DNA of 64,000 nt from Sphingomonas sp. RIT328 (GTDB taxonomy: Bacteria; Pseudomonadota; Alphaproteobacteria; Sphingomonadales; Sphingomonadaceae): contig NZ_JFYV01000009.1 in the NCBI RefSeq assembly GCF_000632225.1, positions 1 through 64,000 of the forward strand, read 5' to 3'. Below are positions 1-64,000 of this stretch, one piece after another; position 1 is the stretch's first letter; every line of letters starts with the position of its first letter. The translations under genes and the position numbers were made by a program. A model generated the notes under the pieces. It was not told the origin of the DNA and ran no database searches. It saw only the letters and a list, made by a program, of their open reading frames with translations.

Positions 1-545
1 GTCCATCCGGGGGCGGACCGCCAGGCGGGGGACCACCGGGCGGGCCGGACGCGTTCGGCGGCAGCGACAATGGCGCGCGTGTCCAGATGTCGCTCTATCA
101 CAGCTGGTTCTTCCGCGACGCCATTCTGCTGAAGGACGGCGGCCCGACGATCGATCTGCTGGACGGCGGGACGATCGGCGCCGGCGGACAGGCGCGTCAT
201 ACCGTTCAGCTCAACGCCGGGCTGATCGACAATGGCGTCGGCCTGCGGCTGAGCGGCAATTGGAAGAGCGCCACCCGCGTCCGCACCGATGCCGGCAGCG
301 CGGCGGGTGACCTGCGCTTCCACGCGCTGGCGACGTTCGACCTGCGGCTGTTCGCCGAACTCGCCAATCGCTTCCCCGGTCGCGGCTGGGCGCGCGGCAC
401 GCGGGTATCGCTGACCCTCGGCAACGTCCTCAACACGCGCCAGCGCGTCACCGACGCGACCGGCGCGACGCCGCTGCTCTACCAGCCCGACGCGATCGAT
501 CCCTACGGCCGCACGATCAACCTGTCGGTACGCCGGCGGCTGTGA
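1..545 (+). CDS. TonB-dependent receptor-like outer-membrane protein, C-terminal part (5' end outside window)
   Basis: The frame is open from the left edge to the TGA at 543-545, so the start lies outside the window. About 181 residues are visible. They begin with a Pro/Gly-rich stretch (PSGGGPPGG and similar) at codons 1-20, followed by alternating polar/hydrophobic segments typical of beta strands. The end, PYGRTINLSVRRRL, resembles the last strand of sphingomonad TonB-dependent receptors. Gly-rich extracellular loops of this kind occur in that family. The plug domain and TonB box would lie upstream, so transporter function and substrate cannot be judged here. An internal ATG at 87 is not taken as the start because the frame clearly extends upstream with matching character. 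Confidence 0.7.
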   Translation, partial: PSGGGPPGGGPPGGPDAFGGSDNGARVQMSLYHSWFFRDAILLKDGGPTIDLLDGGTIGAGGQARHTVQLNAGLIDNGVGLRLSGNWKSATRVRTDAGSAAGDLRFHALATFDLRLFAELANRFPGRGWARGTRVSLTLGNVLNTRQRVTDATGATPLLYQPDAIDPYGRTINLSVRRRL

Positions 546-697
546 CGGCGGCGGCCGGCATCGGAAGGCGTGCGCCGTCAGGCGATCTGCCATGACGATC
601 AGCACGTCAGCGACCCAGCCGACACCACCCGGTAAGCGCGTCCGGCGACCGGCATATCCCGCTTGCGCCGTCCGTCGCGAGCCGTCACGCTGGTGCC

Positions 698-2317
698 ATG
701 AAACGCTGGCTCCCGCTTCTCCTGCTCACCGTCGCCGCCGCTCCGGGCGGGCCGCGCGTGCCGATCCTGTCGCCCGAACGGATCAAGGCCGATGTGCACA
801 CGCTCAGCGCCGACGATTTCCACGGCCGCGGGCCGACCCAGCCGGGCGAGGCGGTGACGCTCGATTTCCTCGACAAGCGCTTCGCCGCGCTCGGTCTCAA
901 GCCGGCGGGTGATGCGGGCTACCGTCAGACGGTGCCGCTGCTGCGCTGGACGCGCGAGGCGGCGCGGCTCGATCTGGCGATCGGCGGCGCGACGCGGGCG
1001 CTGACGCCGGGCGTCGAGGTCGCGGTGTCGTCGCGGATCGTCGGGACGACGACGCTGGCGCAGGCACCGGTGGTGTTCGTCGGCTATGGCGTGGTCGAGC
1101 CGCGGCTCGGCTATGATCCGTATCGCGGGCTCGACGTGCGCGGCAAGGTGGTGGTGGCGCTCGCCGGCGATCCGGATGTCGAGGCGGGGCGCGATCTCGG
1201 CTTCGGCGGGCGCGCGACGAGCCCCGCCTCGCGCACCAAGCTCGCCGAGGCGCAGAAACGCGGCGCCGCGGCCTTCTTCCAGATCCATGACACCTTTCCG
1301 TCGAGCTACCCGTGGCTGCAACTGGCCAAGGGCGATGCGGTGCCGGGCTATGCGCTCGACACGGGCACGGTGCCGCCCGCATTCGGCATCCGCGGCACGC
1401 TGCGCAACGACATCGGCGTCGCGATGCTGCGGCAGGGCGGGCTCGACTATGCCGCCGCCAAGCGCGCGGCGCAGGCGGCCGACTTCCGCGGCGTCGCGCT
1501 TGCCGGGGTGACGCTGTCGGGCACGGTCCAGACCAGCCTCGACCGCGCGGTCAGCCACAATGTCGTCGCGATCCTGCCGGGCAGCGATCCGGCGGCGGGC
1601 AGCATCCTCTACGGCGCGCATTGGGACGCCTATGGCGAGAACGACTTCGATCCGCCCGCCGACCGCATCCGCAACGGCGCGATCGACAATGGCACCGGTA
1701 CCGCGACCTTGCTCGAGATCGCCCGCACCTTCGCGGCGGCACCGCGCACCCGCCGCTCGATCGTCTTCGCCCTGTGGACGGCGGAGGAAAAGGGGCTGCT
1801 CGGCGCGAGCTGGTATGCCGATCATCCCGCTCTGCCGCTCGCCACCACCGCGGCGCAGTTCAACCTCGACCCGCATGTCGTGCTCGGGCGGACGCGCGAC
1901 CTCGAACTGATCGGCGTCGGCCGCACGCCGCTCGAGGCGGACCTCGCCCGCGTCGCGGCGACGCAGGGGCTGCGGATCGTACCCGAGGAGAATACGGAGG
2001 CGGGCTGGTATTATCGATCGGATCATTTCGCCTTCGCGCAGAAAGGCGTGCCGGGCGTCTACTTCCGCGCCGGCCGCGATCTGGTCGACGGCGGCATGGC
2101 GGCGGGCGAGCGCAAGCGCGCGCGCTACAATGCGCAATGCTATCATCAGACCTGCGACGAATATGATCCGCGCTGGGATATGACCGGCGCGGCGCAGGAG
2201 GGCAGCGTCGCTTATGCGCTCGGCCGCGAGATCGCGAACGGGCGAAACTGGCCGGGCTGGAACGCCACCGAACCCTTTGCGGCGGAGCGCGCCAAGACGG
2301 ACGCGGCGCGGCGCTAG
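698..2317 (+). CDS. M28-family zinc metallopeptidase with PA-like insert, secreted
   Basis: The 539-residue protein starts with a short signal peptide (residues 1-15, ending near VAAAP), so it should act in the periplasm or outside. A protease-associated-like region spans roughly 120-290. The C-terminal half is an M28 aminopeptidase domain with a plausible complete set of di-zinc ligands: H308 (AHWD), D330 (IDNGTG), E363/E364 (TAEEKG), D391 (NLDPH) and H483 (YHQTCDEY). E363 would be the general base. Known M28 enzymes remove N-terminal residues from peptides; the exact substrate is not visible. The gene stands alone between the receptor fragment and a convergent regulator 27 bp downstream. 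The ribosome-binding site is weak, but the start gives the signal peptide. Confidence 0.9.
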   Translation: MKRWLPLLLLTVAAAPGGPRVPILSPERIKADVHTLSADDFHGRGPTQPGEAVTLDFLDKRFAALGLKPAGDAGYRQTVPLLRWTREAARLDLAIGGATRALTPGVEVAVSSRIVGTTTLAQAPVVFVGYGVVEPRLGYDPYRGLDVRGKVVVALAGDPDVEAGRDLGFGGRATSPASRTKLAEAQKRGAAAFFQIHDTFPSSYPWLQLAKGDAVPGYALDTGTVPPAFGIRGTLRNDIGVAMLRQGGLDYAAAKRAAQAADFRGVALAGVTLSGTVQTSLDRAVSHNVVAILPGSDPAAGSILYGAHWDAYGENDFDPPADRIRNGAIDNGTGTATLLEIARTFAAAPRTRRSIVFALWTAEEKGLLGASWYADHPALPLATTAAQFNLDPHVVLGRTRDLELIGVGRTPLEADLARVAATQGLRIVPEENTEAGWYYRSDHFAFAQKGVPGVYFRAGRDLVDGGMAAGERKRARYNAQCYHQTCDEYDPRWDMTGAAQEGSVAYALGREIANGRNWPGWNATEPFAAERAKTDAARR

Positions 2318-2344
2318 GCGCGGCGCCGGTCGTGGCCGCTGCGA

Positions 2345-3178
2345 TCAGCCGTCCGGCGCGGCGGCGAGCAGCCGGTGCAACCGCTCGGCATCCGCGGCGG
2401 TGGCGGGATTGTAGACGATCATGCCGAGATCGGGCCGCCCTTCGACGGTGAAGGTGGCGAATTCCATCGCCAGCGGGCCGGCGACGGGATGGTGGAGGCG
2501 CTTCACCCCTTCGTTGTGCGCGACGACGTCATTGTCGCGCCACAGCCGGTCGAAATCGGGGCTGAGCGCGCTGAGTTCGGCGACCAATCCGGCTGCCGCG
2601 GCGCTGCCGCCGGCGCGGGTCATGTCGGCCCTGAAGGCGGCGACGACGAAGCGCGCGACGCTGTCCCAGTCAGCGTTGCGCGCGCGGGCCTGCGCGTTCC
2701 CGAACATCAGGCGGAGGATGTTGCGCCCGTCCGGCGGCAGAGTGGCATAATCGGTGAGCAGCAGCGTCGCCGCGCGGTTCCAGCCGACGACATCCCACAT
2801 CGCCGTCTTGATGATCGCCGGGCTCAGCGTCATGCCGTCGAGCACGCGCTGCAACCGCGGCGATATGCCGTCGACCGGCCGATAGCGCGCCTCGGGCGGC
2901 CGGCCGAGGCCGAGCATATAGAGATGTTCGCGCTCCGGCTCGGTGAGCATCAGCCCCTTGGCGATACGGTCGAGCACGTCGGCGGAGGGCGCGCCGCCGC
3001 GCCCCTGTTCGAGCCAGGTATACCAGGTCGCGCTGATATTGGCGCGGCTCGCCACCTCCTCGCGGCGCAGGCCGGGGGTGCGCCGCCGGCCGCCGCCGAA
3101 GCCGAACGCCGCCGGATCGAGCCGGGTGCGGCGATCGCGCAGATAGGTGCCGAGCGGATTGTCCGCAGCGCTGGCCAT
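2345..3178 (-). CDS. Helix-turn-helix transcriptional regulator with MmyB-like ligand-binding domain
   Basis: The 277-residue protein has an XRE-type helix-turn-helix at about residues 8-78, including the RTPGLRREEVA segment characteristic of this regulator class. A C-terminal MmyB-like (PAS-type) domain follows at about 110-270. Members are typically encoded next to a short-chain dehydrogenase and control it in response to an unknown ligand. Here the SDR gene at 3272 is transcribed divergently, which fits that arrangement. The 93-bp gap between them should hold both promoters. Control of the SDR is inferred from position only. Confidence 0.88.
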   Translation of the reverse strand: MASAADNPLGTYLRDRRTRLDPAAFGFGGGRRRTPGLRREEVASRANISATWYTWLEQGRGGAPSADVLDRIAKGLMLTEPEREHLYMLGLGRPPEARYRPVDGISPRLQRVLDGMTLSPAIIKTAMWDVVGWNRAATLLLTDYATLPPDGRNILRLMFGNAQARARNADWDSVARFVVAAFRADMTRAGGSAAAAGLVAELSALSPDFDRLWRDNDVVAHNEGVKRLHHPVAGPLAMEFATFTVEGRPDLGMIVYNPATAADAERLHRLLAAAPDG

Positions 3179-3271
3179 GATCGATCCTGTTGTTCGTTAT
3201 ACCACGATACGGACACTACTTTAACAGGGTGTGCGGCGGTCCGATAGCGGCGGGACACAAGGAGAAGTCCC
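3179..3271. promoter_or_regulatory. Divergent promoter region between MmyB-type regulator and SDR gene
   Basis: This short AT-enriched gap (the 3195-3225 stretch is the least GC-rich) separates two divergently transcribed genes and must contain both promoters. A good Shine-Dalgarno AAGGAGA precedes the SDR start. No operator half-sites could be assigned with confidence. Confidence 0.45.
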
Positions 3272-4162
3272 ATGCGCATCTTCCTCACCGGTGCCACCGG
3301 TTTCATCGGCTCGCACGTCATTCCCGAACTGCTCGCCCGCGGGCATCAGGTGCTCGGTCTCGCCCGCTCGGCGGAGGGGGCGAACCGGCTCGAAGCGGCG
3401 GGGGCGGCGGTGCATCGCGGCGACCTCGACCAGCCCGAGACGCTGGCGGCCGGCGCGGCGGCGGCCGAGGCGGTGATCCATTGCGCCTTCGATCACGACT
3501 TCAGCAACTTCGTCGCCAATACCGGCAAGGACGAGCGCAACATCCTGGCGATGGGGGAGGCGCTCGCCGGGACGCGCAAGCCGCTGCTGATCACCTCGGG
3601 CGTCGGCATCGGCGCGCCGCGCGACGGCGGCCCGGCGCGCGAGGACGTGCTTAATCCGCATCATGCCAATCCGCGCATCGCCACCGAACTCGCCGGCGCG
3701 GCGCTGCTCGCGCGACGGATCGACGTGCGGACGATCCGGCTGCCGCAGGTGCATGATACGCGCAAGGCGGGGCTGATCACGCCGCTGATCGCCGAGGCGC
3801 GCCGCGCCGGCGCAATCGCCTATCTGGGCGCGGGCGAGACGCGCTGGGCGGCGGCGCATGTCAGCGATGTCGCGCGGCTGTACGCCCTGGCGCTCGACCG
3901 CGGCGAGCCGGGCGCGCGCTACCACGCCTCGGTCGAGGAGGGCGTATCGGCGCGTGCGATCGCCGAGGCGATCGGCAAGGGGACCGGCCTGCCGGTGCGC
4001 TCGATCGACGCCGAGGCGGTCGCACAGCATTTCGGCTGGATGGCGCCGTTCGCCGCGCTCGACATGACCGCGTCAAGTGCCTGGACGCGCGAGCGGCTCG
4101 GCTGGCAGCCGGGCGGCCCCGATCTGCTCAGCGACCTTGCCGCGATGGACTATGCCGGCTGA
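3272..4162 (+). CDS. NAD(P)-binding SDR-family oxidoreductase/epimerase-like protein
   Basis: This 296-residue extended short-chain dehydrogenase begins MRIFLTGATGFIGSH, with the glycine-rich dinucleotide motif TGATGFIG at residues 6-13. An acidic-to-arginine pattern after strand 2 (LARSAEG) suggests NADP(H). The classical YxxxK catalytic pair is not evident, as in atypical SDRs of the NmrA/epimerase type. The substrate is unknown. Strong Shine-Dalgarno (AAGGAGA, about 7 bp upstream) supports the start. The divergent MmyB-type regulator is its likely controller. Confidence 0.88.
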   Translation: MRIFLTGATGFIGSHVIPELLARGHQVLGLARSAEGANRLEAAGAAVHRGDLDQPETLAAGAAAAEAVIHCAFDHDFSNFVANTGKDERNILAMGEALAGTRKPLLITSGVGIGAPRDGGPAREDVLNPHHANPRIATELAGAALLARRIDVRTIRLPQVHDTRKAGLITPLIAEARRAGAIAYLGAGETRWAAAHVSDVARLYALALDRGEPGARYHASVEEGVSARAIAEAIGKGTGLPVRSIDAEAVAQHFGWMAPFAALDMTASSAWTRERLGWQPGGPDLLSDLAAMDYAG

Positions 4163-4180
4163 CCGGACCTGCGCGGCGGA

Positions 4181-5869
4181 TCAGTCCTGACCCTGATCCG
4201 GCGCCGCCTTGCCCGCGGCGTCACTGCCGGCGAGCATGCCGTTGAGCGTGCCGCCGGTCATGCCGAGCTCGGCCATCAGTCCGTCGATCAGCGGCCCGCC
4301 GACGCGATAGCGCATCGCCGCGGCGACCGCGGCATCGGCGAGATTGCCCTGACCCGTCGCCGCGGCTGCGTCCCCCGTGCCGCCGTCGCCGTGCAGCCCC
4401 CGCGCATCGAGGATGCTGATCCGGTCGATATTCTCGATCGGCTTGGCGGCGGCGGCGATGATCGCCGGCAGCGCGTCGAGCATCGCCTTGCGGACGAGCA
4501 GCGCGGTCTGCGCTTCGCTGAGGATATTGGTCGCCTCGTTGATCGCCGCCTGACCCGCGGCATCGACCCTGAACGCTGCCTCGCGACCTTCGGCGCGCGC
4601 CTTTTCGGCGTCCGCCTCGGCCTGTGCCTCGGTGCGCAGCGCGATCGCGCGCGCTTCGGCGGCTTCCTTCTCGGCGGAGGCGGCGACGGTGATCTGCACC
4701 GCTTCCTCCTGCGCCCGCTGGGTGGCGGCGATCACCGCGACGTTCTTGTTGCGGTTGGCGATCTCGGTCGCCTTGGCGGTGGCGACGCTTTCCTCGGCGC
4801 GGACGGCGAGGGCACGCGCCTCGTTGGCCGCCGCCGCCGCAGTCGATTCCTCCTCCGATTTCTGCGCGGTCTGCACCGCGGTGGTGATGCGGGCGATCTC
4901 GATCGTGCGGTCGCGTTCGATCGTCGCGGTCTGGATCGCACCGTCGCGCGCGATCGTCGCGGTCTTGACCACCTTGTCCGCCTCGGTCTGCGCGACGGTC
5001 TGCGCCTGCATCGCGGTGATCCGCGCGATCTCGGCGAGGCGCGTCTGCTCGGCGGTGGCGGTGGCGATCGCGGTCGCCTGTTCGGCGCGGCGGGCGGCGA
5101 GCGCCTGTTCCTGCGTCAGCCGCGCCTGTTCGGCGGCCTGCGCGATTTCGAGCGACTGGTTGTTCGCCTCCAGGTTGCGCTGCTCGATCGCGACGCGGTT
5201 GGTCGCGACGATGTCGTTGCGCGTCTTCTTGCGCTCCTCGATCGTGCGGGTCAGCACGGTCAGACCTTCGGCGTCGAAGGCGTTGTTCTCGTTGAAATGC
5301 TCGAAGGCGGTCTGGTCGAAATGGGTGATCGACACCGATTCGAGATGGAAGCCGTTCATGTCGAGGTCGGTGAGCAGCGCCTCCTGCACCTTCTGGATGA
5401 AGTCGGCGCGGTTGGCGTGGAGATGCTCCATCGTCATCGTCGCGGCGACTGAACGCAGTGCCGAGACCAGCTTGCCGTCGAGCAGCGACTTGACTGCCTC
5501 CGGACTGTTGACCGCGTTGCCGAGCGTCTGCGCGGCGGCGGCGATCGATTCGGCGTCCGGCTTGACCTTGATGTGGAACAGCCCGACCACGTCGACGCGC
5601 AGCTTGTCGAGCGTGATCAGCGCGTCCTTGTTGAGCCGCGACACCTCCAGCTTCACCGTCGTCAGCCGCACCTGCATCAGCTCGTGCAGCACCGGGATCA
5701 CCATGATGCCGCCGTTGAGCACGACCTTCTCGCCGCCGAAGCCGGTGCGGATCAGCGCGACGTCCTTGGTCGCGCGGCGGTAGAGGCGGGTCAGGATGAT
5801 CCCGATCACGACCAGGGCGAGCAGGACGATCCCTGCGTAGATCAGTATGTTATACAATGATGCAGGCAT
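4181..5869 (-). CDS. yqiK: Flotillin-family membrane scaffold protein (YqiK-like)
   Basis: From the ATG at 5869 the protein has 562 residues. It has one N-terminal transmembrane helix (about residues 5-27), a band-7/SPFH domain (about 30-210), a long Ala/Glu-rich coiled coil (about 210-420) and a conserved C-terminal flotillin region. Flotillins organise ordered membrane microdomains. An alternative start at 5875 adds two residues; 5869 is preferred because GGGGGA then sits at normal spacing. The upstream gene on the same strand (5905-6522) encodes a YqiJ-like OB-fold protein. This reproduces the yqiJ-yqiK pair known from enterobacteria, so an operon is likely. Confidence 0.88.
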   Translation of the reverse strand: MPASLYNILIYAGIVLLALVVIGIILTRLYRRATKDVALIRTGFGGEKVVLNGGIMVIPVLHELMQVRLTTVKLEVSRLNKDALITLDKLRVDVVGLFHIKVKPDAESIAAAAQTLGNAVNSPEAVKSLLDGKLVSALRSVAATMTMEHLHANRADFIQKVQEALLTDLDMNGFHLESVSITHFDQTAFEHFNENNAFDAEGLTVLTRTIEERKKTRNDIVATNRVAIEQRNLEANNQSLEIAQAAEQARLTQEQALAARRAEQATAIATATAEQTRLAEIARITAMQAQTVAQTEADKVVKTATIARDGAIQTATIERDRTIEIARITTAVQTAQKSEEESTAAAAANEARALAVRAEESVATAKATEIANRNKNVAVIAATQRAQEEAVQITVAASAEKEAAEARAIALRTEAQAEADAEKARAEGREAAFRVDAAGQAAINEATNILSEAQTALLVRKAMLDALPAIIAAAAKPIENIDRISILDARGLHGDGGTGDAAAATGQGNLADAAVAAAMRYRVGGPLIDGLMAELGMTGGTLNGMLAGSDAAGKAAPDQGQD

Positions 5870-5904
5870 GAGCATATCCCCCGGCGTTCCCCCCCGTCTG
5901 TCCA

Positions 5905-6522
5905 TCATAGGGGTTGAAGAAAGGTGTCCTCGCTGGCGAGCGCGAAGAAACGGGCGCCGTCGCGCCGGACGATCAGCACCGTTGCGCCGGCGGGGATCGC
6001 ATCGGCGTCGTCGTGCGGCTCGATCAGGATGACGTGCGCCTGGCCGTGGCGATCGACGATCTTGGCGCGCGCCGGCGCGCCGCGCCGCGCGACGCCCTCG
6101 AGCACGGTGGCGCGCTGGCGGAGCAGGTCGTCGCTCGAGATCACGCTCGTCTCGAACCCCGGCATGATCCGCGCGAGCCCGTTGGCGGCGAGCGTGTTGA
6201 GCATCAGGCCGACGACCAGCGCCACACCGCTCGCCGCCGGCCCGCCGAGCGGCGCGCCGCGCAGGCTCTCGGCGAGCTGCTGGATCGCCACGCCGGCGAG
6301 CGTGAAACAGCCGAGCAGCGAGGTCAGCCAGATCAGGATCGGCAATTCGCCGCCGAGGCCGAGCCAGTCGAGCACGCCACCGTGCCCGTCCGCGCCGACG
6401 TCGCCGTCGAGATCGAGATGGCCGAGCCCGAGCCCGATCGCCTCGATCAGCCCGATGCCGATCATCACGACGAAGGCGATCGCGAAGGGCAGATAGGCGG
6501 GGGTGAGGAAGATCGCGAACAT
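5905..6522 (-). CDS. yqiJ: OB-fold-containing inner-membrane protein, YqiJ-like
   Basis: The 205-residue protein has hydrophobic segments near residues 5-33, 58-80 and 92-115, then a soluble C-terminal domain (about 130-200) with the VARRGAPARAKIVDRHGQ pattern of YqiJ/NfeD-type OB folds. Such proteins partner flotillin-like proteins at the membrane. The gene lies 35 bp upstream of the flotillin gene on the same strand, which supports a shared operon and function. The precise role is unknown in the family. Confidence 0.82.
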   Translation of the reverse strand: MFAIFLTPAYLPFAIAFVVMIGIGLIEAIGLGLGHLDLDGDVGADGHGGVLDWLGLGGELPILIWLTSLLGCFTLAGVAIQQLAESLRGAPLGGPAASGVALVVGLMLNTLAANGLARIMPGFETSVISSDDLLRQRATVLEGVARRGAPARAKIVDRHGQAHVILIEPHDDADAIPAGATVLIVRRDGARFFALASEDTFLQPL

Positions 6523-6836
6523 TGCCGCAGCCTATCACCCGCCCGGCTCGATGTCCCGTGCGGCGCTCTCGCCGGAACCCGGCGGCGCGCGCTGGGACTC
6601 CCACCGGGCGAAGTAAGATAGTCAAAAATTCGGCAACGATTTAGGACAGTATAGTTGGCAATAAACAGTCTGAAACGACGTAGAAACTGACGTTTTTCGG
6701 CTAATCCATTGGCTTGGATATACCCCTATCTAGTGCATCAATACCTCGGATACTTCGCCGGCACGAACGGTTGGTCGATCGGATAGGATGCCCCGCGTGG
6801 CGCGGCGAAGCATCACCAGAACGACAGGGGTTTGCG
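6523..6836. other. AT-rich intergenic region with divergent promoters
   Basis: This 314-bp gap separates yqiJ (minus) from a small lipoprotein gene (plus). Positions about 6612-6760 are markedly AT-richer than the surrounding DNA (for example AGTCAAAAATTCGG and GACGTTTTTCGG). It probably carries promoters in both directions and a long leader for the lipoprotein. No RNA gene or riboswitch was recognised. Confidence 0.5.
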
Positions 6837-7202
6837 ATGACGACATATAGTCTGCCGGGCGGGCGCGTCGGCCTGCTCTGCGCCGGGATCACGGCGCTGG
6901 CGATCGCCGGTTGCGTCAACCCGTCGGAGAAGATCGCGACGTCGCTCGAAGGCTATGGCTTCCAGCCGGCGCAGTCGCAATGTGTCGGCGACCGGCTGGA
7001 GGCGAATCTGTCGCTCGGCCAGCTCCAGCAGCTCGGTCGCGCCGCCCGCGCCTCGCGCGAGGGCGACACCACGCCGGGCCGGCTGACGGTGAGCGACTTC
7101 GTCCGCGTTGCCGGTCAGGTCAAGGACCCCAAGGTGCCGCTCGAAGTCGGCAAGGCCGCGGCGGCCTGCGGCATCCTCACCGACCCCGCCTCGCCATTGT
7201 GA
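6837..7202 (+). CDS. Small lipoprotein of unknown function
   Basis: From ATG 6837 the protein has 121 residues. An N-terminal signal peptide ends in a lipobox (AIAGC, modified cysteine near residue 25), so it should be anchored in a membrane. The rest is soluble and alpha-helical with two further cysteines (near residues 47 and 112). An in-frame ATG at 6714 is rejected because it would bury the signal peptide 41 residues in and lies in the AT-rich leader. No family was recognised. It is followed after 59 bp by a channel-like gene and could be co-transcribed with it. Confidence 0.75.
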   Translation: MTTYSLPGGRVGLLCAGITALAIAGCVNPSEKIATSLEGYGFQPAQSQCVGDRLEANLSLGQLQQLGRAARASREGDTTPGRLTVSDFVRVAGQVKDPKVPLEVGKAAAACGILTDPASPL

Positions 7203-7261
7203 GCGGCCATGCGCGGCGGCCGCGGTCGCCGTGCCTCGTTACGTAAAAGGGACCAAGGACC

Positions 7262-8572
7262 ATGCAAGGTGTAGACTATGCGGGTGACACGATGGTGTCA
7301 CAGACCCGCGACCTCGGCGCGCGCGCGCTCGACCTGATCGAAATCTGGGGGCCGCGCATCGTCGCGGCGCTGCTCGTGCTGGCGATCGGCTGGCTGATCG
7401 CGCGCGCGGCGAAATGGGGCGTGGCGAAGCTCGTCAACCGCACGCCGCTCGCCCATCACGCCAATGCGGCCGAGGTCGGCGACCGGCATCCCTCGTCGAT
7501 CGGCGCGCAGGTCGGCGATGCGGTCTATTGGGTGGTGCTGCTGATCGCGCTGTTCCTCGCAACGCAGCCGCTCGGCCTGACCGGCGCGACCGGCCCGCTC
7601 GGCGACATGCTGCGCGGCTTCGGCGCCGCGGTGCCGCGGATCATCGGCGCCGGCCTCATCTTCTTCCTCGGCTATGTGCTCGCCAAGGTGACGAAGAAGG
7701 CGGTCGAGGCGGTGATCACCGCCAGCCATGTCGAGCGCTTCTCGACGCGGATCGGCGCCGCCGCGCCGGCCGATCCGACGATGCTGCCGCGCACCGTCGG
7801 TGCCATCGTCTTCGCGCTGATCATCATCCCGGTCGCCATCGCCGCGCTCGACACGCTCAACATCGCCGCCATCTCACAGCCCGCCACCGCGATGCTGCGC
7901 ATCATCCTCGATGCGATCCCGCACGTCATCGCCGCCGGCATGATCCTCGCGGTCGCCTATGTCATCGCGCGGTTCGCGTCGCGCCTGCTGACGCAGTTCC
8001 TTGCCACCACCGCCTTCGACCGCAGCGTCGGCGCGCTGCGCCTGTTCAACACCGCACCGGGCGAGGCGCCCGCCATCGTGCCGTCCAAGGCGGCGGGGAC
8101 CGGCGCGTTCGTCGCGATCCTTATCTTCGGGCTGATGGAAGCCTTTCGCCAGCTCAATTTCGCTTATGGATCGAAGATCATGGCGGAGGTGCTGGCGCTG
8201 TTCGGCCAGGTCGTCTTCGGTACGGTGATCATCGTCGCCGCGGTGATCATCGCCCGCTTCGTCGCACAGGCCATCGCGCGCAGCAGCGGCGACAGCGGCA
8301 CGCGCATCGCCGCGCCGATCGTCCGGGTGGCGATCATCGTCCTCGGCACCGCGATCGGCCTGCGCTTCATGGGTCTTGCCGACGACATCATCAATCTCGC
8401 CTTCGGGCTGCTGCTCGGCGCGATCGCGGTCGCCTTCGCGCTCGCCTTCGGCCTTGGCGGCCGCGAGGCGGCGGGGCAGGCGGTACGACGGATGCTCGAC
8501 GGCAGCCGTCGCGACACCCGCACGGCCGAGCGTGCCGCGGATCTCGATGCGCCGCGCGAGCCGCTTGTCTGA
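7262..8572 (+). CDS. Mechanosensitive-channel-like membrane protein (conserved TM-helix repeat family)
   Basis: The 436-residue protein has about nine predicted membrane helices, near residues 31-50, 86-103, 124-145, 178-199, 211-236, 280-296, 310-332, 350-366 and 373-398. It matches the family with repeated conserved TM helices that is annotated as MscS-like. The last helix ends FALAFGLGGREAAGQ, comparable to the end of the MscS pore helix. However, the large cytoplasmic beta domain of true MscS is missing, so channel activity is inferred. A Shine-Dalgarno (AAGGACC) precedes the start. The charged tail (410-436) is cytoplasmic. Confidence 0.8.
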   Translation: MQGVDYAGDTMVSQTRDLGARALDLIEIWGPRIVAALLVLAIGWLIARAAKWGVAKLVNRTPLAHHANAAEVGDRHPSSIGAQVGDAVYWVVLLIALFLATQPLGLTGATGPLGDMLRGFGAAVPRIIGAGLIFFLGYVLAKVTKKAVEAVITASHVERFSTRIGAAAPADPTMLPRTVGAIVFALIIIPVAIAALDTLNIAAISQPATAMLRIILDAIPHVIAAGMILAVAYVIARFASRLLTQFLATTAFDRSVGALRLFNTAPGEAPAIVPSKAAGTGAFVAILIFGLMEAFRQLNFAYGSKIMAEVLALFGQVVFGTVIIVAAVIIARFVAQAIARSSGDSGTRIAAPIVRVAIIVLGTAIGLRFMGLADDIINLAFGLLLGAIAVAFALAFGLGGREAAGQAVRRMLDGSRRDTRTAERAADLDAPREPLV

Positions 8573-8583
8573 GGCGATCAAGA

Positions 8584-8611
8584 GCACCATCCCGGTTCGC
8601 CGGGATGGTGC
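8584..8611. terminator. Perfect 12-bp hairpin with TTCG loop between convergent genes
   Basis: GCACCATCCCGG is followed by TTCG and then its exact reverse complement. The hairpin sits between the channel gene (plus) and the LOV kinase (minus), 12 bp after the channel stop. There is no T-run on either side, so it may act as a bidirectional terminator of the non-canonical kind or protect mRNA 3' ends. Confidence 0.6.
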
Positions 8612-8646
8612 AATGCCGTGCCCCGGTGCACGGCCGCCGTCGCCGG

Positions 8647-10275
8647 TCAGCCGACCCCGGTCGGTCCGTCGATGACGCGGCGGACCTTGATGGCGAGTTC
8701 GCTGCGCTTGTAGGGTTTCTGGATCAGGTCGAATTCGGCGCCGCGCGCGTCGACCCGCTCGATCGAGGATTCGGCATAACCGGTCGTCAGCAGCACGCAG
8801 ATCCTTGGCCGCCGGCGCTTGACCTCGCGCGCCAGCATCACGCCGTTCGTCCCGCCCGGCATGATCAGGTCGCTGAACAGCAGATCGATAGGACCGGCGC
8901 CATCGAGCAGTTCGAGCGCGGCATCGGCATTGTCGGCGCGCAGCACGGTATATCCGAAGTCGGTGAGCACCGCCTCGGCATAGTCGCCGACGTCGACCTG
9001 ATCCTCGACGACCAGCACCGTCTCATGTCCGCGCTTGTCGGCGAGCGGACGCGACGCCGGCGCGCCCTGCGGCTCCGCCGCCGCCGCCTCGCACGGGAAC
9101 AGCATCCGTACCGTCGTGCCGCGCCCCTCTTCGGACGTGATGCGGAGCAAGCCGCCCGACTGTTTCATGAAGCCGTAGACCATCGACAGGCCGAGCCCGG
9201 TGCCCTTGCCCTGATCCTTGGTGGTGAAGAACGGTTCGGTGACGCGGGCGAGGATGTCCGGCGACATGCCGATGCCCTGATCGGTGATGGTCAGCATGAC
9301 ATAGGTGCCGGGCGCGAGTTCGCCGAAGCCCTTGTCGCCGGCCTCGATCGAGCGGTTGCTCGCTTCGATCGTGATCGTGCCGCCATCGGGCATCGCGTCG
9401 CGCGCGTTGCGCAGGATGTTGATGACGGCGAGTTCGGCCTGCGTCGGATCGATCCGGGCGTTGCAGATATGCGGATCGCTGCGCACGGCGACGGTGACCG
9501 CGCCGCCGGCGGTGCGCTCGATCAGCGGCTGGAGATGGTCGAGCAGATCGCCGAGATTGACGACGCGGCCTTGCAGTTTCTGCCGGCGCGAGAAAGCGAG
9601 CAATTGCTGGGTCAGCGTCGCGCCGCGTTCGGCGGCCTGCAGCACCGCGCGCATCGAGCGGGCCGCCTTGCGGCGGTCGAACTCGCCGTCGCGTTCGAGA
9701 TTGGCGAGGATGATGTCGCCGAACCCCTGGATCACGGTAAGCAGATTGTTGAAATCATGCGCGACGCCGCCGGTGAGCTGGCCGACCGCCTCCATCGTCT
9801 GCGCCCGGCGCAGCCCTTCCTCGGCATCGCGGCGCCGCGTGACGTCGAGCTGCGAGGCGAAATGATAGACGACCCTGCCGTCGCAATCGAACACCGGCGA
9901 TACGAACAAAGCGTTCCAGAAGACGGCGCCGTTCTTCTTGTAATTGAGGATCTCGACGGAGGTTTCGCGCTGCTGGCTGATCGCGCGGCGCAGCTCGGCG
10001 ACGGTGTCCGGATCGGTCTCCGGCCCCTGGAGCAGCCGGCAGTTGCGGCCGATCAGTTCGTCGCGCGCATAACCGGTCATGGTGATGAAGGCGGGATTGG
10101 CGAAGACGATCGGATTGTCGTGCTGATTGGGATCGGTGACGATCATCGGCATCCGCGTCGTCGACACCGCGGCGAAGAAGATGCCGTTGCGGTCGTCCGC
10201 CATATCGTGATTGGTGACGCGTTGCAGATGCGGGGGCGGACCGCCCCGCGGCTTTTCCGGCGTTCCGTCGGCCAT
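8647..10275 (-). CDS. LOV-domain hybrid histidine kinase with C-terminal receiver (blue-light sensor)
   Basis: The 542-residue soluble protein has three modules. An N-terminal LOV/PAS domain (about 28-150) carries the flavin-adduct motif GRNCRLLQG with C79, the residue that bonds FMN under blue light. A dimerisation/H-box (about 160-225) has the phospho-acceptor H173 in AHDFNN, followed by an HATPase domain (about 260-390) with N box and G-rich motifs (DQGIGMS, KGTGLGLS). A C-terminal receiver domain (about 415-535) carries D469 in SDLIMP and a conserved lysine in QKPY. There is no membrane helix. LOV kinases of related bacteria act in general-stress or lifestyle control. An EcfG-like promoter (10333-10357) precedes the gene. 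No dedicated output regulator is adjacent. Confidence 0.9.
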   Translation of the reverse strand: MADGTPEKPRGGPPPHLQRVTNHDMADDRNGIFFAAVSTTRMPMIVTDPNQHDNPIVFANPAFITMTGYARDELIGRNCRLLQGPETDPDTVAELRRAISQQRETSVEILNYKKNGAVFWNALFVSPVFDCDGRVVYHFASQLDVTRRRDAEEGLRRAQTMEAVGQLTGGVAHDFNNLLTVIQGFGDIILANLERDGEFDRRKAARSMRAVLQAAERGATLTQQLLAFSRRQKLQGRVVNLGDLLDHLQPLIERTAGGAVTVAVRSDPHICNARIDPTQAELAVINILRNARDAMPDGGTITIEASNRSIEAGDKGFGELAPGTYVMLTITDQGIGMSPDILARVTEPFFTTKDQGKGTGLGLSMVYGFMKQSGGLLRITSEEGRGTTVRMLFPCEAAAAEPQGAPASRPLADKRGHETVLVVEDQVDVGDYAEAVLTDFGYTVLRADNADAALELLDGAGPIDLLFSDLIMPGGTNGVMLAREVKRRRPRICVLLTTGYAESSIERVDARGAEFDLIQKPYKRSELAIKVRRVIDGPTGVG

Positions 10276-10332
10276 GGGGATCCAAGCGCTAGAGTCAGGC
10301 CGGGCCTTATGACATTGCCGGGTCGATCGGAA

Positions 10333-10357
10333 AACCCATCGAGATCAACGATGTTCC
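10333..10357 (-). promoter_or_regulatory. EcfG-type (general stress sigma) promoter candidate for the LOV kinase
   Basis: On the minus strand GGAAC (10357-10353) is followed after 17 bp by GTT (10335-10333), about 58 bp before the kinase start. The alphaproteobacterial EcfG consensus is GGAAC-N16/17-cGTT. The match lies in the only intergenic space upstream of the gene. Promoter activity is not shown. Confidence 0.5.
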
Positions 10358-10376
10358 CGGCATAAGACGGTCGGGC

Positions 10377-11135
10377 TCAGAACGCCGGGTCGTCCTCGCC
10401 GGTCGTCGCGACATGGATGCCGCATTCCACCTTGTCCCAACCGCGCCAGCGGCCGGCGCGCGGGTCCTCGCCGGGCTTGACCTTGCTGGTGCACGGCGCG
10501 CAGCCGATCGACAGAAAGCCCTGCGCCTCCAGCGGATGACGCGGCAGGTCATGCTCCTCGAAATAGGCGTTGAGCTGATCCTTGTTCCAGTCGGCGAGCG
10601 GGTTGAGCTTCAACCGGCCCTCATCCTCCTCGAACCGCGGCAGGGCGGTGCGCGTCCCCGCCTGGAATCCCTTGCGTCCCGAAATCCACGCGTCGAACGG
10701 CGCCAGCGCGCGGCGCAGCGGTTCGACCTTGCGGATCTCGCAACAGCCGTCGGGATCGTAGGACCAGCGCATGCCGGTCGCATCGCGCAGCGCGAGCATG
10801 CGCGGATCGGGACGGAAGACGCGCAGGTCGGTGAGGCCGAGCCGCTCGGACAGTTCGTCCCGATAGGCCAAAGTCTCGCCGAACATCTTCTGCGTGTTGG
10901 TGAAGATTACCGGCACGTCCTTGTCGATGCTCGCCACCATATGCAGCAGCACCGCCGATTCGGCGCCGTAGGAGGAGACCGACGCGACCCGCCCGGCGAG
11001 CTCGCCGGTGAGCAGCTCGCGCAGCATCGCCGCGGCGGGCACGCCGGCGAAGCGGATCTGCATCGCCGCGGCATCGGCGGTGGTGAAGGGCGGCGCGACG
11101 TCGATCACGTCGGCCGCGCGCGCAGATTCAGCCAT
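10377..11135 (-). CDS. cysH: Adenylyl-/phosphoadenylyl-sulfate reductase
   Basis: The 252-residue enzyme reduces activated sulfate (APS or PAPS) to sulfite in cysteine synthesis. Four cysteines that bind a [4Fe-4S] cluster in the APS-reducing type are present: C131-C132 (GCCEIRK) and C212/C215 (GCAPC). The catalytic cysteine C238 lies in ECGIH near the C-terminus. These features favour APS as substrate. The start at 11135 (MAESAR) overlaps the upstream DUF934 gene by 8 bp. The frame is open further upstream, but that part lies inside DUF934. It is the last gene of the cobA-DUF2849-cysI-DUF934-cysH operon. Confidence 0.95.
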   Translation of the reverse strand: MAESARAADVIDVAPPFTTADAAAMQIRFAGVPAAAMLRELLTGELAGRVASVSSYGAESAVLLHMVASIDKDVPVIFTNTQKMFGETLAYRDELSERLGLTDLRVFRPDPRMLALRDATGMRWSYDPDGCCEIRKVEPLRRALAPFDAWISGRKGFQAGTRTALPRFEEDEGRLKLNPLADWNKDQLNAYFEEHDLPRHPLEAQGFLSIGCAPCTSKVKPGEDPRAGRWRGWDKVECGIHVATTGEDDPAF

Positions 11136-11556
11136 GGCGCAATTTCCACACCGGCACGATTCCGTCGGCGGCGGGCTGGTAGCGATAGTCGTAGCGGTCG
11201 AGGCTGCGTTGCAACGCCTCCGGATCGATCGGCGCTTCCGGCGCGAAACTGTCGAAGCCACAGCGGCGCATCAGCGGCAATTGGTCGACGAGCACATCGC
11301 CCGCCGCGCGCAATTCGCCGGTATAGCCCGCCTCGCGCAGCACGCGCGCGGCGCTGTAGCCGCGGCCGTCGCGGAAGCTCGGGAAGCTGACCTCGACCAG
11401 GGCGATCTGGCCGATCTGCGGCAGCAGCGCGCGCGCGTCCTCGCCCGCCTCGAGCCGAACCGCCGTGGCGTTGCTCTGGCCGAGGAAGGCGTCGAGCGTC
11501 ACCGCCGGTTCGTCGTGCGGCTCGTCGTCGCGGAAGCGCAGCGGGGCATCAACCAT
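11128..11556 (-). CDS. DUF934 protein, sulfite-reduction accessory
   Basis: The 142-residue protein matches DUF934, a family encoded almost always between or next to cysI and cysH in proteobacteria. It is thought to assist sulfite reduction, but its biochemistry is not settled. The core shows EVSFPSFRDGRGYSAARVLR and GDVLVDQLPLMRRCGFDSF, typical of the family. It starts inside the end of cysI (8-bp overlap) and overlaps cysH by 8 bp, indicating translational coupling throughout. Confidence 0.88.
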   Translation of the reverse strand: MVDAPLRFRDDEPHDEPAVTLDAFLGQSNATAVRLEAGEDARALLPQIGQIALVEVSFPSFRDGRGYSAARVLREAGYTGELRAAGDVLVDQLPLMRRCGFDSFAPEAPIDPEALQRSLDRYDYRYQPAADGIVPVWKLRHG

Positions 11557-13174
11557 AAATGGCGTCCTTGAACGGTTCGAACCCGACGCGGCGATAGGTG
11601 TCGAGAAAGCGTTCGCCCGGCTCGCGCGTCGCGAGATAGCGGTCGGTGACCCGCTCGATCGCGTCGACGACGCCATCCTCGGAGAAACCGGGACCGGTGA
11701 TCTTGGCGAGGCTGACGTCCTGCGCCCCCGATCCGCCGAGCGACAGCTGGTAGTTTTCGGTGCCCTTCTTGTCGACGCCGAGGATGCCGATGTGGCCGGC
11801 GTGATGATGGCCGCAGGCGTTGATGCAGCCCGAGATCTTGAGCTTCAGCTCGCCGAGTTCGCGCTGGCGATCGGCGAAGCGGGTCGCGATCTTCTGCGCC
11901 AGCGGGATCGAGCGCGCATTGGCGAGGCTGCAATAATCGAGCCCCGGGCAGGCGATGATGTCGGTGATCAGGTCGAGGTTGGGCTCGGCGAGACCAGCCT
12001 TTGTGAGGCGACGCCATACCGCATACAGGTCGCGCTTGGCGACGTGCGGCAGGACGATGTTCTGAGCATGGGTGACGCGCAATTCGTCGAACGAATAGGC
12101 GGCGCCGAGATCGGCGAGCAGCGCGATCTGATCGGCATCGGCATCGCCGGGGATGCCGCCGATCGGCTTGAGGCTGACGTTGACGATCGCATAGCCGGGC
12201 TGTTTGTGCGCGGCGACGTTCTGGTCGAGCCAGACGGCGAAATCGGGGTCGCTGCGGTCGACGGCATCGGGCGCCGCCGGGTCGAAGGCGGGAGGCGCGA
12301 ACATCGCGGTGATCCGCTCCAGCTCGGCGCGCGGCGGGTCGATGCCGAGCTGCTTGACGAGCAGGAACTCCTCCTCGACCTGGCGACGATATTCGTCGGC
12401 GCCGATCTCGTGGAGCAGGATCTTGATCCGCGCCTTGTAGATATTGTCGCGACGGCCGTAGCGATTGTAGACGCGCAGGCACGCCTCCAGATAGCTCATC
12501 AGATCGTCGGAGCCGACGAAGTCGCGCACCAGATGGCTGATCATCGGCGTGCGTCCCATGCCGCCGCCGACATAGATCGACGCGCCAAGCTCGCCGTCGC
12601 GCGTCACCAGCCGGATGCCGATGTCGTGCAGCCGCATCGCCGCGCGATCCTCCTCGGCGGCGATCACGGCGAATTTGAACTTGCGCGGCAGGTAGCTGAA
12701 CTCGGGGTGGAAGGTGCTCCACTGGCGGATCAGCTCGGCCCAGGGACGGGGATCGGCGACCTCGTCCGCGGCGGCGCCGGCATATTGATCGGCGCTGATG
12801 TTGCGGATGCAATTGCCGCTGGTCTGGATCGCATGCATCTGCACCGTCGCCAGCCGCGCGAGGATGTCGGGCGTGTCGGCAAGCTTGATCCAGTTGAACT
12901 GGAGGTTCTGGCGCGTGGTGAAATGGCCGTAGCCGCGATCATAGTCGCGGGCGATGCCGGCGAGCATGCGCATCTGCCGCGAATCGAGCGTGCCATAGGG
13001 AATGGCGACGCGCAGCATATAGGCATGAAGCTGCAGGTAGAGGCCGTTCATCAGCCGCAGCGGCTTGAACTGATCCTCGCTGAGCTGGCCCGACAGGCGG
13101 CGCTCCACCTGGTCGCGGAACTCGTCGACGCGGGCATCGACGATCGCCTGGTCATATTGGTCGTATCTATACAT
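11549..13174 (-). CDS. cysI: Siroheme-dependent nitrite/sulfite reductase, hemoprotein
   Basis: The 541-residue enzyme reduces sulfite to sulfide with six electrons. It has the duplicated ferredoxin-like and siroheme-binding half domains of the family. The four [4Fe-4S]/siroheme cysteines are visible as CPGLDYC (two) and GCINAC (two, followed by GHHH). Gene order with cobA, DUF934 and cysH assigns sulfite rather than nitrite as the likely substrate. No CysJ flavoprotein is nearby, so the electron donor may be ferredoxin or an unlinked reductase. A perfect palindrome (13250-13285) lies in the 177-bp gap before its start. Confidence 0.93.
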   Translation of the reverse strand: MYRYDQYDQAIVDARVDEFRDQVERRLSGQLSEDQFKPLRLMNGLYLQLHAYMLRVAIPYGTLDSRQMRMLAGIARDYDRGYGHFTTRQNLQFNWIKLADTPDILARLATVQMHAIQTSGNCIRNISADQYAGAAADEVADPRPWAELIRQWSTFHPEFSYLPRKFKFAVIAAEEDRAAMRLHDIGIRLVTRDGELGASIYVGGGMGRTPMISHLVRDFVGSDDLMSYLEACLRVYNRYGRRDNIYKARIKILLHEIGADEYRRQVEEEFLLVKQLGIDPPRAELERITAMFAPPAFDPAAPDAVDRSDPDFAVWLDQNVAAHKQPGYAIVNVSLKPIGGIPGDADADQIALLADLGAAYSFDELRVTHAQNIVLPHVAKRDLYAVWRRLTKAGLAEPNLDLITDIIACPGLDYCSLANARSIPLAQKIATRFADRQRELGELKLKISGCINACGHHHAGHIGILGVDKKGTENYQLSLGGSGAQDVSLAKITGPGFSEDGVVDAIERVTDRYLATREPGERFLDTYRRVGFEPFKDAIYG

Positions 13175-13249
13175 TCTGGGTCCGGCCTTGGTTCGTGCCG
13201 ATGAAGACGGGGCGGGGGTGAGACTGTGTCGGTACGGGAGACCTTTCCT

Positions 13250-13285
13250 CCATCGTCATCCCGGCCTGCGCCGGGATGACGATGG
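13250..13285. repeat. Palindromic intergenic repeat (family A) inside the cys operon
   Basis: A perfect 16-bp stem (CCATCGTCATCCCGGC and its complement) closes a CTGC loop. Related sequences with the TCATCCCGGC core occur at 34027-34061 and 36750-36857. It lies between DUF2849 and cysI, co-directional genes of one operon, where it could affect mRNA stability or expression stoichiometry. Confidence 0.8.
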
Positions 13286-13351
13286 GGAGGGGGGCCGGCT
13301 TCCACATTCTCGCACGGGCCCGACGACCGCCGGGTACCGCTCGTCGCCCGC

Positions 13352-13648
13352 TCATATCACCCAGCTCCCCGCCGCCGGATCGGCCGGCCGCAAGGTCAGG
13401 TCGGGCCGCACCGTCGGGCCGAGCGCGCGGATACGGTCCTTGATATGCGCAGGCCGCGGCCCGTCGGGCGTCGCGATCGCGTCGATCAGATAGGGGACGT
13501 TGACCCGGCGCGCGCCTTCCTCGCGGCGCAGGATCGCCTCGCCCTCCTGGCCGACGTCGGCGGCGTCCTCGACGTGGCGCGACCAGCCGCTGCCGGTCCA
13601 CCAGACGACGTCGCCGGTCGGCAGGTCGTTGCCGGTGAGCAGTCTCAT
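13352..13648 (-). CDS. DUF2849 protein of the sulfate-assimilation operon
   Basis: The 98-residue protein matches DUF2849, short proteins of alphaproteobacteria encoded with cysteine-synthesis genes. The N-terminal TGDVVWWTGSGWS segment, the central VPYLID and the C-terminal IRALGPTVRPDL are typical. Function is unknown. Its start overlaps the end of cobA by four bases (ATGA), so it is translationally coupled to cobA and followed by cysI. Confidence 0.85.
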   Translation of the reverse strand: MRLLTGNDLPTGDVVWWTGSGWSRHVEDAADVGQEGEAILRREEGARRVNVPYLIDAIATPDGPRPAHIKDRIRALGPTVRPDLTLRPADPAAGSWVI

Positions 13649-14436
13649 GCCACCATCCCCTCGGCGACGCGCGCCCAGCGGGCGAGCTTGTCCTCGGCGT
13701 CGGACAGTTCGACCACCTCGCCGACGACGATGATCGCCGGGCTCTGCACCGCCTCGCGTGCCACCATCGGCCCGAGATCGGCGAGCAGGGTGCGCAGCGC
13801 GCGGCTGCCCGCGAGCGTGCCGCGTTCGAGCACCGCGACCGGCATGTCGGGCGCGACGCCGTCCGCCATCAATTTGTCGGCGATGTCGGCGGCAGTGGCG
13901 ACGCCCATGTAGATGACGAGCGTGCGACCCTGTCCGGCGAGCCCCGCCCAGTCCTGATCCGCCAGCCCCTTGCACTGGCCGGCGACGAAGCTGACCGCGC
14001 TGCTGTGGTCGCGATGGGTGAGCGGCAGCATCGCCTCCGCCGCGCAGCCGAGCGCCGCCGAGACGCCGGGGATCACCTCGACCGGCAGACCGGCGGCGCG
14101 CACCGCCTCGACCTCCTCGCCGCCGCGTCCGAAGATGAACGGGTCGCCGCCCTTGAGCCGGACGACGATCGCGCCGGTCTTCACATGCGCGACGATCAGC
14201 GCGTTGATCGCCTCCTGCGGCAGCGTATGCCGCGCGCGCCGCTTCGCGACCGAGATGCGCTGCGCCTGCGGTGGCGCGATGTCGAGCACGCGCGCGTCGA
14301 TCAGCCCGTCGTGGACGACGATGTCGGCGCTGCGCAGCGCCTCGACCGCGCGCACGGTGAGCAGACCGGGATCGCCGGGGCCGGCACCGACCAGGATGAC
14401 GCGCCCGCGGGCATTGGGATCGAGAAGCGTGGCCAT
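13645..14436 (-). CDS. cobA: Uroporphyrinogen-III C-methyltransferase
   Basis: The 263-residue enzyme adds two methyl groups from SAM to uroporphyrinogen III to give precorrin-2, the precursor of siroheme. The N-terminal glycine-rich loop VGAGPGDPGLLT and the later VRLKGGDPFIFGRGGEE and VIPGVSAA motifs are diagnostic of the family. It is the single-domain SUMT form without the CysG dehydrogenase/ferrochelatase half. As first gene of the operon it supplies the cofactor pathway for the downstream CysI. The promoter must lie in 14437-14588, shared with the divergent EAL gene. Confidence 0.93.
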   Translation of the reverse strand: MATLLDPNARGRVILVGAGPGDPGLLTVRAVEALRSADIVVHDGLIDARVLDIAPPQAQRISVAKRRARHTLPQEAINALIVAHVKTGAIVVRLKGGDPFIFGRGGEEVEAVRAAGLPVEVIPGVSAALGCAAEAMLPLTHRDHSSAVSFVAGQCKGLADQDWAGLAGQGRTLVIYMGVATAADIADKLMADGVAPDMPVAVLERGTLAGSRALRTLLADLGPMVAREAVQSPAIIVVGEVVELSDAEDKLARWARVAEGMVA

Positions 14437-14588
14437 GATGGTGAGCAGATGGCGCGACGGCGGCAGCGGAACAAGCCAGCGTTGCTTGGCCGCGGACTAG
14501 GCGAACTTGGGACGGCGGCCCTTGCGCCCGTTTCACCGGTTAAAGTCATCTTCACGAAAGTTTAGCACCCCCGGTCCTAGCTGAACCG

Positions 14589-15368
14589 ATGCAGCACGTT
14601 CAGTCCGCCGGATGTCAGGGATGTCAATCGGAGCAGCATCGCTTCGCCATCGCCATGGCGTTCCAGCCGATCGTCGATGTCGAGACCGGCAGGCCCTTCG
14701 CTTACGAGGCGCTGGTCCGCGGCGCCGACGGGGCAGGGGCGGCGGCGGTGCTGGCGCAGGTGACGCCGGACAATCGCTACGCCTTCGACCAGCAATGCCG
14801 GGTCGCGGCGATCGAGGGCGCGGTGGCGGCGGGAATCCTCGACGGCGACGCGCGGCTGTCGATCAACTTCCTGCCCAATGCCGTCTATTCGCCGCTCGCC
14901 TGCATCCAGCTGACGCTGCGCACCGCACATGCCACCGGCCTGCCGACCGACCGGCTGATCTTCGAATTCACCGAGAATGAGGAGATGGCCGACACCGCGC
15001 ACGTCAAGTCGATCGTCGAATCCTATGCGGCGATGGGCTTCGGCACAGCGGTCGACGATTTCGGCGCGGGCCATGCGGGGCTCGCGCTGCTCGCCCGCTT
15101 CCAGACCGATTTCCTCAAGCTCGACATGGACCTGATCCGCGACATCGACACTAGCCTGCCGCGCCGGATGATCGTCGAAGGCGTGGTGCGGATCGCGCGG
15201 TCGCTCGGCATCACGGTGATCGCCGAGGGGATCGAGACGATCGCGGAATATGACGTGCTGCGCGGCCTCGGCATCCGCTACATCCAGGGCTATCTGCTCG
15301 CCCGACCCGGCTTCCGCTGCCTGCCGGCGGTGACGATGCCCGCCGTCCGCCACGTCACCGCGGCGTGA
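14589..15368 (+). CDS. EAL-domain cyclic-di-GMP phosphodiesterase, stand-alone
   Basis: This 259-residue protein is almost entirely an EAL domain (about 18-245). Catalytic features look intact: E40 in YEALVRG, the Asn of SINFLPN, EFTENE, DDFGAG, the Lys of FLKLDMD and EGIE. Linearising c-di-GMP hydrolysis is therefore likely. There is no sensory domain, only a short N-terminal extension with two cysteines, C9 and C12 (CQGC), which could be redox- or metal-sensitive. It is divergent from cobA and its 3' end overlaps the next gene by 14 bp tail to tail. Confidence 0.9.
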   Translation: MQHVQSAGCQGCQSEQHRFAIAMAFQPIVDVETGRPFAYEALVRGADGAGAAAVLAQVTPDNRYAFDQQCRVAAIEGAVAAGILDGDARLSINFLPNAVYSPLACIQLTLRTAHATGLPTDRLIFEFTENEEMADTAHVKSIVESYAAMGFGTAVDDFGAGHAGLALLARFQTDFLKLDMDLIRDIDTSLPRRMIVEGVVRIARSLGITVIAEGIETIAEYDVLRGLGIRYIQGYLLARPGFRCLPAVTMPAVRHVTAA

Positions 15369-15885
15369 GCCCGGTGCGGCGGTAGAAAGCGGCGATCGCG
15401 CGCGGACCAGCAAGGCGGATGTGCGGCACGGCAAGCGTGCCGGCCAGCGCGGCGTAGCGGCGCCGGTTGGCGCGGGTGGGGCCGGCGATATGGCGGAGCA
15501 TCGCCCATTTGACGCTGTCGCGCCCGCCGTCGAGGCCACCGACGTGAATCCCCGCCGACCAGCAGCGCAGGACATAGCGGCGCAGGCTGGTCAGCGTCGG
15601 CACGTCAAGCAGGATGACGCCGGTGGCGCGCGCCAGCCGCTGCGGCTGGCAGATCGCGTAATTGCCGTCGATCACCCAGCGCTCGCCGGCGATCGCCGCA
15701 TCGTGCAGCGCGACGAAGTCGGCGGTGGCGCGCGGCTGCCAGTCGGTGCCGGGCAGATGGTAAAGGCGGTCGAGATGCACCACCGGCAGCTCCCGCACAC
15801 GGCCGATCGCCTGCGCCAGCGTCGACTTGCCGCTGTTCGACGGTCCGATGATGCAGATACGCTGGCCAAGGGCGGTGAGGGGCAT
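15355..15885 (-). CDS. P-loop NTPase, adenylate-kinase/FlaR-like small kinase
   Basis: The 176-residue protein has a Walker A motif GPSNSGKST at residues 14-22. It has an overall arrangement like small nucleotide/shikimate-kinase-like proteins annotated as DNA topology modulation protein FlaR: HLDRLYHLPGTDW, then WVIDGNY, then LLDVP. A phosphate acceptor is not known for this group. The start MPLTAL at 15885 is 7 residues before the first beta strand. Its 3' end overlaps the convergent EAL gene. Confidence 0.8.
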   Translation of the reverse strand: MPLTALGQRICIIGPSNSGKSTLAQAIGRVRELPVVHLDRLYHLPGTDWQPRATADFVALHDAAIAGERWVIDGNYAICQPQRLARATGVILLDVPTLTSLRRYVLRCWSAGIHVGGLDGGRDSVKWAMLRHIAGPTRANRRRYAALAGTLAVPHIRLAGPRAIAAFYRRTGLTPR

Positions 15886-15981
15886 GGCCTCATCTTAGGC
15901 GCGCGCCGCGCGCCGCGGTATCAGAAGTGGCTGATCGCCGATCCAGGGATGCTTGCCGCCAATCTGTCCAGTCCCATCAGT

Positions 15982-16015
15982 GCTCCCGAAGGCGGGAGCC
16001 CGGTTCTCTTCTTGC
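15982..16015 (+). repeat. Intergenic repeat, family E copy 1
   Basis: The sequence GCTCCCGAAGGCGGGAGCCC followed by GGTTCTCTTCTTGC recurs in the opposite orientation at 55942-55976 with a few differences. The first part can form a small hairpin. It lies in the 275-bp gap between the P-loop kinase and the AstD-like gene (15886-16160), where nothing else was recognised. Confidence 0.6.
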
Positions 16016-16160
16016 ATCGGGTGTTTGTTCTGCTTGGCCACTAGGTGCCCGCATGCGCGGGAAAGCCGGTGCGTTTGGCAGCCTAATGGATTGTCACAGA
16101 AGTCTCCCTTGCCGGGGCGGACCTACCCCTCCTTCAGAGATTCTTCGGGTGCCACCCTCC

Positions 16161-17573
16161 TCACGCGTCGCGCAGGCCGATGCCGAGGTTGGCGCGTGCG
16201 GCTTCGGCTTCGTTGCTGACCACCGGATAGGCGCAGTAGTCGGCGGCGTAATAGGCGCTCGGGCGGTGGTTGCCGCTCCAGCCGATGCCGCCGAACGGCG
16301 CGGCGGAGGAGGCGCCGTTGGTCGGGCGGTTCCAGTTGACGATGCCGGCGCGGATGCTCGCCCAGAAGCGGTCGTAGAGCGCCGGCGTCTGGCTGACCAA
16401 TGCCGCGGACAGGCCGTAGCGGGTGGTGTTGGCGATGCCGATCGCCTCGTCGAAGTCGGTGGCGCGATACACCTGGAGGATGGGGCCGAACAGCTCGATG
16501 TCGGGATGCTCGGTCGCCGCGGTCATGTCGATCAGCGCCGGGGTGAGGAAGGGGCGGTCGGCGACCGGGCGTTCGAGGTGGCGGATCGGCCGGCCGCCGC
16601 GCATCAGCAGTTCGAGGAAGCTCTCGCCGAGCTGGTCGGCGACGTCATTGTCGATCACCGGCCCCATGAACGGCTGCGGATCGTCGTGCGGGCTGCCGAC
16701 GATCAGCCGGCCGACCAGTCCGCAGATCGCCTCGATCAGCGGTTCGTACAGCCGCTCCTCGACGATCAGCCGACGCGCGGCGGTGCAGCGCTGGCCGGCG
16801 GTGGTGAAGGCGGACTGGATGACCAGCACCGCCGCGGAATGAAGGTCGGGCGTGTCCCAGACGAGGATCGGATTGTTGCCGCCCATCTCCAGCGCGAGGA
16901 TCTTCTCGGGCTTGGTGGCGAAGGCGCGGTTGAGCGCCAGGCCGGTGCGCGCCGAGCCGGTGAACAGCAGCCCGTCGATATCGTCATGGTCGGCGAGCGC
17001 CTTGCCCTCCGCCGGTCCGCCGACGAGCAGGCGGATGCACGCTTCGGGCACGCCGGCGGCGCGGAAACAGTCGACCAGATAGGCGCCGGTCGCCGGCGTC
17101 TTCTCGGACGGCTTGAACACCACCGCATTGCCGGCGAGCAGCGCGGGGACGATATGGCCGTTGGGCAGATGCGCCGGGAAATTATACGGGCCGAGCACCG
17201 CCAGCACGCCGTGCGGCTTGTGGCGCAGCGCCATGCGGCTGCCCATCGGCGATTCGAGCCGGCGCTGCGCGCTCCGCTCGGCATAGGCGGTCACCGAAAT
17301 GTCGACCTTGGCGATGACGCTGTCGACCTCGGTCCGCGCCTCCCACAGGGGTTTGCCGGTTTCTCGGGCGATCAGGTCGGCGAAGGGCTCGTGGCGCTGG
17401 CGGACGACGTTGCCGAAGCGGCGCAACGTCTCGATCCGCACGGTCAGCGGCAGCGCCGCCCATTGCGCCCAGCCGTTGCGCGCGGCGGCGACCTCGGCGT
17501 CGACATCGCCGATCGCGCCGCTCCAGAGCAGCGCGCCGGTGGCGGGTTCGTGGGAGTTGATCGCGTCAGCCAT
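16161..17573 (-). CDS. astD: N-succinylglutamate 5-semialdehyde dehydrogenase-like aldehyde dehydrogenase
   Basis: The 470-residue protein is a NAD-dependent aldehyde dehydrogenase with N131 (GPYNFP), general base E229 (LALEMGGNNP) and nucleophile C263 (FTTAGQRC). The GPYNFPAHLPNGHI segment and the length fit the AstD subfamily (arginine succinyltransferase pathway). The start at 17573 (MADAIN) is preferred over an upstream in-frame ATG at 17627 because it aligns with the usual N-terminus and has GACGGGACAG in front. No astA, astB or astC is adjacent, so the physiological substrate is inferred from family resemblance only. Confidence 0.85.
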   Translation of the reverse strand: MADAINSHEPATGALLWSGAIGDVDAEVAAARNGWAQWAALPLTVRIETLRRFGNVVRQRHEPFADLIARETGKPLWEARTEVDSVIAKVDISVTAYAERSAQRRLESPMGSRMALRHKPHGVLAVLGPYNFPAHLPNGHIVPALLAGNAVVFKPSEKTPATGAYLVDCFRAAGVPEACIRLLVGGPAEGKALADHDDIDGLLFTGSARTGLALNRAFATKPEKILALEMGGNNPILVWDTPDLHSAAVLVIQSAFTTAGQRCTAARRLIVEERLYEPLIEAICGLVGRLIVGSPHDDPQPFMGPVIDNDVADQLGESFLELLMRGGRPIRHLERPVADRPFLTPALIDMTAATEHPDIELFGPILQVYRATDFDEAIGIANTTRYGLSAALVSQTPALYDRFWASIRAGIVNWNRPTNGASSAAPFGGIGWSGNHRPSAYYAADYCAYPVVSNEAEAARANLGIGLRDA

Positions 17574-17671
17574 GCCTGTCCCGTCGTTTATGCGCAGCGG
17601 GTTAGGCGAATGACGGCGGGGCGGCAAGATCGGGCGTTGTAAGGCGGCAGCGCCGTATTACCATTGCGCGC

Positions 17672-18109
17672 ATGGTCGATATCTTCTCTCTTTTTGCTCT
17701 GTCCCAGCGCATTCTAGTGGTTGCTGCAATCGGGCTATTGCCGCCGCCGGCAGATCAGGCGCGAACGCTGTCGCCACCGCCGGTGATGAGGACATACGAT
17801 CCAATTGCAGGGCCCTTCATCGTCCGGTTCGGCGATCAAAGCGAGCTGACGCCAGACCAGCTGGGTGTGGTCAAGAACGCCGTCGATAACTGGATGGGGG
17901 ATAGGCTGCAGGCTTTCCAGATCTGTTTTTCCCCGCCAAAAGAAATTAAATGGAAGGAAGTTTTCTTTGCTGTTGACGCCGTTGCTCACGCGTTGAAGAT
18001 GAATGGCGCACGGGTCGTCACCGCTCCGAACGGCCTGCTTTGTCGATCGGCTCATCGTCCGAATTTTGGAGAGGCATACGTCGAAATAGAAGGCGTTATT
18101 TCGTTATGA
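17672..18109 (+). CDS. Hypothetical secreted protein, atypical composition
   Basis: The 145-residue frame starts with a hydrophobic segment (about residues 8-25) that could be a signal peptide or anchor. It continues with a soluble domain containing two cysteines (ICFS and LLCRS). The region is clearly less GC-rich than its neighbours and uses more A/T-ending codons, suggesting recent acquisition. No family was recognised. It is flanked by two minus-strand genes and has no obvious partner. The alternative minus-strand frame in the same DNA has no plausible start signal and looks less protein-like. Confidence 0.55.
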   Translation: MVDIFSLFALSQRILVVAAIGLLPPPADQARTLSPPPVMRTYDPIAGPFIVRFGDQSELTPDQLGVVKNAVDNWMGDRLQAFQICFSPPKEIKWKEVFFAVDAVAHALKMNGARVVTAPNGLLCRSAHRPNFGEAYVEIEGVISL

Positions 18110-18169
18110 GCCGCGCGCACGGCCCTGAATATATCACGGGCGTTTGCGCTCGCTCAATCCGTCTTGCCA

Positions 18170-19528
18170 CTAGGCGAGCGCCTCGCCCATCTCGCGGATC
18201 GCCGCGACCTTGTCGTTGAGCGCGGTCCAGTCGTCCGCGGCGGCGATCGGCGCCCAGATCGCCTCGACCTCGTCGATCAGCAGGCCACAGGGTTCGCCTC
18301 GCCAGTAACGATGGTCGCGCGACGTGCGCGACGCATAACCGGCGAGCGCCGCGCGCAGCGCCTGCCAGTCCTCGCCATAGTCCGCCGGCAGCACGCCGCC
18401 GAACACGTCGAAGAAGAAACGGTCGAGCGGCACCTGCGTGGTCCGCAGCGCCCGCTCCATCGTCTGGACGAGCGCGCGGTCGGCGTCGGGCGTGTGCGGC
18501 ACGACGCCGAGCCGCCAGAGCAGGGCGGCGGTGATCGCCTCCTGATAGCGCGGCGCGAAGGTTTCGAGCGTCGCGATCAGCGGGTCGCTCTCGGCGATCA
18601 GGCGCAGACTGCTGGCGAGCTGCATCACGTCCCAGTGGATCGCTTCGGGCTGGCGACCGAAGGCGTAGAGGCCGGCGTGATCGAAATAGGCGGCGGTGAA
18701 GGCGGCGTCCCAGGTCGGCGCGAACCGCCACGGACCATAGTCGAAGCTCTCGCCGGTGATGTTGATATTGTCGCTGTTGAGCACGCCATGGACGAACCCC
18801 GCCGCCATGTAGCGCGCGGCGAGCGTCGCGGTGCGGCCGACGACATGGTCGAGCAGGCGGATCGGATCGTCCGACTCCTCGCCGTAGAGGTTGGCGAGCA
18901 CGTAGCGGACGAGCGCGCGCATCCCCGCCTCGTCCTGATGATAGGCGAGCCGCTGGAAGCTGCCGATGCGGATATGGCCGTGGCTCAGCCGGACGAGCAC
19001 CGCCGAACGGGTCGGCGAGGGTTCGTCGCCGCGGACCAGCTCCTCGCCCGTCTCGATCAGCGACAGCGTGCGGCTGGTCGGCACGTTGAGCGCCTCGAGC
19101 ATCTCGGTGGCGAGGATCTCGCGCACGCCGCCCTTGAGCGTCAGCCGACCGTCGCCGAAGCGGCTGTACGGCGTCGTGCCCGACCCCTTGGTGCCGAGGT
19201 CCATCAGCCGGCCGTCGCGATCGTGCAACTGGGCGAAGGTAAAGCCGCGGCCGTCGCCGATGTCCGGATTATACTGGCGGAACTGATGGCCGTGATAGCG
19301 CAGCGCGAGCGGCTGCGGCAGCGTGCCGGGCAGCGGCACGAAGCGGCCGAAGGCGTCGATCCATTCGCCGTCGTCGAGCGTCGCCAGCCCGACCTCGGCG
19401 GCGGCGCGATCGTTGCGGAAGCGCAGCCGCGTCGCGGGGAAGCGCGCCGCCTCGACCGGGTCCGACAGCGTGGTGCCGAGATCGAGCAGTGCGGCGGCGG
19501 GGTGGTATGCTTGCGGGTCGGTGGGCAT
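18170..19528 (-). CDS. selO: SelO/YdiU-family protein adenylyltransferase (pseudokinase fold)
   Basis: The 452-residue protein matches SelO, a pseudokinase that transfers AMP to Ser/Thr/Tyr of redox proteins. Recognisable blocks are GHQFRQYNPDIGDGRG, LGTKGSGTTPYSRFGDGRL, VREILATEMLEALNVPT, HGVLNSDNINITG and FDYGPW. The GHQF block is followed by RQYNP where many SelO proteins have a glycine, so this is a diverged branch, but the metal- and nucleotide-binding Asn/Asp residues are kept. It is slightly shorter than E. coli SelO. It is divergent from the alpha/beta hydrolase gene 50 bp away. Confidence 0.85.
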   Translation of the reverse strand: MPTDPQAYHPAAALLDLGTTLSDPVEAARFPATRLRFRNDRAAAEVGLATLDDGEWIDAFGRFVPLPGTLPQPLALRYHGHQFRQYNPDIGDGRGFTFAQLHDRDGRLMDLGTKGSGTTPYSRFGDGRLTLKGGVREILATEMLEALNVPTSRTLSLIETGEELVRGDEPSPTRSAVLVRLSHGHIRIGSFQRLAYHQDEAGMRALVRYVLANLYGEESDDPIRLLDHVVGRTATLAARYMAAGFVHGVLNSDNINITGESFDYGPWRFAPTWDAAFTAAYFDHAGLYAFGRQPEAIHWDVMQLASSLRLIAESDPLIATLETFAPRYQEAITAALLWRLGVVPHTPDADRALVQTMERALRTTQVPLDRFFFDVFGGVLPADYGEDWQALRAALAGYASRTSRDHRYWRGEPCGLLIDEVEAIWAPIAAADDWTALNDKVAAIREMGEALA

Positions 19529-19578
19529 CCGTGGATATGGAGGGCGCGCATCGCCGCGCGCAACCCCGGGATACCGAT

Positions 19579-20436
19579 ATGGCCGCCTACGAACATTGCT
19601 ATTGGTCGTCCGCCGACGGGCTCAAGCTGCATTATCGGCTCTATCCCGGCGATGCCGCGGCGCCGCCGGTGCTGTGCCTGCCGGGGCTGACCCGCAATGC
19701 GCGCGACTTCGATCACCTCGCCGCGCGGCTCGCCGGTCCGCGGCAGGTCATCGCGGTCGATTTCCGCGGTCGCGGCCGCAGCGACTATGCCAAGGACCCG
19801 GCGACCTATGTCCCGGCCACCTATGTCGCCGACGTGCAGGCCCTGCTTGCCGAGCGCGGCATCACCCGCTTCGTCGCGGTCGGTACCTCGCTCGGCGGGA
19901 TCGTGACGATGCTGCTCGCGCAGGCCGGGGCGGGGATCGCCGCGGCGCTGCTCAACGACGTCGGCCCGGAGATCGAGGCGGGCGGGATCAGCCGCATCCG
20001 CGGCTATGTCGGCAAGGCGAGCAGCTGTCCGACCTGGATGCACGCCGCGCGCGCGCTGCAGGACGGCAATGCCGACATCTATCCCGACTGGCGGATCGAG
20101 GACTGGCTGGCGATGGCCAAGCGCGTCTATCGGCTGACCAGCAGCGGGCGCATCGTGCTCGACTATGACCTCAAGATCGCCGAGCCGTTCCGCACCCCCG
20201 GCAACGAGAGCGAGCCGGACATGTGGACGGCGCTGGCGGCATTGCGCGACGTGCCGGTGCTGGTCGTGCGCGGCGGGCGATCCGACGTGCTGTCGCAGCC
20301 GGTCGCCGAGCGAATGGTCGCCGCGCTCGACCGGGCCGAGCTGGTGACGCTGCCGGGCCTCGGCCACGCGCCGACCCTCGCCGAGGCGGCGCTGCACGAT
20401 CCGATCGACCGGCTGCTCGCGCGCGCTGCGGCATGA
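19579..20436 (+). CDS. Alpha/beta-fold hydrolase
   Basis: The 285-residue protein has the alpha/beta hydrolase layout: oxyanion region CLPGLTRNARDF, RGRGRSDY, nucleophile elbow GTSLGG (Ser near 104), and the catalytic His in GLGHAPTL near the C-terminus. The acid is probably the Asp of RGGRSDVLS. The substrate is unknown. The start at 19579 (MAAYEH) is preferred; an upstream in-frame ATG overlaps the divergent SelO gene. The stop overlaps the start of the DUF418 gene (ATGA), so the two are translationally coupled. Confidence 0.88.
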   Translation: MAAYEHCYWSSADGLKLHYRLYPGDAAAPPVLCLPGLTRNARDFDHLAARLAGPRQVIAVDFRGRGRSDYAKDPATYVPATYVADVQALLAERGITRFVAVGTSLGGIVTMLLAQAGAGIAAALLNDVGPEIEAGGISRIRGYVGKASSCPTWMHAARALQDGNADIYPDWRIEDWLAMAKRVYRLTSSGRIVLDYDLKIAEPFRTPGNESEPDMWTALAALRDVPVLVVRGGRSDVLSQPVAERMVAALDRAELVTLPGLGHAPTLAEAALHDPIDRLLARAAA

Positions 20437-21635
20437 CCGCAGCCGCGCCGCCCGCGGACGAGCCCGACGGCGCGCCGCGGCTGATCCAGCTCGACGTGCT
20501 GCGCGGCGTGGCAATCCTCGCCATCCTGTTCATGAACATCGGCGAGATGGGCGCGTCGATGACCGCCAATTGGTCCGACATCCGCCATATCGGCTGGAGC
20601 GGCGCCGACCGGATCGCCTGGTGGACGCAGACGCTGCTCGTCGAGGGGACGGCACGCGCGCTGCTCGAGATGCTGTTCGGTGCGGGGATGCTGATCCTCA
20701 CCGATCGCTTCGCGGCGGCGAGCGATCATCCGCTCGGGGTGACCTTGCGCTACGGCTGGCGCAACCTCGTGCTGTGGGCCCTGGGCATCACGCATATGTT
20801 CCTGCTGCTGTGGCCGGGCGATATCCTTCACACTTATGCGGTCGCCGCGCTGCTCGCGTGCGCGGCGCGGCGGGTGTCGACCCGCGCGCTGATCGTACTC
20901 GGGCTCTCCTATGCCGCCTTCACGCTCGCCGCCGGGCTGACGACGCAGGTGCCGGCGGCGGCCCGCGCGCAGGCGGCGGCGGCGGATGCGGCGGCGGTGG
21001 TGCGCGAAGACGCCTTCGGCCACGGCGATCGCGCCGCCTGGACCGCCGGGCAGCGGCGCGTCGCGCTGGAGCGGCTGGGCGGCGAGGAGATCGTCTATGT
21101 CTGGGAGGCGGCGGCGACGATGCTGGTCGGCGCGGCGCTGTTCCGGATGGGGGCGTTGCAGGGCGGCTGGTCGCGGCGTCGCTATCGGCGGATGCTCGCC
21201 TGGGGGTACGGCATCGGCCTGCCACTGCGCATCGCCGGCGCGTGGGAGGCGACGCGCTTCGACGGGCAGGTCGGCCATGTCTGGATGGTCGAGGACATCG
21301 CGCGGCTGGCGACGACCGCGGGTCATGTCGCGGGACTGGCGCTGCTGCTGTCGCATCCGCGCGGTCGCGCCTGGCTAGTACCGTTCGCGGCGGCGGGGCG
21401 ATGCGCGCTGACCGTGTATATCGCGCAGACGCTGATCGTCTCGTGGCTGATCTTCTCGCCCTATGGCCTCGGACTCTACGGACGGATGGGCTGGGCGGCG
21501 ATGATGGCGGTGGCGTTCGCCGTCGACGCGCTGCTGCTCGCCGCCGCGGTCGGGTGGCTGCGCCGCTTCCGCATCGCGCCGGTCGAATGGCTGTGGCGAT
21601 CGCTGGTCGAGGGGCGGCTGCTGCGCTTGCGCTAA
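20433..21635 (+). CDS. DUF418 family membrane protein
   Basis: The 400-residue integral membrane protein begins with the DUF418/DUF1624-like signature LDVLRGVAILAILFMNI (near residues 20-36). About nine to ten hydrophobic helices follow, with the conserved C-terminal DUF418 region FAAAGRCALTVYIAQTLI. Function is unknown, although transport or acyl-transfer roles are suggested for the wider clan. It is coupled by a 4-bp overlap to the hydrolase upstream, which suggests a joint role. Confidence 0.85.
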   Translation: MTAAAPPADEPDGAPRLIQLDVLRGVAILAILFMNIGEMGASMTANWSDIRHIGWSGADRIAWWTQTLLVEGTARALLEMLFGAGMLILTDRFAAASDHPLGVTLRYGWRNLVLWALGITHMFLLLWPGDILHTYAVAALLACAARRVSTRALIVLGLSYAAFTLAAGLTTQVPAAARAQAAAADAAAVVREDAFGHGDRAAWTAGQRRVALERLGGEEIVYVWEAAATMLVGAALFRMGALQGGWSRRRYRRMLAWGYGIGLPLRIAGAWEATRFDGQVGHVWMVEDIARLATTAGHVAGLALLLSHPRGRAWLVPFAAAGRCALTVYIAQTLIVSWLIFSPYGLGLYGRMGWAAMMAVAFAVDALLLAAAVGWLRRFRIAPVEWLWRSLVEGRLLRLR

Positions 21636-21668
21636 CGCTTTCGAATGGCGGCGGACGCGGGTAGATCG

Positions 21669-22793
21669 ATGCGCATGACGCCGCATGTCCTCCACCTTCA
21701 TTCGAGCTTCAGCCTGGGCGGCAAGGAGGCGCGTGCCATACGGCTGATGAACGCCTTCGGCGATCGGCTGCGCCATACCATCGTCAGCGGCGTTCCCGAC
21801 CAGCTCGGCGCGCGCGCCGCGATCGCCAAGGGCGTGCGCTACGAGATCGCGCAGGATCCGCCGGCGCTGACCGGACGCCCGTCGGTGGCGCGCTACGAGG
21901 CGCTGGCGCGGTTCATGCGGCGCTTCGACCTGGTGCTGACGTATAATTGGGGCGCGATCGACGGGGTGATGGCGCGGCGCGTCTTCGCCAAGGGCGCGCC
22001 GCCGCTGATCCATCACGAGGACGGCTTCAACGCCGACGAGGCGCAGGGGCTGAAGATCGAGCGCAACGTCTACCGTCGCATCGCCCTGAGTGCGGCGCAG
22101 GCGCTGGTCGTGCCGTCCGAATCGCTCGAACGGATCGCGCTGCGGACGTGGAAGCAGCCGCCCGCGCGCGTCCACCGCATCAGCAACGGCATTCCCACCG
22201 CGCTCTACGCGAAGAAGCCCGATCCGCGGGCGATCCCCGGCTTCGTCGCCAACGGCAAGGAGGTGGTGATCGGGGCGCTGGCCGGCCTGCGCACGGTCAA
22301 GAACCTGCCGCTGCTGGTCCGGGCCTGCGGCGGCATCGCCGGCAAGTTCCGGCTGGTGATCGTCGGCGAGGGAGCGGAACGCGCCGCGATCGAATCGACC
22401 GCGCGCGCGATGGGCATCGCCGACCGCGTTGTGCTGCCGGGCTTCCTCGCCGACCCGCACCGCTACATCGGCCATTTCGACATCCTCGCGCTGTCGTCGG
22501 CGAGCGAGCAATTCCCGATCAGCGTCGTCGAGGGGATGGCGGCGGGGCTGCCGGTGGTCAGCACCCCGGTCGGCGACGTGCCGCAGATGGTCGCCGCGGA
22601 GAATGCGCCCTATGTCACCGGTGGCGACGAGGTGCTGTTGCGCGATGCGTTGCAGGCGCTGGTCTCGGACGCCGCCCTGCGGGCGCGGATCGGCGCGGCG
22701 AACCGGGAGAAGGCGAACGCCGCCTATGACGAAGCGGCGATGATCGCGCGCTACGAGTCGCTGTACGGTGCGGCGCTGGGGCGGGGGTTCTAG
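21669..22793 (+). CDS. GT4-family glycosyltransferase
   Basis: The 374-residue protein has the GT-B fold typical of glycosyltransferase group 1. The N-terminal HLHSSFSLGGKEARAI motif (donor/acceptor loop) and the C-terminal nucleotide-sugar region (GEGAERAAIE, SSASEQFPISVVEGMAAGLPVVSTPVGDVP) with the E-x7-E type signature are clear. The sugar is unknown. An ATG at 21675 is an alternative start. The gene is 33 bp after the DUF418 gene and could be in the same transcript, but no polysaccharide cluster surrounds it. Confidence 0.88.
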   Translation: MRMTPHVLHLHSSFSLGGKEARAIRLMNAFGDRLRHTIVSGVPDQLGARAAIAKGVRYEIAQDPPALTGRPSVARYEALARFMRRFDLVLTYNWGAIDGVMARRVFAKGAPPLIHHEDGFNADEAQGLKIERNVYRRIALSAAQALVVPSESLERIALRTWKQPPARVHRISNGIPTALYAKKPDPRAIPGFVANGKEVVIGALAGLRTVKNLPLLVRACGGIAGKFRLVIVGEGAERAAIESTARAMGIADRVVLPGFLADPHRYIGHFDILALSSASEQFPISVVEGMAAGLPVVSTPVGDVPQMVAAENAPYVTGGDEVLLRDALQALVSDAALRARIGAANREKANAAYDEAAMIARYESLYGAALGRGF

Positions 22794-22836
22794 CCGGATC
22801 GGCGATCACCGCCGCGCAAGATCCGGATGCGTCGAA

Positions 22837-22963
22837 GGGGTTCGCGCAGAGGCGCGGAGGGGTGCGCGCGCCGCGCTGGCACCTGCGATCTCACGCCACC
22901 GACATGCAGGCGCGCGTCGCCCGAATCCAGTCTCTCCGCGTCCTCTGCGCCTCCGCGCGAACC
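22837..22963. repeat. Inverted pair of family B repeats
   Basis: GGGGTTCGCGCAGAGGCG continues as CGGAGG at 22837-22860. Its inverted counterpart (CCTCTGCGCCTCCGCGCGAA then CC) lies at 22942-22963. Together they can form a long hairpin. The pair sits between the glycosyltransferase and the convergent hypothetical gene and may serve as a terminator region. Related copies are at 27533-27580, 40895-40914, 56041-56060 and 60072-60173. Confidence 0.75.
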
Positions 22964-23026
22964 AATTTTCGGCCGCAGCCCGCGGCTTAGCCGGCGACTC
23001 GATGTCGACCGGACGTAGGTGGCGCC

Positions 23027-23482
23027 TCATGCCGCTTCGGCGAGTTCCTCCACGATCCGTGTCGCGAAATGGAGCGATGCGCCCGGTGCGCCCGCCGCGA
23101 CCAAAGCGAGATCGGCAGCGCCCTGCAACAGGCCGTCCTCCACCTCGGGCTCCTGCGCCTCGGCGGCGGCGATGGTGGCGGCGAGGATCGCGCGGGCACG
23201 GCGTGCGCCATAGGTCAGCGTGAAGGCGTCGAGCGCGGTGGCGAAGCAGGTCTGGTCGCTGATCGGCGCACCGCCCGGCTGCTGCAACGACGCGCAGGCC
23301 GCGCCGAGCACATAGGCGCGCGACCAGGCCGAGCCGGTCGGCCCACCCTCCGGCAGCCGCCCCGCCGCACGCCCGAGCCGTTCGAACTGCGGCAGCAGCA
23401 GCGCACCGAGCGGCACCTGCGCCAGTGCGGCGTGCATCGCCCCGGCGCGGCGCGGCGCAATCAGATGATTGAGGATCCCCAT
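23027..23482 (-). CDS. Hypothetical protein, 151 residues
   Basis: From ATG 23482 the protein is alanine-rich and mostly helical (for example ILAATIAAAEAQEPEVEDGLLQ), without signal peptide or membrane segment. The start is chosen because a good Shine-Dalgarno GAAGGA precedes it; the open frame extends upstream without support. No family was recognised. It is divergent from the flavoprotein gene at 23659. Confidence 0.6.
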   Translation of the reverse strand: MGILNHLIAPRRAGAMHAALAQVPLGALLLPQFERLGRAAGRLPEGGPTGSAWSRAYVLGAACASLQQPGGAPISDQTCFATALDAFTLTYGARRARAILAATIAAAEAQEPEVEDGLLQGAADLALVAAGAPGASLHFATRIVEELAEAA

Positions 23483-23658
23483 CGCCCGTCCTTCCCCCCT
23501 CGCATCGCGTGTCGAGCGGGGCTTGTGGCGCATCGGCGTTAACCGTCGGCTAAAGGGCAGCAGGTCGGTCTGATCGCGCGCAACGCGCAATTGCTTCGCT
23601 TCGCCGCCGGCTTCTTGTATAGCCGGCCGCATTTACCCCGGATGAGGTGCAATTTTCC

Positions 23659-25062
23659 GTGTTCAAGGGCCTGAAGCCGATCGTCTACAATGGCCGCGAG
23701 GTCTGGCCACTGGTCGAGGGGGGCAAGGGCGTCGCCGCGACCAACCACGCCTCCGCCGGCGCCTGGGCCGCAGCGGGCGGGATCGGCACGGTCTCCGCGG
23801 TCAATGCCGACAGCTATGACCCCGAGGGCAAGATCATCCCGCAGGTCTATCGCGCGCTGACCCGGCGCGAGCGGCACGAGGAACTGATCGCCTATGCGAT
23901 CGAGGGCGCGGTGCAGCAGGTCCATCGCGCGTTCGAGATCGCCGGCGGCAAGGGCGCGATCAACATCAACGTGCTGTGGGAGATGGGCGGCGCGCAGCGG
24001 ATCCTGCACGGCGTGCTGGAACGCACCCGCGGCATGGTCGCGGGCGTCACCTGCGGCGCGGGCATGCCGTACAAGCTGTCCGAGATCACCGCTTCCTACG
24101 GTGTGTCCTATCTGCCGATCGTCTCGTCGGGCCGCGCCTTCCGCGCGCTGTGGAAGCGCGCCTATTCGAAGGCGGCGGAATGGCTGGCGGCGGTGGTCTA
24201 TGAAGACCCCTGGCTCGCCGGCGGCCACAACGGCCTGTCTAACGCCGAAGACCCGCTCAAGCCGCAGGACCCGTTCCCGCGCGTCGCCGAGCTGCGCGCG
24301 GTGATGCGCGAAGGCGGCATCCCCGACACGACGCCGATCGTGATGGCGGGCGGCGTCTGGTATCTGCGCGACTGGAACGACTGGATCGACCATCCCGAAC
24401 TCGGCACGATCGCCTTCCAATACGGCACCCGCCCGCTGCTGACGCAGGAAAGCCCGATCCCCGAGGCGTGGAAGGCGAAGCTGACCGAGATCGAGGAAGG
24501 CGAGGTGCTGCTCCATCGCTTCTCGCCGACCGGCTTCTATTCGTCGGCGGTGCGCAATCCCTTCCTGCGCAATCTCGAAGCGCGCTCCGAGCGGCAGATC
24601 GCCTTTTCGACGCAGGAGGCCGGCGACCACGTCTTCCAGCTCGACGTCGGCGTGAAGGGCAAGAACTTCTGGGTGACGCGCAACGACCTGCTCCGCGCGC
24701 GGCAGTGGTTCGGCGAGGGCTTCACCGACGCGCTCAAGACGCCCGATAATACGTTGGTGTTCGTGACGCCGACCGAAAAGGGCATCATCCGCAAGGACCA
24801 GGCCGATTGCATGGGCTGTCTGTCGCAATGCTCCTTCTCAAGCTGGGCGGACAGCGAAACCAATTCGACCGGCCGACTCGCCGATCCGCGCAGCTTCTGC
24901 ATTCAGAAGACGTTGCAGGACATCGCGCATGGCGGCGACATCGACCAGAACCTGATGTTCGCCGGCCATGCGGCGTATAACTTCAAGCGCGATCCCTTCT
25001 ATTCGAACGGTTTCGTGCCGACGGTGAAGCAGCTGGTCGATCGCATCCTGACCGGGGACTGA
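23659..25062 (+). CDS. Nitronate monooxygenase-like FMN oxidoreductase with C-terminal cysteine cluster
   Basis: The 467-residue protein belongs to the nitropropane dioxygenase/YrpB-like TIM-barrel flavoproteins. Supporting segments are GGIGTVSAVNAD, GVTCGAGMP, WLAGGHNGLSNAEDP and MAGGVWYLRDWNDW. It is longer than classical nitronate monooxygenases and ends with a cysteine-rich region (CMGCLSQC, then SFCIQ), which may bind an Fe-S cluster. GTG 23659 is chosen because homologues I recall begin near FKGLKPI and GAGG lies 11 bp upstream; GTG 23647 is the alternative. The substrate is unknown. Confidence 0.85.
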   Translation: MFKGLKPIVYNGREVWPLVEGGKGVAATNHASAGAWAAAGGIGTVSAVNADSYDPEGKIIPQVYRALTRRERHEELIAYAIEGAVQQVHRAFEIAGGKGAININVLWEMGGAQRILHGVLERTRGMVAGVTCGAGMPYKLSEITASYGVSYLPIVSSGRAFRALWKRAYSKAAEWLAAVVYEDPWLAGGHNGLSNAEDPLKPQDPFPRVAELRAVMREGGIPDTTPIVMAGGVWYLRDWNDWIDHPELGTIAFQYGTRPLLTQESPIPEAWKAKLTEIEEGEVLLHRFSPTGFYSSAVRNPFLRNLEARSERQIAFSTQEAGDHVFQLDVGVKGKNFWVTRNDLLRARQWFGEGFTDALKTPDNTLVFVTPTEKGIIRKDQADCMGCLSQCSFSSWADSETNSTGRLADPRSFCIQKTLQDIAHGGDIDQNLMFAGHAAYNFKRDPFYSNGFVPTVKQLVDRILTGD

Positions 25063-25075
25063 GGACGGCGGCCCG

Positions 25076-25543
25076 GTGGCGATGGACCTGGATATCGCCA
25101 CCGCGCTGATTGCCGTCGCGGAGGCGATGCGGCCGGCGCGCGATCCGTGGTGGATCATCGGCAGCGCCGCGGCCGTCCTGCTGGGCGGTGCGACCAGTGT
25201 CGCCGACATCGATGTGTTGACGAGCCGGCGCGATGCCGAGGCGCTGGTGCTGCGGCTCGGGCTCACGGTCGCCGCGCCCGATCGCCATCCGCAGTTTCGG
25301 TCGCGGCTCTTCGCCCGCTGGCAGCGGGCGGATCGCGACGTCGAGATCATGGGTGAGCTGATGCTCGCCGACGGCCCGGCGTGGCAGTCGATGACACCGC
25401 GCACGCGCCAAGCCCGGCCCGTCGCGACATCGACCGTCTACGTTCCCGGACGGGCGGAGATGATCGCGATCCTCACCCGCTTCGGCCGCGACAAGGACCG
25501 GGAACGGGCGCACATTCTAGAGTGTACGGGAGCGCCGGGTTGA
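25076..25543 (+). CDS. Nucleotidyltransferase-fold protein
   Basis: The 155-residue protein shows WWIIGSAAAVLLGG followed by VADIDVLTS (about residues 26-50), matching the GS...DxD pattern of minimal nucleotidyltransferase folds. A third acidic residue may be D88 or E90 in RDVEIMG. The start GTG 25076 is preferred over ATG 25082 because GAGGA lies 10 bp upstream. No HEPN-type partner is present next to it, so a toxin-antitoxin role is not indicated. It follows the flavoprotein gene by 13 bp. Confidence 0.7.
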   Translation: MAMDLDIATALIAVAEAMRPARDPWWIIGSAAAVLLGGATSVADIDVLTSRRDAEALVLRLGLTVAAPDRHPQFRSRLFARWQRADRDVEIMGELMLADGPAWQSMTPRTRQARPVATSTVYVPGRAEMIAILTRFGRDKDRERAHILECTGAPG

Positions 25544-25560
25544 GGCGCTCGGCGCTCCCG
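25527..25560. terminator. Hairpin between convergent genes
   Basis: CGGGAGCGCC and its exact complement GGCGCTCCCG enclose a 14-base loop. The hairpin overlaps the 3' end of the nucleotidyltransferase-like gene and precedes the end of the convergent lipoprotein gene. There is no T-tract, so it is a probable but non-canonical bidirectional terminator. Confidence 0.5.
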
Positions 25561-25568
25561 AACCTGGT

Positions 25569-25766
25569 TCAGTCGGCGACGGTGCCGACCACGGCGCCGG
25601 CGGTGCCGCCGACCGCCGCACCCTTTTCGACGCTGCCGCCGGTGGCGGCGGCGACGCCCGCGCCACCCGCCGCGCCGATGCCGGCGCCCTTGAGCGTCGA
25701 ACAGGCCGACAGGCTGAGCGCGACGCCGGCGAGCAGGGCGACGGAGGCGAGCGGCTTGCGGGACAT
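25569..25766 (-). CDS. Small glycine-zipper lipoprotein
   Basis: The 65-residue precursor starts MSRKPLASVALLAGVALSLS and has a lipobox ending at a cysteine (SACSTLKG, near residue 22). The mature part is a glycine/alanine-rich zipper (GAGIGAAGGAGVAAATGG) like those in stress-induced envelope lipoproteins. AAGGA lies upstream of the ATG at 25766; the open frame extends further but without support. An EcfG-like element at 25801-25826 would fit a stress-response role. Confidence 0.75.
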   Translation of the reverse strand: MSRKPLASVALLAGVALSLSACSTLKGAGIGAAGGAGVAAATGGSVEKGAAVGGTAGAVVGTVAD

Positions 25767-25800
25767 GGGGCTAATCCTTGTTCTGACTGGAAGGCCCCTA

Positions 25801-25826
25801 AATGGTGCTGCGCAGCAAAGTGTTCC
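25801..25826 (-). promoter_or_regulatory. Weak EcfG-like promoter candidate for the glycine-zipper lipoprotein
   Basis: On the minus strand GGAAC (25826-25822) is followed after 17 bp by CATT (25804-25801). This differs at one position from the usual cGTT -10 element. The spacing to the start codon (about 35 bp) is suitable. A 12-bp palindrome TGCTGCGCAGCA lies in the spacer. Confidence 0.3.
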
Positions 25827-25841
25827 GATCAGACACATTTT

Positions 25842-25869
25842 CTCACGATCGGTGAGCCAATCGGCTCAC
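25842..25869 (-). terminator. Possible terminator of the 2-hydroxyacid dehydrogenase gene
   Basis: GTGAGCC and GGCTCAC enclose AATC at 25852-25869, overlapping the stop codon of the dehydrogenase. CTCAC/GTGAG at 25842-25856 can form a competing hairpin. There is no clear T-run. Confidence 0.3.
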
Positions 25870-26858
25870 GCCCAGCCGTCGAGCACCTGATCGGGCGGGC
25901 GATGGCCGTCTGCCCACATGCGGATGTTCTGGATGACCCGCTCGCCCGAGGCGCGGCGGCCCTCGAACGTCGCCGATCCCATATGCGGCGTCATCACCAC
26001 ATTGGGGAGGGCGAGCAGGCGCGGATCGATGCGCGGTTCATGCTCCCATACGTCGAGCCCCGCGCCGGCGAGCTGCCCCGCCTCCAACGCATCGACCAGC
26101 GCGACTTCGTCGAGGATGCCGCCGCGCGAGGTGTTGATGACATGGACGTGGCGCCGCATCAGCCCGATGCGGCGCCGGTCGATCAGGTCGCGGCTGTCGG
26201 CGTTGAGCGGCGTATGGATGCTGAGGATGTCGATCGCGCCGAGCATTGCGTCGAGATCGGCGTGATAGGTCGCGGCGAGCTCGTCCTCGAGCACCGCGGG
26301 CAGGCGGCGGCGGTTGTGGTAATGGATGGCGAGCCCGAAGGCGCGCGCGCGCCGCGCCACCGCCTGGCCGATCCGCCCCATGCCGACGATGCCGAGCGCC
26401 TTGCCGCCGATGCGGTGGCCGAGCATGCCCCCCGGGCTCCAGCCGTGCCAGCCGCCCTCGCGCACCAGCTTCTCGCCCTCCGCCAGCCGCCGCGGCACCG
26501 AGACGATCAGCGCCATCGCGACGTCGGCGGTATCCTCGGTCAGCACGCCGGGCGTGTTGGTGACGATGATGCCGCGCGCGCGCGCCGCCTGGAGCGCGAT
26601 ATGATTCACGCCCGCGCCGTAATTGGCGATCAGCTTGAGGCGCGGGCCGGCGCCCGCGATCAGCGCGGCGTCGATATCGTCGGTGACGGTGGGGACGAGT
26701 ACGTCGCATTCCGCCATCGCCGCGGCGAGCGCCGCGCGGCTCATCACCGTGTCGCCGCGGTTGTTGCGCGTATCGAACAGCGCCTCCAGCCGGTCCATCA
26801 CCGTGTCGGCGAGTTCGCGGGTGACGATCACCGTCGGGGTCTGGCGGGGCTGTGGCAT
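25866..26858 (-). CDS. D-2-hydroxyacid dehydrogenase (glyoxylate/hydroxypyruvate reductase type)
   Basis: The 330-residue NAD(P)-dependent enzyme has the Rossmann motif GIVGMGRIGQAVARRA and the family's catalytic triad: Arg in NTSRGG, Glu in WEHEPRID and His in TPHMGS. After the Rossmann strand HYHNRRR carries arginines instead of the acidic residue used for NADH, suggesting NADPH. It probably reduces glyoxylate, hydroxypyruvate or a related 2-oxoacid. The start at 26858 (MPQPRQ) is preferred to an upstream in-frame start. Confidence 0.9.
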   Translation of the reverse strand: MPQPRQTPTVIVTRELADTVMDRLEALFDTRNNRGDTVMSRAALAAAMAECDVLVPTVTDDIDAALIAGAGPRLKLIANYGAGVNHIALQAARARGIIVTNTPGVLTEDTADVAMALIVSVPRRLAEGEKLVREGGWHGWSPGGMLGHRIGGKALGIVGMGRIGQAVARRARAFGLAIHYHNRRRLPAVLEDELAATYHADLDAMLGAIDILSIHTPLNADSRDLIDRRRIGLMRRHVHVINTSRGGILDEVALVDALEAGQLAGAGLDVWEHEPRIDPRLLALPNVVMTPHMGSATFEGRRASGERVIQNIRMWADGHRPPDQVLDGWA

Positions 26859-26959
26859 CGCGTCCAGCGGCTTGGCGGAGCCTATCCGCCGCGTCAACGG
26901 ATCGTTGCTCCGGCCGGCGCCTGCGCTAGAGAGGGGCTTCACGGTCAAGGAATGTTACC

Positions 26960-27448
26960 ATGCGCCTTCGGGCTTTAGCGATCGCAGGGCTGGCGATGCT
27001 GACGGCGGACGGCAGCGCGCAGGCAGCCGAAGCGAAGCGGACGCTCCCCTATTACGCGTCGATCAGCGCCGGCCGCGCGCGGATGCGCACCGGGCCGGAC
27101 CGCACCTATCCGGCGAGCTGGCTCTACCAGCGTGCCGACCTGCCGGTGCGGGTGGTCGCGGTGTTCAAGCAATGGCGCAAGGTCGAGGACCCCGGCGGCA
27201 CGCAGGGGTGGATGCTCGCCGCGCTGCTCAGCGACCGACGCACCGCGATCGTCCGCGGCCCCCAGCCGCTCGAGATGCACGAACGCGCCTCGTCGGGCAC
27301 CAAGCTGCTGTGGCGCGCGGCGCCGGGCGTCGTCGGCCGGCTCAGCGCCTGCGGCGGCGGCTGGTGCCGCTTCGACGTCCACGGTCAAGCGGGCTATGTC
27401 GAGTCGAGCGGCCTGTGGGGCGTCGAGCCGGGCGAGCAGCTGCCGTAA
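26960..27448 (+). CDS. Secreted SH3-like domain protein
   Basis: The 162-residue protein has a signal peptide ending near AQAAEA (about residue 24) and two bacterial SH3-like segments. The first contains YYASISAGRARMRTGPDRTYPASWLYQRADLPVRV in outline (about 30-65) and the second follows QGWMLAALLSDRR. A cysteine pair (LSACGGGWCRF) may form a disulfide. Such proteins bind cell wall in the periplasm. No partner is adjacent. It is divergent from the hydroxyacid dehydrogenase gene, with about 100 bp between them for promoters. Confidence 0.8.
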   Translation: MRLRALAIAGLAMLTADGSAQAAEAKRTLPYYASISAGRARMRTGPDRTYPASWLYQRADLPVRVVAVFKQWRKVEDPGGTQGWMLAALLSDRRTAIVRGPQPLEMHERASSGTKLLWRAAPGVVGRLSACGGGWCRFDVHGQAGYVESSGLWGVEPGEQLP

Positions 27449-27983
27449 CCGCGTCTGCCGCGGTCCAAGTGCCCCTGTGCGCCGTCCTCCATTTTCCTGC
27501 CGCAGCGCTTATCGCGGCCGGATGTTTTCGCGCGGAGGCGCGGAGGCGCGGAGGCGCAGAGGCGCAGAGGCGCAGAGGCGCAGAGAGCCAGAGTAGGGTC
27601 GTTGGTGGAACGGCGCGACCGCCTCGCCCGGTCAGACGGCTGACGCCGAATGATGCACGCGAGGACGCGAAGACGAGAAGATGGTGCGCGTGAGCGCACT
27701 CCCTCGACCTGTGTGAGCGACGGCTGGACTGCGCCAATCCCTCCTTCTTCTCCGCGCCCCCGCGCCCCCGCGCCTCCGCGTGAACCTCTTCTTATCTTCG
27801 CGTCTTCGCGGCGTCGCGTGGATCCGCAACGACGTGCGTTCACAGCACGGGCCAATGATTCACGCGGAGGCGCGAACACGAAAGGGTGGGGCTTCGCCCG
27901 GGTAGCGGCTGGCGCCGCGGCGACCCGCAAGGTCTCGGCAAGTCCCGAGCGCTCCCTGCGCGCCTCCGCGCGACACCGCTAGG
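27449..27983. other. Repeat-rich intergenic region (family B sequences)
   Basis: This 535-bp gap lies between convergent genes and has no convincing gene. It holds the 8-bp tandem array at 27533-27580, a C-rich stretch with repeated CGCCCCCG-like units at about 27755-27785, and several family B fragments in both orientations (about 27857-27885 and 27952-27978). Short frames within it are low-complexity repeats. Confidence 0.65.
27533..27580. repeat. 8-bp tandem repeat array
   Basis: Three copies of CGGAGGCG are followed by three of CAGAGGCG and a partial seventh copy. The unit derives from the family B motif (CGCAGAGGCGCGGAGG). Such arrays can vary in copy number by slippage. Confidence 0.85.
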
Positions 27984-29168
27984 TCACACCAGTTCGACCG
28001 CCATCGCCGTCGCCTCGCCGCCGCCGATGCACAGCGAGGCGAGGCCGCGGCGCTGGCCGTTGGTCTCGAGCGCCGATAGCAACGTCGCGAGGATGCGCGC
28101 GCCGCTCGCGCCGATCGGATGGCCGAGCGCGCAGGCGCCGCCATGGACGTTGAGCCGCGCCGGATCGAGGCCGAGATCGTGGATCGCAATCATCGACACC
28201 ACCGCGAACGCCTCGTTGACCTCGAACAGGTCGACGTCGTCGCGGCTCCAGCCGGCGCGCTCCATCGCCTTGCGCATCGCGAACACCGGCGCGGTGGTGA
28301 ACTTCGCCGGCGCATGCGCATGCGCGGCATGTGCGACGATCCGCGCGACCGGCGAGAGGCCGAGCCGCTCGGCGACGCTGGCGCGCGTCATCACTAGTGC
28401 GGCGGCGCCGTCCGAGATCGACGAGGCGTTGGCGGCGGTGATCGTGCCGTCGCGCGAGAAGGCGGGCTTGAGCGTCGGGATCTTGGCGACGTCGCCGCGC
28501 GCCGGCTGCTCGTCGCGCGCCACCGTCGTGCTGCCCTTGCGGCCCTTGACCTCGACCGCAACGATCTCCCGATCGAACGCACCGCTGGTCTGCGCGCGCT
28601 GCGCCCGGTGCAGCGATTCGATCGCATAATCGTCCATCGCCTGACGCGTGAACTGGTAATCGGCCGCGGTTTCTTCGGCGAAATGGCCCATCAGCCGGCC
28701 CGGCTCGTACGCATCCTCCAGCCCGTCGAGGTACATATGATCATACATCGTGTCGTGGCCGATGCGTGCGCCGCTGCGATGCGTCTTGGACAGATAGGGG
28801 GCATTGGTCATGCTCTCCATTCCGCCGGCGACGAGCAGGTCGGCAGAGCCCGCGGCGAGGGCATCCGCGGCCATGATCGCCGCCTGCATCCCCGATCCGC
28901 ACATCTTGTTGACCGTCGTCGCCTCGACATGCGTGCCGAGCCCCGCGCCGATCGCTGCCTGCCGCGCCGGCGCTTGGCCGAGCCCGGCGGGCAGCACGCA
29001 GCCCATGTAGATCCGCTCGATCGCCTCCGCGGGCGCCTGTGCGCGCGCGACCGCCGCGGCGACGGCGGCGGCACCGAGCTCGGTCGCCGAGGCGCCGGCG
29101 AGCGACCCCTGGAACGAGCCCATCGGCGTGCGGGCATAACTGACGATGACGACGGGATCGGTGGACAT
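27984..29168 (-). CDS. Acetyl-CoA C-acyltransferase (thiolase)
   Basis: The 394-residue thiolase has the acylated cysteine C90 (NKMCGSG), the His of ALGHPIGASG and the C-terminal cysteine in CIGGGEA. It condenses two acetyl-CoA or cleaves 3-ketoacyl-CoA. The NVHGGACALGHP block resembles biosynthetic acetyl-CoA acetyltransferases (PhaA/AtoB type). The start at 29168 (MSTDPV) is chosen over an upstream in-frame ATG. No pha or fad gene adjoins it, but phaZ and a second thiolase are elsewhere in the window. Confidence 0.92.
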   Translation of the reverse strand: MSTDPVVIVSYARTPMGSFQGSLAGASATELGAAAVAAAVARAQAPAEAIERIYMGCVLPAGLGQAPARQAAIGAGLGTHVEATTVNKMCGSGMQAAIMAADALAAGSADLLVAGGMESMTNAPYLSKTHRSGARIGHDTMYDHMYLDGLEDAYEPGRLMGHFAEETAADYQFTRQAMDDYAIESLHRAQRAQTSGAFDREIVAVEVKGRKGSTTVARDEQPARGDVAKIPTLKPAFSRDGTITAANASSISDGAAALVMTRASVAERLGLSPVARIVAHAAHAHAPAKFTTAPVFAMRKAMERAGWSRDDVDLFEVNEAFAVVSMIAIHDLGLDPARLNVHGGACALGHPIGASGARILATLLSALETNGQRRGLASLCIGGGEATAMAVELV

Positions 29169-29416
29169 GCGCTCTCCGGTGTTTCTAGTTACGTGCGATC
29201 TAGGTGGTGGCGGGAGGCGGGGCAATGCGGTGTGCGGTGAAAGCGGCCGGGCGGTGCCGGCCGGCGGGCGTGCGTTCCCTTGGTTGGAGGGGGGATGCCG
29301 GACCCGTCCGGGCGCCCGCCGTGCCGCGCCGGCATGAAGCTCGGCGGCTGCGTGCTTGTGGCTGCCGGACCGAGTTGAGAGCCTGGCGAACCTCGGACGG
29401 ATGCACTCACCGATTT

Positions 29417-29509
29417 ACCACCCCGGCGGAGGCCGGGGTCCAGTCGGGTGAAGCGTTGTCCTGCCTCAGTACGGGTCTCCAACTGGACCCCGGCCTCCGC
29501 CGGGGTGGT
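29417..29509. repeat. Family C palindromic unit, 28-bp perfect inverted arms
   Basis: Arms at 29417-29444 and 29482-29509 are exact reverse complements, each containing CCCCGGCGGAGGCCGGGG, itself nearly palindromic. A related unit with diverged arms is at 55771-55860. The structure resembles REP/BIME-like or non-autonomous palindromic elements. Confidence 0.8.
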
Positions 29510-29641
29510 CGGGAGGGTGTCGCAGCGGTCGTGCGCAGGCGGAGTTGCGGGAGCCGGGCAGAGCGACTGGTTGAGGCGCGACGATCGGCAGACTCATGTT
29601 TTGACGAGGCTCTCGCAAAAGTCTCGGCATCACCCGAAACG

Positions 29642-29740
29642 CGCCGTCACCCCGGACGTGTTTCGCGGTCCACCCTGCCGCGCCATCACCGGCTGACGCT
29701 CCTGCGGCGTGGATGCCGGACCGGGTGCGGCATGACGGCG
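29642..29740. repeat. Family D repeat unit, copy 1
   Basis: The unit begins CGCCGTCACCCCGGA and ends CATGACGGCG, with 8-bp terminal inverted arms. It contains internal GTCCACC and GTGGATGCCGGAC segments. A second copy with the same order of blocks is at 61323-61423. Confidence 0.7.
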
Positions 29741-29897
29741 GGGGTTTTGCCGAGGTCCCCCCTTCTCGTCAGCGACATTGCGAGCGCCGTCGCGCCGCCG
29801 TCGGGTTTCGCGGCGGAGATACCTTCGCGGCACGGCAAATCGTCCGTAAGCCTTTATTTCCACGGGATACTTTTGCGGCACCACTCGCTCAGCGGGG

Positions 29898-30158
29898 ATG
29901 GAGACGTATATCGAGCCGATCCGCTGGTTCGCGTCGATCAGCGGGATGATCGCGGCGACCATCGTGGCACTGGACTGGGGGCGGCGCGATACCGGCTGGG
30001 CGATGGTGCTGTTCTGCCTGTCGGCAGTGGCGTGGCTCGCCGGCGCGGCGATGATGCGGGACTGGGCGCTGGGCTCGCAGAACATCGTGCTGCTGCTGAT
30101 CGATCTGCTCGGCGTCTACCGCTATCTGATTCGCGAGCCGGCTCCCGGCGAGGCGTGA
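29898..30158 (+). CDS. Small inner-membrane protein
   Basis: The 86-residue protein has two to three hydrophobic segments (about residues 10-27, 33-53 and 61-75). No family was recognised. It lies one base before the GTG start of the prepilin peptidase gene and contains its ribosome-binding site, so the two are co-expressed. Confidence 0.65.
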   Translation: METYIEPIRWFASISGMIAATIVALDWGRRDTGWAMVLFCLSAVAWLAGAAMMRDWALGSQNIVLLLIDLLGVYRYLIREPAPGEA

Positions 30159-30159
30159 C

Positions 30160-30909
30160 GTGAGCGTCGGCTGGGCGCTCGCGCTCGGCGGGCTCGGCGC
30201 GATCTTCGGCAGCTTCATCGCCGCGCTGGTGATCCGCTGGCCGGCGGGCCGATCGGTGCTGCAGGGCCGGTCGGCGTGCGATGCATGCGAGCGGACGCTG
30301 TCGCCGCTCGAGCTGGTGCCGATCGTCAGCTTCCTTGCCCAGCGCGGACGCTGCCGCGCCTGTGGCGCGCGGATCGAGCCGACGCATCTGTGGATCGAGC
30401 TGGCGGCGGTGGCGATCGGCGCGGCGGCGGGGGCGGTGGCGCCGGGCTGGGGCGGGATCGCCGGCGCGACCTTCGGCTGGCTGCTGCTCGCCCTCGCCGC
30501 GCTCGATATCGTCGCCTTGTGGCTGCCCGACCGGCTGACCGCGCTGCTCGCGGCGGCGGGACTGGCGAGCGGCCTCACGGATCTGCCCCCCGGCTGGACC
30601 GACCGGTTGATCGGCGGGGGGGCCGGCTATGGTGCGCTCGCCGCGATCGCCTGGGGCTACAAGGCGTGGCGCGGGCATGACGGCATGGGCGGCGGCGATC
30701 CCAAATTGTTCGGCGCGATCGGCCTGTGGCTCGGCTGGCGGATGCTGCCCGCGGTGCTGGTGATCGCCAGCCTCGTCGGGCTCGGCGTCGCGCTGTTCGC
30801 CCGCGTCACCGGCCGGGCGATCGCGCGCGATACGGCGCTGCCGTTCGGCGCGTTGCTGGGAGTCGCGGCTTACCCCGCGTGGCTCGCCATGGTAGGGTGG
30901 GCGCCATGA
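30160..30909 (+). CDS. Prepilin peptidase (A24 family)
   Basis: The 249-residue membrane protein cleaves leader peptides of type IV prepilins or type II pseudopilins and N-methylates the new end. The N-terminal cytoplasmic loop has the two CxxC pairs (CDAC, CRAC). The catalytic aspartates are visible in the membrane segment ALDIVALWLPD and in GGGDPKLF. GTG start; GAGG is 7 bp upstream. No secretion or pilus genes adjoin it, so its client system lies elsewhere. It overlaps the next gene by ATGA. Confidence 0.92.
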   Translation: MSVGWALALGGLGAIFGSFIAALVIRWPAGRSVLQGRSACDACERTLSPLELVPIVSFLAQRGRCRACGARIEPTHLWIELAAVAIGAAAGAVAPGWGGIAGATFGWLLLALAALDIVALWLPDRLTALLAAAGLASGLTDLPPGWTDRLIGGGAGYGALAAIAWGYKAWRGHDGMGGGDPKLFGAIGLWLGWRMLPAVLVIASLVGLGVALFARVTGRAIARDTALPFGALLGVAAYPAWLAMVGWAP

Positions 30910-31325
30910 TCGCGCTGTTGCTCGCCGCCGCCCTGCAGACCGCCGCGCCCGCCGCCCCGACCGGGCTTGGCGCGATCGGCCAGCAGCATCTGCCTGCGAA
31001 GGGGTGTGCCGCCTATCTGTGGAACCCGGCCGACCGCCAGCTCGTCGCGATGGCGACCGCGGACCCGGCGACGTTGCGCATCGCGGTCGGCGGCAAGACG
31101 ATCGATCTCGCGCGCAGCGGCGGCGGGGCGGCGGCGGCGCTCGGCTTTGCCGAGGCGACGGACTATGTCGGCGGCGACCTCCACGTCCGGCTGGCGATGA
31201 CGATCGTCCAGCAGGACGGCCTCACCGCCGGCGCGCGCGTGCCGCAGGCCTCGTTGCAGGTCGACCGACCGGGGCAGGACGCGCTCGTCCTCCCCGTCGC
31301 CGGGCTGGTCGGCTGCCGCAGCTGA
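30906..31325 (+). CDS. Hypothetical exported protein
   Basis: The 139-residue protein has a short N-terminal signal peptide (about residues 1-16) and a soluble domain with two cysteines (KGCAAY and VGCRS), possibly disulfide-linked. No family was recognised. It is translationally coupled to the prepilin peptidase by a 4-bp overlap, which hints at a role in the same secretion or pilus pathway. Confidence 0.65.
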   Translation: MIALLLAAALQTAAPAAPTGLGAIGQQHLPAKGCAAYLWNPADRQLVAMATADPATLRIAVGGKTIDLARSGGGAAAALGFAEATDYVGGDLHVRLAMTIVQQDGLTAGARVPQASLQVDRPGQDALVLPVAGLVGCRS

Positions 31326-31367
31326 GCGCGACCGAGCCGCCGTCCATCGCACCCTGTCGTTGCGCAG

Positions 31368-31398
31368 GTAGAACAAACATCGTTCATAACGGTTCTAC
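31368..31398. promoter_or_regulatory. Inverted repeat upstream of the OprB porin gene, possible operator
   Basis: GTAGAAC (31368-31374) and GTTCTAC (31392-31398) are exact inverted arms separated by 17 bp, 24 bp before the porin start. It may be a regulator site. It is not a LexA site, because GTTC-N6-GTTC is found rather than GTTC-N7-GTTC. Confidence 0.4.
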
Positions 31399-31422
31399 CC
31401 CTCGCCAATGAGGGGGACGAGC

Positions 31423-32829
31423 ATGATGACACGATCTTTCCTGCTCGCGGCGTGCGCCGCGCTGTCGGCCGCACCCGTGCAGGCGCAACAGGTGGATGTC
31501 GGCGCTCCGGCAGCCCCGGACGCGGCGACGCCCACCAACGGCCAGGCGGATACCCAGCACCGGCCGCGCACGCCGATCCGCCGCGCGCGCGACACGTCGC
31601 CATCGGCGCTGATCGGCGATACGCAGAGCGCGCCGCCGCCGGGGCTGATCGGCGACTGGCAGACGATCCGCACCCGGCTCGGCGCCCGCGGCATCGGCGT
31701 CACCGCGCGTTATGCGTCGGAGAGCGGCTATAATATCGCGGGCGGCACGCGGAAGCTGTTGCGCGAGACGGGGCAATTCGACGCGGGCATGCTGCTCGAC
31801 CTAGACAAGCTCGTCGGGCTGACCGGCGGCGCCTTCCAGGCGACGGTGACGTGGCGGCGCGGTCGCAACCTGACCGCCGACGCCGGGATCGATGCGCTGC
31901 AACAGGTGCAGGAGGTCTATGGCCGCGGCCAGACCGTCCGCGTCACGCAATTATGGTATGAGCAAAGGCTCGGCCAGCGCGTCGAGGTCAAGCTCGGCCG
32001 CACCAACCCGGGCGAGGATTTCGCGGTCTTCTCCTGCCACTTCATGAATCTCAGCTTCTGCGGCGCGCAGCCGGGCAATCTGGTCGGCGATTATTGGCAG
32101 AACTGGCCGGTCGGCCAATGGGGCGGGCGGGTCCGCGTCGACCTGCCGCACGACCTCTACGTGCAGGGCGGGGTCTATGAGATCAATCCGCGCAATCTCG
32201 ACACCGGCTTCTTCCTGTGGCGGCTGCATGGCGCGACCGGCGCGCTGATCCCGGCGGAGGTCGGCTGGACGCGCGGCGGCGACGACGGCCATGTCGGATC
32301 GTACAAGGTCGGCGGCTGGATCGGCACGGCGCGCGGCGACGACGTGCTGCTCGACGTGAACCGCGCGCCGCGCGTCGTCACCGGCCTGTCGCCGCTCGAA
32401 CATGCCAGCCGGTACGGCGTCTATGCGACGGTGCAGCAGCAGCTGACGGGCGAGTCGAAGGACGGCAAGGCGCTGACCGGGCTGTCGATGTTCGCCAACG
32501 TCACGCAGGCGGACCGGGCGACCTCGGTAACCGACAATCAGGTGTCGCTCGGCCTGTTCTACAAGGGGCTGGTGCCGGCGGTGCCGGGCGACGTGCTCGG
32601 CGTCGCGGCGGCGCGGACCAACGTCAACGGCCGCGCCGCGATCGCCGACCGGCTGGTGCCCGACACGCCGGTCCGCGACGCCGAATATGCCGCCGAGGTC
32701 TATTACAGCATTCACCCCGCCGCCTGGCTCGAGCTGCGTCCCAATCTGCAATATATCCACCAACCCGGCGGCATCCGGGAAGCGCATGACGTCGGCATCC
32801 TGGGGATGAAGGCGGCGGTGACGCTGTGA
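31423..32829 (+). CDS. OprB-family carbohydrate-selective porin
   Basis: The 468-residue precursor has a signal peptide (MMTRSFLLAACAALSAAPVQ, cleavage near AQA). A Pro/Ala-rich linker (about 25-70) and a 16-strand-type beta-barrel domain of the OprB family follow. Supporting segments are WYEQRLGQRVEVKLGR, FSCHFMNLSFCGAQPG and the C-terminal AYYSIHPAAWLELRPNLQYI-like block. OprB porins admit sugars across the outer membrane. AGGGGG precedes the start at 31423. An inverted repeat upstream may serve regulation. Confidence 0.88.
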   Translation: MMTRSFLLAACAALSAAPVQAQQVDVGAPAAPDAATPTNGQADTQHRPRTPIRRARDTSPSALIGDTQSAPPPGLIGDWQTIRTRLGARGIGVTARYASESGYNIAGGTRKLLRETGQFDAGMLLDLDKLVGLTGGAFQATVTWRRGRNLTADAGIDALQQVQEVYGRGQTVRVTQLWYEQRLGQRVEVKLGRTNPGEDFAVFSCHFMNLSFCGAQPGNLVGDYWQNWPVGQWGGRVRVDLPHDLYVQGGVYEINPRNLDTGFFLWRLHGATGALIPAEVGWTRGGDDGHVGSYKVGGWIGTARGDDVLLDVNRAPRVVTGLSPLEHASRYGVYATVQQQLTGESKDGKALTGLSMFANVTQADRATSVTDNQVSLGLFYKGLVPAVPGDVLGVAAARTNVNGRAAIADRLVPDTPVRDAEYAAEVYYSIHPAAWLELRPNLQYIHQPGGIREAHDVGILGMKAAVTL

Positions 32830-32970
32830 GCAGGGGCGCCGGTCGGCGGTGACGCTCTGGCCGGCGCGTCGCGTCGGCTCGCCTTGACCCGCGCCGGGAC
32901 GCGATCCGTGCTTGTCGTGCCGCCGCGGCCGGGGTAGACCGGTGTTATACACGTTAAACAGAGGTATAGC

Positions 32971-33933
32971 ATGCAAACCGCCAGCCAGGTCCTCGATCGC
33001 GTCCTCGTCCTCGAGATGGTGCGCGTCACCGAGGCGGCGGCGGTGTCCGCCTCGACGCTGACCGGGCGCGGCGACGAGAAGGCGGCGGATGCCGCCGCGG
33101 TCGAGGCGATGCGCGCCGCGCTCAACGAACTCGACATCGACGGCACGGTGGTGATCGGCGAGGGCGAGCGCGACGAGGCGCCGATGCTGTTCATCGGCGA
33201 GAAGGTCGGTACCGGCAACGGCCCGGCGATCGACATCGCGCTCGATCCGCTCGAAGGCACGACGATCTGCGCCAAGGCCGGGCCGAACAGCCTCGCGGTG
33301 CTGGCGATCGCCGAAAAGGGCGGCCTGCTCAACGCCCCCGACGTCTATATGGACAAGATCGCGGTCGGGCCGAACCTGCCGGCGGGGGTGATCGACCTCG
33401 ACCGTACGCCAACCGAGAACATACATGCGATTGCCGCCGCCAAGGGCGTCGCCCCCAATGAGATCATCGCCTGCGTGCTCGACCGGCCGCGGCACGAGGC
33501 GTTGATCGCCGAACTGCGTGCGATCGGCTGCGGCGTGATGCTGATCGGCGACGGCGACGTCGCCGGGGTGATCGCCACCGCCGATCCCGACACGACGATC
33601 GACGTCTATATGGGCTCGGGCGGCGCCCCGGAGGGCGTGCTCGCCTGCGCCGCGCTGCGCTGCGTCGGCGGCCAGTTCAAGGGCCGGCTGCTGTTCCGCA
33701 ACGACGACGAGCGCGCCCGCGCCCGCAAATGGGGCATCGCCGATCTCGACAAGCAATATGACCTCGAGGAGCTGGCGCGCGGCGACTGCATCTTCGCCGC
33801 GACCGGCGTGACCGACGGCTCGCTGCTCGCCGGCGTCAAGCGCAGGAAGGGCAAGATGACCACCGAGAGCGTGGTGATGCGCGCCTCGACCGGCACGGTG
33901 CGCTGGGTCAAGGGCGAACACCGCACCGATTGA
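32971..33933 (+). CDS. glpX: Class II fructose-1,6-bisphosphatase
   Basis: The 320-residue enzyme dephosphorylates fructose-1,6-bisphosphate in gluconeogenesis. Family motifs are GEGERDEAPML, DIALDPLEGTTICA (metal site), DVYMDKIAVGP and YMGSGGAPEGVLAC. Length and order match GlpX. A ribosome site AGAGG precedes the ATG. The upstream 28 bp (GTGTTATACACGTTAAAC) is AT-rich and probably part of the promoter. Confidence 0.95.
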   Translation: MQTASQVLDRVLVLEMVRVTEAAAVSASTLTGRGDEKAADAAAVEAMRAALNELDIDGTVVIGEGERDEAPMLFIGEKVGTGNGPAIDIALDPLEGTTICAKAGPNSLAVLAIAEKGGLLNAPDVYMDKIAVGPNLPAGVIDLDRTPTENIHAIAAAKGVAPNEIIACVLDRPRHEALIAELRAIGCGVMLIGDGDVAGVIATADPDTTIDVYMGSGGAPEGVLACAALRCVGGQFKGRLLFRNDDERARARKWGIADLDKQYDLEELARGDCIFAATGVTDGSLLAGVKRRKGKMTTESVVMRASTGTVRWVKGEHRTD

Positions 33934-34026
33934 CCGGGGCGGGGTGCCGGTGGCGTTGGCGTGTCTGTGCCGTGCCAGGCCGATGCCGGTGCCGCTCGGA
34001 CGTCGGGGCCGGCGCCCTCTCCCTCC

Positions 34027-34061
34027 CAATCGTCATCCCGGCTTCGCGGGGATGACGATTG
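34027..34061. repeat. Family A palindrome
   Basis: CAATCGTCATCCC and its exact complement enclose a short GC-rich loop. It shares the CGTCATCCCGGC core with 13250-13285 and 36750-36857. It lies between glpX and the CPBP protease gene and may terminate glpX transcription. Confidence 0.7.
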
Positions 34062-34123
34062 AAGGAGTGGCTGTGACGCTCTCACCCATGGACTTCGCCG
34101 TGCGTCCGGGGTGATGGACGGAC

Positions 34124-34837
34124 ATGCTCGCCATCATCCTCGTCCTGACGCTCGCCTATCAGATCGCCCTGTTGCGGCGCGGGCGGATGTTCGTCTGGGC
34201 GCGCGTGCGGTTCGAGGCGCGGCATCTGCGCTGGGCGCTGACCTTGTGGATCGGCTATGGCCTCGTCGCGCTCGCCGGGCTGGCGGCGGTGCAGCGCCTG
34301 TCCGGCATCTGGCGACTGCCGGCGGAGTTCTGGGCGCTCGCCGTCGTCGCGGAGGTGCCGCCCGGCTCGATCGGCGCGGATACGGTGGCGATCGGGCTTG
34401 TCGGCGGCAGCCTGCTCGGGCTGCTGCTGACCTGGTGGCGGGCGCGGCGCGGCCGGGCGCCGTGGACCGCGGGCGATGCGCGAGCGGTGATGCCGACCAG
34501 CGATGCCGATTTGTGGCCCGCCGCCGCGCTCGCGCTGTCGGCGGGGACGGCCGAGGAGCTCTTCTACCGGCTGCATCTGCCGGTGGTGGTGGCGATGGCG
34601 AGCGGATCGGGGCTTGCCGGCGTGATCGTCGCAAATACCGCCTTTGCGGCGATGCACCGCTATCAGGGCTGGATCGGCGTCGCCGCGACCTTCGTCGGCG
34701 GCGCTTTGCTCTCCGCGCTCTATATGGGCACCGGCGCGCTGTGGGTGCCGATGGCGGTGCACGTGCTGGTCGACCTCAACGCGCTGGTGCTGCGGCCGGC
34801 GCTGTCGGCGCGGGTGCGGCGGCGGCTCAGCTCTTGA
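34124..34837 (+). CDS. CPBP-family intramembrane metalloprotease
   Basis: The 237-residue membrane protein has the CPBP (Abi/CAAX protease) motifs: EELFYR (about 147-152), FAAMHRYQG and HVLVDLNAL. These supply the glutamates, histidines and asparagine of the intramembrane metal site. Substrates are unknown. Its 3' end overlaps the convergent ABC permease gene by 11 bp. Confidence 0.85.
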
Positions 34838-35584
34838 GCCGCCAGCCGCTCTTGAAGATCCAGGCGATGATCGCGAGGCAGACGACGAGGAAGCCGAGCG
34901 TCACGCCGAGGCTGAGCGCGATGTCGACATCGCCCTTGCCGAAGAAGCTCCAGCGGAAGCCGCTGACCAAATAGACGACCGGGTTGAACAGGCTGACCGT
35001 CCGCCACGGCTGCGGCAGCATGTCGATCGAATAGAAGCTGCCGCCGAGGAAGGTCAGCGGCGTGATCAGCAGCATCGGCACGAAGTTGAGCTGTTCGAAG
35101 CTGCCCGCCCAGATGCCGAGGATGAAGCCGAACAGGCTGAAGGCGAGCGCGGTGAGCAGCAGGAAGGCGATCATCGCGCCGGGATGCAGCACCGTGATCG
35201 GCACGAAGAAGGCGGAGGTGGCGAGGATGATCAGGCCGAGCACCACCGACTTGGTCGCCGCCGCACCGACATAGCCGAGCACCATCTCCATCGCCGAGAT
35301 CGGCGCGGACAGCAGCTCGAAGACGGTGCCGGTGAACTTGGGGAAGTAGATGCCGATCGAGGCATTGCCGACGCTCTGCGTCAGCAGCGACAGCATGATC
35401 AGGCCGGGGACGATGAAACTGCCATAGCCGACGCCGTCGACCGTCTGCATCCGGCTGCCGATCGCGCCGCCGAAGACGATGAAATAGAGGCTGGTGGTCA
35501 GCACCGGCGCGACGAGGCTCTGCCAGAGCGTGCGCAGCGCCCGCGCCATCTCGAAGCGATAGATCGCCCAGACACCGTGCAGGT

Positions 35585-35588
<4 letters not shown>
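34827..35588 (-). CDS. ABC-2 type transporter permease
   Basis: The 253-residue protein has six predicted membrane helices and the ABC-2 signature near the C-terminus ([18 protein letters not shown], then [12 protein letters not shown]). It resembles the permeases of drug/polysaccharide export systems. Translation starts at 35588 within the stop of the ATPase gene (ATGA overlap), so the two form one exporter. The substrate is unknown. Confidence 0.92.
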
Positions 35589-36514
<926 letters not shown>

Positions 36515-36951
36515 GCGGACGTCCCCCGGTTGCGCCGCAGATAGGGGGGCGAGGGCGGGTTGATAAGGGGCCTCGGCGGGATGGCGCTGGATGAGGGGGG
36601 CCTCAGGCGCTCCTCTCGCGTCGGAGGCTGTCGGAGCGTGCAGCCGGGTTCGCTCCGCGCGCGGGACGGCGAGAGGACAATGAACGCGATACGGAACCCT
36701 AGGGTATTGAGGGTCCATTCCATTGTCTTGGCCGGGTCGCTCCCCCCCATTCGTCATCCCGGCGGAAGCCGGGATCCATGGAGGCGGTCGGCTGATGGCG
36801 CGTGCTGCCATGGGTGGCGCCGTATCCATGGATCCCGGCCTGCGCCGGGATGACGAAGGAGAGGGGCGTTCCAGCCAACGACTGACGGCTGACGCCCCGC
36901 GCTCAACATCCGACGCCTCGCGCCCGACACCCCACACCCGACTCGAAGCCT
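36515..36951. other. 437-bp intergenic region containing a family A double palindrome
   Basis: The region lies upstream of the ABC exporter and downstream of the DsbA-like gene, both on the minus strand. Besides the repeat at 36750-36857 nothing was recognised. The exporter promoter is probably within 36515-36740. Confidence 0.5.
36750..36857. repeat. Family A double hairpin with 32-bp inverted arms
   Basis: Arms at 36750-36781 and 36826-36857 are reverse complements except for the four-base loops. Each arm is itself a hairpin (TCCCGGC, loop, GCCGGGA). The two outer ends carry TTCGTCATCC, the inner ends CCATGG. The unit could fold as a cruciform. Confidence 0.8.
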
Positions 36952-37665
36952 CTACACCCCCCGCGCGGCGGCGATCGCCTTCTCCAGTTCCTCGATCGGC
37001 AGCGCGCCGGACAGGACGCGGTTGCCGACCACCCAGCTCGGCGTGCCGTTCATGCCGAGCTTGGCGGCGACGGTCATGTTCTTGGCGATCTCGGCGTCGA
37101 TCGTGCCGCTGTCGACCGCGCCGAGGCCGACGCCGGCCTTGGCGGCGGCGGCGGTGATCGAGGCGTCGCTGACCGGGCCGCCGGCGTAGAGCGCGTCATG
37201 GAAGGCGAGGAACTTGCCCTGCTGCGCCGCGGCGAGGCTGGCACGGGCGGCGGTGCGGCTCGCCTCGGACAGGATCGGCAGGTCGCGATAGACGATGCGC
37301 AATTTCCCGTCGCGCTTGAGCAGATCGGCGATCATCGGCAGCGATGCGCGGCAATAGCCGCAATTATAGTCGAAATATTCGACCAACGTGACGTCGCCCT
37401 GCGGATTGCCCGCCCAGGCGCTGCCGAACGGCGTGACGATCGCCTCGCGGTTCGCGGCGACCAATTCGCCCGACTGACGCTCCTGCAACCCCTGCATCGC
37501 CTGCGGGATGATCTCGGGATGGGCGAGGACGTAATCGTGGACGACACGCTCGATCCGCGCCTGATCGGCACCGCCGGGGCTGGCGAACCGCTCATAGCTC
37601 CACACCGCGCCGGCGCCGATCAGGCCGCCGAGCGCCGCGACCAGCGGCAAGGTAAAACGCGTCAT
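36952..37665 (-). CDS. DsbA-family thiol-disulfide oxidoreductase
   Basis: The 237-residue protein has an N-terminal membrane anchor or signal (about 5-24) and a thioredoxin-like domain with active site C102-G-Y-C105 and cis-proline segment GTPSWVV. It should act on periplasmic disulfides, in the style of the DsbA/DsbG or BdbD-like proteins. It overlaps the upstream M48 protease gene by four bases, suggesting joint envelope quality control. Confidence 0.9.
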
Positions 37666-39044
37666 CGTTTTTTATATTTCTTTGGATTGTCGTCCATGTC
37701 GTTCTGTGCGGCCATCGCAATGTCCTGCGCGCGGATCCAGTCGGACGAGTTGGCGGGAAGGTTGGCGAGCGCATAGCGCGCACTTTGTGCGGCGGTCCGC
37801 TGATCGCCCTCCATGCTGGCGCGCTCGGCGGTGGCAAGCGCGGCGCGCGGCGTGTCGCCGGTCAGTTCATAGACCGTGCCGAGTTGATACCAGGCGAAGG
37901 GGTTTTCGTCATCGCGGCCGACCGCGACGCGCAGCACGCGCACCGCCTCGGGATAATTGGCCTTGTCCTCGGTGGCGATCAGCGCGTGGCCGAAGGTGGT
38001 GGCGATCAGCGGATTGTTGCGCGAGCCTTCGGTGGCGGCGCGCAACGGCGCGACGGCGTCGGCGGGATGGCCCGCTTCGAGCAGGATCTGGCCGCGGATC
38101 TCCTGGAAATAGGGGTCGTCGGGCTTGGCCTTGATCAGCGCGACCGATTCGGCATCCGCCTTGTCGGGATAGCCCGCCTTATGCCAGGCATAGGCGCGGG
38201 CGTAATGCGCGTAGATGCTGGTGTCGCTCTCCGGAAAGTCCTTGAGCGTCCGCTCCGGGCTCATCACATAGCCTTCGAGCTTCGCCTTGACGCGGCGGAA
38301 GCGTTCCTCGATCGCCGGGTCGGACGGCTTGTTCCACGACGGCGACGCCTTGAGCACCGCGGTGAGGCTGGCGATGCGGTCGCCGGACAGCGGGTGCGTC
38401 TGCATGAACGGATCGATATTCTCGACGCCGTAGCGATATTCCTGCTGCTGGAGCGTGCCGAAGAAGCTCAGCATGCCCTTGCCGGTGACGCCGGCGCTGT
38501 TGAGGAAGCGCGCACCGGCGGCATCGGCGGCATTTTCCTGCGTGCGGCTGAACGACAGATATTTGGCCATGCCGGCGGACTGGCCGAGCGCCATCAGCCC
38601 CGCGCCCGCCTCGCCCGCGCCGGCCGCCACCGCGGCGAGGCCGAGCACCATCGACAGCAAGGTGATGTGCATCGCCGGCTTGATGCCATTGTCGGCCAGC
38701 ACGACGTGGCCGGCGGCGATATGGCCGAGTTCGTGCGCGATGACGCCCTGCACCTGATTGGCGTTGACCGCTGCCTGGAGCAGACCGGAATGAACGTAGA
38801 CGGTCTGGCCGCCGGCGACGAAGGCGTTGATCGAATCGTCGTTGATCAGCACGACCTTGACGTCGCGCGGGGAGAGGCCGGCGGCCTTGATGAGCGGCAC
38901 GGACATGTCGCTGAACATCGCCTCGGTCTCGGCATCGCGCAGGATCGACTGCGCCTGCACCGGCGCGGCGCAGACCAGCGCGGCGGCGGCGGTGCACATA
39001 GCGAGTCGCATGATGCGGGGAGAGCGGGCGATCACCCGCTCCAT
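37662..39044 (-). CDS. M48-family periplasmic metalloprotease with TPR repeats (BepA-like)
   Basis: The 460-residue precursor has a signal peptide (cleavage near VQAQ, about residue 32), an M48 domain with zinc motif H104-E-x-x-H108 (HELGH), a third ligand probably in QENAADAAG, and TPR repeats in the C-terminal half (about 270-440). BepA-type proteases check outer-membrane protein assembly. Start 39044 (MERVIA) is used; 39011 (MRLAM) also gives a good signal peptide and could be the true start. It is coupled to the DsbA-like gene downstream. Confidence 0.9.
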   Translation of the reverse strand: MERVIARSPRIMRLAMCTAAAALVCAAPVQAQSILRDAETEAMFSDMSVPLIKAAGLSPRDVKVVLINDDSINAFVAGGQTVYVHSGLLQAAVNANQVQGVIAHELGHIAAGHVVLADNGIKPAMHITLLSMVLGLAAVAAGAGEAGAGLMALGQSAGMAKYLSFSRTQENAADAAGARFLNSAGVTGKGMLSFFGTLQQQEYRYGVENIDPFMQTHPLSGDRIASLTAVLKASPSWNKPSDPAIEERFRRVKAKLEGYVMSPERTLKDFPESDTSIYAHYARAYAWHKAGYPDKADAESVALIKAKPDDPYFQEIRGQILLEAGHPADAVAPLRAATEGSRNNPLIATTFGHALIATEDKANYPEAVRVLRVAVGRDDENPFAWYQLGTVYELTGDTPRAALATAERASMEGDQRTAAQSARYALANLPANSSDWIRAQDIAMAAQNDMDDNPKKYKKR

Positions 39045-39135
39045 ATAGGCAGGCGGCGGAGGAAGGTCACGGCGAAAGCGGTGGGGCGGGGCGCCGCAGC
39101 GGCCTCCGACCCGGCCGTCGGTCAAATTGCCGCGG

Positions 39136-39603
39136 CTATCGCGGTATCAGCGTCACGAAGCTGTACGCGGGGCGCCCGTCCGCTGCGGCGATGTCCTCAC
39201 GGGCGATCTCACGCCAGTCGGCGAAGCCGGGCATGGTGACGTCGCCGTCGGCGTCGCAATGGACCTCGGTCAATTCGATCCGGTCGGCGCGGTCGCGGAG
39301 CAGCGCGAAGATCTCCGCGCCGCCGATCACCGCGACATCCGCACCGGCGAGCGCCAGCGCCGCGTCGACATCATGCGCGACCTCGGCCCCGGGCGCAGAC
39401 CACTGGCGGTCGCGGGTCAGCACGATATGGCGGCGGCCCGGCAGCGGCGCCGGGAAGCTGTCGAACGTCTTGCGCCCCATCAGCATCGCTCGGCCCAATG
39501 TCATCGCCTTGAACCGCTTGAGGTCGGCGGGAAGATGCCAGGGGAGGCGACCGTCCCGGCCGATCACGCCATTGTCGGCGCGGGCGAGGTGGAAGCTGAT
39601 CAC
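39136..39603 (-). CDS. folA: Dihydrofolate reductase
   Basis: The 155-residue enzyme reduces dihydrofolate to tetrahydrofolate with NADPH. Family motifs are [28 protein letters not shown] and VIGGAEIF. Its start overlaps the stop of thyA by four bases (ATGA), so dihydrofolate made by ThyA is recycled by a co-translated partner. Confidence 0.95.
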
Positions 39604-40394
39604 ACCGACACCGCCGCCTTGATATGCGGCTGCGCGACATAATCGTGCAGCACGAAATCCTCATAGGCATACGCGTCGATCGAATCGGGGCGGCGGGTGA
39701 TCTCGAGTCGCGGCAGCGGCCCCGGCGTCCGCGTCAGTTGCAGCCGCGCCTGATCGAGGTGGTTCGTATAGAGGTGGCAATCGCCGCCGGTCCAGATGAA
39801 CTCGCCGACCGCCAGATCGCATTGCTGCGCGAGGATATGGGTGAGCAGCGCATAACTGGCGATGTTGAACGGCACGCCGAGGAAGATGTCCGCCGACCGC
39901 TGGTAGAGCTGGAGCGAGAGGCGGCCGTCGGCGACGTGCGTCTGGAACAGGCAATGGCAGGGCGCCAGCGCCATCGCGTGGAGATCGCCGGGGTTCCATG
40001 CCGAGACGATCTGGCGGCGCGAGGCCGGCTGGCTGCGGATCTGGGCGATCAGCTCGGCGATCTGGTCGATATGGCGGCCATCGGCGGTTGCCCAGTCGCG
40101 CCATTGCTTGCCATAGACCGGGCCGAGATCGCCCGCTTCGTCCGCCCATTCATCCCAGATGCTGACCTTCTGCTCCTGCAGCCAGCGCACGTTGGTGTCG
40201 CCGCGCAGGAACCACAGCAATTCGATGATGATCGAGCGCAGATGCAGCTTCTTGGTGGTCAGCACCGGAAAGCCCTGCGCCAGGTCGAATCGCATCTGCG
40301 CGCCGAAGACGGCGCGCGTGCCGGTGCCGGTCCGGTCCATCTGGGTGGTGCCGCTGGTCAGCACGCGATCGATCAGGTCGAGATATTGGCGCAT
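39600..40394 (-). CDS. thyA: Thymidylate synthase
   Basis: The 264-residue enzyme methylates dUMP to dTMP using methylene-tetrahydrofolate. The catalytic cysteine lies in LAPCHCLFQ; other motifs are [34 protein letters not shown] and GDCHLYTNH. Length matches the E. coli-type enzyme. It is followed directly by folA in an operon. The divergent RadC-like gene begins 77 bp away. Confidence 0.97.
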
Positions 40395-40471
40395 CGCGAC
40401 CGCCTATCGCGTGGCGCCGTTTTGGGCGAGCTTTTTGCTGCGACGATCCGCCGCGTGCGCGACAAACCGTC

Positions 40472-40861
40472 GTGCCGGATGATCCTGTCCCGATCCTCAT
40501 CACCGATCCTCACGCCGTCATCCGTCTGCTCGCGGACCTGGGTGACGCGACGCTCGAGCGCGCGACCGTCCTGTATCTTGATCCGAATTGGATATATCTC
40601 GGCCGGCTCGATTTCGACGGGACGAGCGAGCAGGTCGCGCCGCCACTGCGCGCGATCATCGCCGAGGCGCTGCGGCTCGATGCCGCGCGGCTGATCCTCG
40701 CGCACAATCATCCCGGCGGCGATCCGCGGCCGAGCGCCGCCGATCTCGACTATACCCGCACGCTGGCGCGCGTCGCCGAGGCGCTCGACATGATGCTCGC
40801 CGATCATCTGATCCTCGCCGCAGGGCAGGTGACAAGCCTGTTCGACGTTCGGTTGCTCTGA
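40472..40861 (+). CDS. RadC-like JAB (JAMM) domain protein, short form
   Basis: The 129-residue protein contains only the C-terminal JAB domain of the RadC family, with the JAMM metal site H78-x-H80-x10-D91 (AHNHPGGDPRPSAADLD). The N-terminal helix-hairpin-helix part of full-length RadC (about 220 residues) is absent. The start is GTG 40472, without strong Shine-Dalgarno. A hydrolase or peptidase role is possible; cellular function is unknown. It is divergent from thyA. Confidence 0.8.
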   Translation: MPDDPVPILITDPHAVIRLLADLGDATLERATVLYLDPNWIYLGRLDFDGTSEQVAPPLRAIIAEALRLDAARLILAHNHPGGDPRPSAADLDYTRTLARVAEALDMMLADHLILAAGQVTSLFDVRLL

Positions 40862-40894
40862 GATTCGGGCGTCAGCTCGGATGGTGGAGAGGCG

Positions 40895-40914
40895 GGTTCG
40901 CACAGAGGCGCGGA
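40895..40914. repeat. Solo family B repeat fragment
   Basis: GGTTCGCACAGAGGCGCGGA matches the family B motif with one base change. It lies between the convergent RadC-like and methyltransferase genes. Confidence 0.55.
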
Positions 40915-40968
40915 CACGGCACTGCGCGGCATCCGCCCACTTCCGTCACCGCGGCGATACGACCGTCG

Positions 40969-41691
40969 CTAGCGCAGGACGCAGGGTTTGATCGCCTCGG
41001 GTTCGGGGCGGGGGCCGACGGCGCGGAAGGTGGCGAGATAGCCGCCGGCCGAGGGCATGTCGCTCATCGACACCTGGCGATAGCCGACCGCCTCGAACTC
41101 GCAGCGCAGCAGCGCGGGCGGGGTGCCGTGGTTCTGCGTCTGGCGATTGGCGTCGACCACCACCACCAGCCCGTCGGGCTTGAGCGACGGCCGCAGCCGC
41201 CAGAGGAATTCATAGGGCTGCGCGATCTCGTGATACATGTGCACCATCAGCACGCGATCGAAGCTCGCGTCGGGCAATTTGGGATCGTCCGGCGTGCCGA
41301 GCCGCACCGAGACATTCTCCAGATCCTCGCGCGCGACGCGTTCGGCGAGCGTGTCGCGGACGCTGGCGACGATATCCTCGGCGAGCACGCGCCCGTCCTT
41401 GCCGACGCGGCTGGCGAGGCGGATCGTGTAATAGCCTTCGCCCGCGCCGATGTCGGCGACGGTCATGCCCTTGGCGATCCCCGCTTTGCTCATCACCTCG
41501 CCCGCCTCGTTGACGCGGTCGCGCGCTTCCTCGTTCGACCAGCGCGCCGAGACGATATGCGCCACCGGCCGATCCGCGGCGGGGAAGAGCATCGGCTTCT
41601 CATCCTGGCGGATCAGCGGTTTCGAACCGTCGCACGCGGTCGCGGCGAGCATCGTCGCGAAGGTCAGCAGCAAGGCCGGGCGCAGGCTCAA
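40969..41691 (-). CDS. SAM-dependent methyltransferase-fold protein with lipoprotein-like signal peptide
   Basis: From a TTG start at 41691 the protein has 240 residues. The N-terminus (MSLRPALLLTFATMLAATAC) is a signal peptide ending in a possible lipobox cysteine at residue 20. A class I methyltransferase domain follows, with motif I VADIGAGEGYYTIRLA and the later DASFDRVLMVHMYHEI. GGAGGA lies 6 bp upstream and TTG overlaps the prfB stop (TTGA), so it is coupled to prfB. ATG 41652 would remove most of the signal. SAM is not known to be available outside the cytoplasm, so the role is puzzling. Confidence 0.78.
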   Translation of the reverse strand: MSLRPALLLTFATMLAATACDGSKPLIRQDEKPMLFPAADRPVAHIVSARWSNEEARDRVNEAGEVMSKAGIAKGMTVADIGAGEGYYTIRLASRVGKDGRVLAEDIVASVRDTLAERVAREDLENVSVRLGTPDDPKLPDASFDRVLMVHMYHEIAQPYEFLWRLRPSLKPDGLVVVVDANRQTQNHGTPPALLRCEFEAVGYRQVSMSDMPSAGGYLATFRAVGPRPEPEAIKPCVLR

Positions 41692-42815
41692 TCGACGTCC
41701 TCCACCTCGACCTTCTCGCCCGTCACGCGCTGCGACAGCGCCGCCGCCATGAACGGATCGAGCGCCCCGTCGAGCACGTCGCCCGGCGCGGTCGAGGTCG
41801 TGCCGGTGCGCAGGTCCTTGACCAGCTGATACGGCTGCAAAACGTAGGAGCGGATCTGATGGCCCCAGCCGATATCGGTCTTGGTGGCATTTTCCGCATT
41901 GGCCGCCTGTTCGCGGATCGCGAGTTCGCGTTCGTAGAGGCGCGCGCGCAGCTGGTTGTACGCCTCCGCCTTGTTCTTGTGCTGCGACCGCTGGTTCTGG
42001 CACTGGACGACGATGCCGGTCGGGATGTGCGTGATGCGCACCGCCGAATCGGTGGTGTTGATATGCTGGCCGCCGGCGCCGCTCGCCCGATAGGTGTCGA
42101 TGCGCAGGTCGCTTTCGTTATATTCGACCTCGATATTGTCGTCGATCACCGGATAGACCCACACGCTCGAAAAGCTGGTGTGGCGCCGTGCCGCGCTGTC
42201 ATAGGGGCTGATGCGGACGAGGCGATGCACACCGCTCTCGGTCTTGGCATAGCCATAGGCGTTCTCGCCCTTGACCAGCAACGTCGCCGACTTGATGCCC
42301 GCCTGCTCGCCCGCGTGATAGTCGATCAGTTCGACCTTCATGCCACGGCGCTCCGCCCAGCGCGTGTACATGCGTTGCAGCATGCCCGCCCAGTCCTGGC
42401 TCTCGGTGCCGCCGGCGCCCGAGTTGATCTCGATATAGGTGTCGTTGGCGTCCGCCTCGCCGGCGAGCAGCGCCTGGATCTTGTCGTGATCGGCGCGCTG
42501 CGCCAGCGCGGCGAGCGCCTCGACGCCCTCCGCCTCCATCGCGGTGTCGCCCTCGGCCTCGGCCATCTCGATCAGCTCGACGGTGTCGTCGAGTTCGGAC
42601 TGGATCGCGCGCGTCGCGGTGATCGCCTCGTCGAGCCGGCGCCGTTCGCGCATCACCTCCTGCGCCGCCTTGGGGTCGCTCCACAGCGCCTGATCCTCGA
42701 CGCGGGCGTTGAGCTCGTCGAGACGGCGGAGCGCACGGTCCCAATCGAGGAACCGGCGCAGCAGCGCCAGCGCCTCTTTGATGCTGTCGACGTGGGACTG
42801 CGCTTCGGCGCGCAT
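41688..42815 (-). CDS. prfB: Peptide chain release factor 2
   Basis: The 375-residue factor terminates translation at UGA and UAA. It has the GGQ motif at 248-250 (GAGGQHINTT) for peptidyl-tRNA hydrolysis. The anticodon-like tripeptide position reads SPY (203-205) in place of the E. coli SPF. The reading frame is continuous, so the autoregulatory programmed frameshift of many prfB genes is absent. It lies between mrcA and the methyltransferase gene, all on the minus strand. Confidence 0.95.
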   Translation of the reverse strand: MRAEAQSHVDSIKEALALLRRFLDWDRALRRLDELNARVEDQALWSDPKAAQEVMRERRRLDEAITATRAIQSELDDTVELIEMAEAEGDTAMEAEGVEALAALAQRADHDKIQALLAGEADANDTYIEINSGAGGTESQDWAGMLQRMYTRWAERRGMKVELIDYHAGEQAGIKSATLLVKGENAYGYAKTESGVHRLVRISPYDSAARRHTSFSSVWVYPVIDDNIEVEYNESDLRIDTYRASGAGGQHINTTDSAVRITHIPTGIVVQCQNQRSQHKNKAEAYNQLRARLYERELAIREQAANAENATKTDIGWGHQIRSYVLQPYQLVKDLRTGTTSTAPGDVLDGALDPFMAAALSQRVTGEKVEVEDVD

Positions 42816-42871
42816 GGGAAGTCTCCGGTAAGCGAAGGAACGGGGCGATGACGCCTATGTAGGAGCAGGCG

Positions 42872-45382
42872 CTAGTAGATTCCGCCTTGTCTTTGCAAGA
42901 AATCGCTGTCGCGCGGTGCGGCGCGGGCGCGTGCCGGGGTGGTCGCCGCGGCGGCGGGGGCGGGGCCGCGGTGGATGGCGCGGCGCGGTTCGCTCTGCGG
43001 CTTGAACGCTTCCCAGATCACCGCCGCCTTGGGATCGGCGTCGGTCGGGAAGGTGCCGAACACAGGCTTGCCGCTGGCGCGATCGATGCGGACCATGCGG
43101 ATGCCGGGCGCCGCTCGGAACGGGATCTTCTCCATCCCTTCATAGGCCTTGACCGCAAAGTCCTTGAAGATCGGCGCGGCGAAGGTGCCGCCCTGCGCAT
43201 AGCCGCCGAGATTGCTGGGCGTGTCATAGCCGACATAGAGTCCGCCGATGAATTGCGGCGTGCCGCCGATGAACCAGACGTCGGTCGGGCCGCTGGTCGT
43301 CCCGGTCTTGCCGAACATCGGCCGGTCGAGGTCGCGCAGCACCACCGCGGTGCCGCGCTGGACGACGCCTTCGGTGATATGGACCATCTGATAGGCGGTC
43401 ATCGCGTCGATCACCTGGCGTGCGCGATCGCCCGGCCGCGGCATCGGCTTGCCGTCCCAGTCGGGGGCGTTGCAGCCGTCGCAGGCGCGCCAATTCTCCG
43501 GCAGGATCACCTTGCCGTGGCGGTCCTGGACGAAGTCGATCAGCGTCGGACTGTGCGCGCGGCCGTTGTTGGCGAGCGTCGCATAAGCGTTGACCATCCG
43601 GCTGACGGTGGTGACGCCCGCGCCGAGCGCATTGGCGAGATAGGGCTGATAGTCGCCGACGCCCATCCGCTTCATCACGTCGACCACCTTGGGCATGCCG
43701 GTGGCGGCGGCGGCGCGCACCGTCATCAGGTTGCGCGACTGTTCGATCCCCCAGCGCATCGTATGCGGCCCGGCGCCGCGCGAATTGCCGAAGTTGCGGA
43801 AGCATTTGTTGCCGAGCGCCGCGCCCTGGTAAACGCAGAACGGGCCGTCGATGATGATCGACGCGGGCGTCATGCCGTTCTCCAGCGCGGCAGAATAGAC
43901 GATCGGCTTGATCGTCGATCCCGGCTGGCGCAGCGCCTGCGTCGCGCGGTTGAACGGCTGCAGGCGGCTGTCGAAGCCGCCCTGCATCGCCAGCACGCGG
44001 CCGGTCGCCGGCTCCTCGACGACGAAGCCGCCCGAGATCTTCGGCACCGAGCGCAGGCCGTAGCTGCTGCCCTCCGGCGCGACGGCGATGATGTCGCCGG
44101 CGCGGATCGCGGCGAAGCTGGTGCCGCCCTTGCCGCGGACCGGCATCTGCGCGCCGCTGCGCGGCAGGCGGCCGGTCTGGCCGTCGGCGAAGCCGAGCTG
44201 CCACGCATCGCCGTCGCGCGCGATGACGATCGCGGCGCGCCAGTCGCTGTAGTCGAGGCCGATGTTGGTGTTGAGCAGCGTCTGCTGCCACGAATCGGCG
44301 TCGACCTCCTTGTGCGTGATCGGCCCGGCCCAGCCGCGCCCGCGATCGTAGCGGAGCAGCCCGTCGCGCAGCGCCTGCGCGGCGAGGTCCTGCAAACGCG
44401 TGTCGAGCGAGGTGCGCACCCACAGCCCGCCCTGATAGACGCCATAGGGCCCGTCGCGCGCGGTTTCGCCGAACTTGCCGATCAGCTGGCGGCGGACCTC
44501 CTCGACGAAATAGCCGCCGACGCGTTCGAACTTGGGGGTGCGGCGCAGGATCGTGCCGAGCGGCTCGGCGACCGCCTCGTCATGCTGCGCCTGGTTGATG
44601 AAGCCGTTGCGCAGCATCTCGCCGAGCACGTAATTGCGCCGCGCCAGCGCGCGATCGGCATGACGGACCGGATCGTAGTTGGACGGCCCCTTGGGCAGGA
44701 TGGCGAGATAGGCGAGCTGGGCGAGATCGAGCTCGTCGAGCTCCTTGTCGAAATAGGCGTGGCTCGCCGCCTCGACGCCGAAAGCGTTCCGCCCCAGCGC
44801 GATCTGGTTGAGATAGAGTTCGAGGATCTGCGGCTTGGTCAGCGTATCCTCGATCCGATAGGCGAGGATCGCTTCCTTGATCTTGCGCGTCGGCGAATAT
44901 TCGGCGCCGATCAGCAGGTTCTTGGCGACCTGCTGGGTGATGGTCGAACCGCCCTTGGCGCGGCGGCCGCTGCCGAACTTGCGCGCGTAATCGATCACCG
45001 CCCCGCCGAGGCCGGGATAGTCGACGCCGTGATGCTCGAAGAAGGTCTTGTCCTCGGCGGCGAGGAAGGCGCGGACGAGCAGCGGCGGATATTCGGCGAA
45101 GCTCAGCTCGACGCGGCGCTCGCGCGCATAGGATTGGATCGGCGTGCCGTCGATGCCGCGGACGTTGGTCGGCAGCGGCGGCTCATAGGTGCGCAACTGG
45201 TCCACCGAAGGCAAGGCGCGCAGGATCGTCACCCACAGCACGCCATAGCCGATCGCCGCGAGCACCGCGAGGATCGCCAGTCCCTTGATCCACCAGCGTC
45301 GCCACGCACGCCGCACCGCGCCGCGGAGGCCGCCGGTGTCGCGGAACGCCTGGAGGCGGGATCGGGGAGCTTCGGACGCCAT
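42872..45382 (-). CDS. mrcA: Class A penicillin-binding protein 1A
   Basis: The 836-residue bifunctional murein synthase has a cytoplasmic tail, one membrane helix (about 34-54), a glycosyltransferase domain with E110 in AAEDKTFFEHHG and RKIKEAILA, an inserted OB-like segment, and a transpeptidase domain with SxxK (GSTIKP), SRN and KTGTT motifs. The C-terminal tail is Pro/Ala/Arg-rich. It builds and cross-links peptidoglycan. prfB follows 56 bp downstream. Confidence 0.95.
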   Translation of the reverse strand: MASEAPRSRLQAFRDTGGLRGAVRRAWRRWWIKGLAILAVLAAIGYGVLWVTILRALPSVDQLRTYEPPLPTNVRGIDGTPIQSYARERRVELSFAEYPPLLVRAFLAAEDKTFFEHHGVDYPGLGGAVIDYARKFGSGRRAKGGSTITQQVAKNLLIGAEYSPTRKIKEAILAYRIEDTLTKPQILELYLNQIALGRNAFGVEAASHAYFDKELDELDLAQLAYLAILPKGPSNYDPVRHADRALARRNYVLGEMLRNGFINQAQHDEAVAEPLGTILRRTPKFERVGGYFVEEVRRQLIGKFGETARDGPYGVYQGGLWVRTSLDTRLQDLAAQALRDGLLRYDRGRGWAGPITHKEVDADSWQQTLLNTNIGLDYSDWRAAIVIARDGDAWQLGFADGQTGRLPRSGAQMPVRGKGGTSFAAIRAGDIIAVAPEGSSYGLRSVPKISGGFVVEEPATGRVLAMQGGFDSRLQPFNRATQALRQPGSTIKPIVYSAALENGMTPASIIIDGPFCVYQGAALGNKCFRNFGNSRGAGPHTMRWGIEQSRNLMTVRAAAATGMPKVVDVMKRMGVGDYQPYLANALGAGVTTVSRMVNAYATLANNGRAHSPTLIDFVQDRHGKVILPENWRACDGCNAPDWDGKPMPRPGDRARQVIDAMTAYQMVHITEGVVQRGTAVVLRDLDRPMFGKTGTTSGPTDVWFIGGTPQFIGGLYVGYDTPSNLGGYAQGGTFAAPIFKDFAVKAYEGMEKIPFRAAPGIRMVRIDRASGKPVFGTFPTDADPKAAVIWEAFKPQSEPRRAIHRGPAPAAAATTPARARAAPRDSDFLQRQGGIY

Positions 45383-45457
45383 AACGCCGCGGGCGTGTAG
45401 CAGGTTCGCGCGCGCTTGCCACCCTCGCTGGCGGCGCGGGGGCCGCGCGCCGGTGCG

Positions 45458-46609
45458 TCAGCCCGCGGTGAAGCCGAGGCCGGCGCGCGCCTGCAACCGG
45501 TCGCGCAGCGCCGTGCCGAGCAGCGCGGCGGGCGTCCAGACACCGCCGACGGTTTCGCCCTCCCGGTCGAGCAGGCATAAGGCGGTCTCGACGATCATCC
45601 GGCTGGTCGAGCCATAGCCCGGATCGCGATCCCCGGTGACGACCGCGTCGAGGCGTGTGCCGTCCGGCATCAGGCCGACGAACAGCAGGTCGTAATGGCC
45701 CGCGTCGCGCTCCGCCTTGCTCGGGCCTTCGCCGGGCTGCGGCCCCTTGCCGAGCAGGGGATTGAGCTTGGCGATCGCCTCGGCGGCGGCCTTGCCCATC
45801 TCGCCCAGTCCGGCGACGACCATCTCGTCATAGACGAAGTCGGTGCCGTAGCGGTGGCCGAGCAGGAAGTTGGTGCGGTGGACGTTCTTGGTGTTGATCG
45901 CCGCCATGATGAACGGCGCCACCCAGGTGTTGAGCGTCGCGTCGAATTCCGGGAACAGGCCGGTCGGCTGATGCGGGCCGCTGAATCCCGGCGTCAGCGC
46001 GAACGGATTGGCGAGCAGCCCGAGGATCGACGGATCGCGCGCCGCGGCGGCGAGCGTCGCCTTGAGGCTCGCCGCGGTGCCGCCGGAGAAGCCGCCCTGC
46101 ATCGCGCGGACGCGACCCTTGACGCGCGGCGCGGGGCGGCCGTGCTGGGCAAGCGCGCACTCCTGCAAGGTCAGCACGCCGAGATCGAAGGGGATCGAAT
46201 CGAAGCCGCACGAGAAGAGGATGCGCGCGCCGCTCGCCTGCGCCGCCGCCTGATGCGCGTCGATCATCTGCCGCATCCAGGCCGGCTCGCCGCACAGGTC
46301 GAGATAGCCGGTGCCCGCCGTGGCACAGGCGGCGACGAGCGGCGCGCCGTGGAGCTGATACGGCCCCACCGTGGTGATCACCGCGCGGGTCGAGGCGGCG
46401 AGCGCCGCGAGCGCGGCGGGATCGTCGGCCTCGGCGACGATCAGCGGCGTGTCCGCAGGCGCACCGATCGCATCGCGCACCGCCTCCAGCCTGGCGCGGC
46501 TGCGCCCGGCCATCGCCCACCGCTCCAGCTTCCGTTCGACGCAATATTCGGCGACGAGCCGGCCGGTGAAGCCGGTCGCGCCATAGACGATCAGGTCATG
46601 GTCGCGCAT
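45458..46609 (-). CDS. Saccharopine dehydrogenase-like NAD(P)-binding protein
   Basis: The 383-residue protein begins with a Rossmann motif (DLIVYGATGFTGRLVAEY) and matches the saccharopine-dehydrogenase NADP-binding family, including trans-acting enoyl-reductase-like members. Other conserved segments are TTVGPYQLHG, YLDLCGEPAW and FSCGFDSIPFDLG. Despite the name, lysine metabolism is not implied. It lies 75 bp upstream of mrcA on the same strand. The substrate is unknown. Confidence 0.85.
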   Translation of the reverse strand: MRDHDLIVYGATGFTGRLVAEYCVERKLERWAMAGRSRARLEAVRDAIGAPADTPLIVAEADDPAALAALAASTRAVITTVGPYQLHGAPLVAACATAGTGYLDLCGEPAWMRQMIDAHQAAAQASGARILFSCGFDSIPFDLGVLTLQECALAQHGRPAPRVKGRVRAMQGGFSGGTAASLKATLAAAARDPSILGLLANPFALTPGFSGPHQPTGLFPEFDATLNTWVAPFIMAAINTKNVHRTNFLLGHRYGTDFVYDEMVVAGLGEMGKAAAEAIAKLNPLLGKGPQPGEGPSKAERDAGHYDLLFVGLMPDGTRLDAVVTGDRDPGYGSTSRMIVETALCLLDREGETVGGVWTPAALLGTALRDRLQARAGLGFTAG

Positions 46610-46769
46610 CTGTGCCTCCTGCTCTGTGCGCGACGATGATGCGCCGCCGGGGGCGGGGGATCAAGGCGCGGACTAGTCTAGCGGCGCGCTCACACGAATG
46701 CAGGGTCCGAATGATGGGATGGCGAGGGATGGCGGTCAACGGTAGAGTGTCCGCGGAAGAAGCCCGCCC

Positions 46770-48539
46770 CTACGCCGCCTCGCTGAACTGCAGGCTCGCC
46801 AGCCGTGCGTAGAGACCGCCGCGGGTGATGAGCGAGGCGTGGTTGCCCTCCTCGACGATGCGGCCGGCGTCCATCACCACGATGCGCTGCGCGGCGCGCA
46901 CCGTCGCGAGGCGGTGGGCGATCACCAGGGTGGTGCGATGCTCCATCAGCCGTTGCAGCGCCTGCTGGACGAGCCGCTCGCTCTCCGCGTCGAGCGCGCT
47001 GGTCGCCTCGTCGAGCAGCAGGATCGGCGCGTCGCGGAGCAGCGCGCGAGCGATGGTGATGCGCTGGCGCTGGCCGCCCGAAAGACGCGCGCCGCCTTCG
47101 CCGAGGTTGGTGTCGAGTCCCTCGGGCAGGGCGCGCAGGAAGTCGGCGGCATTGGCGGCCTCCGCGGCGGCCCACAGCTCGTCGTCGCCCGCCTCCCAGC
47201 GGCCGTAGCGCAGATTGTCGCGCGCGCTCGCGCCGAAGATGACATTGTCCTGCGGCACGATCGCGATCTGAGCGCGGATCGCGGCGGGGTCCGCCTCGCG
47301 CAGGTCGACGCCGTCGAGCAGGATGCGGCCCTCGGCCGGATCGTAGAAACGCTCGGCGAGCTGGAACAAGGTCGACTTGCCGGCCCCCGACGGGCCGACC
47401 ACCGCCACCGTCTCGCCGGCGCGGATTGCCAGCGTGACGTCGTCGAGCGCGGCGACGTCGGGTCGGGTCGGATAGTGGAAGCGGACATGATCGAAAGTCA
47501 GCGCACCGCTCACCGGCACGGGCAGCGGGATCGGCGCCGCGGGGCGGGTGATCTCGGGCTGTTCGCGCAGCAGCTCGGCGAGCCGGCCGGCGGCGCCGGC
47601 GCCGCGCAGCAGGTCGCCATAGACTTCGGTGAGCGCGCCGAACGCGCCGGCGACGATGCCGCCGGTCAGCACGAAGGCGGCGATCGCCCCGCCCGAGATG
47701 CGCCCCGCCGCGACGTCGGTCGCCCCCTCCCACAGGACGAGGGTGATCGAGCCGAAGATCAGGAAGATCATGATCGCGGTCATCACCGCGCGGAGGCCGA
47801 TGCGCCGCTTCGCGGCGGCGAAGGTCGCATCCACCGCCCCGGCGAAGCGCTGCGCCTCGCGCGGCTCCTGGCCGAACGCCTGGACGATCTTCATCGCGCC
47901 GAGCATCTCGGTGGCGAGCGCGCTGACGTCGGCGACGCGATCCTGCGACGCGCGCGACAGGTTGCGGATGCGGCGGCCGAGGATCGTCACCGGCAGGATG
48001 ATCAGCGGGATGCCGAGCAGCAGCATGCCGGCGAGCTTGGGCGACAGCGCGAACAGGTAGATCATCCCGCCGACGCCGGTGAAGGTGTTGCGCAGCGCGA
48101 TCGACACCGTGCTGCCGACGACGCCCTCGATCAGCACGGTATCGGCGGTGAGGCGCGAGGCGATCTCCGACGGCCGGTTCTCCTCGAAGAAGCGCGGGGT
48201 GAGCGCGAGCAGATGCGCATGGACGCGGGTGCGGATGTCGGCGACGACGCGCTCGCCGAGCCACGACACGCAGTAGAAGCGGATCGCCGTCGCCACCGCG
48301 AGCACCGCGACGATCATCAGCAGATAATGGAAGGACGCCGCGACCGAGCCTTCGCCGCCGGGGGCGAAGCCGCGGTCGATCACCCGCTTGAACCCATAAG
48401 GGATGCCGATCGTCGCCGCGGAGGTGGTGGCGAGCGCGAGCAGCGCCACGGTCAACTGGCGCGGGTAGCAGAGCACGCGATCCCAGACGAGGCGAAGGTC
48501 GCCGAGGCGGCGGTTGGTCGGGAGCGGGGTACGGGCCAT
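46770..48539 (-). CDS. ABC exporter, fused membrane and ATPase domains (MsbA/LmrA-like)
   Basis: The 589-residue half-transporter has an N-terminal six-helix exporter domain (about 30-320) and a C-terminal ATPase with Walker A GPSGAGKS, signature LSGGQRQR, Walker B ILLLDEAT and switch His (IAHRLATV). It would dimerise. Lipid, peptide or drug export are all possible. The 160-bp gap upstream of the next minus-strand gene holds nothing recognised. Confidence 0.9.
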
Positions 48540-48713
48540 CGTCCCCGCGCCTAGCAGGCGGGGCGGACCGGCTCAACGCCGCCCACTCCGGCGGCAGGGG
48601 CCCTGTCGGCCGTGTCGGGCGTTCAGCCGATTGTGCGGGTGCGAATGGTTCGTTTGCACCTTGCGGAAAATACATTACGTATACGGAAACCTTTTCAGGC
48701 GAAGATCCCGACC

Positions 48714-49946
48714 ATGCTCTACGATGCCTATGAAATGCAGCGCTCGATGCTCGCCGGCGCCAGCGCGATGGCGAGCTTCGGCGCCGACTGGATGCGCAAC
48801 CCCGCCAACCCCTGGTCGTACCTCGACGGCGGATCGGTGGTCAGTTCGGCGCTCGAGGTCTTCGCGCATGCCTCGGCGACGCGCGGCAAGCCCGCCTTCG
48901 GGCTGACCGAGACGGTGATCGACGGCCGGACGGTGCCGGTGCACGAGGAGATCGTGCTGCAAAAGCCGTTCGGCCAGTTGAAGCGCTTTCGCCGCGACGG
49001 TGTCGAGGGCGGGCCGAAGCTACTGATCGTCGCGCCGATGTCGGGTCATTTCGCGACGCTGCTGCGCGGCACGGTCGAGCGGATGCTGCCGAGCGCGGAC
49101 GTCTACATCACCGACTGGCGCGACGCCAAGCTGGTGCCGCTCGGCGACGGCAGCTTCGATCTCGACGATTATATCGACTATCTCGTCGCCTTCCTCGAAG
49201 CGATCGGGCCGAACGAGGGACAGGGCGGCACGCATATGCTCGCCGTGTGCCAGCCGTCGGTGCCCTGCTATGCGGCGGTGGCGCTGATGAGCGCCGACCG
49301 TCATCCCTGCCGGCCGAAGACGCTGACGATGATGGGCGGCCCAGTCGACACGCGCGAGGCGCCGACCGCGGTCAACACGCTCGCCACCGAACGGCCGCAT
49401 GCCTGGTTCGAACAGAATGTCATCGTCACCGTGCCGATGATGTATCCGGGCGCCGGCCGGAAGGTCTATCCCGGCTTTCTCCAGCTCGCCGGCTTCATGT
49501 CGATGAACCTCGGCAACCACATGATGTCGCATTGGGAGATGTTCAAACACCTCGTCCAGGGTGACGGCGAGAGCGCCGATGCGACGAAAAACTTCTACGA
49601 GGAATATCGCTCGGTCTGCGACATGACCGCCGAATTCTACCTGCAGACGATCGAACTGGTGTTCCAGCGCCATGCGTTGCCGCGCGGCGAGATGATGCAT
49701 CGTGGCCGGCGCGTCGATCCGGCGGCGATCACCGATGTCGGCATTCTCGCGATCGAGGGCGAGCGCGACGATATCTCCGGCCTGGGGCAGACGCGCGCCG
49801 CGCTGACGCTGGCGACCGCGCTCCCCGAGGACAAGAAGCGCTATTATATGGCGGAAGGTGCCGGCCATTACGGCATCTTCAACGGCTCCAAGTGGCGCAA
49901 CAGGGTCGCGCCGGTGGTCGAGGAGTGGATCGCCGCCAACGCCTGA
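48714..49946 (+). CDS. phaZ: Intracellular polyhydroxyalkanoate depolymerase
   Basis: The 410-residue protein matches the PhaZ family of intracellular PHB depolymerases, which use a cysteine nucleophile. C179 lies in the lipase-like box AVCQPSVP; the acid is probably in EGERDDISG and the His in GAGHYGIF. It mobilises stored PHA granules. The start 48714 (MLYDAY) is the family-typical N-terminus; an earlier in-frame ATG at 48612 is rejected. The upstream 48650-48713 stretch (TTGCACC, then TACATTACGTATACGG) is AT-rich and likely carries the promoter. Confidence 0.92.
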   Translation: MLYDAYEMQRSMLAGASAMASFGADWMRNPANPWSYLDGGSVVSSALEVFAHASATRGKPAFGLTETVIDGRTVPVHEEIVLQKPFGQLKRFRRDGVEGGPKLLIVAPMSGHFATLLRGTVERMLPSADVYITDWRDAKLVPLGDGSFDLDDYIDYLVAFLEAIGPNEGQGGTHMLAVCQPSVPCYAAVALMSADRHPCRPKTLTMMGGPVDTREAPTAVNTLATERPHAWFEQNVIVTVPMMYPGAGRKVYPGFLQLAGFMSMNLGNHMMSHWEMFKHLVQGDGESADATKNFYEEYRSVCDMTAEFYLQTIELVFQRHALPRGEMMHRGRRVDPAAITDVGILAIEGERDDISGLGQTRAALTLATALPEDKKRYYMAEGAGHYGIFNGSKWRNRVAPVVEEWIAANA

Positions 49947-49951
49947 CCGAT

Positions 49952-49975
49952 CGGGGGCGGCAGACGCCGCCCCCG
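49952..49975. terminator. Perfect 10-bp GC hairpin between convergent genes
   Basis: CGGGGGCGGC and its exact complement enclose AGAC. The hairpin lies 5 bp after the phaZ stop and just before the end of the convergent flavin-binding protein gene. No T-tract follows, so it is a probable bidirectional structure rather than a textbook terminator. Confidence 0.6.
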
Positions 49976-49982
49976 GCGCGGG

Positions 49983-50465
49983 TCAGGCGACCGAGTCGAC
50001 CACCGCGTGGCTGCTCGATTCATCGCCGCGGATCGTGCCGCCGAACAGCATCTTGACGCGCCCCGAGATCGAGATGTCGGTCTCCCACAGCTCGGCGCTG
50101 TCGATGTCGAAGCGGAGCAGCGTCAGGTTCGGGTCCTGCTTGCCGCCGGGGAACCACGCCTCGACCTGGTTATTCCACAATTTGTCGATCTGCGCCCGAT
50201 CGTTGTCGGTGCTGACCGTGCCGGCGAGGCAGGCGAAGAAATCATGCCCCTTGCCGACGAACTGCGCCATCGCGTCGCCGCCCTTGGCGATGCGATTGTC
50301 GCGGCCGGCAAAGAAGAACAGCGTGTTGGGCTGATCGTCGTCGATCTGCGCGGTCATCGGCTCGGCATGTTCGCCGTCCGTCAGGCCGATCATCACGAAC
50401 GGGCTGCTGCGCAGCTTGTCGAGGAACTTGGCAGCGATTTCCTGCGGATTGTCGTGATCGGCCAT
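49983..50465 (-). CDS. Pyridoxamine 5'-phosphate oxidase-related flavin-binding protein (general stress protein 26-like)
   Basis: The 160-residue protein has the split-barrel FMN-binding fold, with FVMIGLTDGEHAEPMTAQID, LFFFAGRDNRIAKGG and LWNNQVEAWFPGGKQDPNLTL in outline. Relatives are annotated general stress protein 26 and bind FMN or F420. A Shine-Dalgarno AAGGAGA precedes the start. The 357-bp gap upstream (50466-50822) holds the small membrane peptide gene on the other strand. Confidence 0.88.
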   Translation of the reverse strand: MADHDNPQEIAAKFLDKLRSSPFVMIGLTDGEHAEPMTAQIDDDQPNTLFFFAGRDNRIAKGGDAMAQFVGKGHDFFACLAGTVSTDNDRAQIDKLWNNQVEAWFPGGKQDPNLTLLRFDIDSAELWETDISISGRVKMLFGGTIRGDESSSHAVVDSVA

Positions 50466-50590
50466 GACGCGTCTCCTTGTGCGGGGGTTTGCGGGAGAAC
50501 GAGCGCGCCGTGGGTTGGTTGCGCGGTAGGGCCGGCCCGGTCATGATCGGGCCGGCGGCAATCCCGCCGTCGTGATGGAAAAGCGCATGC

Positions 50591-50743
50591 ATGACTCTTT
50601 CCGAACTGTGCCTGTTCCTGGGTGCGCTTTGCGGCTTCGGAACCTTCGTTCTGAAGATCGTGGAAGTGGCACGTAGGCAAGAGGTGCACGGGCGGGGCTC
50701 GGGTAGCAGCCTGAGCTCCAAACGATTTGAGCCCCGGCCGTAG
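50591..50743 (+). CDS. Putative 50-residue single-span membrane peptide
   Basis: The frame encodes a hydrophobic helix at about residues 3-25 (LSELCLFLGALCGFGTFVLK) followed by a basic tail (ARRQ, then GRGSG and KRFEPRP). Two cysteines (C7, C14) lie in the helix. GGAAAAG is 7 bp upstream. The peptide is encoded in the 357-bp gap between two minus-strand genes and is followed by a strong hairpin that overlaps its stop. It resembles toxin-like or regulatory small membrane proteins in layout, but no family is recognised. The annotation is tentative. Confidence 0.45.
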   Translation: MTLSELCLFLGALCGFGTFVLKIVEVARRQEVHGRGSGSSLSSKRFEPRP

Positions 50744-50758
50744 CAGCGACCGGGGCTC
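50729..50758 (+). terminator. Hairpin at the 3' end of the small membrane peptide gene
   Basis: GAGCCCCGG (50729-50737) and CCGGGGCTC (50750-50758) form a perfect 9-bp stem with a 12-base loop that includes the stop codon. No T-run follows. It separates the peptide gene from the thiolase gene end at 50823. Confidence 0.55.
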
Positions 50759-50822
50759 GATAGAGAGAGCGCATGACCCTTCCGACGACGATATATACCG
50801 TCGGGCCGGTTGGCGATCAACC

Positions 50823-52001
50823 TCACAGCACCTCGAACAGCCCCGCCGCGCCCATGCCGCCGCCGACGCACATCGTCACCACGACATATTTCGCGCCGCG
50901 CCGCTTGCCCTCGATCAGCGCATGGCCGGTCATCCGCGCGCCCGACATGCCATAGGGGTGGCCGATCGCAATCGCGCCGCCGTTGACGTTGAGCAATTCG
51001 TCGGGGATGCCGAGCGTATCGCGGCAGTAGAGCACCTGCACCGCAAACGCCTCGTTGAGTTCCCACAGGCCGATGTCGGCCATCGTGAGCCCGTTCGCTT
51101 CGAGCAATTTGGGCACGGCATAGACCGGGCCGATGCCCATCTCGTCGGGCTTGGTCCCCGCCACCGCCATGCCGACGTAGCGGCCGAGCGGCGTCAGGCC
51201 GCGCGCGGCGGCGACGCCTTCCTCCATCAGCACGCAGGCGGAGGCGCCGTCCGAGAGCTGGCTGGCGTTGCCGGCGGTGATGACGCCGTCCGGCCCGACG
51301 ACGGGTTGCAGCTTCTGCAGCCCCTCGATCGTCGTATCGGCGCGATTGCCCTCGTCCTTGTCGAGCGTCACCTCCTGCTGGCTCACTGCCTTGGTGACCT
51401 TGTCGGTGACGGTCATCGTCGCGGGCAGCGGCACGATCTCGGCGTCGAAACGGCCGGCGGCCTGGGCGGCGGCGGTGCGCTGCTGCGACTGGAGCGCATA
51501 GGCATCCTGCGCCTCGCGGCTGATGCCGTAGCGGCTGGCGACGATCTCCGCGGTCTGGAGCATCGGCATGTAGATGTCGCCGTGCATCGCGATCAGCTGC
51601 CGGTCGGGCGCGACGCGCATCTGCGGCGTCTGGACGAGGCTGATGCTCTCGACCCCGCCGCCGACCGCGATGTCCATGCCGTCGAGCACGATCTGCTTGG
51701 CGGCGGTGGCGATCGCCATCAGGCCGCTGGCGCATTGCCGGTCGAGCGACATGCCGGGCACCGACGTCGGCAGCCCGGCGCGCAACGCCGCCTGGCGGGC
51801 GATATTGCCCGCCTGATGCCCCTGCTGGAGCGCCGCGCCGAGCACGACATCCGCGACCTCCGCGCCGTCGATCCCGGCACGCTCGACGGCGTGGCGGATC
51901 GCATGGCCGGCGAGAGCCTGCGGCGTGGTGTCGTTGAACGCGCCGCGATAGGCGCGGCCGATCGGGGTGCGGGCGGTGGAGACGATGACGGCGGAACGCA
52001 T
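50823..52001 (-). CDS. Acetyl-CoA acyltransferase (thiolase), second copy
   Basis: The 392-residue thiolase has nucleophile C90 (DRQCASGLM), His in IGHPYGMSG and C-terminal Cys in TMCVGGGMG. It differs clearly from the thiolase at 27984-29168 ([14 protein letters not shown] against NVHGGACALGHPIG), so the two probably serve different acyl-CoA routes. A MaoC-type hydratase gene lies 39 bp upstream on the same strand, suggesting a fatty-acid degradation operon. Confidence 0.92.
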
Positions 52002-52040
52002 AGACGGTTGATCCTCAAGGCACGGACGTGCGGGGGCGGG

Positions 52041-52499
52041 TTAGGTGACGATCTGGCCGATCCATTCGGCGACCAGCGCCGGTTTCTCGACGCCGTCGAT
52101 CTCGACAGTGAATTGGGTGGTCTGCTGGAAGCGGCCGGGACTCTTCTCGTCGAAGGCGAGCAGGCGGAACCGGCCGCGGACGCGGCTGCCGGCGCGTACC
52201 GGGGTGAGGAAGCGGACGCTGTTGCCGCCGTAATTGATCCCCATCCGCGCACCCGCGAGCCGCGGCGCATCCGGCACCTTCGACGCGAGCAGCGGCATCA
52301 GCGACAGCGTCAGGAAACCATGCGCGATCGTGCCGCCGAACGGCGTCGCCGCGGCGGCGACCGGATCGACATGGATGAACTGGTCATCGCCGGTCGCTGC
52401 GGCGAAACGATCGATCATCGCCTGGCTGACCTCGACCCAGTCGGACACCGTCTCGCTACCGATCCGGGCCCGCATCTGCTCGGCGTTGAGAAACGTCAC
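52041..52499 (-). CDS. MaoC/NodN-family enoyl-CoA hydratase
   Basis: From GTG 52499 the protein has 152 residues forming a single hot-dog fold. The hydratase motif is visible as DDQFIHVDPVAAAATPFGGTIAHGFLTL in outline, with catalytic Asp and His at D-x4-H. AAGGAAA precedes the GTG; the frame extends upstream into the putA promoter region without support. It probably hydrates enoyl-CoA together with the downstream thiolase, either in beta-oxidation or in supplying PHA monomers. Confidence 0.87.
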   Translation of the reverse strand: MTFLNAEQMRARIGSETVSDWVEVSQAMIDRFAAATGDDQFIHVDPVAAAATPFGGTIAHGFLTLSLMPLLASKVPDAPRLAGARMGINYGGNSVRFLTPVRAGSRVRGRFRLLAFDEKSPGRFQQTTQFTVEIDGVEKPALVAEWIGQIVT

Positions 52500-52595
52500 C
52501 GGATTTCCTTCGCTGGCCTGGGGCGCTAGAGGCGGCGCATCTTCTAGGCACGGCAGGGTGTTCCTCGCAAGCCTGGACCGACCGAAAGCTTGAAA

Positions 52596-55571
52596 ATGTC
52601 CGCTGCTTCCGCCTCCGCTGCCCGCAAATCGATGGCCCAACTCTATCGGGCCAGCGAACCCGATGTTCTAAAGCCGCTCATCGACCGCGCCTCCGCGTCG
52701 CCCGATTCGCGCGAGCGGATCATCGGCCACGCCTCCGGCCTGCTCGCCGATCTGCGCGCGGCGCAGAACCGCGGCTGGGTCAACCAGTTCCTCCAGGAAT
52801 ATCGGCTCAATTCGTCGGAGGGCGTGGCGCTGCTCAGCCTTGCCGAAGCGTTCCTGCGCGTTCCCGATCCGGAGACCGCCGACCTGCTGATCGCGGACAA
52901 ACTGGGCGACGCCGACTGGCGCGCGCATGCCGGCCAGTCGAACAGCAAATTGGTCAATGGCGCCACCTGGGGGCTGGTGGTCGGCCGCGTGCTCGTCGGC
53001 GAAGGGCCGTCGGGACCGCTGCGCCGGCTGATCGGCCGCGCCGGCGAGCCGTTCGTCCGCATGGCGGTCGGCGAGGCGATGAAGCGGATGGGCGAGATCT
53101 TCGTCATGGGCCGCACCATCGACGAGGCGATGCGGCGGATGAAGAAGCCCGACAACAAGGGCTTCACCGCCAGCTTCGACATGCTGGGCGAGGCGGCGCG
53201 GACGTTTGCCGACGGGCGCCGCTATTACGAGGCCTATGTCGGCGCGATCGACGCGGTCGGGCGCGATCCCGCCGCGGGCCATTCGATCTCGGTCAAGCTG
53301 TCGGCGTTGCACCCACGCTACGAAGTCGCGCGGTGGAGCGAATGCGTCCCCGCGCTGACCGAGATGCTCGAGGCGCTGGCGGTGCAGGCGGCGGGCAAGG
53401 GCATCGCGCTCACCGTCGACGCCGAGGAATCCGAGCGGCTCGAGATGAGCCTCGACATCATCGGCGCGGTCGCGGCGCTGCCCAGCCTCAAGGGCTGGGA
53501 CGGCTTCGGCATGGCGGTGCAGGCCTATGGCAAGCGCGCGCGACCGGTGGTCGCCTGGGCGAACGAACTCGGCCGGGTGATGAACGTGCGGCTGGTCAAG
53601 GGCGCCTATTGGGACAGCGAGATCAAGCGCACGCAGGTCGAGGGGCTGAGCGACTATCCGCTGTTCACCCGCAAGGCGGCGACCGACGTCTCCTATCTGG
53701 CGGTGGCCAAGGACATGCTGGCTGCCGAGAACATCCGCCCCGCCTTCGCCAGCCACAATGCGCTGACCGTCGCGACGATCCTCGAATGGGCGGGCAATGC
53801 GCGCGACTTCGAATTCCAGCGGCTGCACGGCATGGGCGACGGGTTGTACGAGCGGCTGGTGCGCGAGAACGGCTATCACTGCCGCATCTACGCGCCGGTC
53901 GGCGGGCACCGCGACCTGCTCGCCTATCTGGTGCGGCGCCTGCTGGAAAATGGCGCCAATTCGAGCTTCGTCCACCAGCTCGCGGACGCGCGGCTGAGCG
54001 AGGACGAGATCCTCGCCGATCCGGTCGCGAAGATCGCCGCGGTCGGCGGCGCGCGCCATCCCAGCATCCCGCTGCCCAAGGATCTGTTCGCGCCGGGCCA
54101 CCGCAATTCGAGCGGGCTCGACCTCAGCGATGTCGCGACGCTGGAGGCGACGGTCGCCGCGGTCAGACAGCCGCTGGCCCGTGCTGCCGGCGGCGAGGAT
54201 GATGCGGCGATCGTCACGACGGCCGTCTCCCGCGCCCACGCCGCCTTCCCCGCCTGGTCGCGCACGCCGGTGGACGAGCGCGCCGCGTGCCTCGAACGGC
54301 TCGCCGACCTGCTCGAAGCGCATCGCGACCGGCTGATGGCGATCTGCGTGCAGGAGGCGTTCAAGACCATCCCCGACGCGATCGGCGAGGTGCGCGAGGC
54401 CGCCGATTTCTGCCGCTATTACGCCGGCGAGGCGCGCAGCCGGTTGCGCGCGGTCGAACTGCCCGGACCGACCGGCGAGCGCAACATGCTGCATATCGAG
54501 GGGCGCGGCGTCTGGGCGACGATCGCGCCGTGGAACTTCCCGCTCGCCATCTTCCTCGGCCAGACGGTCGCGGCGCTGGTCGCCGGCAATACCGTCGTCG
54601 CCAAGCCGGCGCCGCAGACGCCCGAGATCGCCCGCGTCGCGGTCGAGCTCGCGCATCAGGCCGGCGTGCCTCGCGACGCGCTGATCCTCGTCCCCGGCGG
54701 GCCGCAGGTCGGCGCGGCGCTGACCGCGGACGTGCGCATCGCCGGCGTCGCCTTCACCGGATCGACCGCCACCGCCAAGCGGATCGCGCGCACGCTGGTG
54801 GCGGACGACGATCGCCCGATCGTGCCGCTGATCGCCGAGACCGGCGGGATCAACGCGATGATCGTCGACAGCACCGCTCTGCCCGAACAGGTGGTGGCGG
54901 ACGTCGTCACCTCGTCCTTCCGGTCGGCGGGGCAGCGCTGTTCGGCGTTGCGGCTGCTGCTGGTGCAGGCGGATGTCGCGGAGACGGTGATCGAGATGCT
55001 CACCGGCGCGATGGACACGCTGCGGCTCGGCGATCCGGCCGATCCGGCGACCGACGTCGGGCCGGTGATCGATCGCGCCTCTTACGACAAATTGATGGCC
55101 TATCGCGCCAGCGTCGCCGACCGCACGGTGAAGACGCTGCCCGCGCCGGCCGAGGGTCTGTTCGTGCCGCCCACACTGGTGCGGATCGACCGGATCGAGG
55201 ACCTCGACCGCGAATGGTTCGGCCCGATCCTGCACGTCGCGACCTGGGAGGCGGGCAAGCTCGAGGAGACGATCGCGCGGGTCAATGCCAAGGGCTATGG
55301 CCTGACGATGGGCCTGCACAGCCGTATCGCGCGCGCCGCCGAGGTGACCGAGGCAGCGGCGGCGGTCGGCAACCTCTACATCAACCGGTCGATGATCGGC
55401 GCGGTGGTCGGCTCGCAGCCGTTCGGCGGCGAGGGCCTGTCCGGCACCGGCCCCAAGGCGGGCGGTCCGCATTATCTCTACCGCTTCTGCGCCGAGCGCG
55501 CGGTATCGGTCGACACCACCTCGGCCGGCGGCAATGCGACGCTGCTCTCGCTCGACGAAGGGGGGATCTGA
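52596..55571 (+). CDS. putA: Bifunctional proline dehydrogenase / glutamate-semialdehyde dehydrogenase
   Basis: The 991-residue enzyme oxidises proline to glutamate. The N-terminal half holds the FAD-dependent proline dehydrogenase barrel (about 120-430; RLVKGAYWDSEIKR, YAPVGGHRDLLAYLVRRLLENG in outline). The C-terminal half is an aldehyde dehydrogenase with N (IAPWNFPLAI), Glu (IAETGGINA) and Cys (SAGQRCSALR). The DNA-binding ribbon-helix-helix of trifunctional PutA is absent. The start ATG 52596 is preferred to TTG 52590. It is divergent from the MaoC gene, 96 bp away. Confidence 0.95.
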   Translation: MSAASASAARKSMAQLYRASEPDVLKPLIDRASASPDSRERIIGHASGLLADLRAAQNRGWVNQFLQEYRLNSSEGVALLSLAEAFLRVPDPETADLLIADKLGDADWRAHAGQSNSKLVNGATWGLVVGRVLVGEGPSGPLRRLIGRAGEPFVRMAVGEAMKRMGEIFVMGRTIDEAMRRMKKPDNKGFTASFDMLGEAARTFADGRRYYEAYVGAIDAVGRDPAAGHSISVKLSALHPRYEVARWSECVPALTEMLEALAVQAAGKGIALTVDAEESERLEMSLDIIGAVAALPSLKGWDGFGMAVQAYGKRARPVVAWANELGRVMNVRLVKGAYWDSEIKRTQVEGLSDYPLFTRKAATDVSYLAVAKDMLAAENIRPAFASHNALTVATILEWAGNARDFEFQRLHGMGDGLYERLVRENGYHCRIYAPVGGHRDLLAYLVRRLLENGANSSFVHQLADARLSEDEILADPVAKIAAVGGARHPSIPLPKDLFAPGHRNSSGLDLSDVATLEATVAAVRQPLARAAGGEDDAAIVTTAVSRAHAAFPAWSRTPVDERAACLERLADLLEAHRDRLMAICVQEAFKTIPDAIGEVREAADFCRYYAGEARSRLRAVELPGPTGERNMLHIEGRGVWATIAPWNFPLAIFLGQTVAALVAGNTVVAKPAPQTPEIARVAVELAHQAGVPRDALILVPGGPQVGAALTADVRIAGVAFTGSTATAKRIARTLVADDDRPIVPLIAETGGINAMIVDSTALPEQVVADVVTSSFRSAGQRCSALRLLLVQADVAETVIEMLTGAMDTLRLGDPADPATDVGPVIDRASYDKLMAYRASVADRTVKTLPAPAEGLFVPPTLVRIDRIEDLDREWFGPILHVATWEAGKLEETIARVNAKGYGLTMGLHSRIARAAEVTEAAAAVGNLYINRSMIGAVVGSQPFGGEGLSGTGPKAGGPHYLYRFCAERAVSVDTTSAGGNATLLSLDEGGI

Positions 55572-55741
55572 GCGGCGGCCCGCGTGTGGGAGGCGCGGGC
55601 GGATCGTGCGGAAGAGTGGCCGCGATTGCCGCGCCGGATAGCCCGGCCGTGGCGGCTCTAGAAAGTCCTGAGACGCATCGCTTCGCATGCTCAGGGCCCG
55701 TGAAAACCCGCCTCCCGCCAGAAGACCAGTGTTCCCGCCTG

Positions 55742-55901
55742 CGCGAGACCTCTGCGAAAGATTCGAAACCGCCCCGGCGAAGGCCGGGGCCCAGTCGGGA
55801 GGCCGTTGTAACTGATTGCAAAGCTTCACCAAACTGGACCCCGCCCTGCGCCGGGGTGGTGCGTGAGCAGGTCAGGTTGCTACTTTCGCAGAGGTCTCGC
55901 G
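55742..55901. repeat. 160-bp nested palindromic element with 19-bp perfect terminal inverted repeats
   Basis: CGCGAGACCTCTGCGAAAG at 55742-55760 is the exact complement of 55883-55901. Between these ends lies a diverged family C unit (55771-55860; CCCCGGCGAAGGCCGGGG and its counterpart). The architecture, terminal inverted repeats around an inner palindrome, is like a small non-autonomous mobile element (MITE-like), but no target duplication was identified. Confidence 0.75.
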
Positions 55902-55941
55902 AAGGAGGGAGCCCAGTATCCAAGCAGAACAACGGCTTGCG

Positions 55942-55976
55942 GCAAGAAGAACCTGGGCTCCCCGCCTTCGCGGGAG
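55942..55976 (-). repeat. Intergenic repeat, family E copy 2
   Basis: On the minus strand it reads GCTCCCGCGAAGGCGGGGAG, then CCCAGGTTCTTCTTGC, matching 15982-16015. It forms an imperfect inverted pair with the partial copy at about 55902-55925. Confidence 0.6.
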
Positions 55977-56205
55977 CATTGCGAGCAAGTGTCCCGCAAA
56001 GACGGGCGGACGCAAAAATCTGAAAGACGGCCGCAATATAGTTCGCGCGGAGGCGCGGAGATGCGCGTCCGGGCCACATGAACCCACAAGCGGCAGGATG
56101 AAATCAGCCGCGCCGGGTCACCCAGCTGCCCTCCCGCACACCTGCGCCCCGGCGTGAACGGCCCACCGGAATGATCCTCTATAACGGATCAGACGGGGGG
56201 GCATC

Positions 56206-57159
56206 ATGAAGACGTGGGTGGCAGCGCTGGCGGTGTGTCTCGGCTTGCAGGGCGCCGCCGTGCCGGCGGCGGCGCAACCGGGGGTGCTGCACGACAAGGC
56301 GGCGATCGTCGCCTTCGACAAGGCGCTCACCCGGCAATATGGCGATGTCGTCGTCGGCCCCGCCAAGGCGACGCTGCATCTCGGGACCCGCTATTATTTC
56401 GTCCCGGCCGACGATGCGAAGGCGGTCATCGTCAAATTATGGGGCAACCCGCCCGACGCGGGGGAGGGCGTGCTCGGCATCGTCTTCGAAAAGGACCGCA
56501 CCAGCTATGACAACGATTGGGGCGCGGTCGTCACCTACGATCGGACCGGCCACGTCAGCGACGAGGACGCGGCGTCCGAGGATTATGACGCGCTGGTCGC
56601 CGAGATCCGGGCGAACGAACAGGCGGAGAATCCGAAGCGGCAGAAGGCCGGCTATCCGACCGAATATTTCGTCGGCTGGGCGCAGGCGCCGACCTACGAT
56701 TCGGCGCGCCACGCACTGATCTGGGCGCGCAATATCCGCTTCTCCGACAGCAAGACCAACGTCCTCAATTACGACGTGCGGCTGCTCGGCCGCGACGGCG
56801 TGCTGAGCCTCAACATGATCTCGGGCATGCCGCAGCTCGTCGAGGTGCGCGGCGCGGCGCAGGCGCTCGCCGGCGCGGCGCAGTTCGCCAGGGGCGCCGC
56901 CTATGCCGATTACGACCCCTCGGTCGACAAGACGGCGGCCTATGGCCTTGCCGGACTGGTCGCGGCGGGCGCCGGCGTCGCCGTGGCGAAGAAGCTGGGC
57001 CTGCTCGCGATCCTGCTCGCCTTCGGCAAGAAGTTCCTGATCCTCTTCCTCGCCGCCGGCGCCGCCATCACCCGCTACGCCAAGGGGTTTGCCGGCCGTC
57101 TGCGCGGACGCGCACAGGGTGGGAGCGATGCAGAGGACGAGCCCGACACGAAGGAATGA
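56206..57159 (+). CDS. DUF2167 membrane-anchored protein
   Basis: The 317-residue protein has a signal peptide (cleavage near AAAQP, about residue 25), a soluble DUF2167 domain (about 40-230) with GTRYYFVPADDAKAVI and EYFVGWAQAPTYD, and two membrane helices near the C-terminus (about 245-290). A charged cytoplasmic tail ends the protein. Function of the family is unknown. It is convergent with the MscS gene, 9 bp away. Confidence 0.88.
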   Translation: MKTWVAALAVCLGLQGAAVPAAAQPGVLHDKAAIVAFDKALTRQYGDVVVGPAKATLHLGTRYYFVPADDAKAVIVKLWGNPPDAGEGVLGIVFEKDRTSYDNDWGAVVTYDRTGHVSDEDAASEDYDALVAEIRANEQAENPKRQKAGYPTEYFVGWAQAPTYDSARHALIWARNIRFSDSKTNVLNYDVRLLGRDGVLSLNMISGMPQLVEVRGAAQALAGAAQFARGAAYADYDPSVDKTAAYGLAGLVAAGAGVAVAKKLGLLAILLAFGKKFLILFLAAGAAITRYAKGFAGRLRGRAQGGSDAEDEPDTKE

Positions 57160-57168
57160 CGAGCGCGA

Positions 57169-58335
57169 CTATTTGGCGCCCGGCTCACCCCCCGCGGCAT
57201 AGGGCATCACCAGCGTGCCGTCGGGTGCGGCGGTGTAGTTGGTCTGCGTTGGATAGGGAATGGTGATGCCTTCCTCGGCGAAGCGGGTCATGATCGCCAC
57301 CATGATCCGGTCGCGCATCGGATGCGCGGTCGCCCAGTCGTCGCCCGGAATGTCGAATTGCAGCGCGAAGTCGAGGCTCGACGCGCCGAACGTCTCGAAG
57401 CCCGACCGGGCGACCTTGCCGCCCTCCGCGACGACGATCTCGCTCAGCATCGCCGGGATGCGTGCCAGCGTCTCGGGCGGCGTCTCGTAGGCGGCGCCGA
57501 TGGTGAAGGCGATGCGGATATGGTCGCGTACGCTGGTGTTCTGGATTTCCTTGTCGAGCAGCTGCTTGTTGCTGATCACCCGCAGCTCGCCGGTAAAGGC
57601 GCGGATGCGCGTGCTCTTGAGGCCGATCGATTCGATCACACCGTTGGTGGTCCCGTAGCTGATCTTGTCGCCGCGGCGGAACGGCCGGTCGAAGATGATC
57701 GCCAGCGCCGCGAACAGGTCGCCGAAGATGCCCTGCGCGGCGAGACCGATGGCGATGCCGCCGACGCCGAGCCCGGCGACGAGGCCGGTGACGTTGACGC
57801 CCAAATTATCAAGTACGACGACCAGCGCGATGGCGAACAGCGCGACGGTGACGAGCAGCCGGATCAGCCCCATCGCCGACAGCAACGCCTCGCCGCTGTA
57901 ATGTTCGCCGCTGGTGCGATGCTCGATCGCGCCGAGGATCAGCTCACGCGCCCAGATCGCCGCCTGGAAGACCGAGGCGACCGTCCACAGGAAATTGACC
58001 GTCGTCGCCACCTGGCTCGGCGCGCCGGCATAGCCGACGACCAGTTTGGCGGCGAGCATGATGATGAAGAAGTTGCTGGTCCGCGTCACCGCCCGGCCGA
58101 GGATCGTCCCCCAGCCGCGCCGGCCGACCTCCGCGCCGCACAATTTCTGGCCGAGCCGGCGCAGCCCGTGCAACGCGACCACGATCACCGTGCCGATCGC
58201 GAAGGCAATCAGGATCTGCAGCCAGTGGGTGTGCAGCCAGATCTCGCTGGCGGTGTAGAAGTCGCCGATCTGGTTCTGGACCGAACCGGCGTCGAAGATC
58301 GGCGCCTTGGCGGCGGCGGAGGTGGTATTGGACAT
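57169..58335 (-). CDS. MscS-family mechanosensitive channel
   Basis: The 388-residue protein has about five membrane helices, the pore helix VAGLGVGGIAIGLAAQGIFG (about 205-224), the adjoining FDRPFRRGDKI linker and the cytoplasmic beta/alpha domain. It should open under hypo-osmotic stress. The start at 58335 (MSNTTS) follows the topoisomerase stop by 11 bp, so the two share a transcript. Confidence 0.93.
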   Translation of the reverse strand: MSNTTSAAAKAPIFDAGSVQNQIGDFYTASEIWLHTHWLQILIAFAIGTVIVVALHGLRRLGQKLCGAEVGRRGWGTILGRAVTRTSNFFIIMLAAKLVVGYAGAPSQVATTVNFLWTVASVFQAAIWARELILGAIEHRTSGEHYSGEALLSAMGLIRLLVTVALFAIALVVVLDNLGVNVTGLVAGLGVGGIAIGLAAQGIFGDLFAALAIIFDRPFRRGDKISYGTTNGVIESIGLKSTRIRAFTGELRVISNKQLLDKEIQNTSVRDHIRIAFTIGAAYETPPETLARIPAMLSEIVVAEGGKVARSGFETFGASSLDFALQFDIPGDDWATAHPMRDRIMVAIMTRFAEEGITIPYPTQTNYTAAPDGTLVMPYAAGGEPGAK

Positions 58336-58346
58336 GATCGACCTTG

Positions 58347-59363
58347 TCAGGCGGCTGCCTTGAGCATCGGCAGCGCCGCGGGGGTGCCCGCCTCCAGGAA
58401 GGCGATCAGACCGCGTTCGCAGCGGCTGAGGTAGCGGGCGGAACGCGGCAGACGCAGCGCCTTGCGGAATGCGCTCTGGCCCTGTTTGACGAGGCCGATG
58501 AGCGAGGGGTGGACATAGCTCTTGCGCGCGATCGCCGGCGTATTGCCGAGCCGCGCGACGACCGGCTCGAGCAACGCCTTGAGGCTGAGGTCGGCTTGCG
58601 CATGGGCGAGCGCCTCGAACGCGGTGACGCTCGCGCCCCAGGTGCGGAAATGCTTGGCGGTGAAGTCGCCGCCGCCGACGCGCCGGATATAGTCGTTGAC
58701 GTCGGACGAGGTGACGGGATGCGCCATGCCATCGTCGTCGACCCAGGCGAACAGATGCTGTTCGTCGAGGTCCTGCATCTTGCGCACCGCCGCGGCGAGG
58801 CGCTTGTCGGTGACGCGCATGTCGCGTTCCTTGCCCGACTTGCCCTTGTAGCGCAGCTTGAGCGTCGCGCCGCGCACCTCGCCATGGCGCTTGCGCAGCG
58901 TCGTCGCGCCATAACTGGCATTCGCCTGCGTATAGGCTTCGTTGCCGACGCGGATATGGCCGATGTCGAGCAGGCGGACGACCGCGGCGACGGCGCGGTC
59001 CTTGGTCAGGCCGCGGCTGGCGAGATCGGCCTCCACCTGCTTGCGAATGCGCGGCAGGCAATGGCCGAAATCGGCGCATTTCTCGTATTTCGCCGCCTCC
59101 TGCGCCTCACGGAAGCCGGTGTGGTAGCGATATTGCTTGCGGCCCTTCTCGTCCCAGCCGACCGCTTGGATATGGCCGTTGGCTTTGGGGCAGAACCAGG
59201 CGTCGCGATAGGCAGGGGGCAGACCGATCGCATTGAGCCGGTCGATCTCGTCGCGGTCGGTGATGCGCGCGCCCGACGCATCGAAATAGCCCCAGCCGTG
59301 GCGCATCTTGCGCCGGGTGATGCCGGGTTTCGAATCGTCGCAATAGACCAGACGCGCTGCCAC
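58347..59363 (-). CDS. DNA topoisomerase IB
   Basis: The 338-residue enzyme matches bacterial/poxvirus type IB topoisomerases. The C-terminal domain has Arg/Lys/His catalytic blocks (RVGNEAYTQAN, KGKSGKER, HFRTWGAS) and the nucleophile Tyr in RKSYVHP. It relaxes supercoils via a 3'-phosphotyrosyl link. The start is GTG 59363, with GAGGAG upstream; longer open frame is unsupported. It precedes the MscS gene and is divergent from the PfpI gene. Confidence 0.92.
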   Translation of the reverse strand: MAARLVYCDDSKPGITRRKMRHGWGYFDASGARITDRDEIDRLNAIGLPPAYRDAWFCPKANGHIQAVGWDEKGRKQYRYHTGFREAQEAAKYEKCADFGHCLPRIRKQVEADLASRGLTKDRAVAAVVRLLDIGHIRVGNEAYTQANASYGATTLRKRHGEVRGATLKLRYKGKSGKERDMRVTDKRLAAAVRKMQDLDEQHLFAWVDDDGMAHPVTSSDVNDYIRRVGGGDFTAKHFRTWGASVTAFEALAHAQADLSLKALLEPVVARLGNTPAIARKSYVHPSLIGLVKQGQSAFRKALRLPRSARYLSRCERGLIAFLEAGTPAALPMLKAAA

Positions 59364-59393
59364 CCTTTGCTCCTCGTCGACGGGGAAAGAGGA

Positions 59394-59419
59394 AATGCGT
59401 GGACCATGCGGAGTGTTCC
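59394..59419 (-). promoter_or_regulatory. Weak EcfG-like promoter candidate for topoisomerase IB
   Basis: On the minus strand GGAAC (59419-59415) is followed after 17 bp by CATT (59397-59394). The -35 boxes of this and the PfpI promoter adjoin in the palindrome GTTCCGGGAAC. Confidence 0.3.
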
Positions 59420-59420
59420 G

Positions 59421-59445
59421 GGAACGTCGGGCCGGGGTGGCGGTT
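59421..59445 (+). promoter_or_regulatory. EcfG-type promoter candidate for the PfpI/DJ-1 gene
   Basis: GGAAC (59421-59425) is followed after 17 bp by GTT (59443-59445), 27 bp before the start codon. This matches the alphaproteobacterial general-stress sigma consensus GGAAC-N16/17-cGTT except for the base before GTT. Confidence 0.5.
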
Positions 59446-59472
59446 GGTGCCGCGCATCCCAGGAGACATGAC

Positions 59473-60039
59473 ATGGCCGACCTTGCCCAAGCGCGCGTGC
59501 TGATCCTCGCCACCGACGGGTTCGAACAGGACGAATTGTTCAAGCCGCGTCAGGCGCTGCTCGACGCCGGCGTGCAGATCACGCTGGCCTCGATCAAGAC
59601 CGATCCGATCACCGGCGTCATCAACGACAGCGAAAAGGGGCAGAGCATCACCCCCGAGCTAACGCTCGATGCCGTCGATACCGACGATTACGACGCGCTG
59701 CTGCTGCCGGGCGGCGTCGGCAATCCCGACAAGATGCGCCTGCAGGAGCGTGCGATCGAGATCGTCACCGAATTCATGGAAGACGACAAGATCGTCGCGG
59801 CGATCTGCCACGCGCCGTGGCTGCTGGTCGAGGCGGACGTGGTCGACGGCCGTCGCGTGACGAGCTGGCCGTCGGTACGCACCGATCTGGAGAACGCCGG
59901 CGCCGATGTGGTCGACGAGGCTGTGGTGGTCGACGGCAACCTCATCACCAGCCGCAAGCCGGACGATATCCCGGCGTTCAACCAGGCGATCCTCGACGCG
60001 CTGGCGGACGAGTTGGAAGAGGAAAGCGAGGACGCCTGA
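59473..60039 (+). CDS. PfpI/DJ-1-family protein (type 1 glutamine amidotransferase-like)
   Basis: The 188-residue protein has the nucleophile elbow AAICHAPW with C112 and the acidic residue in FEQDEL near the N-terminus. PfpI/YhbO/YajL relatives protect cells from stress or carbonyl damage. AGGAGAC precedes the ATG 59473. An EcfG-like promoter upstream suggests control by the general stress response. The C-terminus is acidic (EEESEDA). Confidence 0.9.
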   Translation: MADLAQARVLILATDGFEQDELFKPRQALLDAGVQITLASIKTDPITGVINDSEKGQSITPELTLDAVDTDDYDALLLPGGVGNPDKMRLQERAIEIVTEFMEDDKIVAAICHAPWLLVEADVVDGRRVTSWPSVRTDLENAGADVVDEAVVVDGNLITSRKPDDIPAFNQAILDALADELEEESEDA

Positions 60040-60071
60040 AGTCCTGCGGGCGAGCCTTGCTCGCCCGTATC

Positions 60072-60173
60072 GGTTCGCGCAGAGGACGCAGAGGTGCCGC
60101 GCAGCGGCTTTGACTCAGTTGAGGAGAGGCAAAGCGTCTCCGAAACCTGACCCTCCGCGCCTCCGCGCGAACC
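60072..60173. repeat. Inverted pair of family B repeats
   Basis: GGTTCGCGCAGAGGACGCAG (60072-60091) and an inverted copy ending CTCCGCGCGAACC (60161-60173) bracket the gap between the PfpI gene and the convergent acyltransferase gene. The pair can fold into a long hairpin and may terminate both genes. Confidence 0.7.
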
Positions 60174-60180
60174 CGATACT

Positions 60181-61191
60181 CTAGAGCGACGCTCCGTTGA
60201 TGAAGCGCTGCGCCGGACGCTCGACCCACCGGTAGAGCACGACCGAAGCGACCAGCAGCAGCAGCAGATAGACCGCGATCAGCCCCGGCCCGAGCACCGG
60301 TGCGGCGAGCGGGATGCGGAACGCCTTCCACAGCAGGAAATGCGCGAGATAGGTCGCATAGCTGATCTCGCCGAGACCGTGCAGCAGGCGCCCCTCCAAC
60401 GGATGGCGCGGACGTCCGGCGGTAAGGGCGAGAGCCAGCAGCAACGCGGCGAAGGTCGCCGGCGCGACGAGCGTTTCGGGTGCGCCAAGCGCCCAGCCGA
60501 TGGCGGCGATCACGCCGATCGCGACCGGCGCGACGAGTGGCGGCCGGCGCAGGAAGATCGCCGCGAGGATCGTCCCGGCGCCGAATTCGGCGAGGCAGCG
60601 GACCAGCCCGAAGCGCGGAATATCGGTGCCGAGCGTCGGCGCCCCGCGCATAGCACCATGCAGCGCGAGCAGCAGCGCCGCGGCGACCGCACAGAGCGCG
60701 GCCAGCGGCACCCGCCGCCAGTCGATCGCGCGCACCAGCAGCGGGAAGAGCAGATAGGCGGCAAGTTCGCAGCTGATCGACCATGCGGGATCATTCCAGT
60801 GCAGCCGGTCGGTCAGCCCCCAATTCTGGACGAGCAGCAGGTGCAGCGGCAGCTCGGCGAACGGAAAGGCAGGGTCGCTGCGCCCGGTCGCGCGCAACAA
60901 GAGCGCGAGCGCCACCGCCGCGGCGAGCATCACCGTGTGCAACGGCCAGATCCGCGCCACCCGCTTGCGCAGGAACCGCGCCACCGCGCCCGGCGCAGCG
61001 AGCCGCGCATGCCAGGTCAGCCAGATGACGAAGCCCGACAGCAGGAAGAACACGTCGACCGCCAAATAGCCTTTGGCGAGGAGGCGCTCGCCGGCAGCGG
61101 GCAGACCGGCGATCCCGCCGCGGATATGGTAGAGGACGACCAGCCACGCCGCGATCCCGCGCAGGCTGGTGAGCGCGCGCAGCTCGGTCAT
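60181..61191 (-). CDS. Acyltransferase family 3 membrane protein
   Basis: The 336-residue protein begins with the acyltransferase-3 signature ALTSLRGIAAWLVVLYHI and has about ten membrane helices. Other conserved segments are DVFFLLSGFVIWLTW and NDPAWSISCELAAYLLFP. It probably O-acetylates or otherwise acylates a surface polysaccharide or lipid. It sits near the exosortase-associated genes, which suggests a polysaccharide substrate. Confidence 0.9.
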   Translation of the reverse strand: MTELRALTSLRGIAAWLVVLYHIRGGIAGLPAAGERLLAKGYLAVDVFFLLSGFVIWLTWHARLAAPGAVARFLRKRVARIWPLHTVMLAAAVALALLLRATGRSDPAFPFAELPLHLLLVQNWGLTDRLHWNDPAWSISCELAAYLLFPLLVRAIDWRRVPLAALCAVAAALLLALHGAMRGAPTLGTDIPRFGLVRCLAEFGAGTILAAIFLRRPPLVAPVAIGVIAAIGWALGAPETLVAPATFAALLLALALTAGRPRHPLEGRLLHGLGEISYATYLAHFLLWKAFRIPLAAPVLGPGLIAVYLLLLLVASVVLYRWVERPAQRFINGASL

Positions 61192-61561
61192 GGAAGGCGG
61201 CTGCTAGGCGCCGGGCCGGCATCACGGACAAGGCGGCGGCGCCGGGATAATCGCCGACGATGCTTATCCCATATCGCCGTACATGCGCGAGCGCCGCGGC
61301 CGTCTCGACCGGGCCCGAACCACGCCGTCACCCCGGATTTGGTCCGGGGTCCACCGTGCCGCAAATCTGACGGCTCTGGCTCCTGCTGAACCGTGGATGC
61401 CGGACCACGTCCGGCATGACGGCAGGGGTGTCGCCGTGGTCCCGCGCGAGCATCAATCCGCAGCCACGCCGCGCAACGGCGCGTCACGCCCGCAACCCTG
61501 GGCGCCTGCGTTCGCAGGAGCACGGGTACCCCAAGCCGATCGCGGCCCGCCATCGCGTCGC
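61192..61561. other. 370-bp intergenic region with family D repeat
   Basis: Between the acyltransferase and ligase genes, both on the minus strand, lie the family D copy (61323-61423) and a small hairpin CCTGCG-TT-CGCAGG (61505-61518). Nothing else was recognised. The acyltransferase promoter is probably in the left part. Confidence 0.5.
61323..61423. repeat. Family D repeat unit, copy 2
   Basis: The unit begins CGCCGTCACCCCGGA and ends CATGACGGC. It has the same block order as 29642-29740 (GGTCCACC, TGCCGC, GTGGATGCCGGACC). Internal GGTCCGGGGTCC adds a palindrome. Confidence 0.7.
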
Positions 61562-62911
61562 TCACGCCGCCACCGGGCGCGGCCGCCGCATCGGCGTCTG
61601 CCCCGCTTCCGCGCGCCGCCGCGACAGATAGGAATCGAGGCCGATCTGCGCCCCGATCAGCATGTAGACGAAGGGCTGGAAGGCGATGGCGATGAACGCC
61701 GCGCCGAGCAGATAGACGAGATGCGCGGTCTGCAACGCCGCCGCCAGCGGCCCCGCCCAGCCGAACTCGCCCGCCGGATCGCGGTAGCGGCGGCGCAGCA
61801 CCTCCATCCGGACCAGCCCGATCACGCTGATGCTCAGCCACAGCAACAGCCCCGGATAACCCTGTTCGCCGAGCATCTCGAAATAGGCGCTGTGATAGCC
61901 GCGCGCCTTGTCGGTGATCGCCTGGTCGGTGATGCCGGGGTCGGCGCCGCTGCCGTCGGTCTTGCGGATCTCGTAGCGGATATGGTTGCCGCGATAGGCG
62001 TCGAAGCCGCCGCCGAACGGGTGGGTCTTGGCATAGTCGATCGTCCACTGCCACACCGCGATCCGGGTCGAGGCGGATTCGTCGGCGTCATGGCTCTTGA
62101 TCGTGCTCATCCGCTGCGTGAAGCTCGCCGGCAGGAACGGCACCGCGAGCAAGCCGGCGGCGCCGATCATCGCGAGGTAGAGCAGCTTGCGCTGCGTGTT
62201 GCGCAACGAGAGCGCCGCGACGAGCAGGATGCAGAGCAGCCCGGTCCGCGTCGACGTGCCGACCGGGATCAGCAGGCAGGCGAAGACCAGGCACAGGCAA
62301 AAGCCCTTCACCTTCCAGTCGGGCGGGAAGATCGTGCCGTGGCGCATGAACCAGACGATCAGCGGCACGATTGCCACCGCGACCGTGGAGATGGTGCTGC
62401 CCTCGTACAGCCCCGAATTGTTGTTGACCATCAGGTCGAGCTGGCCATAGCCGCCACCGCCCGCCGCGGTCTTGATCCCGCCGACGATGATGATCGACGC
62501 GGCGGACAGGATCATGAACAGCAGCAGCGCCTCGATGCGCAGCCGCGTCCGCAGCGTCAGCGGCAGGAAGGCGGCAAAGGCGAGGCATTTCCACACCCAG
62601 TCCCATTTGTCCTTGGCGTCGTGTGGGAAATCGGCGCCGGCCGTGGTCGCCCAACAGTAGAGCAGCAGCAGCACGATCAGCCCCTGCCGCGGCGCGAACC
62701 GGCTGTCGCTCTTGTCGTCGATCAGCAGCCAGCCGCCCACCGCCAGCGCCACCGCGATCAGCGAGATCGGCACGCTGTTGAGGAGGATATAAGTCAGCCG
62801 CTGCGGCGAGACGATGTCGATATAGACATAGGCGAGCACGAGCAGGAACGGCCGCCGCAACCCCATGCCGAAGATCGCGGCGAGAAAGGCGACGAAGACG
62901 AGGTCACGCAC
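61562..62911 (-). CDS. Putative O-glycosylation ligase, exosortase A-associated
   Basis: From GTG 62911 the protein has 449 residues and about eleven to twelve membrane helices. It matches the exosortase-A-associated ligase family: an RRPFLLVLAYVYIDIVSPQR start region, EGSTISTVAVAIVPLIVW, PVGTSTRTGLLCI and FEMLGEQGYPGLLLWL. Family members are Wzy/O-antigen-ligase-like and are thought to join sugars onto lipids or proteins. The GTG overlaps the end of the small membrane gene (62904-63074). The gene belongs to the extracellular polysaccharide locus that continues beyond the window. Confidence 0.85.
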   Translation of the reverse strand: MRDLVFVAFLAAIFGMGLRRPFLLVLAYVYIDIVSPQRLTYILLNSVPISLIAVALAVGGWLLIDDKSDSRFAPRQGLIVLLLLYCWATTAGADFPHDAKDKWDWVWKCLAFAAFLPLTLRTRLRIEALLLFMILSAASIIIVGGIKTAAGGGGYGQLDLMVNNNSGLYEGSTISTVAVAIVPLIVWFMRHGTIFPPDWKVKGFCLCLVFACLLIPVGTSTRTGLLCILLVAALSLRNTQRKLLYLAMIGAAGLLAVPFLPASFTQRMSTIKSHDADESASTRIAVWQWTIDYAKTHPFGGGFDAYRGNHIRYEIRKTDGSGADPGITDQAITDKARGYHSAYFEMLGEQGYPGLLLWLSISVIGLVRMEVLRRRYRDPAGEFGWAGPLAAALQTAHLVYLLGAAFIAIAFQPFVYMLIGAQIGLDSYLSRRRAEAGQTPMRRPRPVAA

Positions 62912-63074
62912 CGGGCGGCAGATCCTGCGGCGGCGGCGGAGTCGCGCCGCGCCCGCGTGCGCGCCAGTGACGCGGCGCCGGCGATTCCGAATCAAGGTCC
63001 GGCCGTTTGAGCAGCAGCCAGGCGGCGAGCAGCATCAGCGCATGGGTGATCGCCAGCGACAGATTGTCGATCAT
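62904..63074 (-). CDS. Small membrane protein of the exosortase-associated locus
   Basis: The 56-residue protein has one membrane helix (about 4-22, LSLAITHALMLLAAWLLL) followed by an acidic-to-basic soluble tail ending in a Pro run (GATPPPPQDLPPG). Its end overlaps the ligase gene by 8 bp, so it is translationally coupled to it. I believe small proteins of this kind accompany the ligase in related genomes, but this rests on memory. The start 63074 (MIDNLS) is chosen for the helix position. Confidence 0.6.
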   Translation of the reverse strand: MIDNLSLAITHALMLLAAWLLLKRPDLDSESPAPRHWRARGRGATPPPPQDLPPGA

Positions 63075-63193
63075 CGAAGGGCGCCGGTCCGCATGGCCGC
63101 AGCCTATGCGGCGCACCGGGTTGATGTCACGTTAAGTCCCGCGCGTCGCCGCGATTGACGCGTCCTTAAACCCGCGTGGCATAAGGCGTGGCG

Positions 63194-64000
63194 ATGCGCA
63201 TCCTTCACGTCCTCGATCACGGCCTGCCGCTGCAGAGCGGCTATACCTTCCGCACCCGCGCGATCCTCAAGGCGCAGGAGGCGCGCGGGTGGCAGGTGGC
63301 GGCGGTGACCGGGCCGCGGCAGGGGGCGGTGGCCGATGCGGTCGAGTCGGTCGACGGGCTGACCTTCCACCGCACGCTGGCGAAGCGCCCGGCGGGGCTG
63401 GTCGGCGAGGTGGCGGGGATCGCCGCCTTCGCGCGGCGGATCGCGGCGGCGGTGGATGCCTTCCGGCCGGATATCCTGCACGCCCATTCGCCGGTGCTCG
63501 GCGCGCTCGCCGCGTTGCGCGTCGCCCGGCAGCGCGGCCTGCCGCTGGTCTATGAGATACGCGCCTTTTGGGAGGACGCCGCGGTCGGCAACGGTACCGG
63601 GCGCGAGGGCTCGGCACGCTATCGCGCGACGCGGGCGCTCGAAAGCTGGGCGGTGCAGCGCGCCGATGCGGTGGCGGTGATCTGCGACGGGCTGCGCGAC
63701 GACCTGATCGCACGCGGCATCGACCGCGAGAAGATCGTCGTCTCGCCCAATGGTGTCGATCTCGACCTGTTCGGTGAGCCCGCCGCGCGCGACGCCGCGC
63801 TCGCCGACAGTCTCGGGCTCGGCGATGCCGAGACGATCGGCTTCATCGGCAGCTTCTACGATTATGAAGGGCTCGACGATCTGATCGCGGCGATGCCGGC
63901 GCTGGTCGCGACACGGCCCAAGGCGCGGCTGCTGCTCGTCGGCGGCGGGCCGATGGAGGCGGCGCTGCGCGCGCAGGCGGCGGCGTCGCCGGTGGCGGCG
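63194..64000 (+). CDS. GT4 glycosyltransferase, exosortase A-associated type (3' end outside window)
   Basis: The frame opens at ATG 63194 and runs off the right edge after 269 codons. The N-terminus MRILHVLDHGLPLQSGYTFR is typical of exosortase-A/PEP-CTERM-associated glycosyltransferases. Further GT-B features are HAHSPVLGALAALRVAR, YEIRAFWEDAAVGNG and the donor-domain start FIGSFYDYEGLDDLI. The C-terminal nucleotide-sugar motif is missing only because of truncation. It is divergent from the small membrane gene and belongs to the same polysaccharide locus. Confidence 0.87.
   Translation, partial: MRILHVLDHGLPLQSGYTFRTRAILKAQEARGWQVAAVTGPRQGAVADAVESVDGLTFHRTLAKRPAGLVGEVAGIAAFARRIAAAVDAFRPDILHAHSPVLGALAALRVARQRGLPLVYEIRAFWEDAAVGNGTGREGSARYRATRALESWAVQRADAVAVICDGLRDDLIARGIDREKIVVSPNGVDLDLFGEPAARDAALADSLGLGDAETIGFIGSFYDYEGLDDLIAAMPALVATRPKARLLLVGGGPMEAALRAQAAASPVAA

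Follow-up and report, generated by a model that had tools for sequence, protein, structure and literature searches.

A LOV hybrid histidine kinase gene in Sphingomonas preceded by a conserved EcfG-type promoter

The gene for a LOV-HisKA-HATPase-receiver hybrid histidine kinase in Sphingomonas sp. RIT328 is preceded by an EcfG-type promoter that recurs before related genes, and on the strength of this pattern it is very likely under EcfG control. The gene was analysed within a stretch of 64,000 nucleotides (hereafter, the window), of which it occupies positions 8647–10275 on the minus strand. As an overall explanation, we hold it reasonably probable that EcfG would supply the LOV hybrid kinase to a light-responsive phosphorelay, which may in turn lead into the stress response; stress would then probably raise the light sensitivity of the cell.

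Domain architecture of the kinase

The open reading frame runs from an ATG at 10275 to 8647, stop codon counted in, and encodes 542 amino acids. All of its features lie on the minus strand. The LOV domain (residues 33–146; 9838–10179) was delimited by a PAS_9 match at residues 47–146, by alignment with LOV structures and by invariant residues, and includes the adduct cysteine C79 (codon 10039–10041). It is followed by the Pfam-defined HisKA dimerisation domain (residues 165–232; 9580–9783), in which an HDFNN motif and the phospho-acceptor H173 (codon 9757–9759) are found, by a HATPase_c domain (residues 276–395; 9091–9450) and by a Response_reg receiver (residues 420–531; 8683–9018) with the phospho-acceptor D469 (codon 8869–8871). 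The Pfam score for HisKA is slightly below its cut-off (26.6 versus 26.9 bits), and the protein scores 792.7 bits against NCBIfam model NF010076 (PRK13557; cut-off 631) over residues 10–541, which places it in that family. In an alignment of 16 proteins C79, H173, D469 and K520 are invariant, as are the LOV residues N78, R80, L82, Q83, N111, N121 and Q142. We take N78, R80, Q83, N111, N121 and Q142 to be the residues that contact FMN in LOV domains; together with the adduct cysteine and a GxNCRFLQ-type motif they mark the protein as a putative LOV photoreceptor. Of 121 family genes, that of the window included, all have HDFNN, 120 have a GxNCRxxQ-type motif, 120 the receiver aspartate motif and 119 KPY. 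The reading frame, the Pfam matches and the alignment confirm what an initial annotation had proposed from C79, a phospho-acceptor histidine and a receiver aspartate, namely a LOV kinase and a receiver in one polypeptide.

The top structural match, 5idj ('Histidine kinase', presumably Caulobacter CckA), covers the kinase core. Most of the remaining matches are LOV domains, and that of the window kinase aligns to 6ph4, phototropin, aureochrome and others. CckA models are also next-best in NCBIfam, well below their cut-off. No match to HWE_HK or HisKA_2 was found in Pfam at E 0.001, and the score against NF052306 (192.5 bits, cut-off 450) leaves the protein outside the HWE/HisKA_2 kinases of the general stress response (hereafter, GSR) represented by LovK and LOVHK. 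By sequence the core is thus of the HisKA type and CckA-like, not HWE, a resemblance that suggests possible phosphotransfer to ChpT.

The residues of the LOV domain point to control of the kinase by light. In the predicted structure (mean pLDDT 71, pTM 0.37) the first domain is PAS-like, and a single helix, of low confidence, spans residues 146–193 and runs through H173. Between the D(V/I)T aspartate and the phospho-acceptor histidine, every protein read by pattern (120 of 121) has a spacing of 29, seven fewer than the 36 of the YF1-type structure 4gcz. Under the heptad rule, as given in the available text of PMC6798134, a linker in such register yields a light-repressed net kinase; by this analogy with YF1 the window kinase might, on a weak inference, be on in the dark and off in the light. 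According to the available text of PMC12148442, light activates the majority of LOV kinases, contrary to this predicted polarity.

The EcfG-type promoter and its conservation

The promoter, GGAACATCGTTGATCTCGATGGGTT, lies at 10357–10333 on the minus strand and consists of a -35 GGAAC (10353–10357), a 17-nt spacer and a -10 GTT (10333–10335). The initial annotation had recognized this GGAAC-N17-GTT element and set it 58 bp upstream of the gene; the element stands, and the -10 ends 57 nt before the ATG, leaving by its position a predicted leader at 10276–10332. For scoring, a matrix was built from the putative promoters of 25 S. melonis genes that depend on EcfG (Table 1 in the available text of PMC6599016; rows of at least 10, unstarred), on which the window promoter scores 15.9. 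With its 57 nt it also falls within the definition given there for the S. melonis EcfG regulon (GGAAC-N17-20-GTT, at most 100 bp from the start codon). The source genome has one nepR, adjoined by phyR, an ecfG-like gene (read from sequence) and a HisKA_2 kinase gene, and an EcfG-type site precedes nepR (score 14.0).

The motif count alone is within chance. GGAAC-N16-18-GTT occurs three times in the window versus 1.6 expected, a number equalled in 22 of 100 shuffles, and a narrower pattern that excludes the window site, GGAAC-N16-17-CGTT, gives 29 matches in the whole genome versus 47 for its reversed form. High-scoring EcfG-type sites are not rare, with eight of at least 13 in the 64-kb window and six in the 17-kb GSR stretch. 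A chance motif would fit these raw counts; it is contradicted by the position of the site and its conservation in relatives, which are far beyond chance. Neither a sigma-70-like promoter nor a terminator-like site was found in 10200–10450. The lack of a terminator-like site there, and three folds that are not clearly above shuffles (z 0.49, -0.90, -1.20), speak against the element being a misread terminator of cysH.

Besides the kinase's own, three of the eight window sites were assigned to genes. A GCAAC-type EcfG site at 50522–50498 precedes a pyridoxamine-oxidase-like (Pyrid_ox_like) gene that we take to encode general stress protein 26, and its letters are close to those of the S. melonis site for that protein. 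Between 59394 and 59445 two EcfG-type sites abut divergently, one by a topoisomerase IB gene (59419–59394) and one by a divergent DJ-1/PfpI gene (59421–59445); both are upstream only with starts inside the longest reading frames, which the Pfam domain positions permit. In S. melonis a topoisomerase IB gene and one named for general stress protein 26 are both EcfG-dependent (PMC6599016, available text), and the window sites near the Pyrid_ox_like and topoisomerase IB genes serve as positive controls for the matrix.

A search of the genus at E 1e-120 returned the kinase from 101 of 201 genomes. The comparison set comprises 121 distinct genes of at least 400 bits, including ten loci from a named scan counted before duplicate removal and excluding G082:C316. 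L175 and L251, which lack the anchor motif, were then dropped. A quick tree of the remaining 119 genes, with long branches, gave clades A1 (15 genes, among them that of the window and its second copy on contig C56 of the same genome), A2 (7), B (42) and C (50, three from outside Sphingomonas), with five others. At a threshold of 12, which 2.0% of the 5646 control stretches, each 225 nt long, attain, sites are present in 12/15 A1, 0/7 A2, 37/42 B, 12/50 C and 0/5 other genes, counts that come from related and non-independent sequences. All 12 sites in A1 score at least 14.9. When upstream regions are shuffled, on average 0.73 of the 15 A1 genes and 1.22 of the 42 B genes reach the threshold, with maxima of 3 and 4, comparisons that are not probabilities. 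Ten distinct A1 sites, selected for holding the motif, have a mean identity of 1.00 in both the -35 and the -10, whereas the spacer, at 0.28, is at the background level of the flanks (0.27/0.33). All 12 A1 sites have GTT as their -10. The initial annotation had placed the gene behind an EcfG-type promoter as a possible EcfG target, and this reading is upheld as likely because the promoter is conserved in two clades, A1 and B, and the genome holds nepR, phyR and an ecfG-like gene.

EcfG control is not universal within the kinase family. The genes below threshold are L035, L038 and L039 in A1, all seven of A2, 5/42 of B and 38/50 of C, and the best site of a Pseudoxanthomonas relative (L085) scores 9.9. 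One subclade of C comprises ten genes, eight of which have in common a GCAAC-/GAAAC-N-GCATT-type site 193–195 nt ahead of the anchor; in seven of these the score is at least 12. Upstream of the A2 genes L168–L174 a conserved GGAAC is followed by a TTT-type element instead of GTT, and a conserved GAACCG-type stretch lies beside the ATG. A leader stretch, GGCCGGCRCTTCGGRGCATGCC, directly follows the promoter in several A1 genes (for example, G000:C56:99538–99559) and is absent from the window copy; the source genome holds one mismatch-free match, before the C56 copy, and one elsewhere with three mismatches. No common fold was seen by eye in these A1 leaders.

The distance from promoter to start codon differs between the two clades: in A1 the -10 ends 52–66 nt before the ATG (12 sites), and in B each of the 37 sites has an in-frame ATG 8 or 9 nt past its GTT (for example, L045, L042, L043 and L193), and two of them have a further in-frame ATG at 2. 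Two of the five B genes below threshold, L211 and L201, have the same geometry with an altered -35. If EcfG transcription starts some 6–9 nt after GTT, the clade B kinase mRNAs are predicted to be leaderless, the transcript beginning at the start codon, and with their fixed geometry these genes would form a naturally occurring group of stress genes predicted to lack a leader. At clade B loci such as L042, L044 and L045 the kinase gene lies directly downstream of a reading frame with a C-terminal signature that we take to be PopZ-like; a crude pattern for this end gave 16 matches over the 121 loci.

Gene neighbourhood, proposed mechanism and alternatives

In 9 of the 15 A1 loci, including that of the C56 copy, a LOV-PAS-HWE kinase gene lies downstream on the same strand. 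The gap between the aligned ends is about 70–80 nt in four loci and about 190–250 nt in five, and a single-domain receiver was recognized after the LOV-PAS-HWE gene in three of the nine. The second kinase copy of the source genome (G000, contig C56, L266:4878–11373) is 80% identical to the window copy and belongs to a row of genes for a GAF-PAS hybrid kinase, the LOV hybrid kinase, a LOV-PAS-HWE kinase and a single-domain receiver. The LOV-PAS-HWE neighbour (L266:9435–10922) scores 81.5 bits for HWE_HK and 263.9 for NF052306, below the cut-off of 450, and aligns over 463 residues (32–494 of 496; 336 bits) to 6ph4, presumably Brucella LOV-HK (LOVHK). Another LOV-PAS-HWE kinase gene of the same genome, at L267:2265–5995, overlaps tail-to-tail with an opposite-strand gene for a GAF hybrid HisKA kinase. 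At the window locus there is no LOV-HWE neighbour. A search of 18 genomes at 1e-90 found homologues of the LOV-HWE kinase in 10; the eight without one are G014, G013, G035 and G003 of A1 and the four A2 genomes searched. Since the hybrid kinase occurs in genomes without a homologue at this level, the partner is not obligatory.

The proposed mechanism begins with stress, which would free EcfG from NepR. EcfG would then directly target the kinase gene, and the promoter at 10357–10333 would yield more of a soluble FMN-LOV photoreceptor kinase, making stressed cells more responsive to blue light. Blue light would form an adduct between C79 and FMN and twist the helix that joins the LOV and dimerisation domains, altering kinase activity at H173. 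Phosphate would pass from H173 to D469 of the protein's own receiver and on to a further partner, at the nine A1 loci probably the adjacent LovK/LOVHK-like LOV-PAS-HWE kinase and, where present, the single-domain receiver. The module may thereby modulate the GSR, or else adhesion or motility as an output coupled to it. A link of the hybrid kinase with the stress network is suggested because of the LOV-HWE neighbour; for the light-gated feedback loop of the initial annotation, in which the window kinase would act back on the stress response, this adjacency in 9/15 A1 loci is the evidence, and it is circumstantial, while the HisKA core counts against such a loop.

A serious rival accepts that EcfG drives the kinase gene and places the output in motility, adhesion or exopolysaccharide, with no path back into the GSR. 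The family extends beyond EcfG, with relatives of about 45–55% identity in Pseudoxanthomonas, Pseudomonas, Variovorax and Caballeronia, and in Xanthomonas and Pseudomonas motility, attachment and survival under stress are influenced by LOV kinases (available text of PMC4844311). The HisKA core and the eight of 18 genomes searched that lack a LOV-HWE partner also fit such an output, whereas the LovK/LOVHK-like kinase adjoining in 9/15 A1 loci argues against it, and we regard it as possible, though somewhat unlikely.

Control of the gene by EcfG itself faces two lesser challenges. The window copy follows cysI-cysH on the same strand, 101 nt after cysH, and with no terminator-like site in 10200–10450 it could be expressed by read-through past an inactive GGAAC element. 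However, the genus-mate G195 keeps both the cysI-cysH-kinase order and the promoter at the same place with a different spacer, and A1 relatives keep the promoter despite other upstream sequence, which makes read-through improbable. A genuine promoter that serves some ECF sigma factor other than EcfG, likewise with a GGAAC-type -35, would agree with the near-invariant AAC triplet reported in the -35 for ECF sigma factors generally (PMC7083833, available text), but is very improbable given the invariant GTT in A1, the similar site before nepR of the source genome, and the presence in clade B of both GGAAC and GCAAC, the two commonest -35 boxes of Sphingopyxis GSR promoters in that text.

Relation to known LOV kinases

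In the available text of PMC5898713, S. melonis lacking its seven known HWE/HisKA_2 kinases (pakA-G) still has an inducible general stress response, and a HisKA kinase has been suggested (available text of PMC6530869). An EcfG-controlled HisKA LOV kinase, often beside a LovK/LOVHK-like gene, would be a concrete candidate type for the kinase still active in that mutant. A broader and doubtful proposal is that in sphingomonads such a kinase belongs to a stress-gated module of two photoreceptors, exchanges phosphate with the adjacent LOV-PAS-HWE kinase and its single-domain receiver as a light input to the GSR, is a candidate for the kinase type remaining in the pakA-G mutant, and in clade B is made from an obligately leaderless stress mRNA with the start codon at the transcription start.

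The LOV hybrid kinases of Xanthomonas and P. syringae that have been studied presumably share the NF010076-type layout, and by score this type belongs to the same NF010076/PRK13557 family as the window kinase. It differs in its regulatory setting, EcfG being described as exclusive to alphaproteobacteria (available text of PMC3892343). The LOV domain of Brucella LOVHK (6ph4) is similar, and the best-matching stretch of the window protein is confined to that domain; moreover lovhk is without a sigma motif in the available text of PMC4438053, unlike the window gene. Caulobacter SkaH, a precedent for the suggested link with the LOV-HWE neighbour, is likewise a hybrid kinase that works with a LOV kinase, and it binds LovK; in the available text of PMC6530869 it is an HWE kinase with PAS-like sensor domains, and no conserved gene pair is described there.

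The closest precedent for the regulation is LovK-LovR of Caulobacter crescentus, where the genes are likewise under an EcfG-family factor (sigma-T) and a stress feedback has been proposed. Both lovK and lovR carry a sigma-T motif (available text of PMC4438053), and the proposed feedback is negative and controlled by sigma-T (available text of PMC5964349). LovK has a LOV-HWE layout, with the receiver as a separate protein (available text of PMC6530869), whereas the window protein joins LOV, HisKA and receiver in one chain; HWE is also the family of the LOV kinases known to act in the GSR of Caulobacter, Brucella and Erythrobacter (PMC4438053, available text). Among the matches listed, no title or opening part of an abstract in the open literature describes an EcfG target that is a LOV hybrid kinase. 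Caulobacter lovK-lovR is a known case of a LOV kinase under stress control, and what would be new here is a HisKA hybrid LOV kinase under EcfG.
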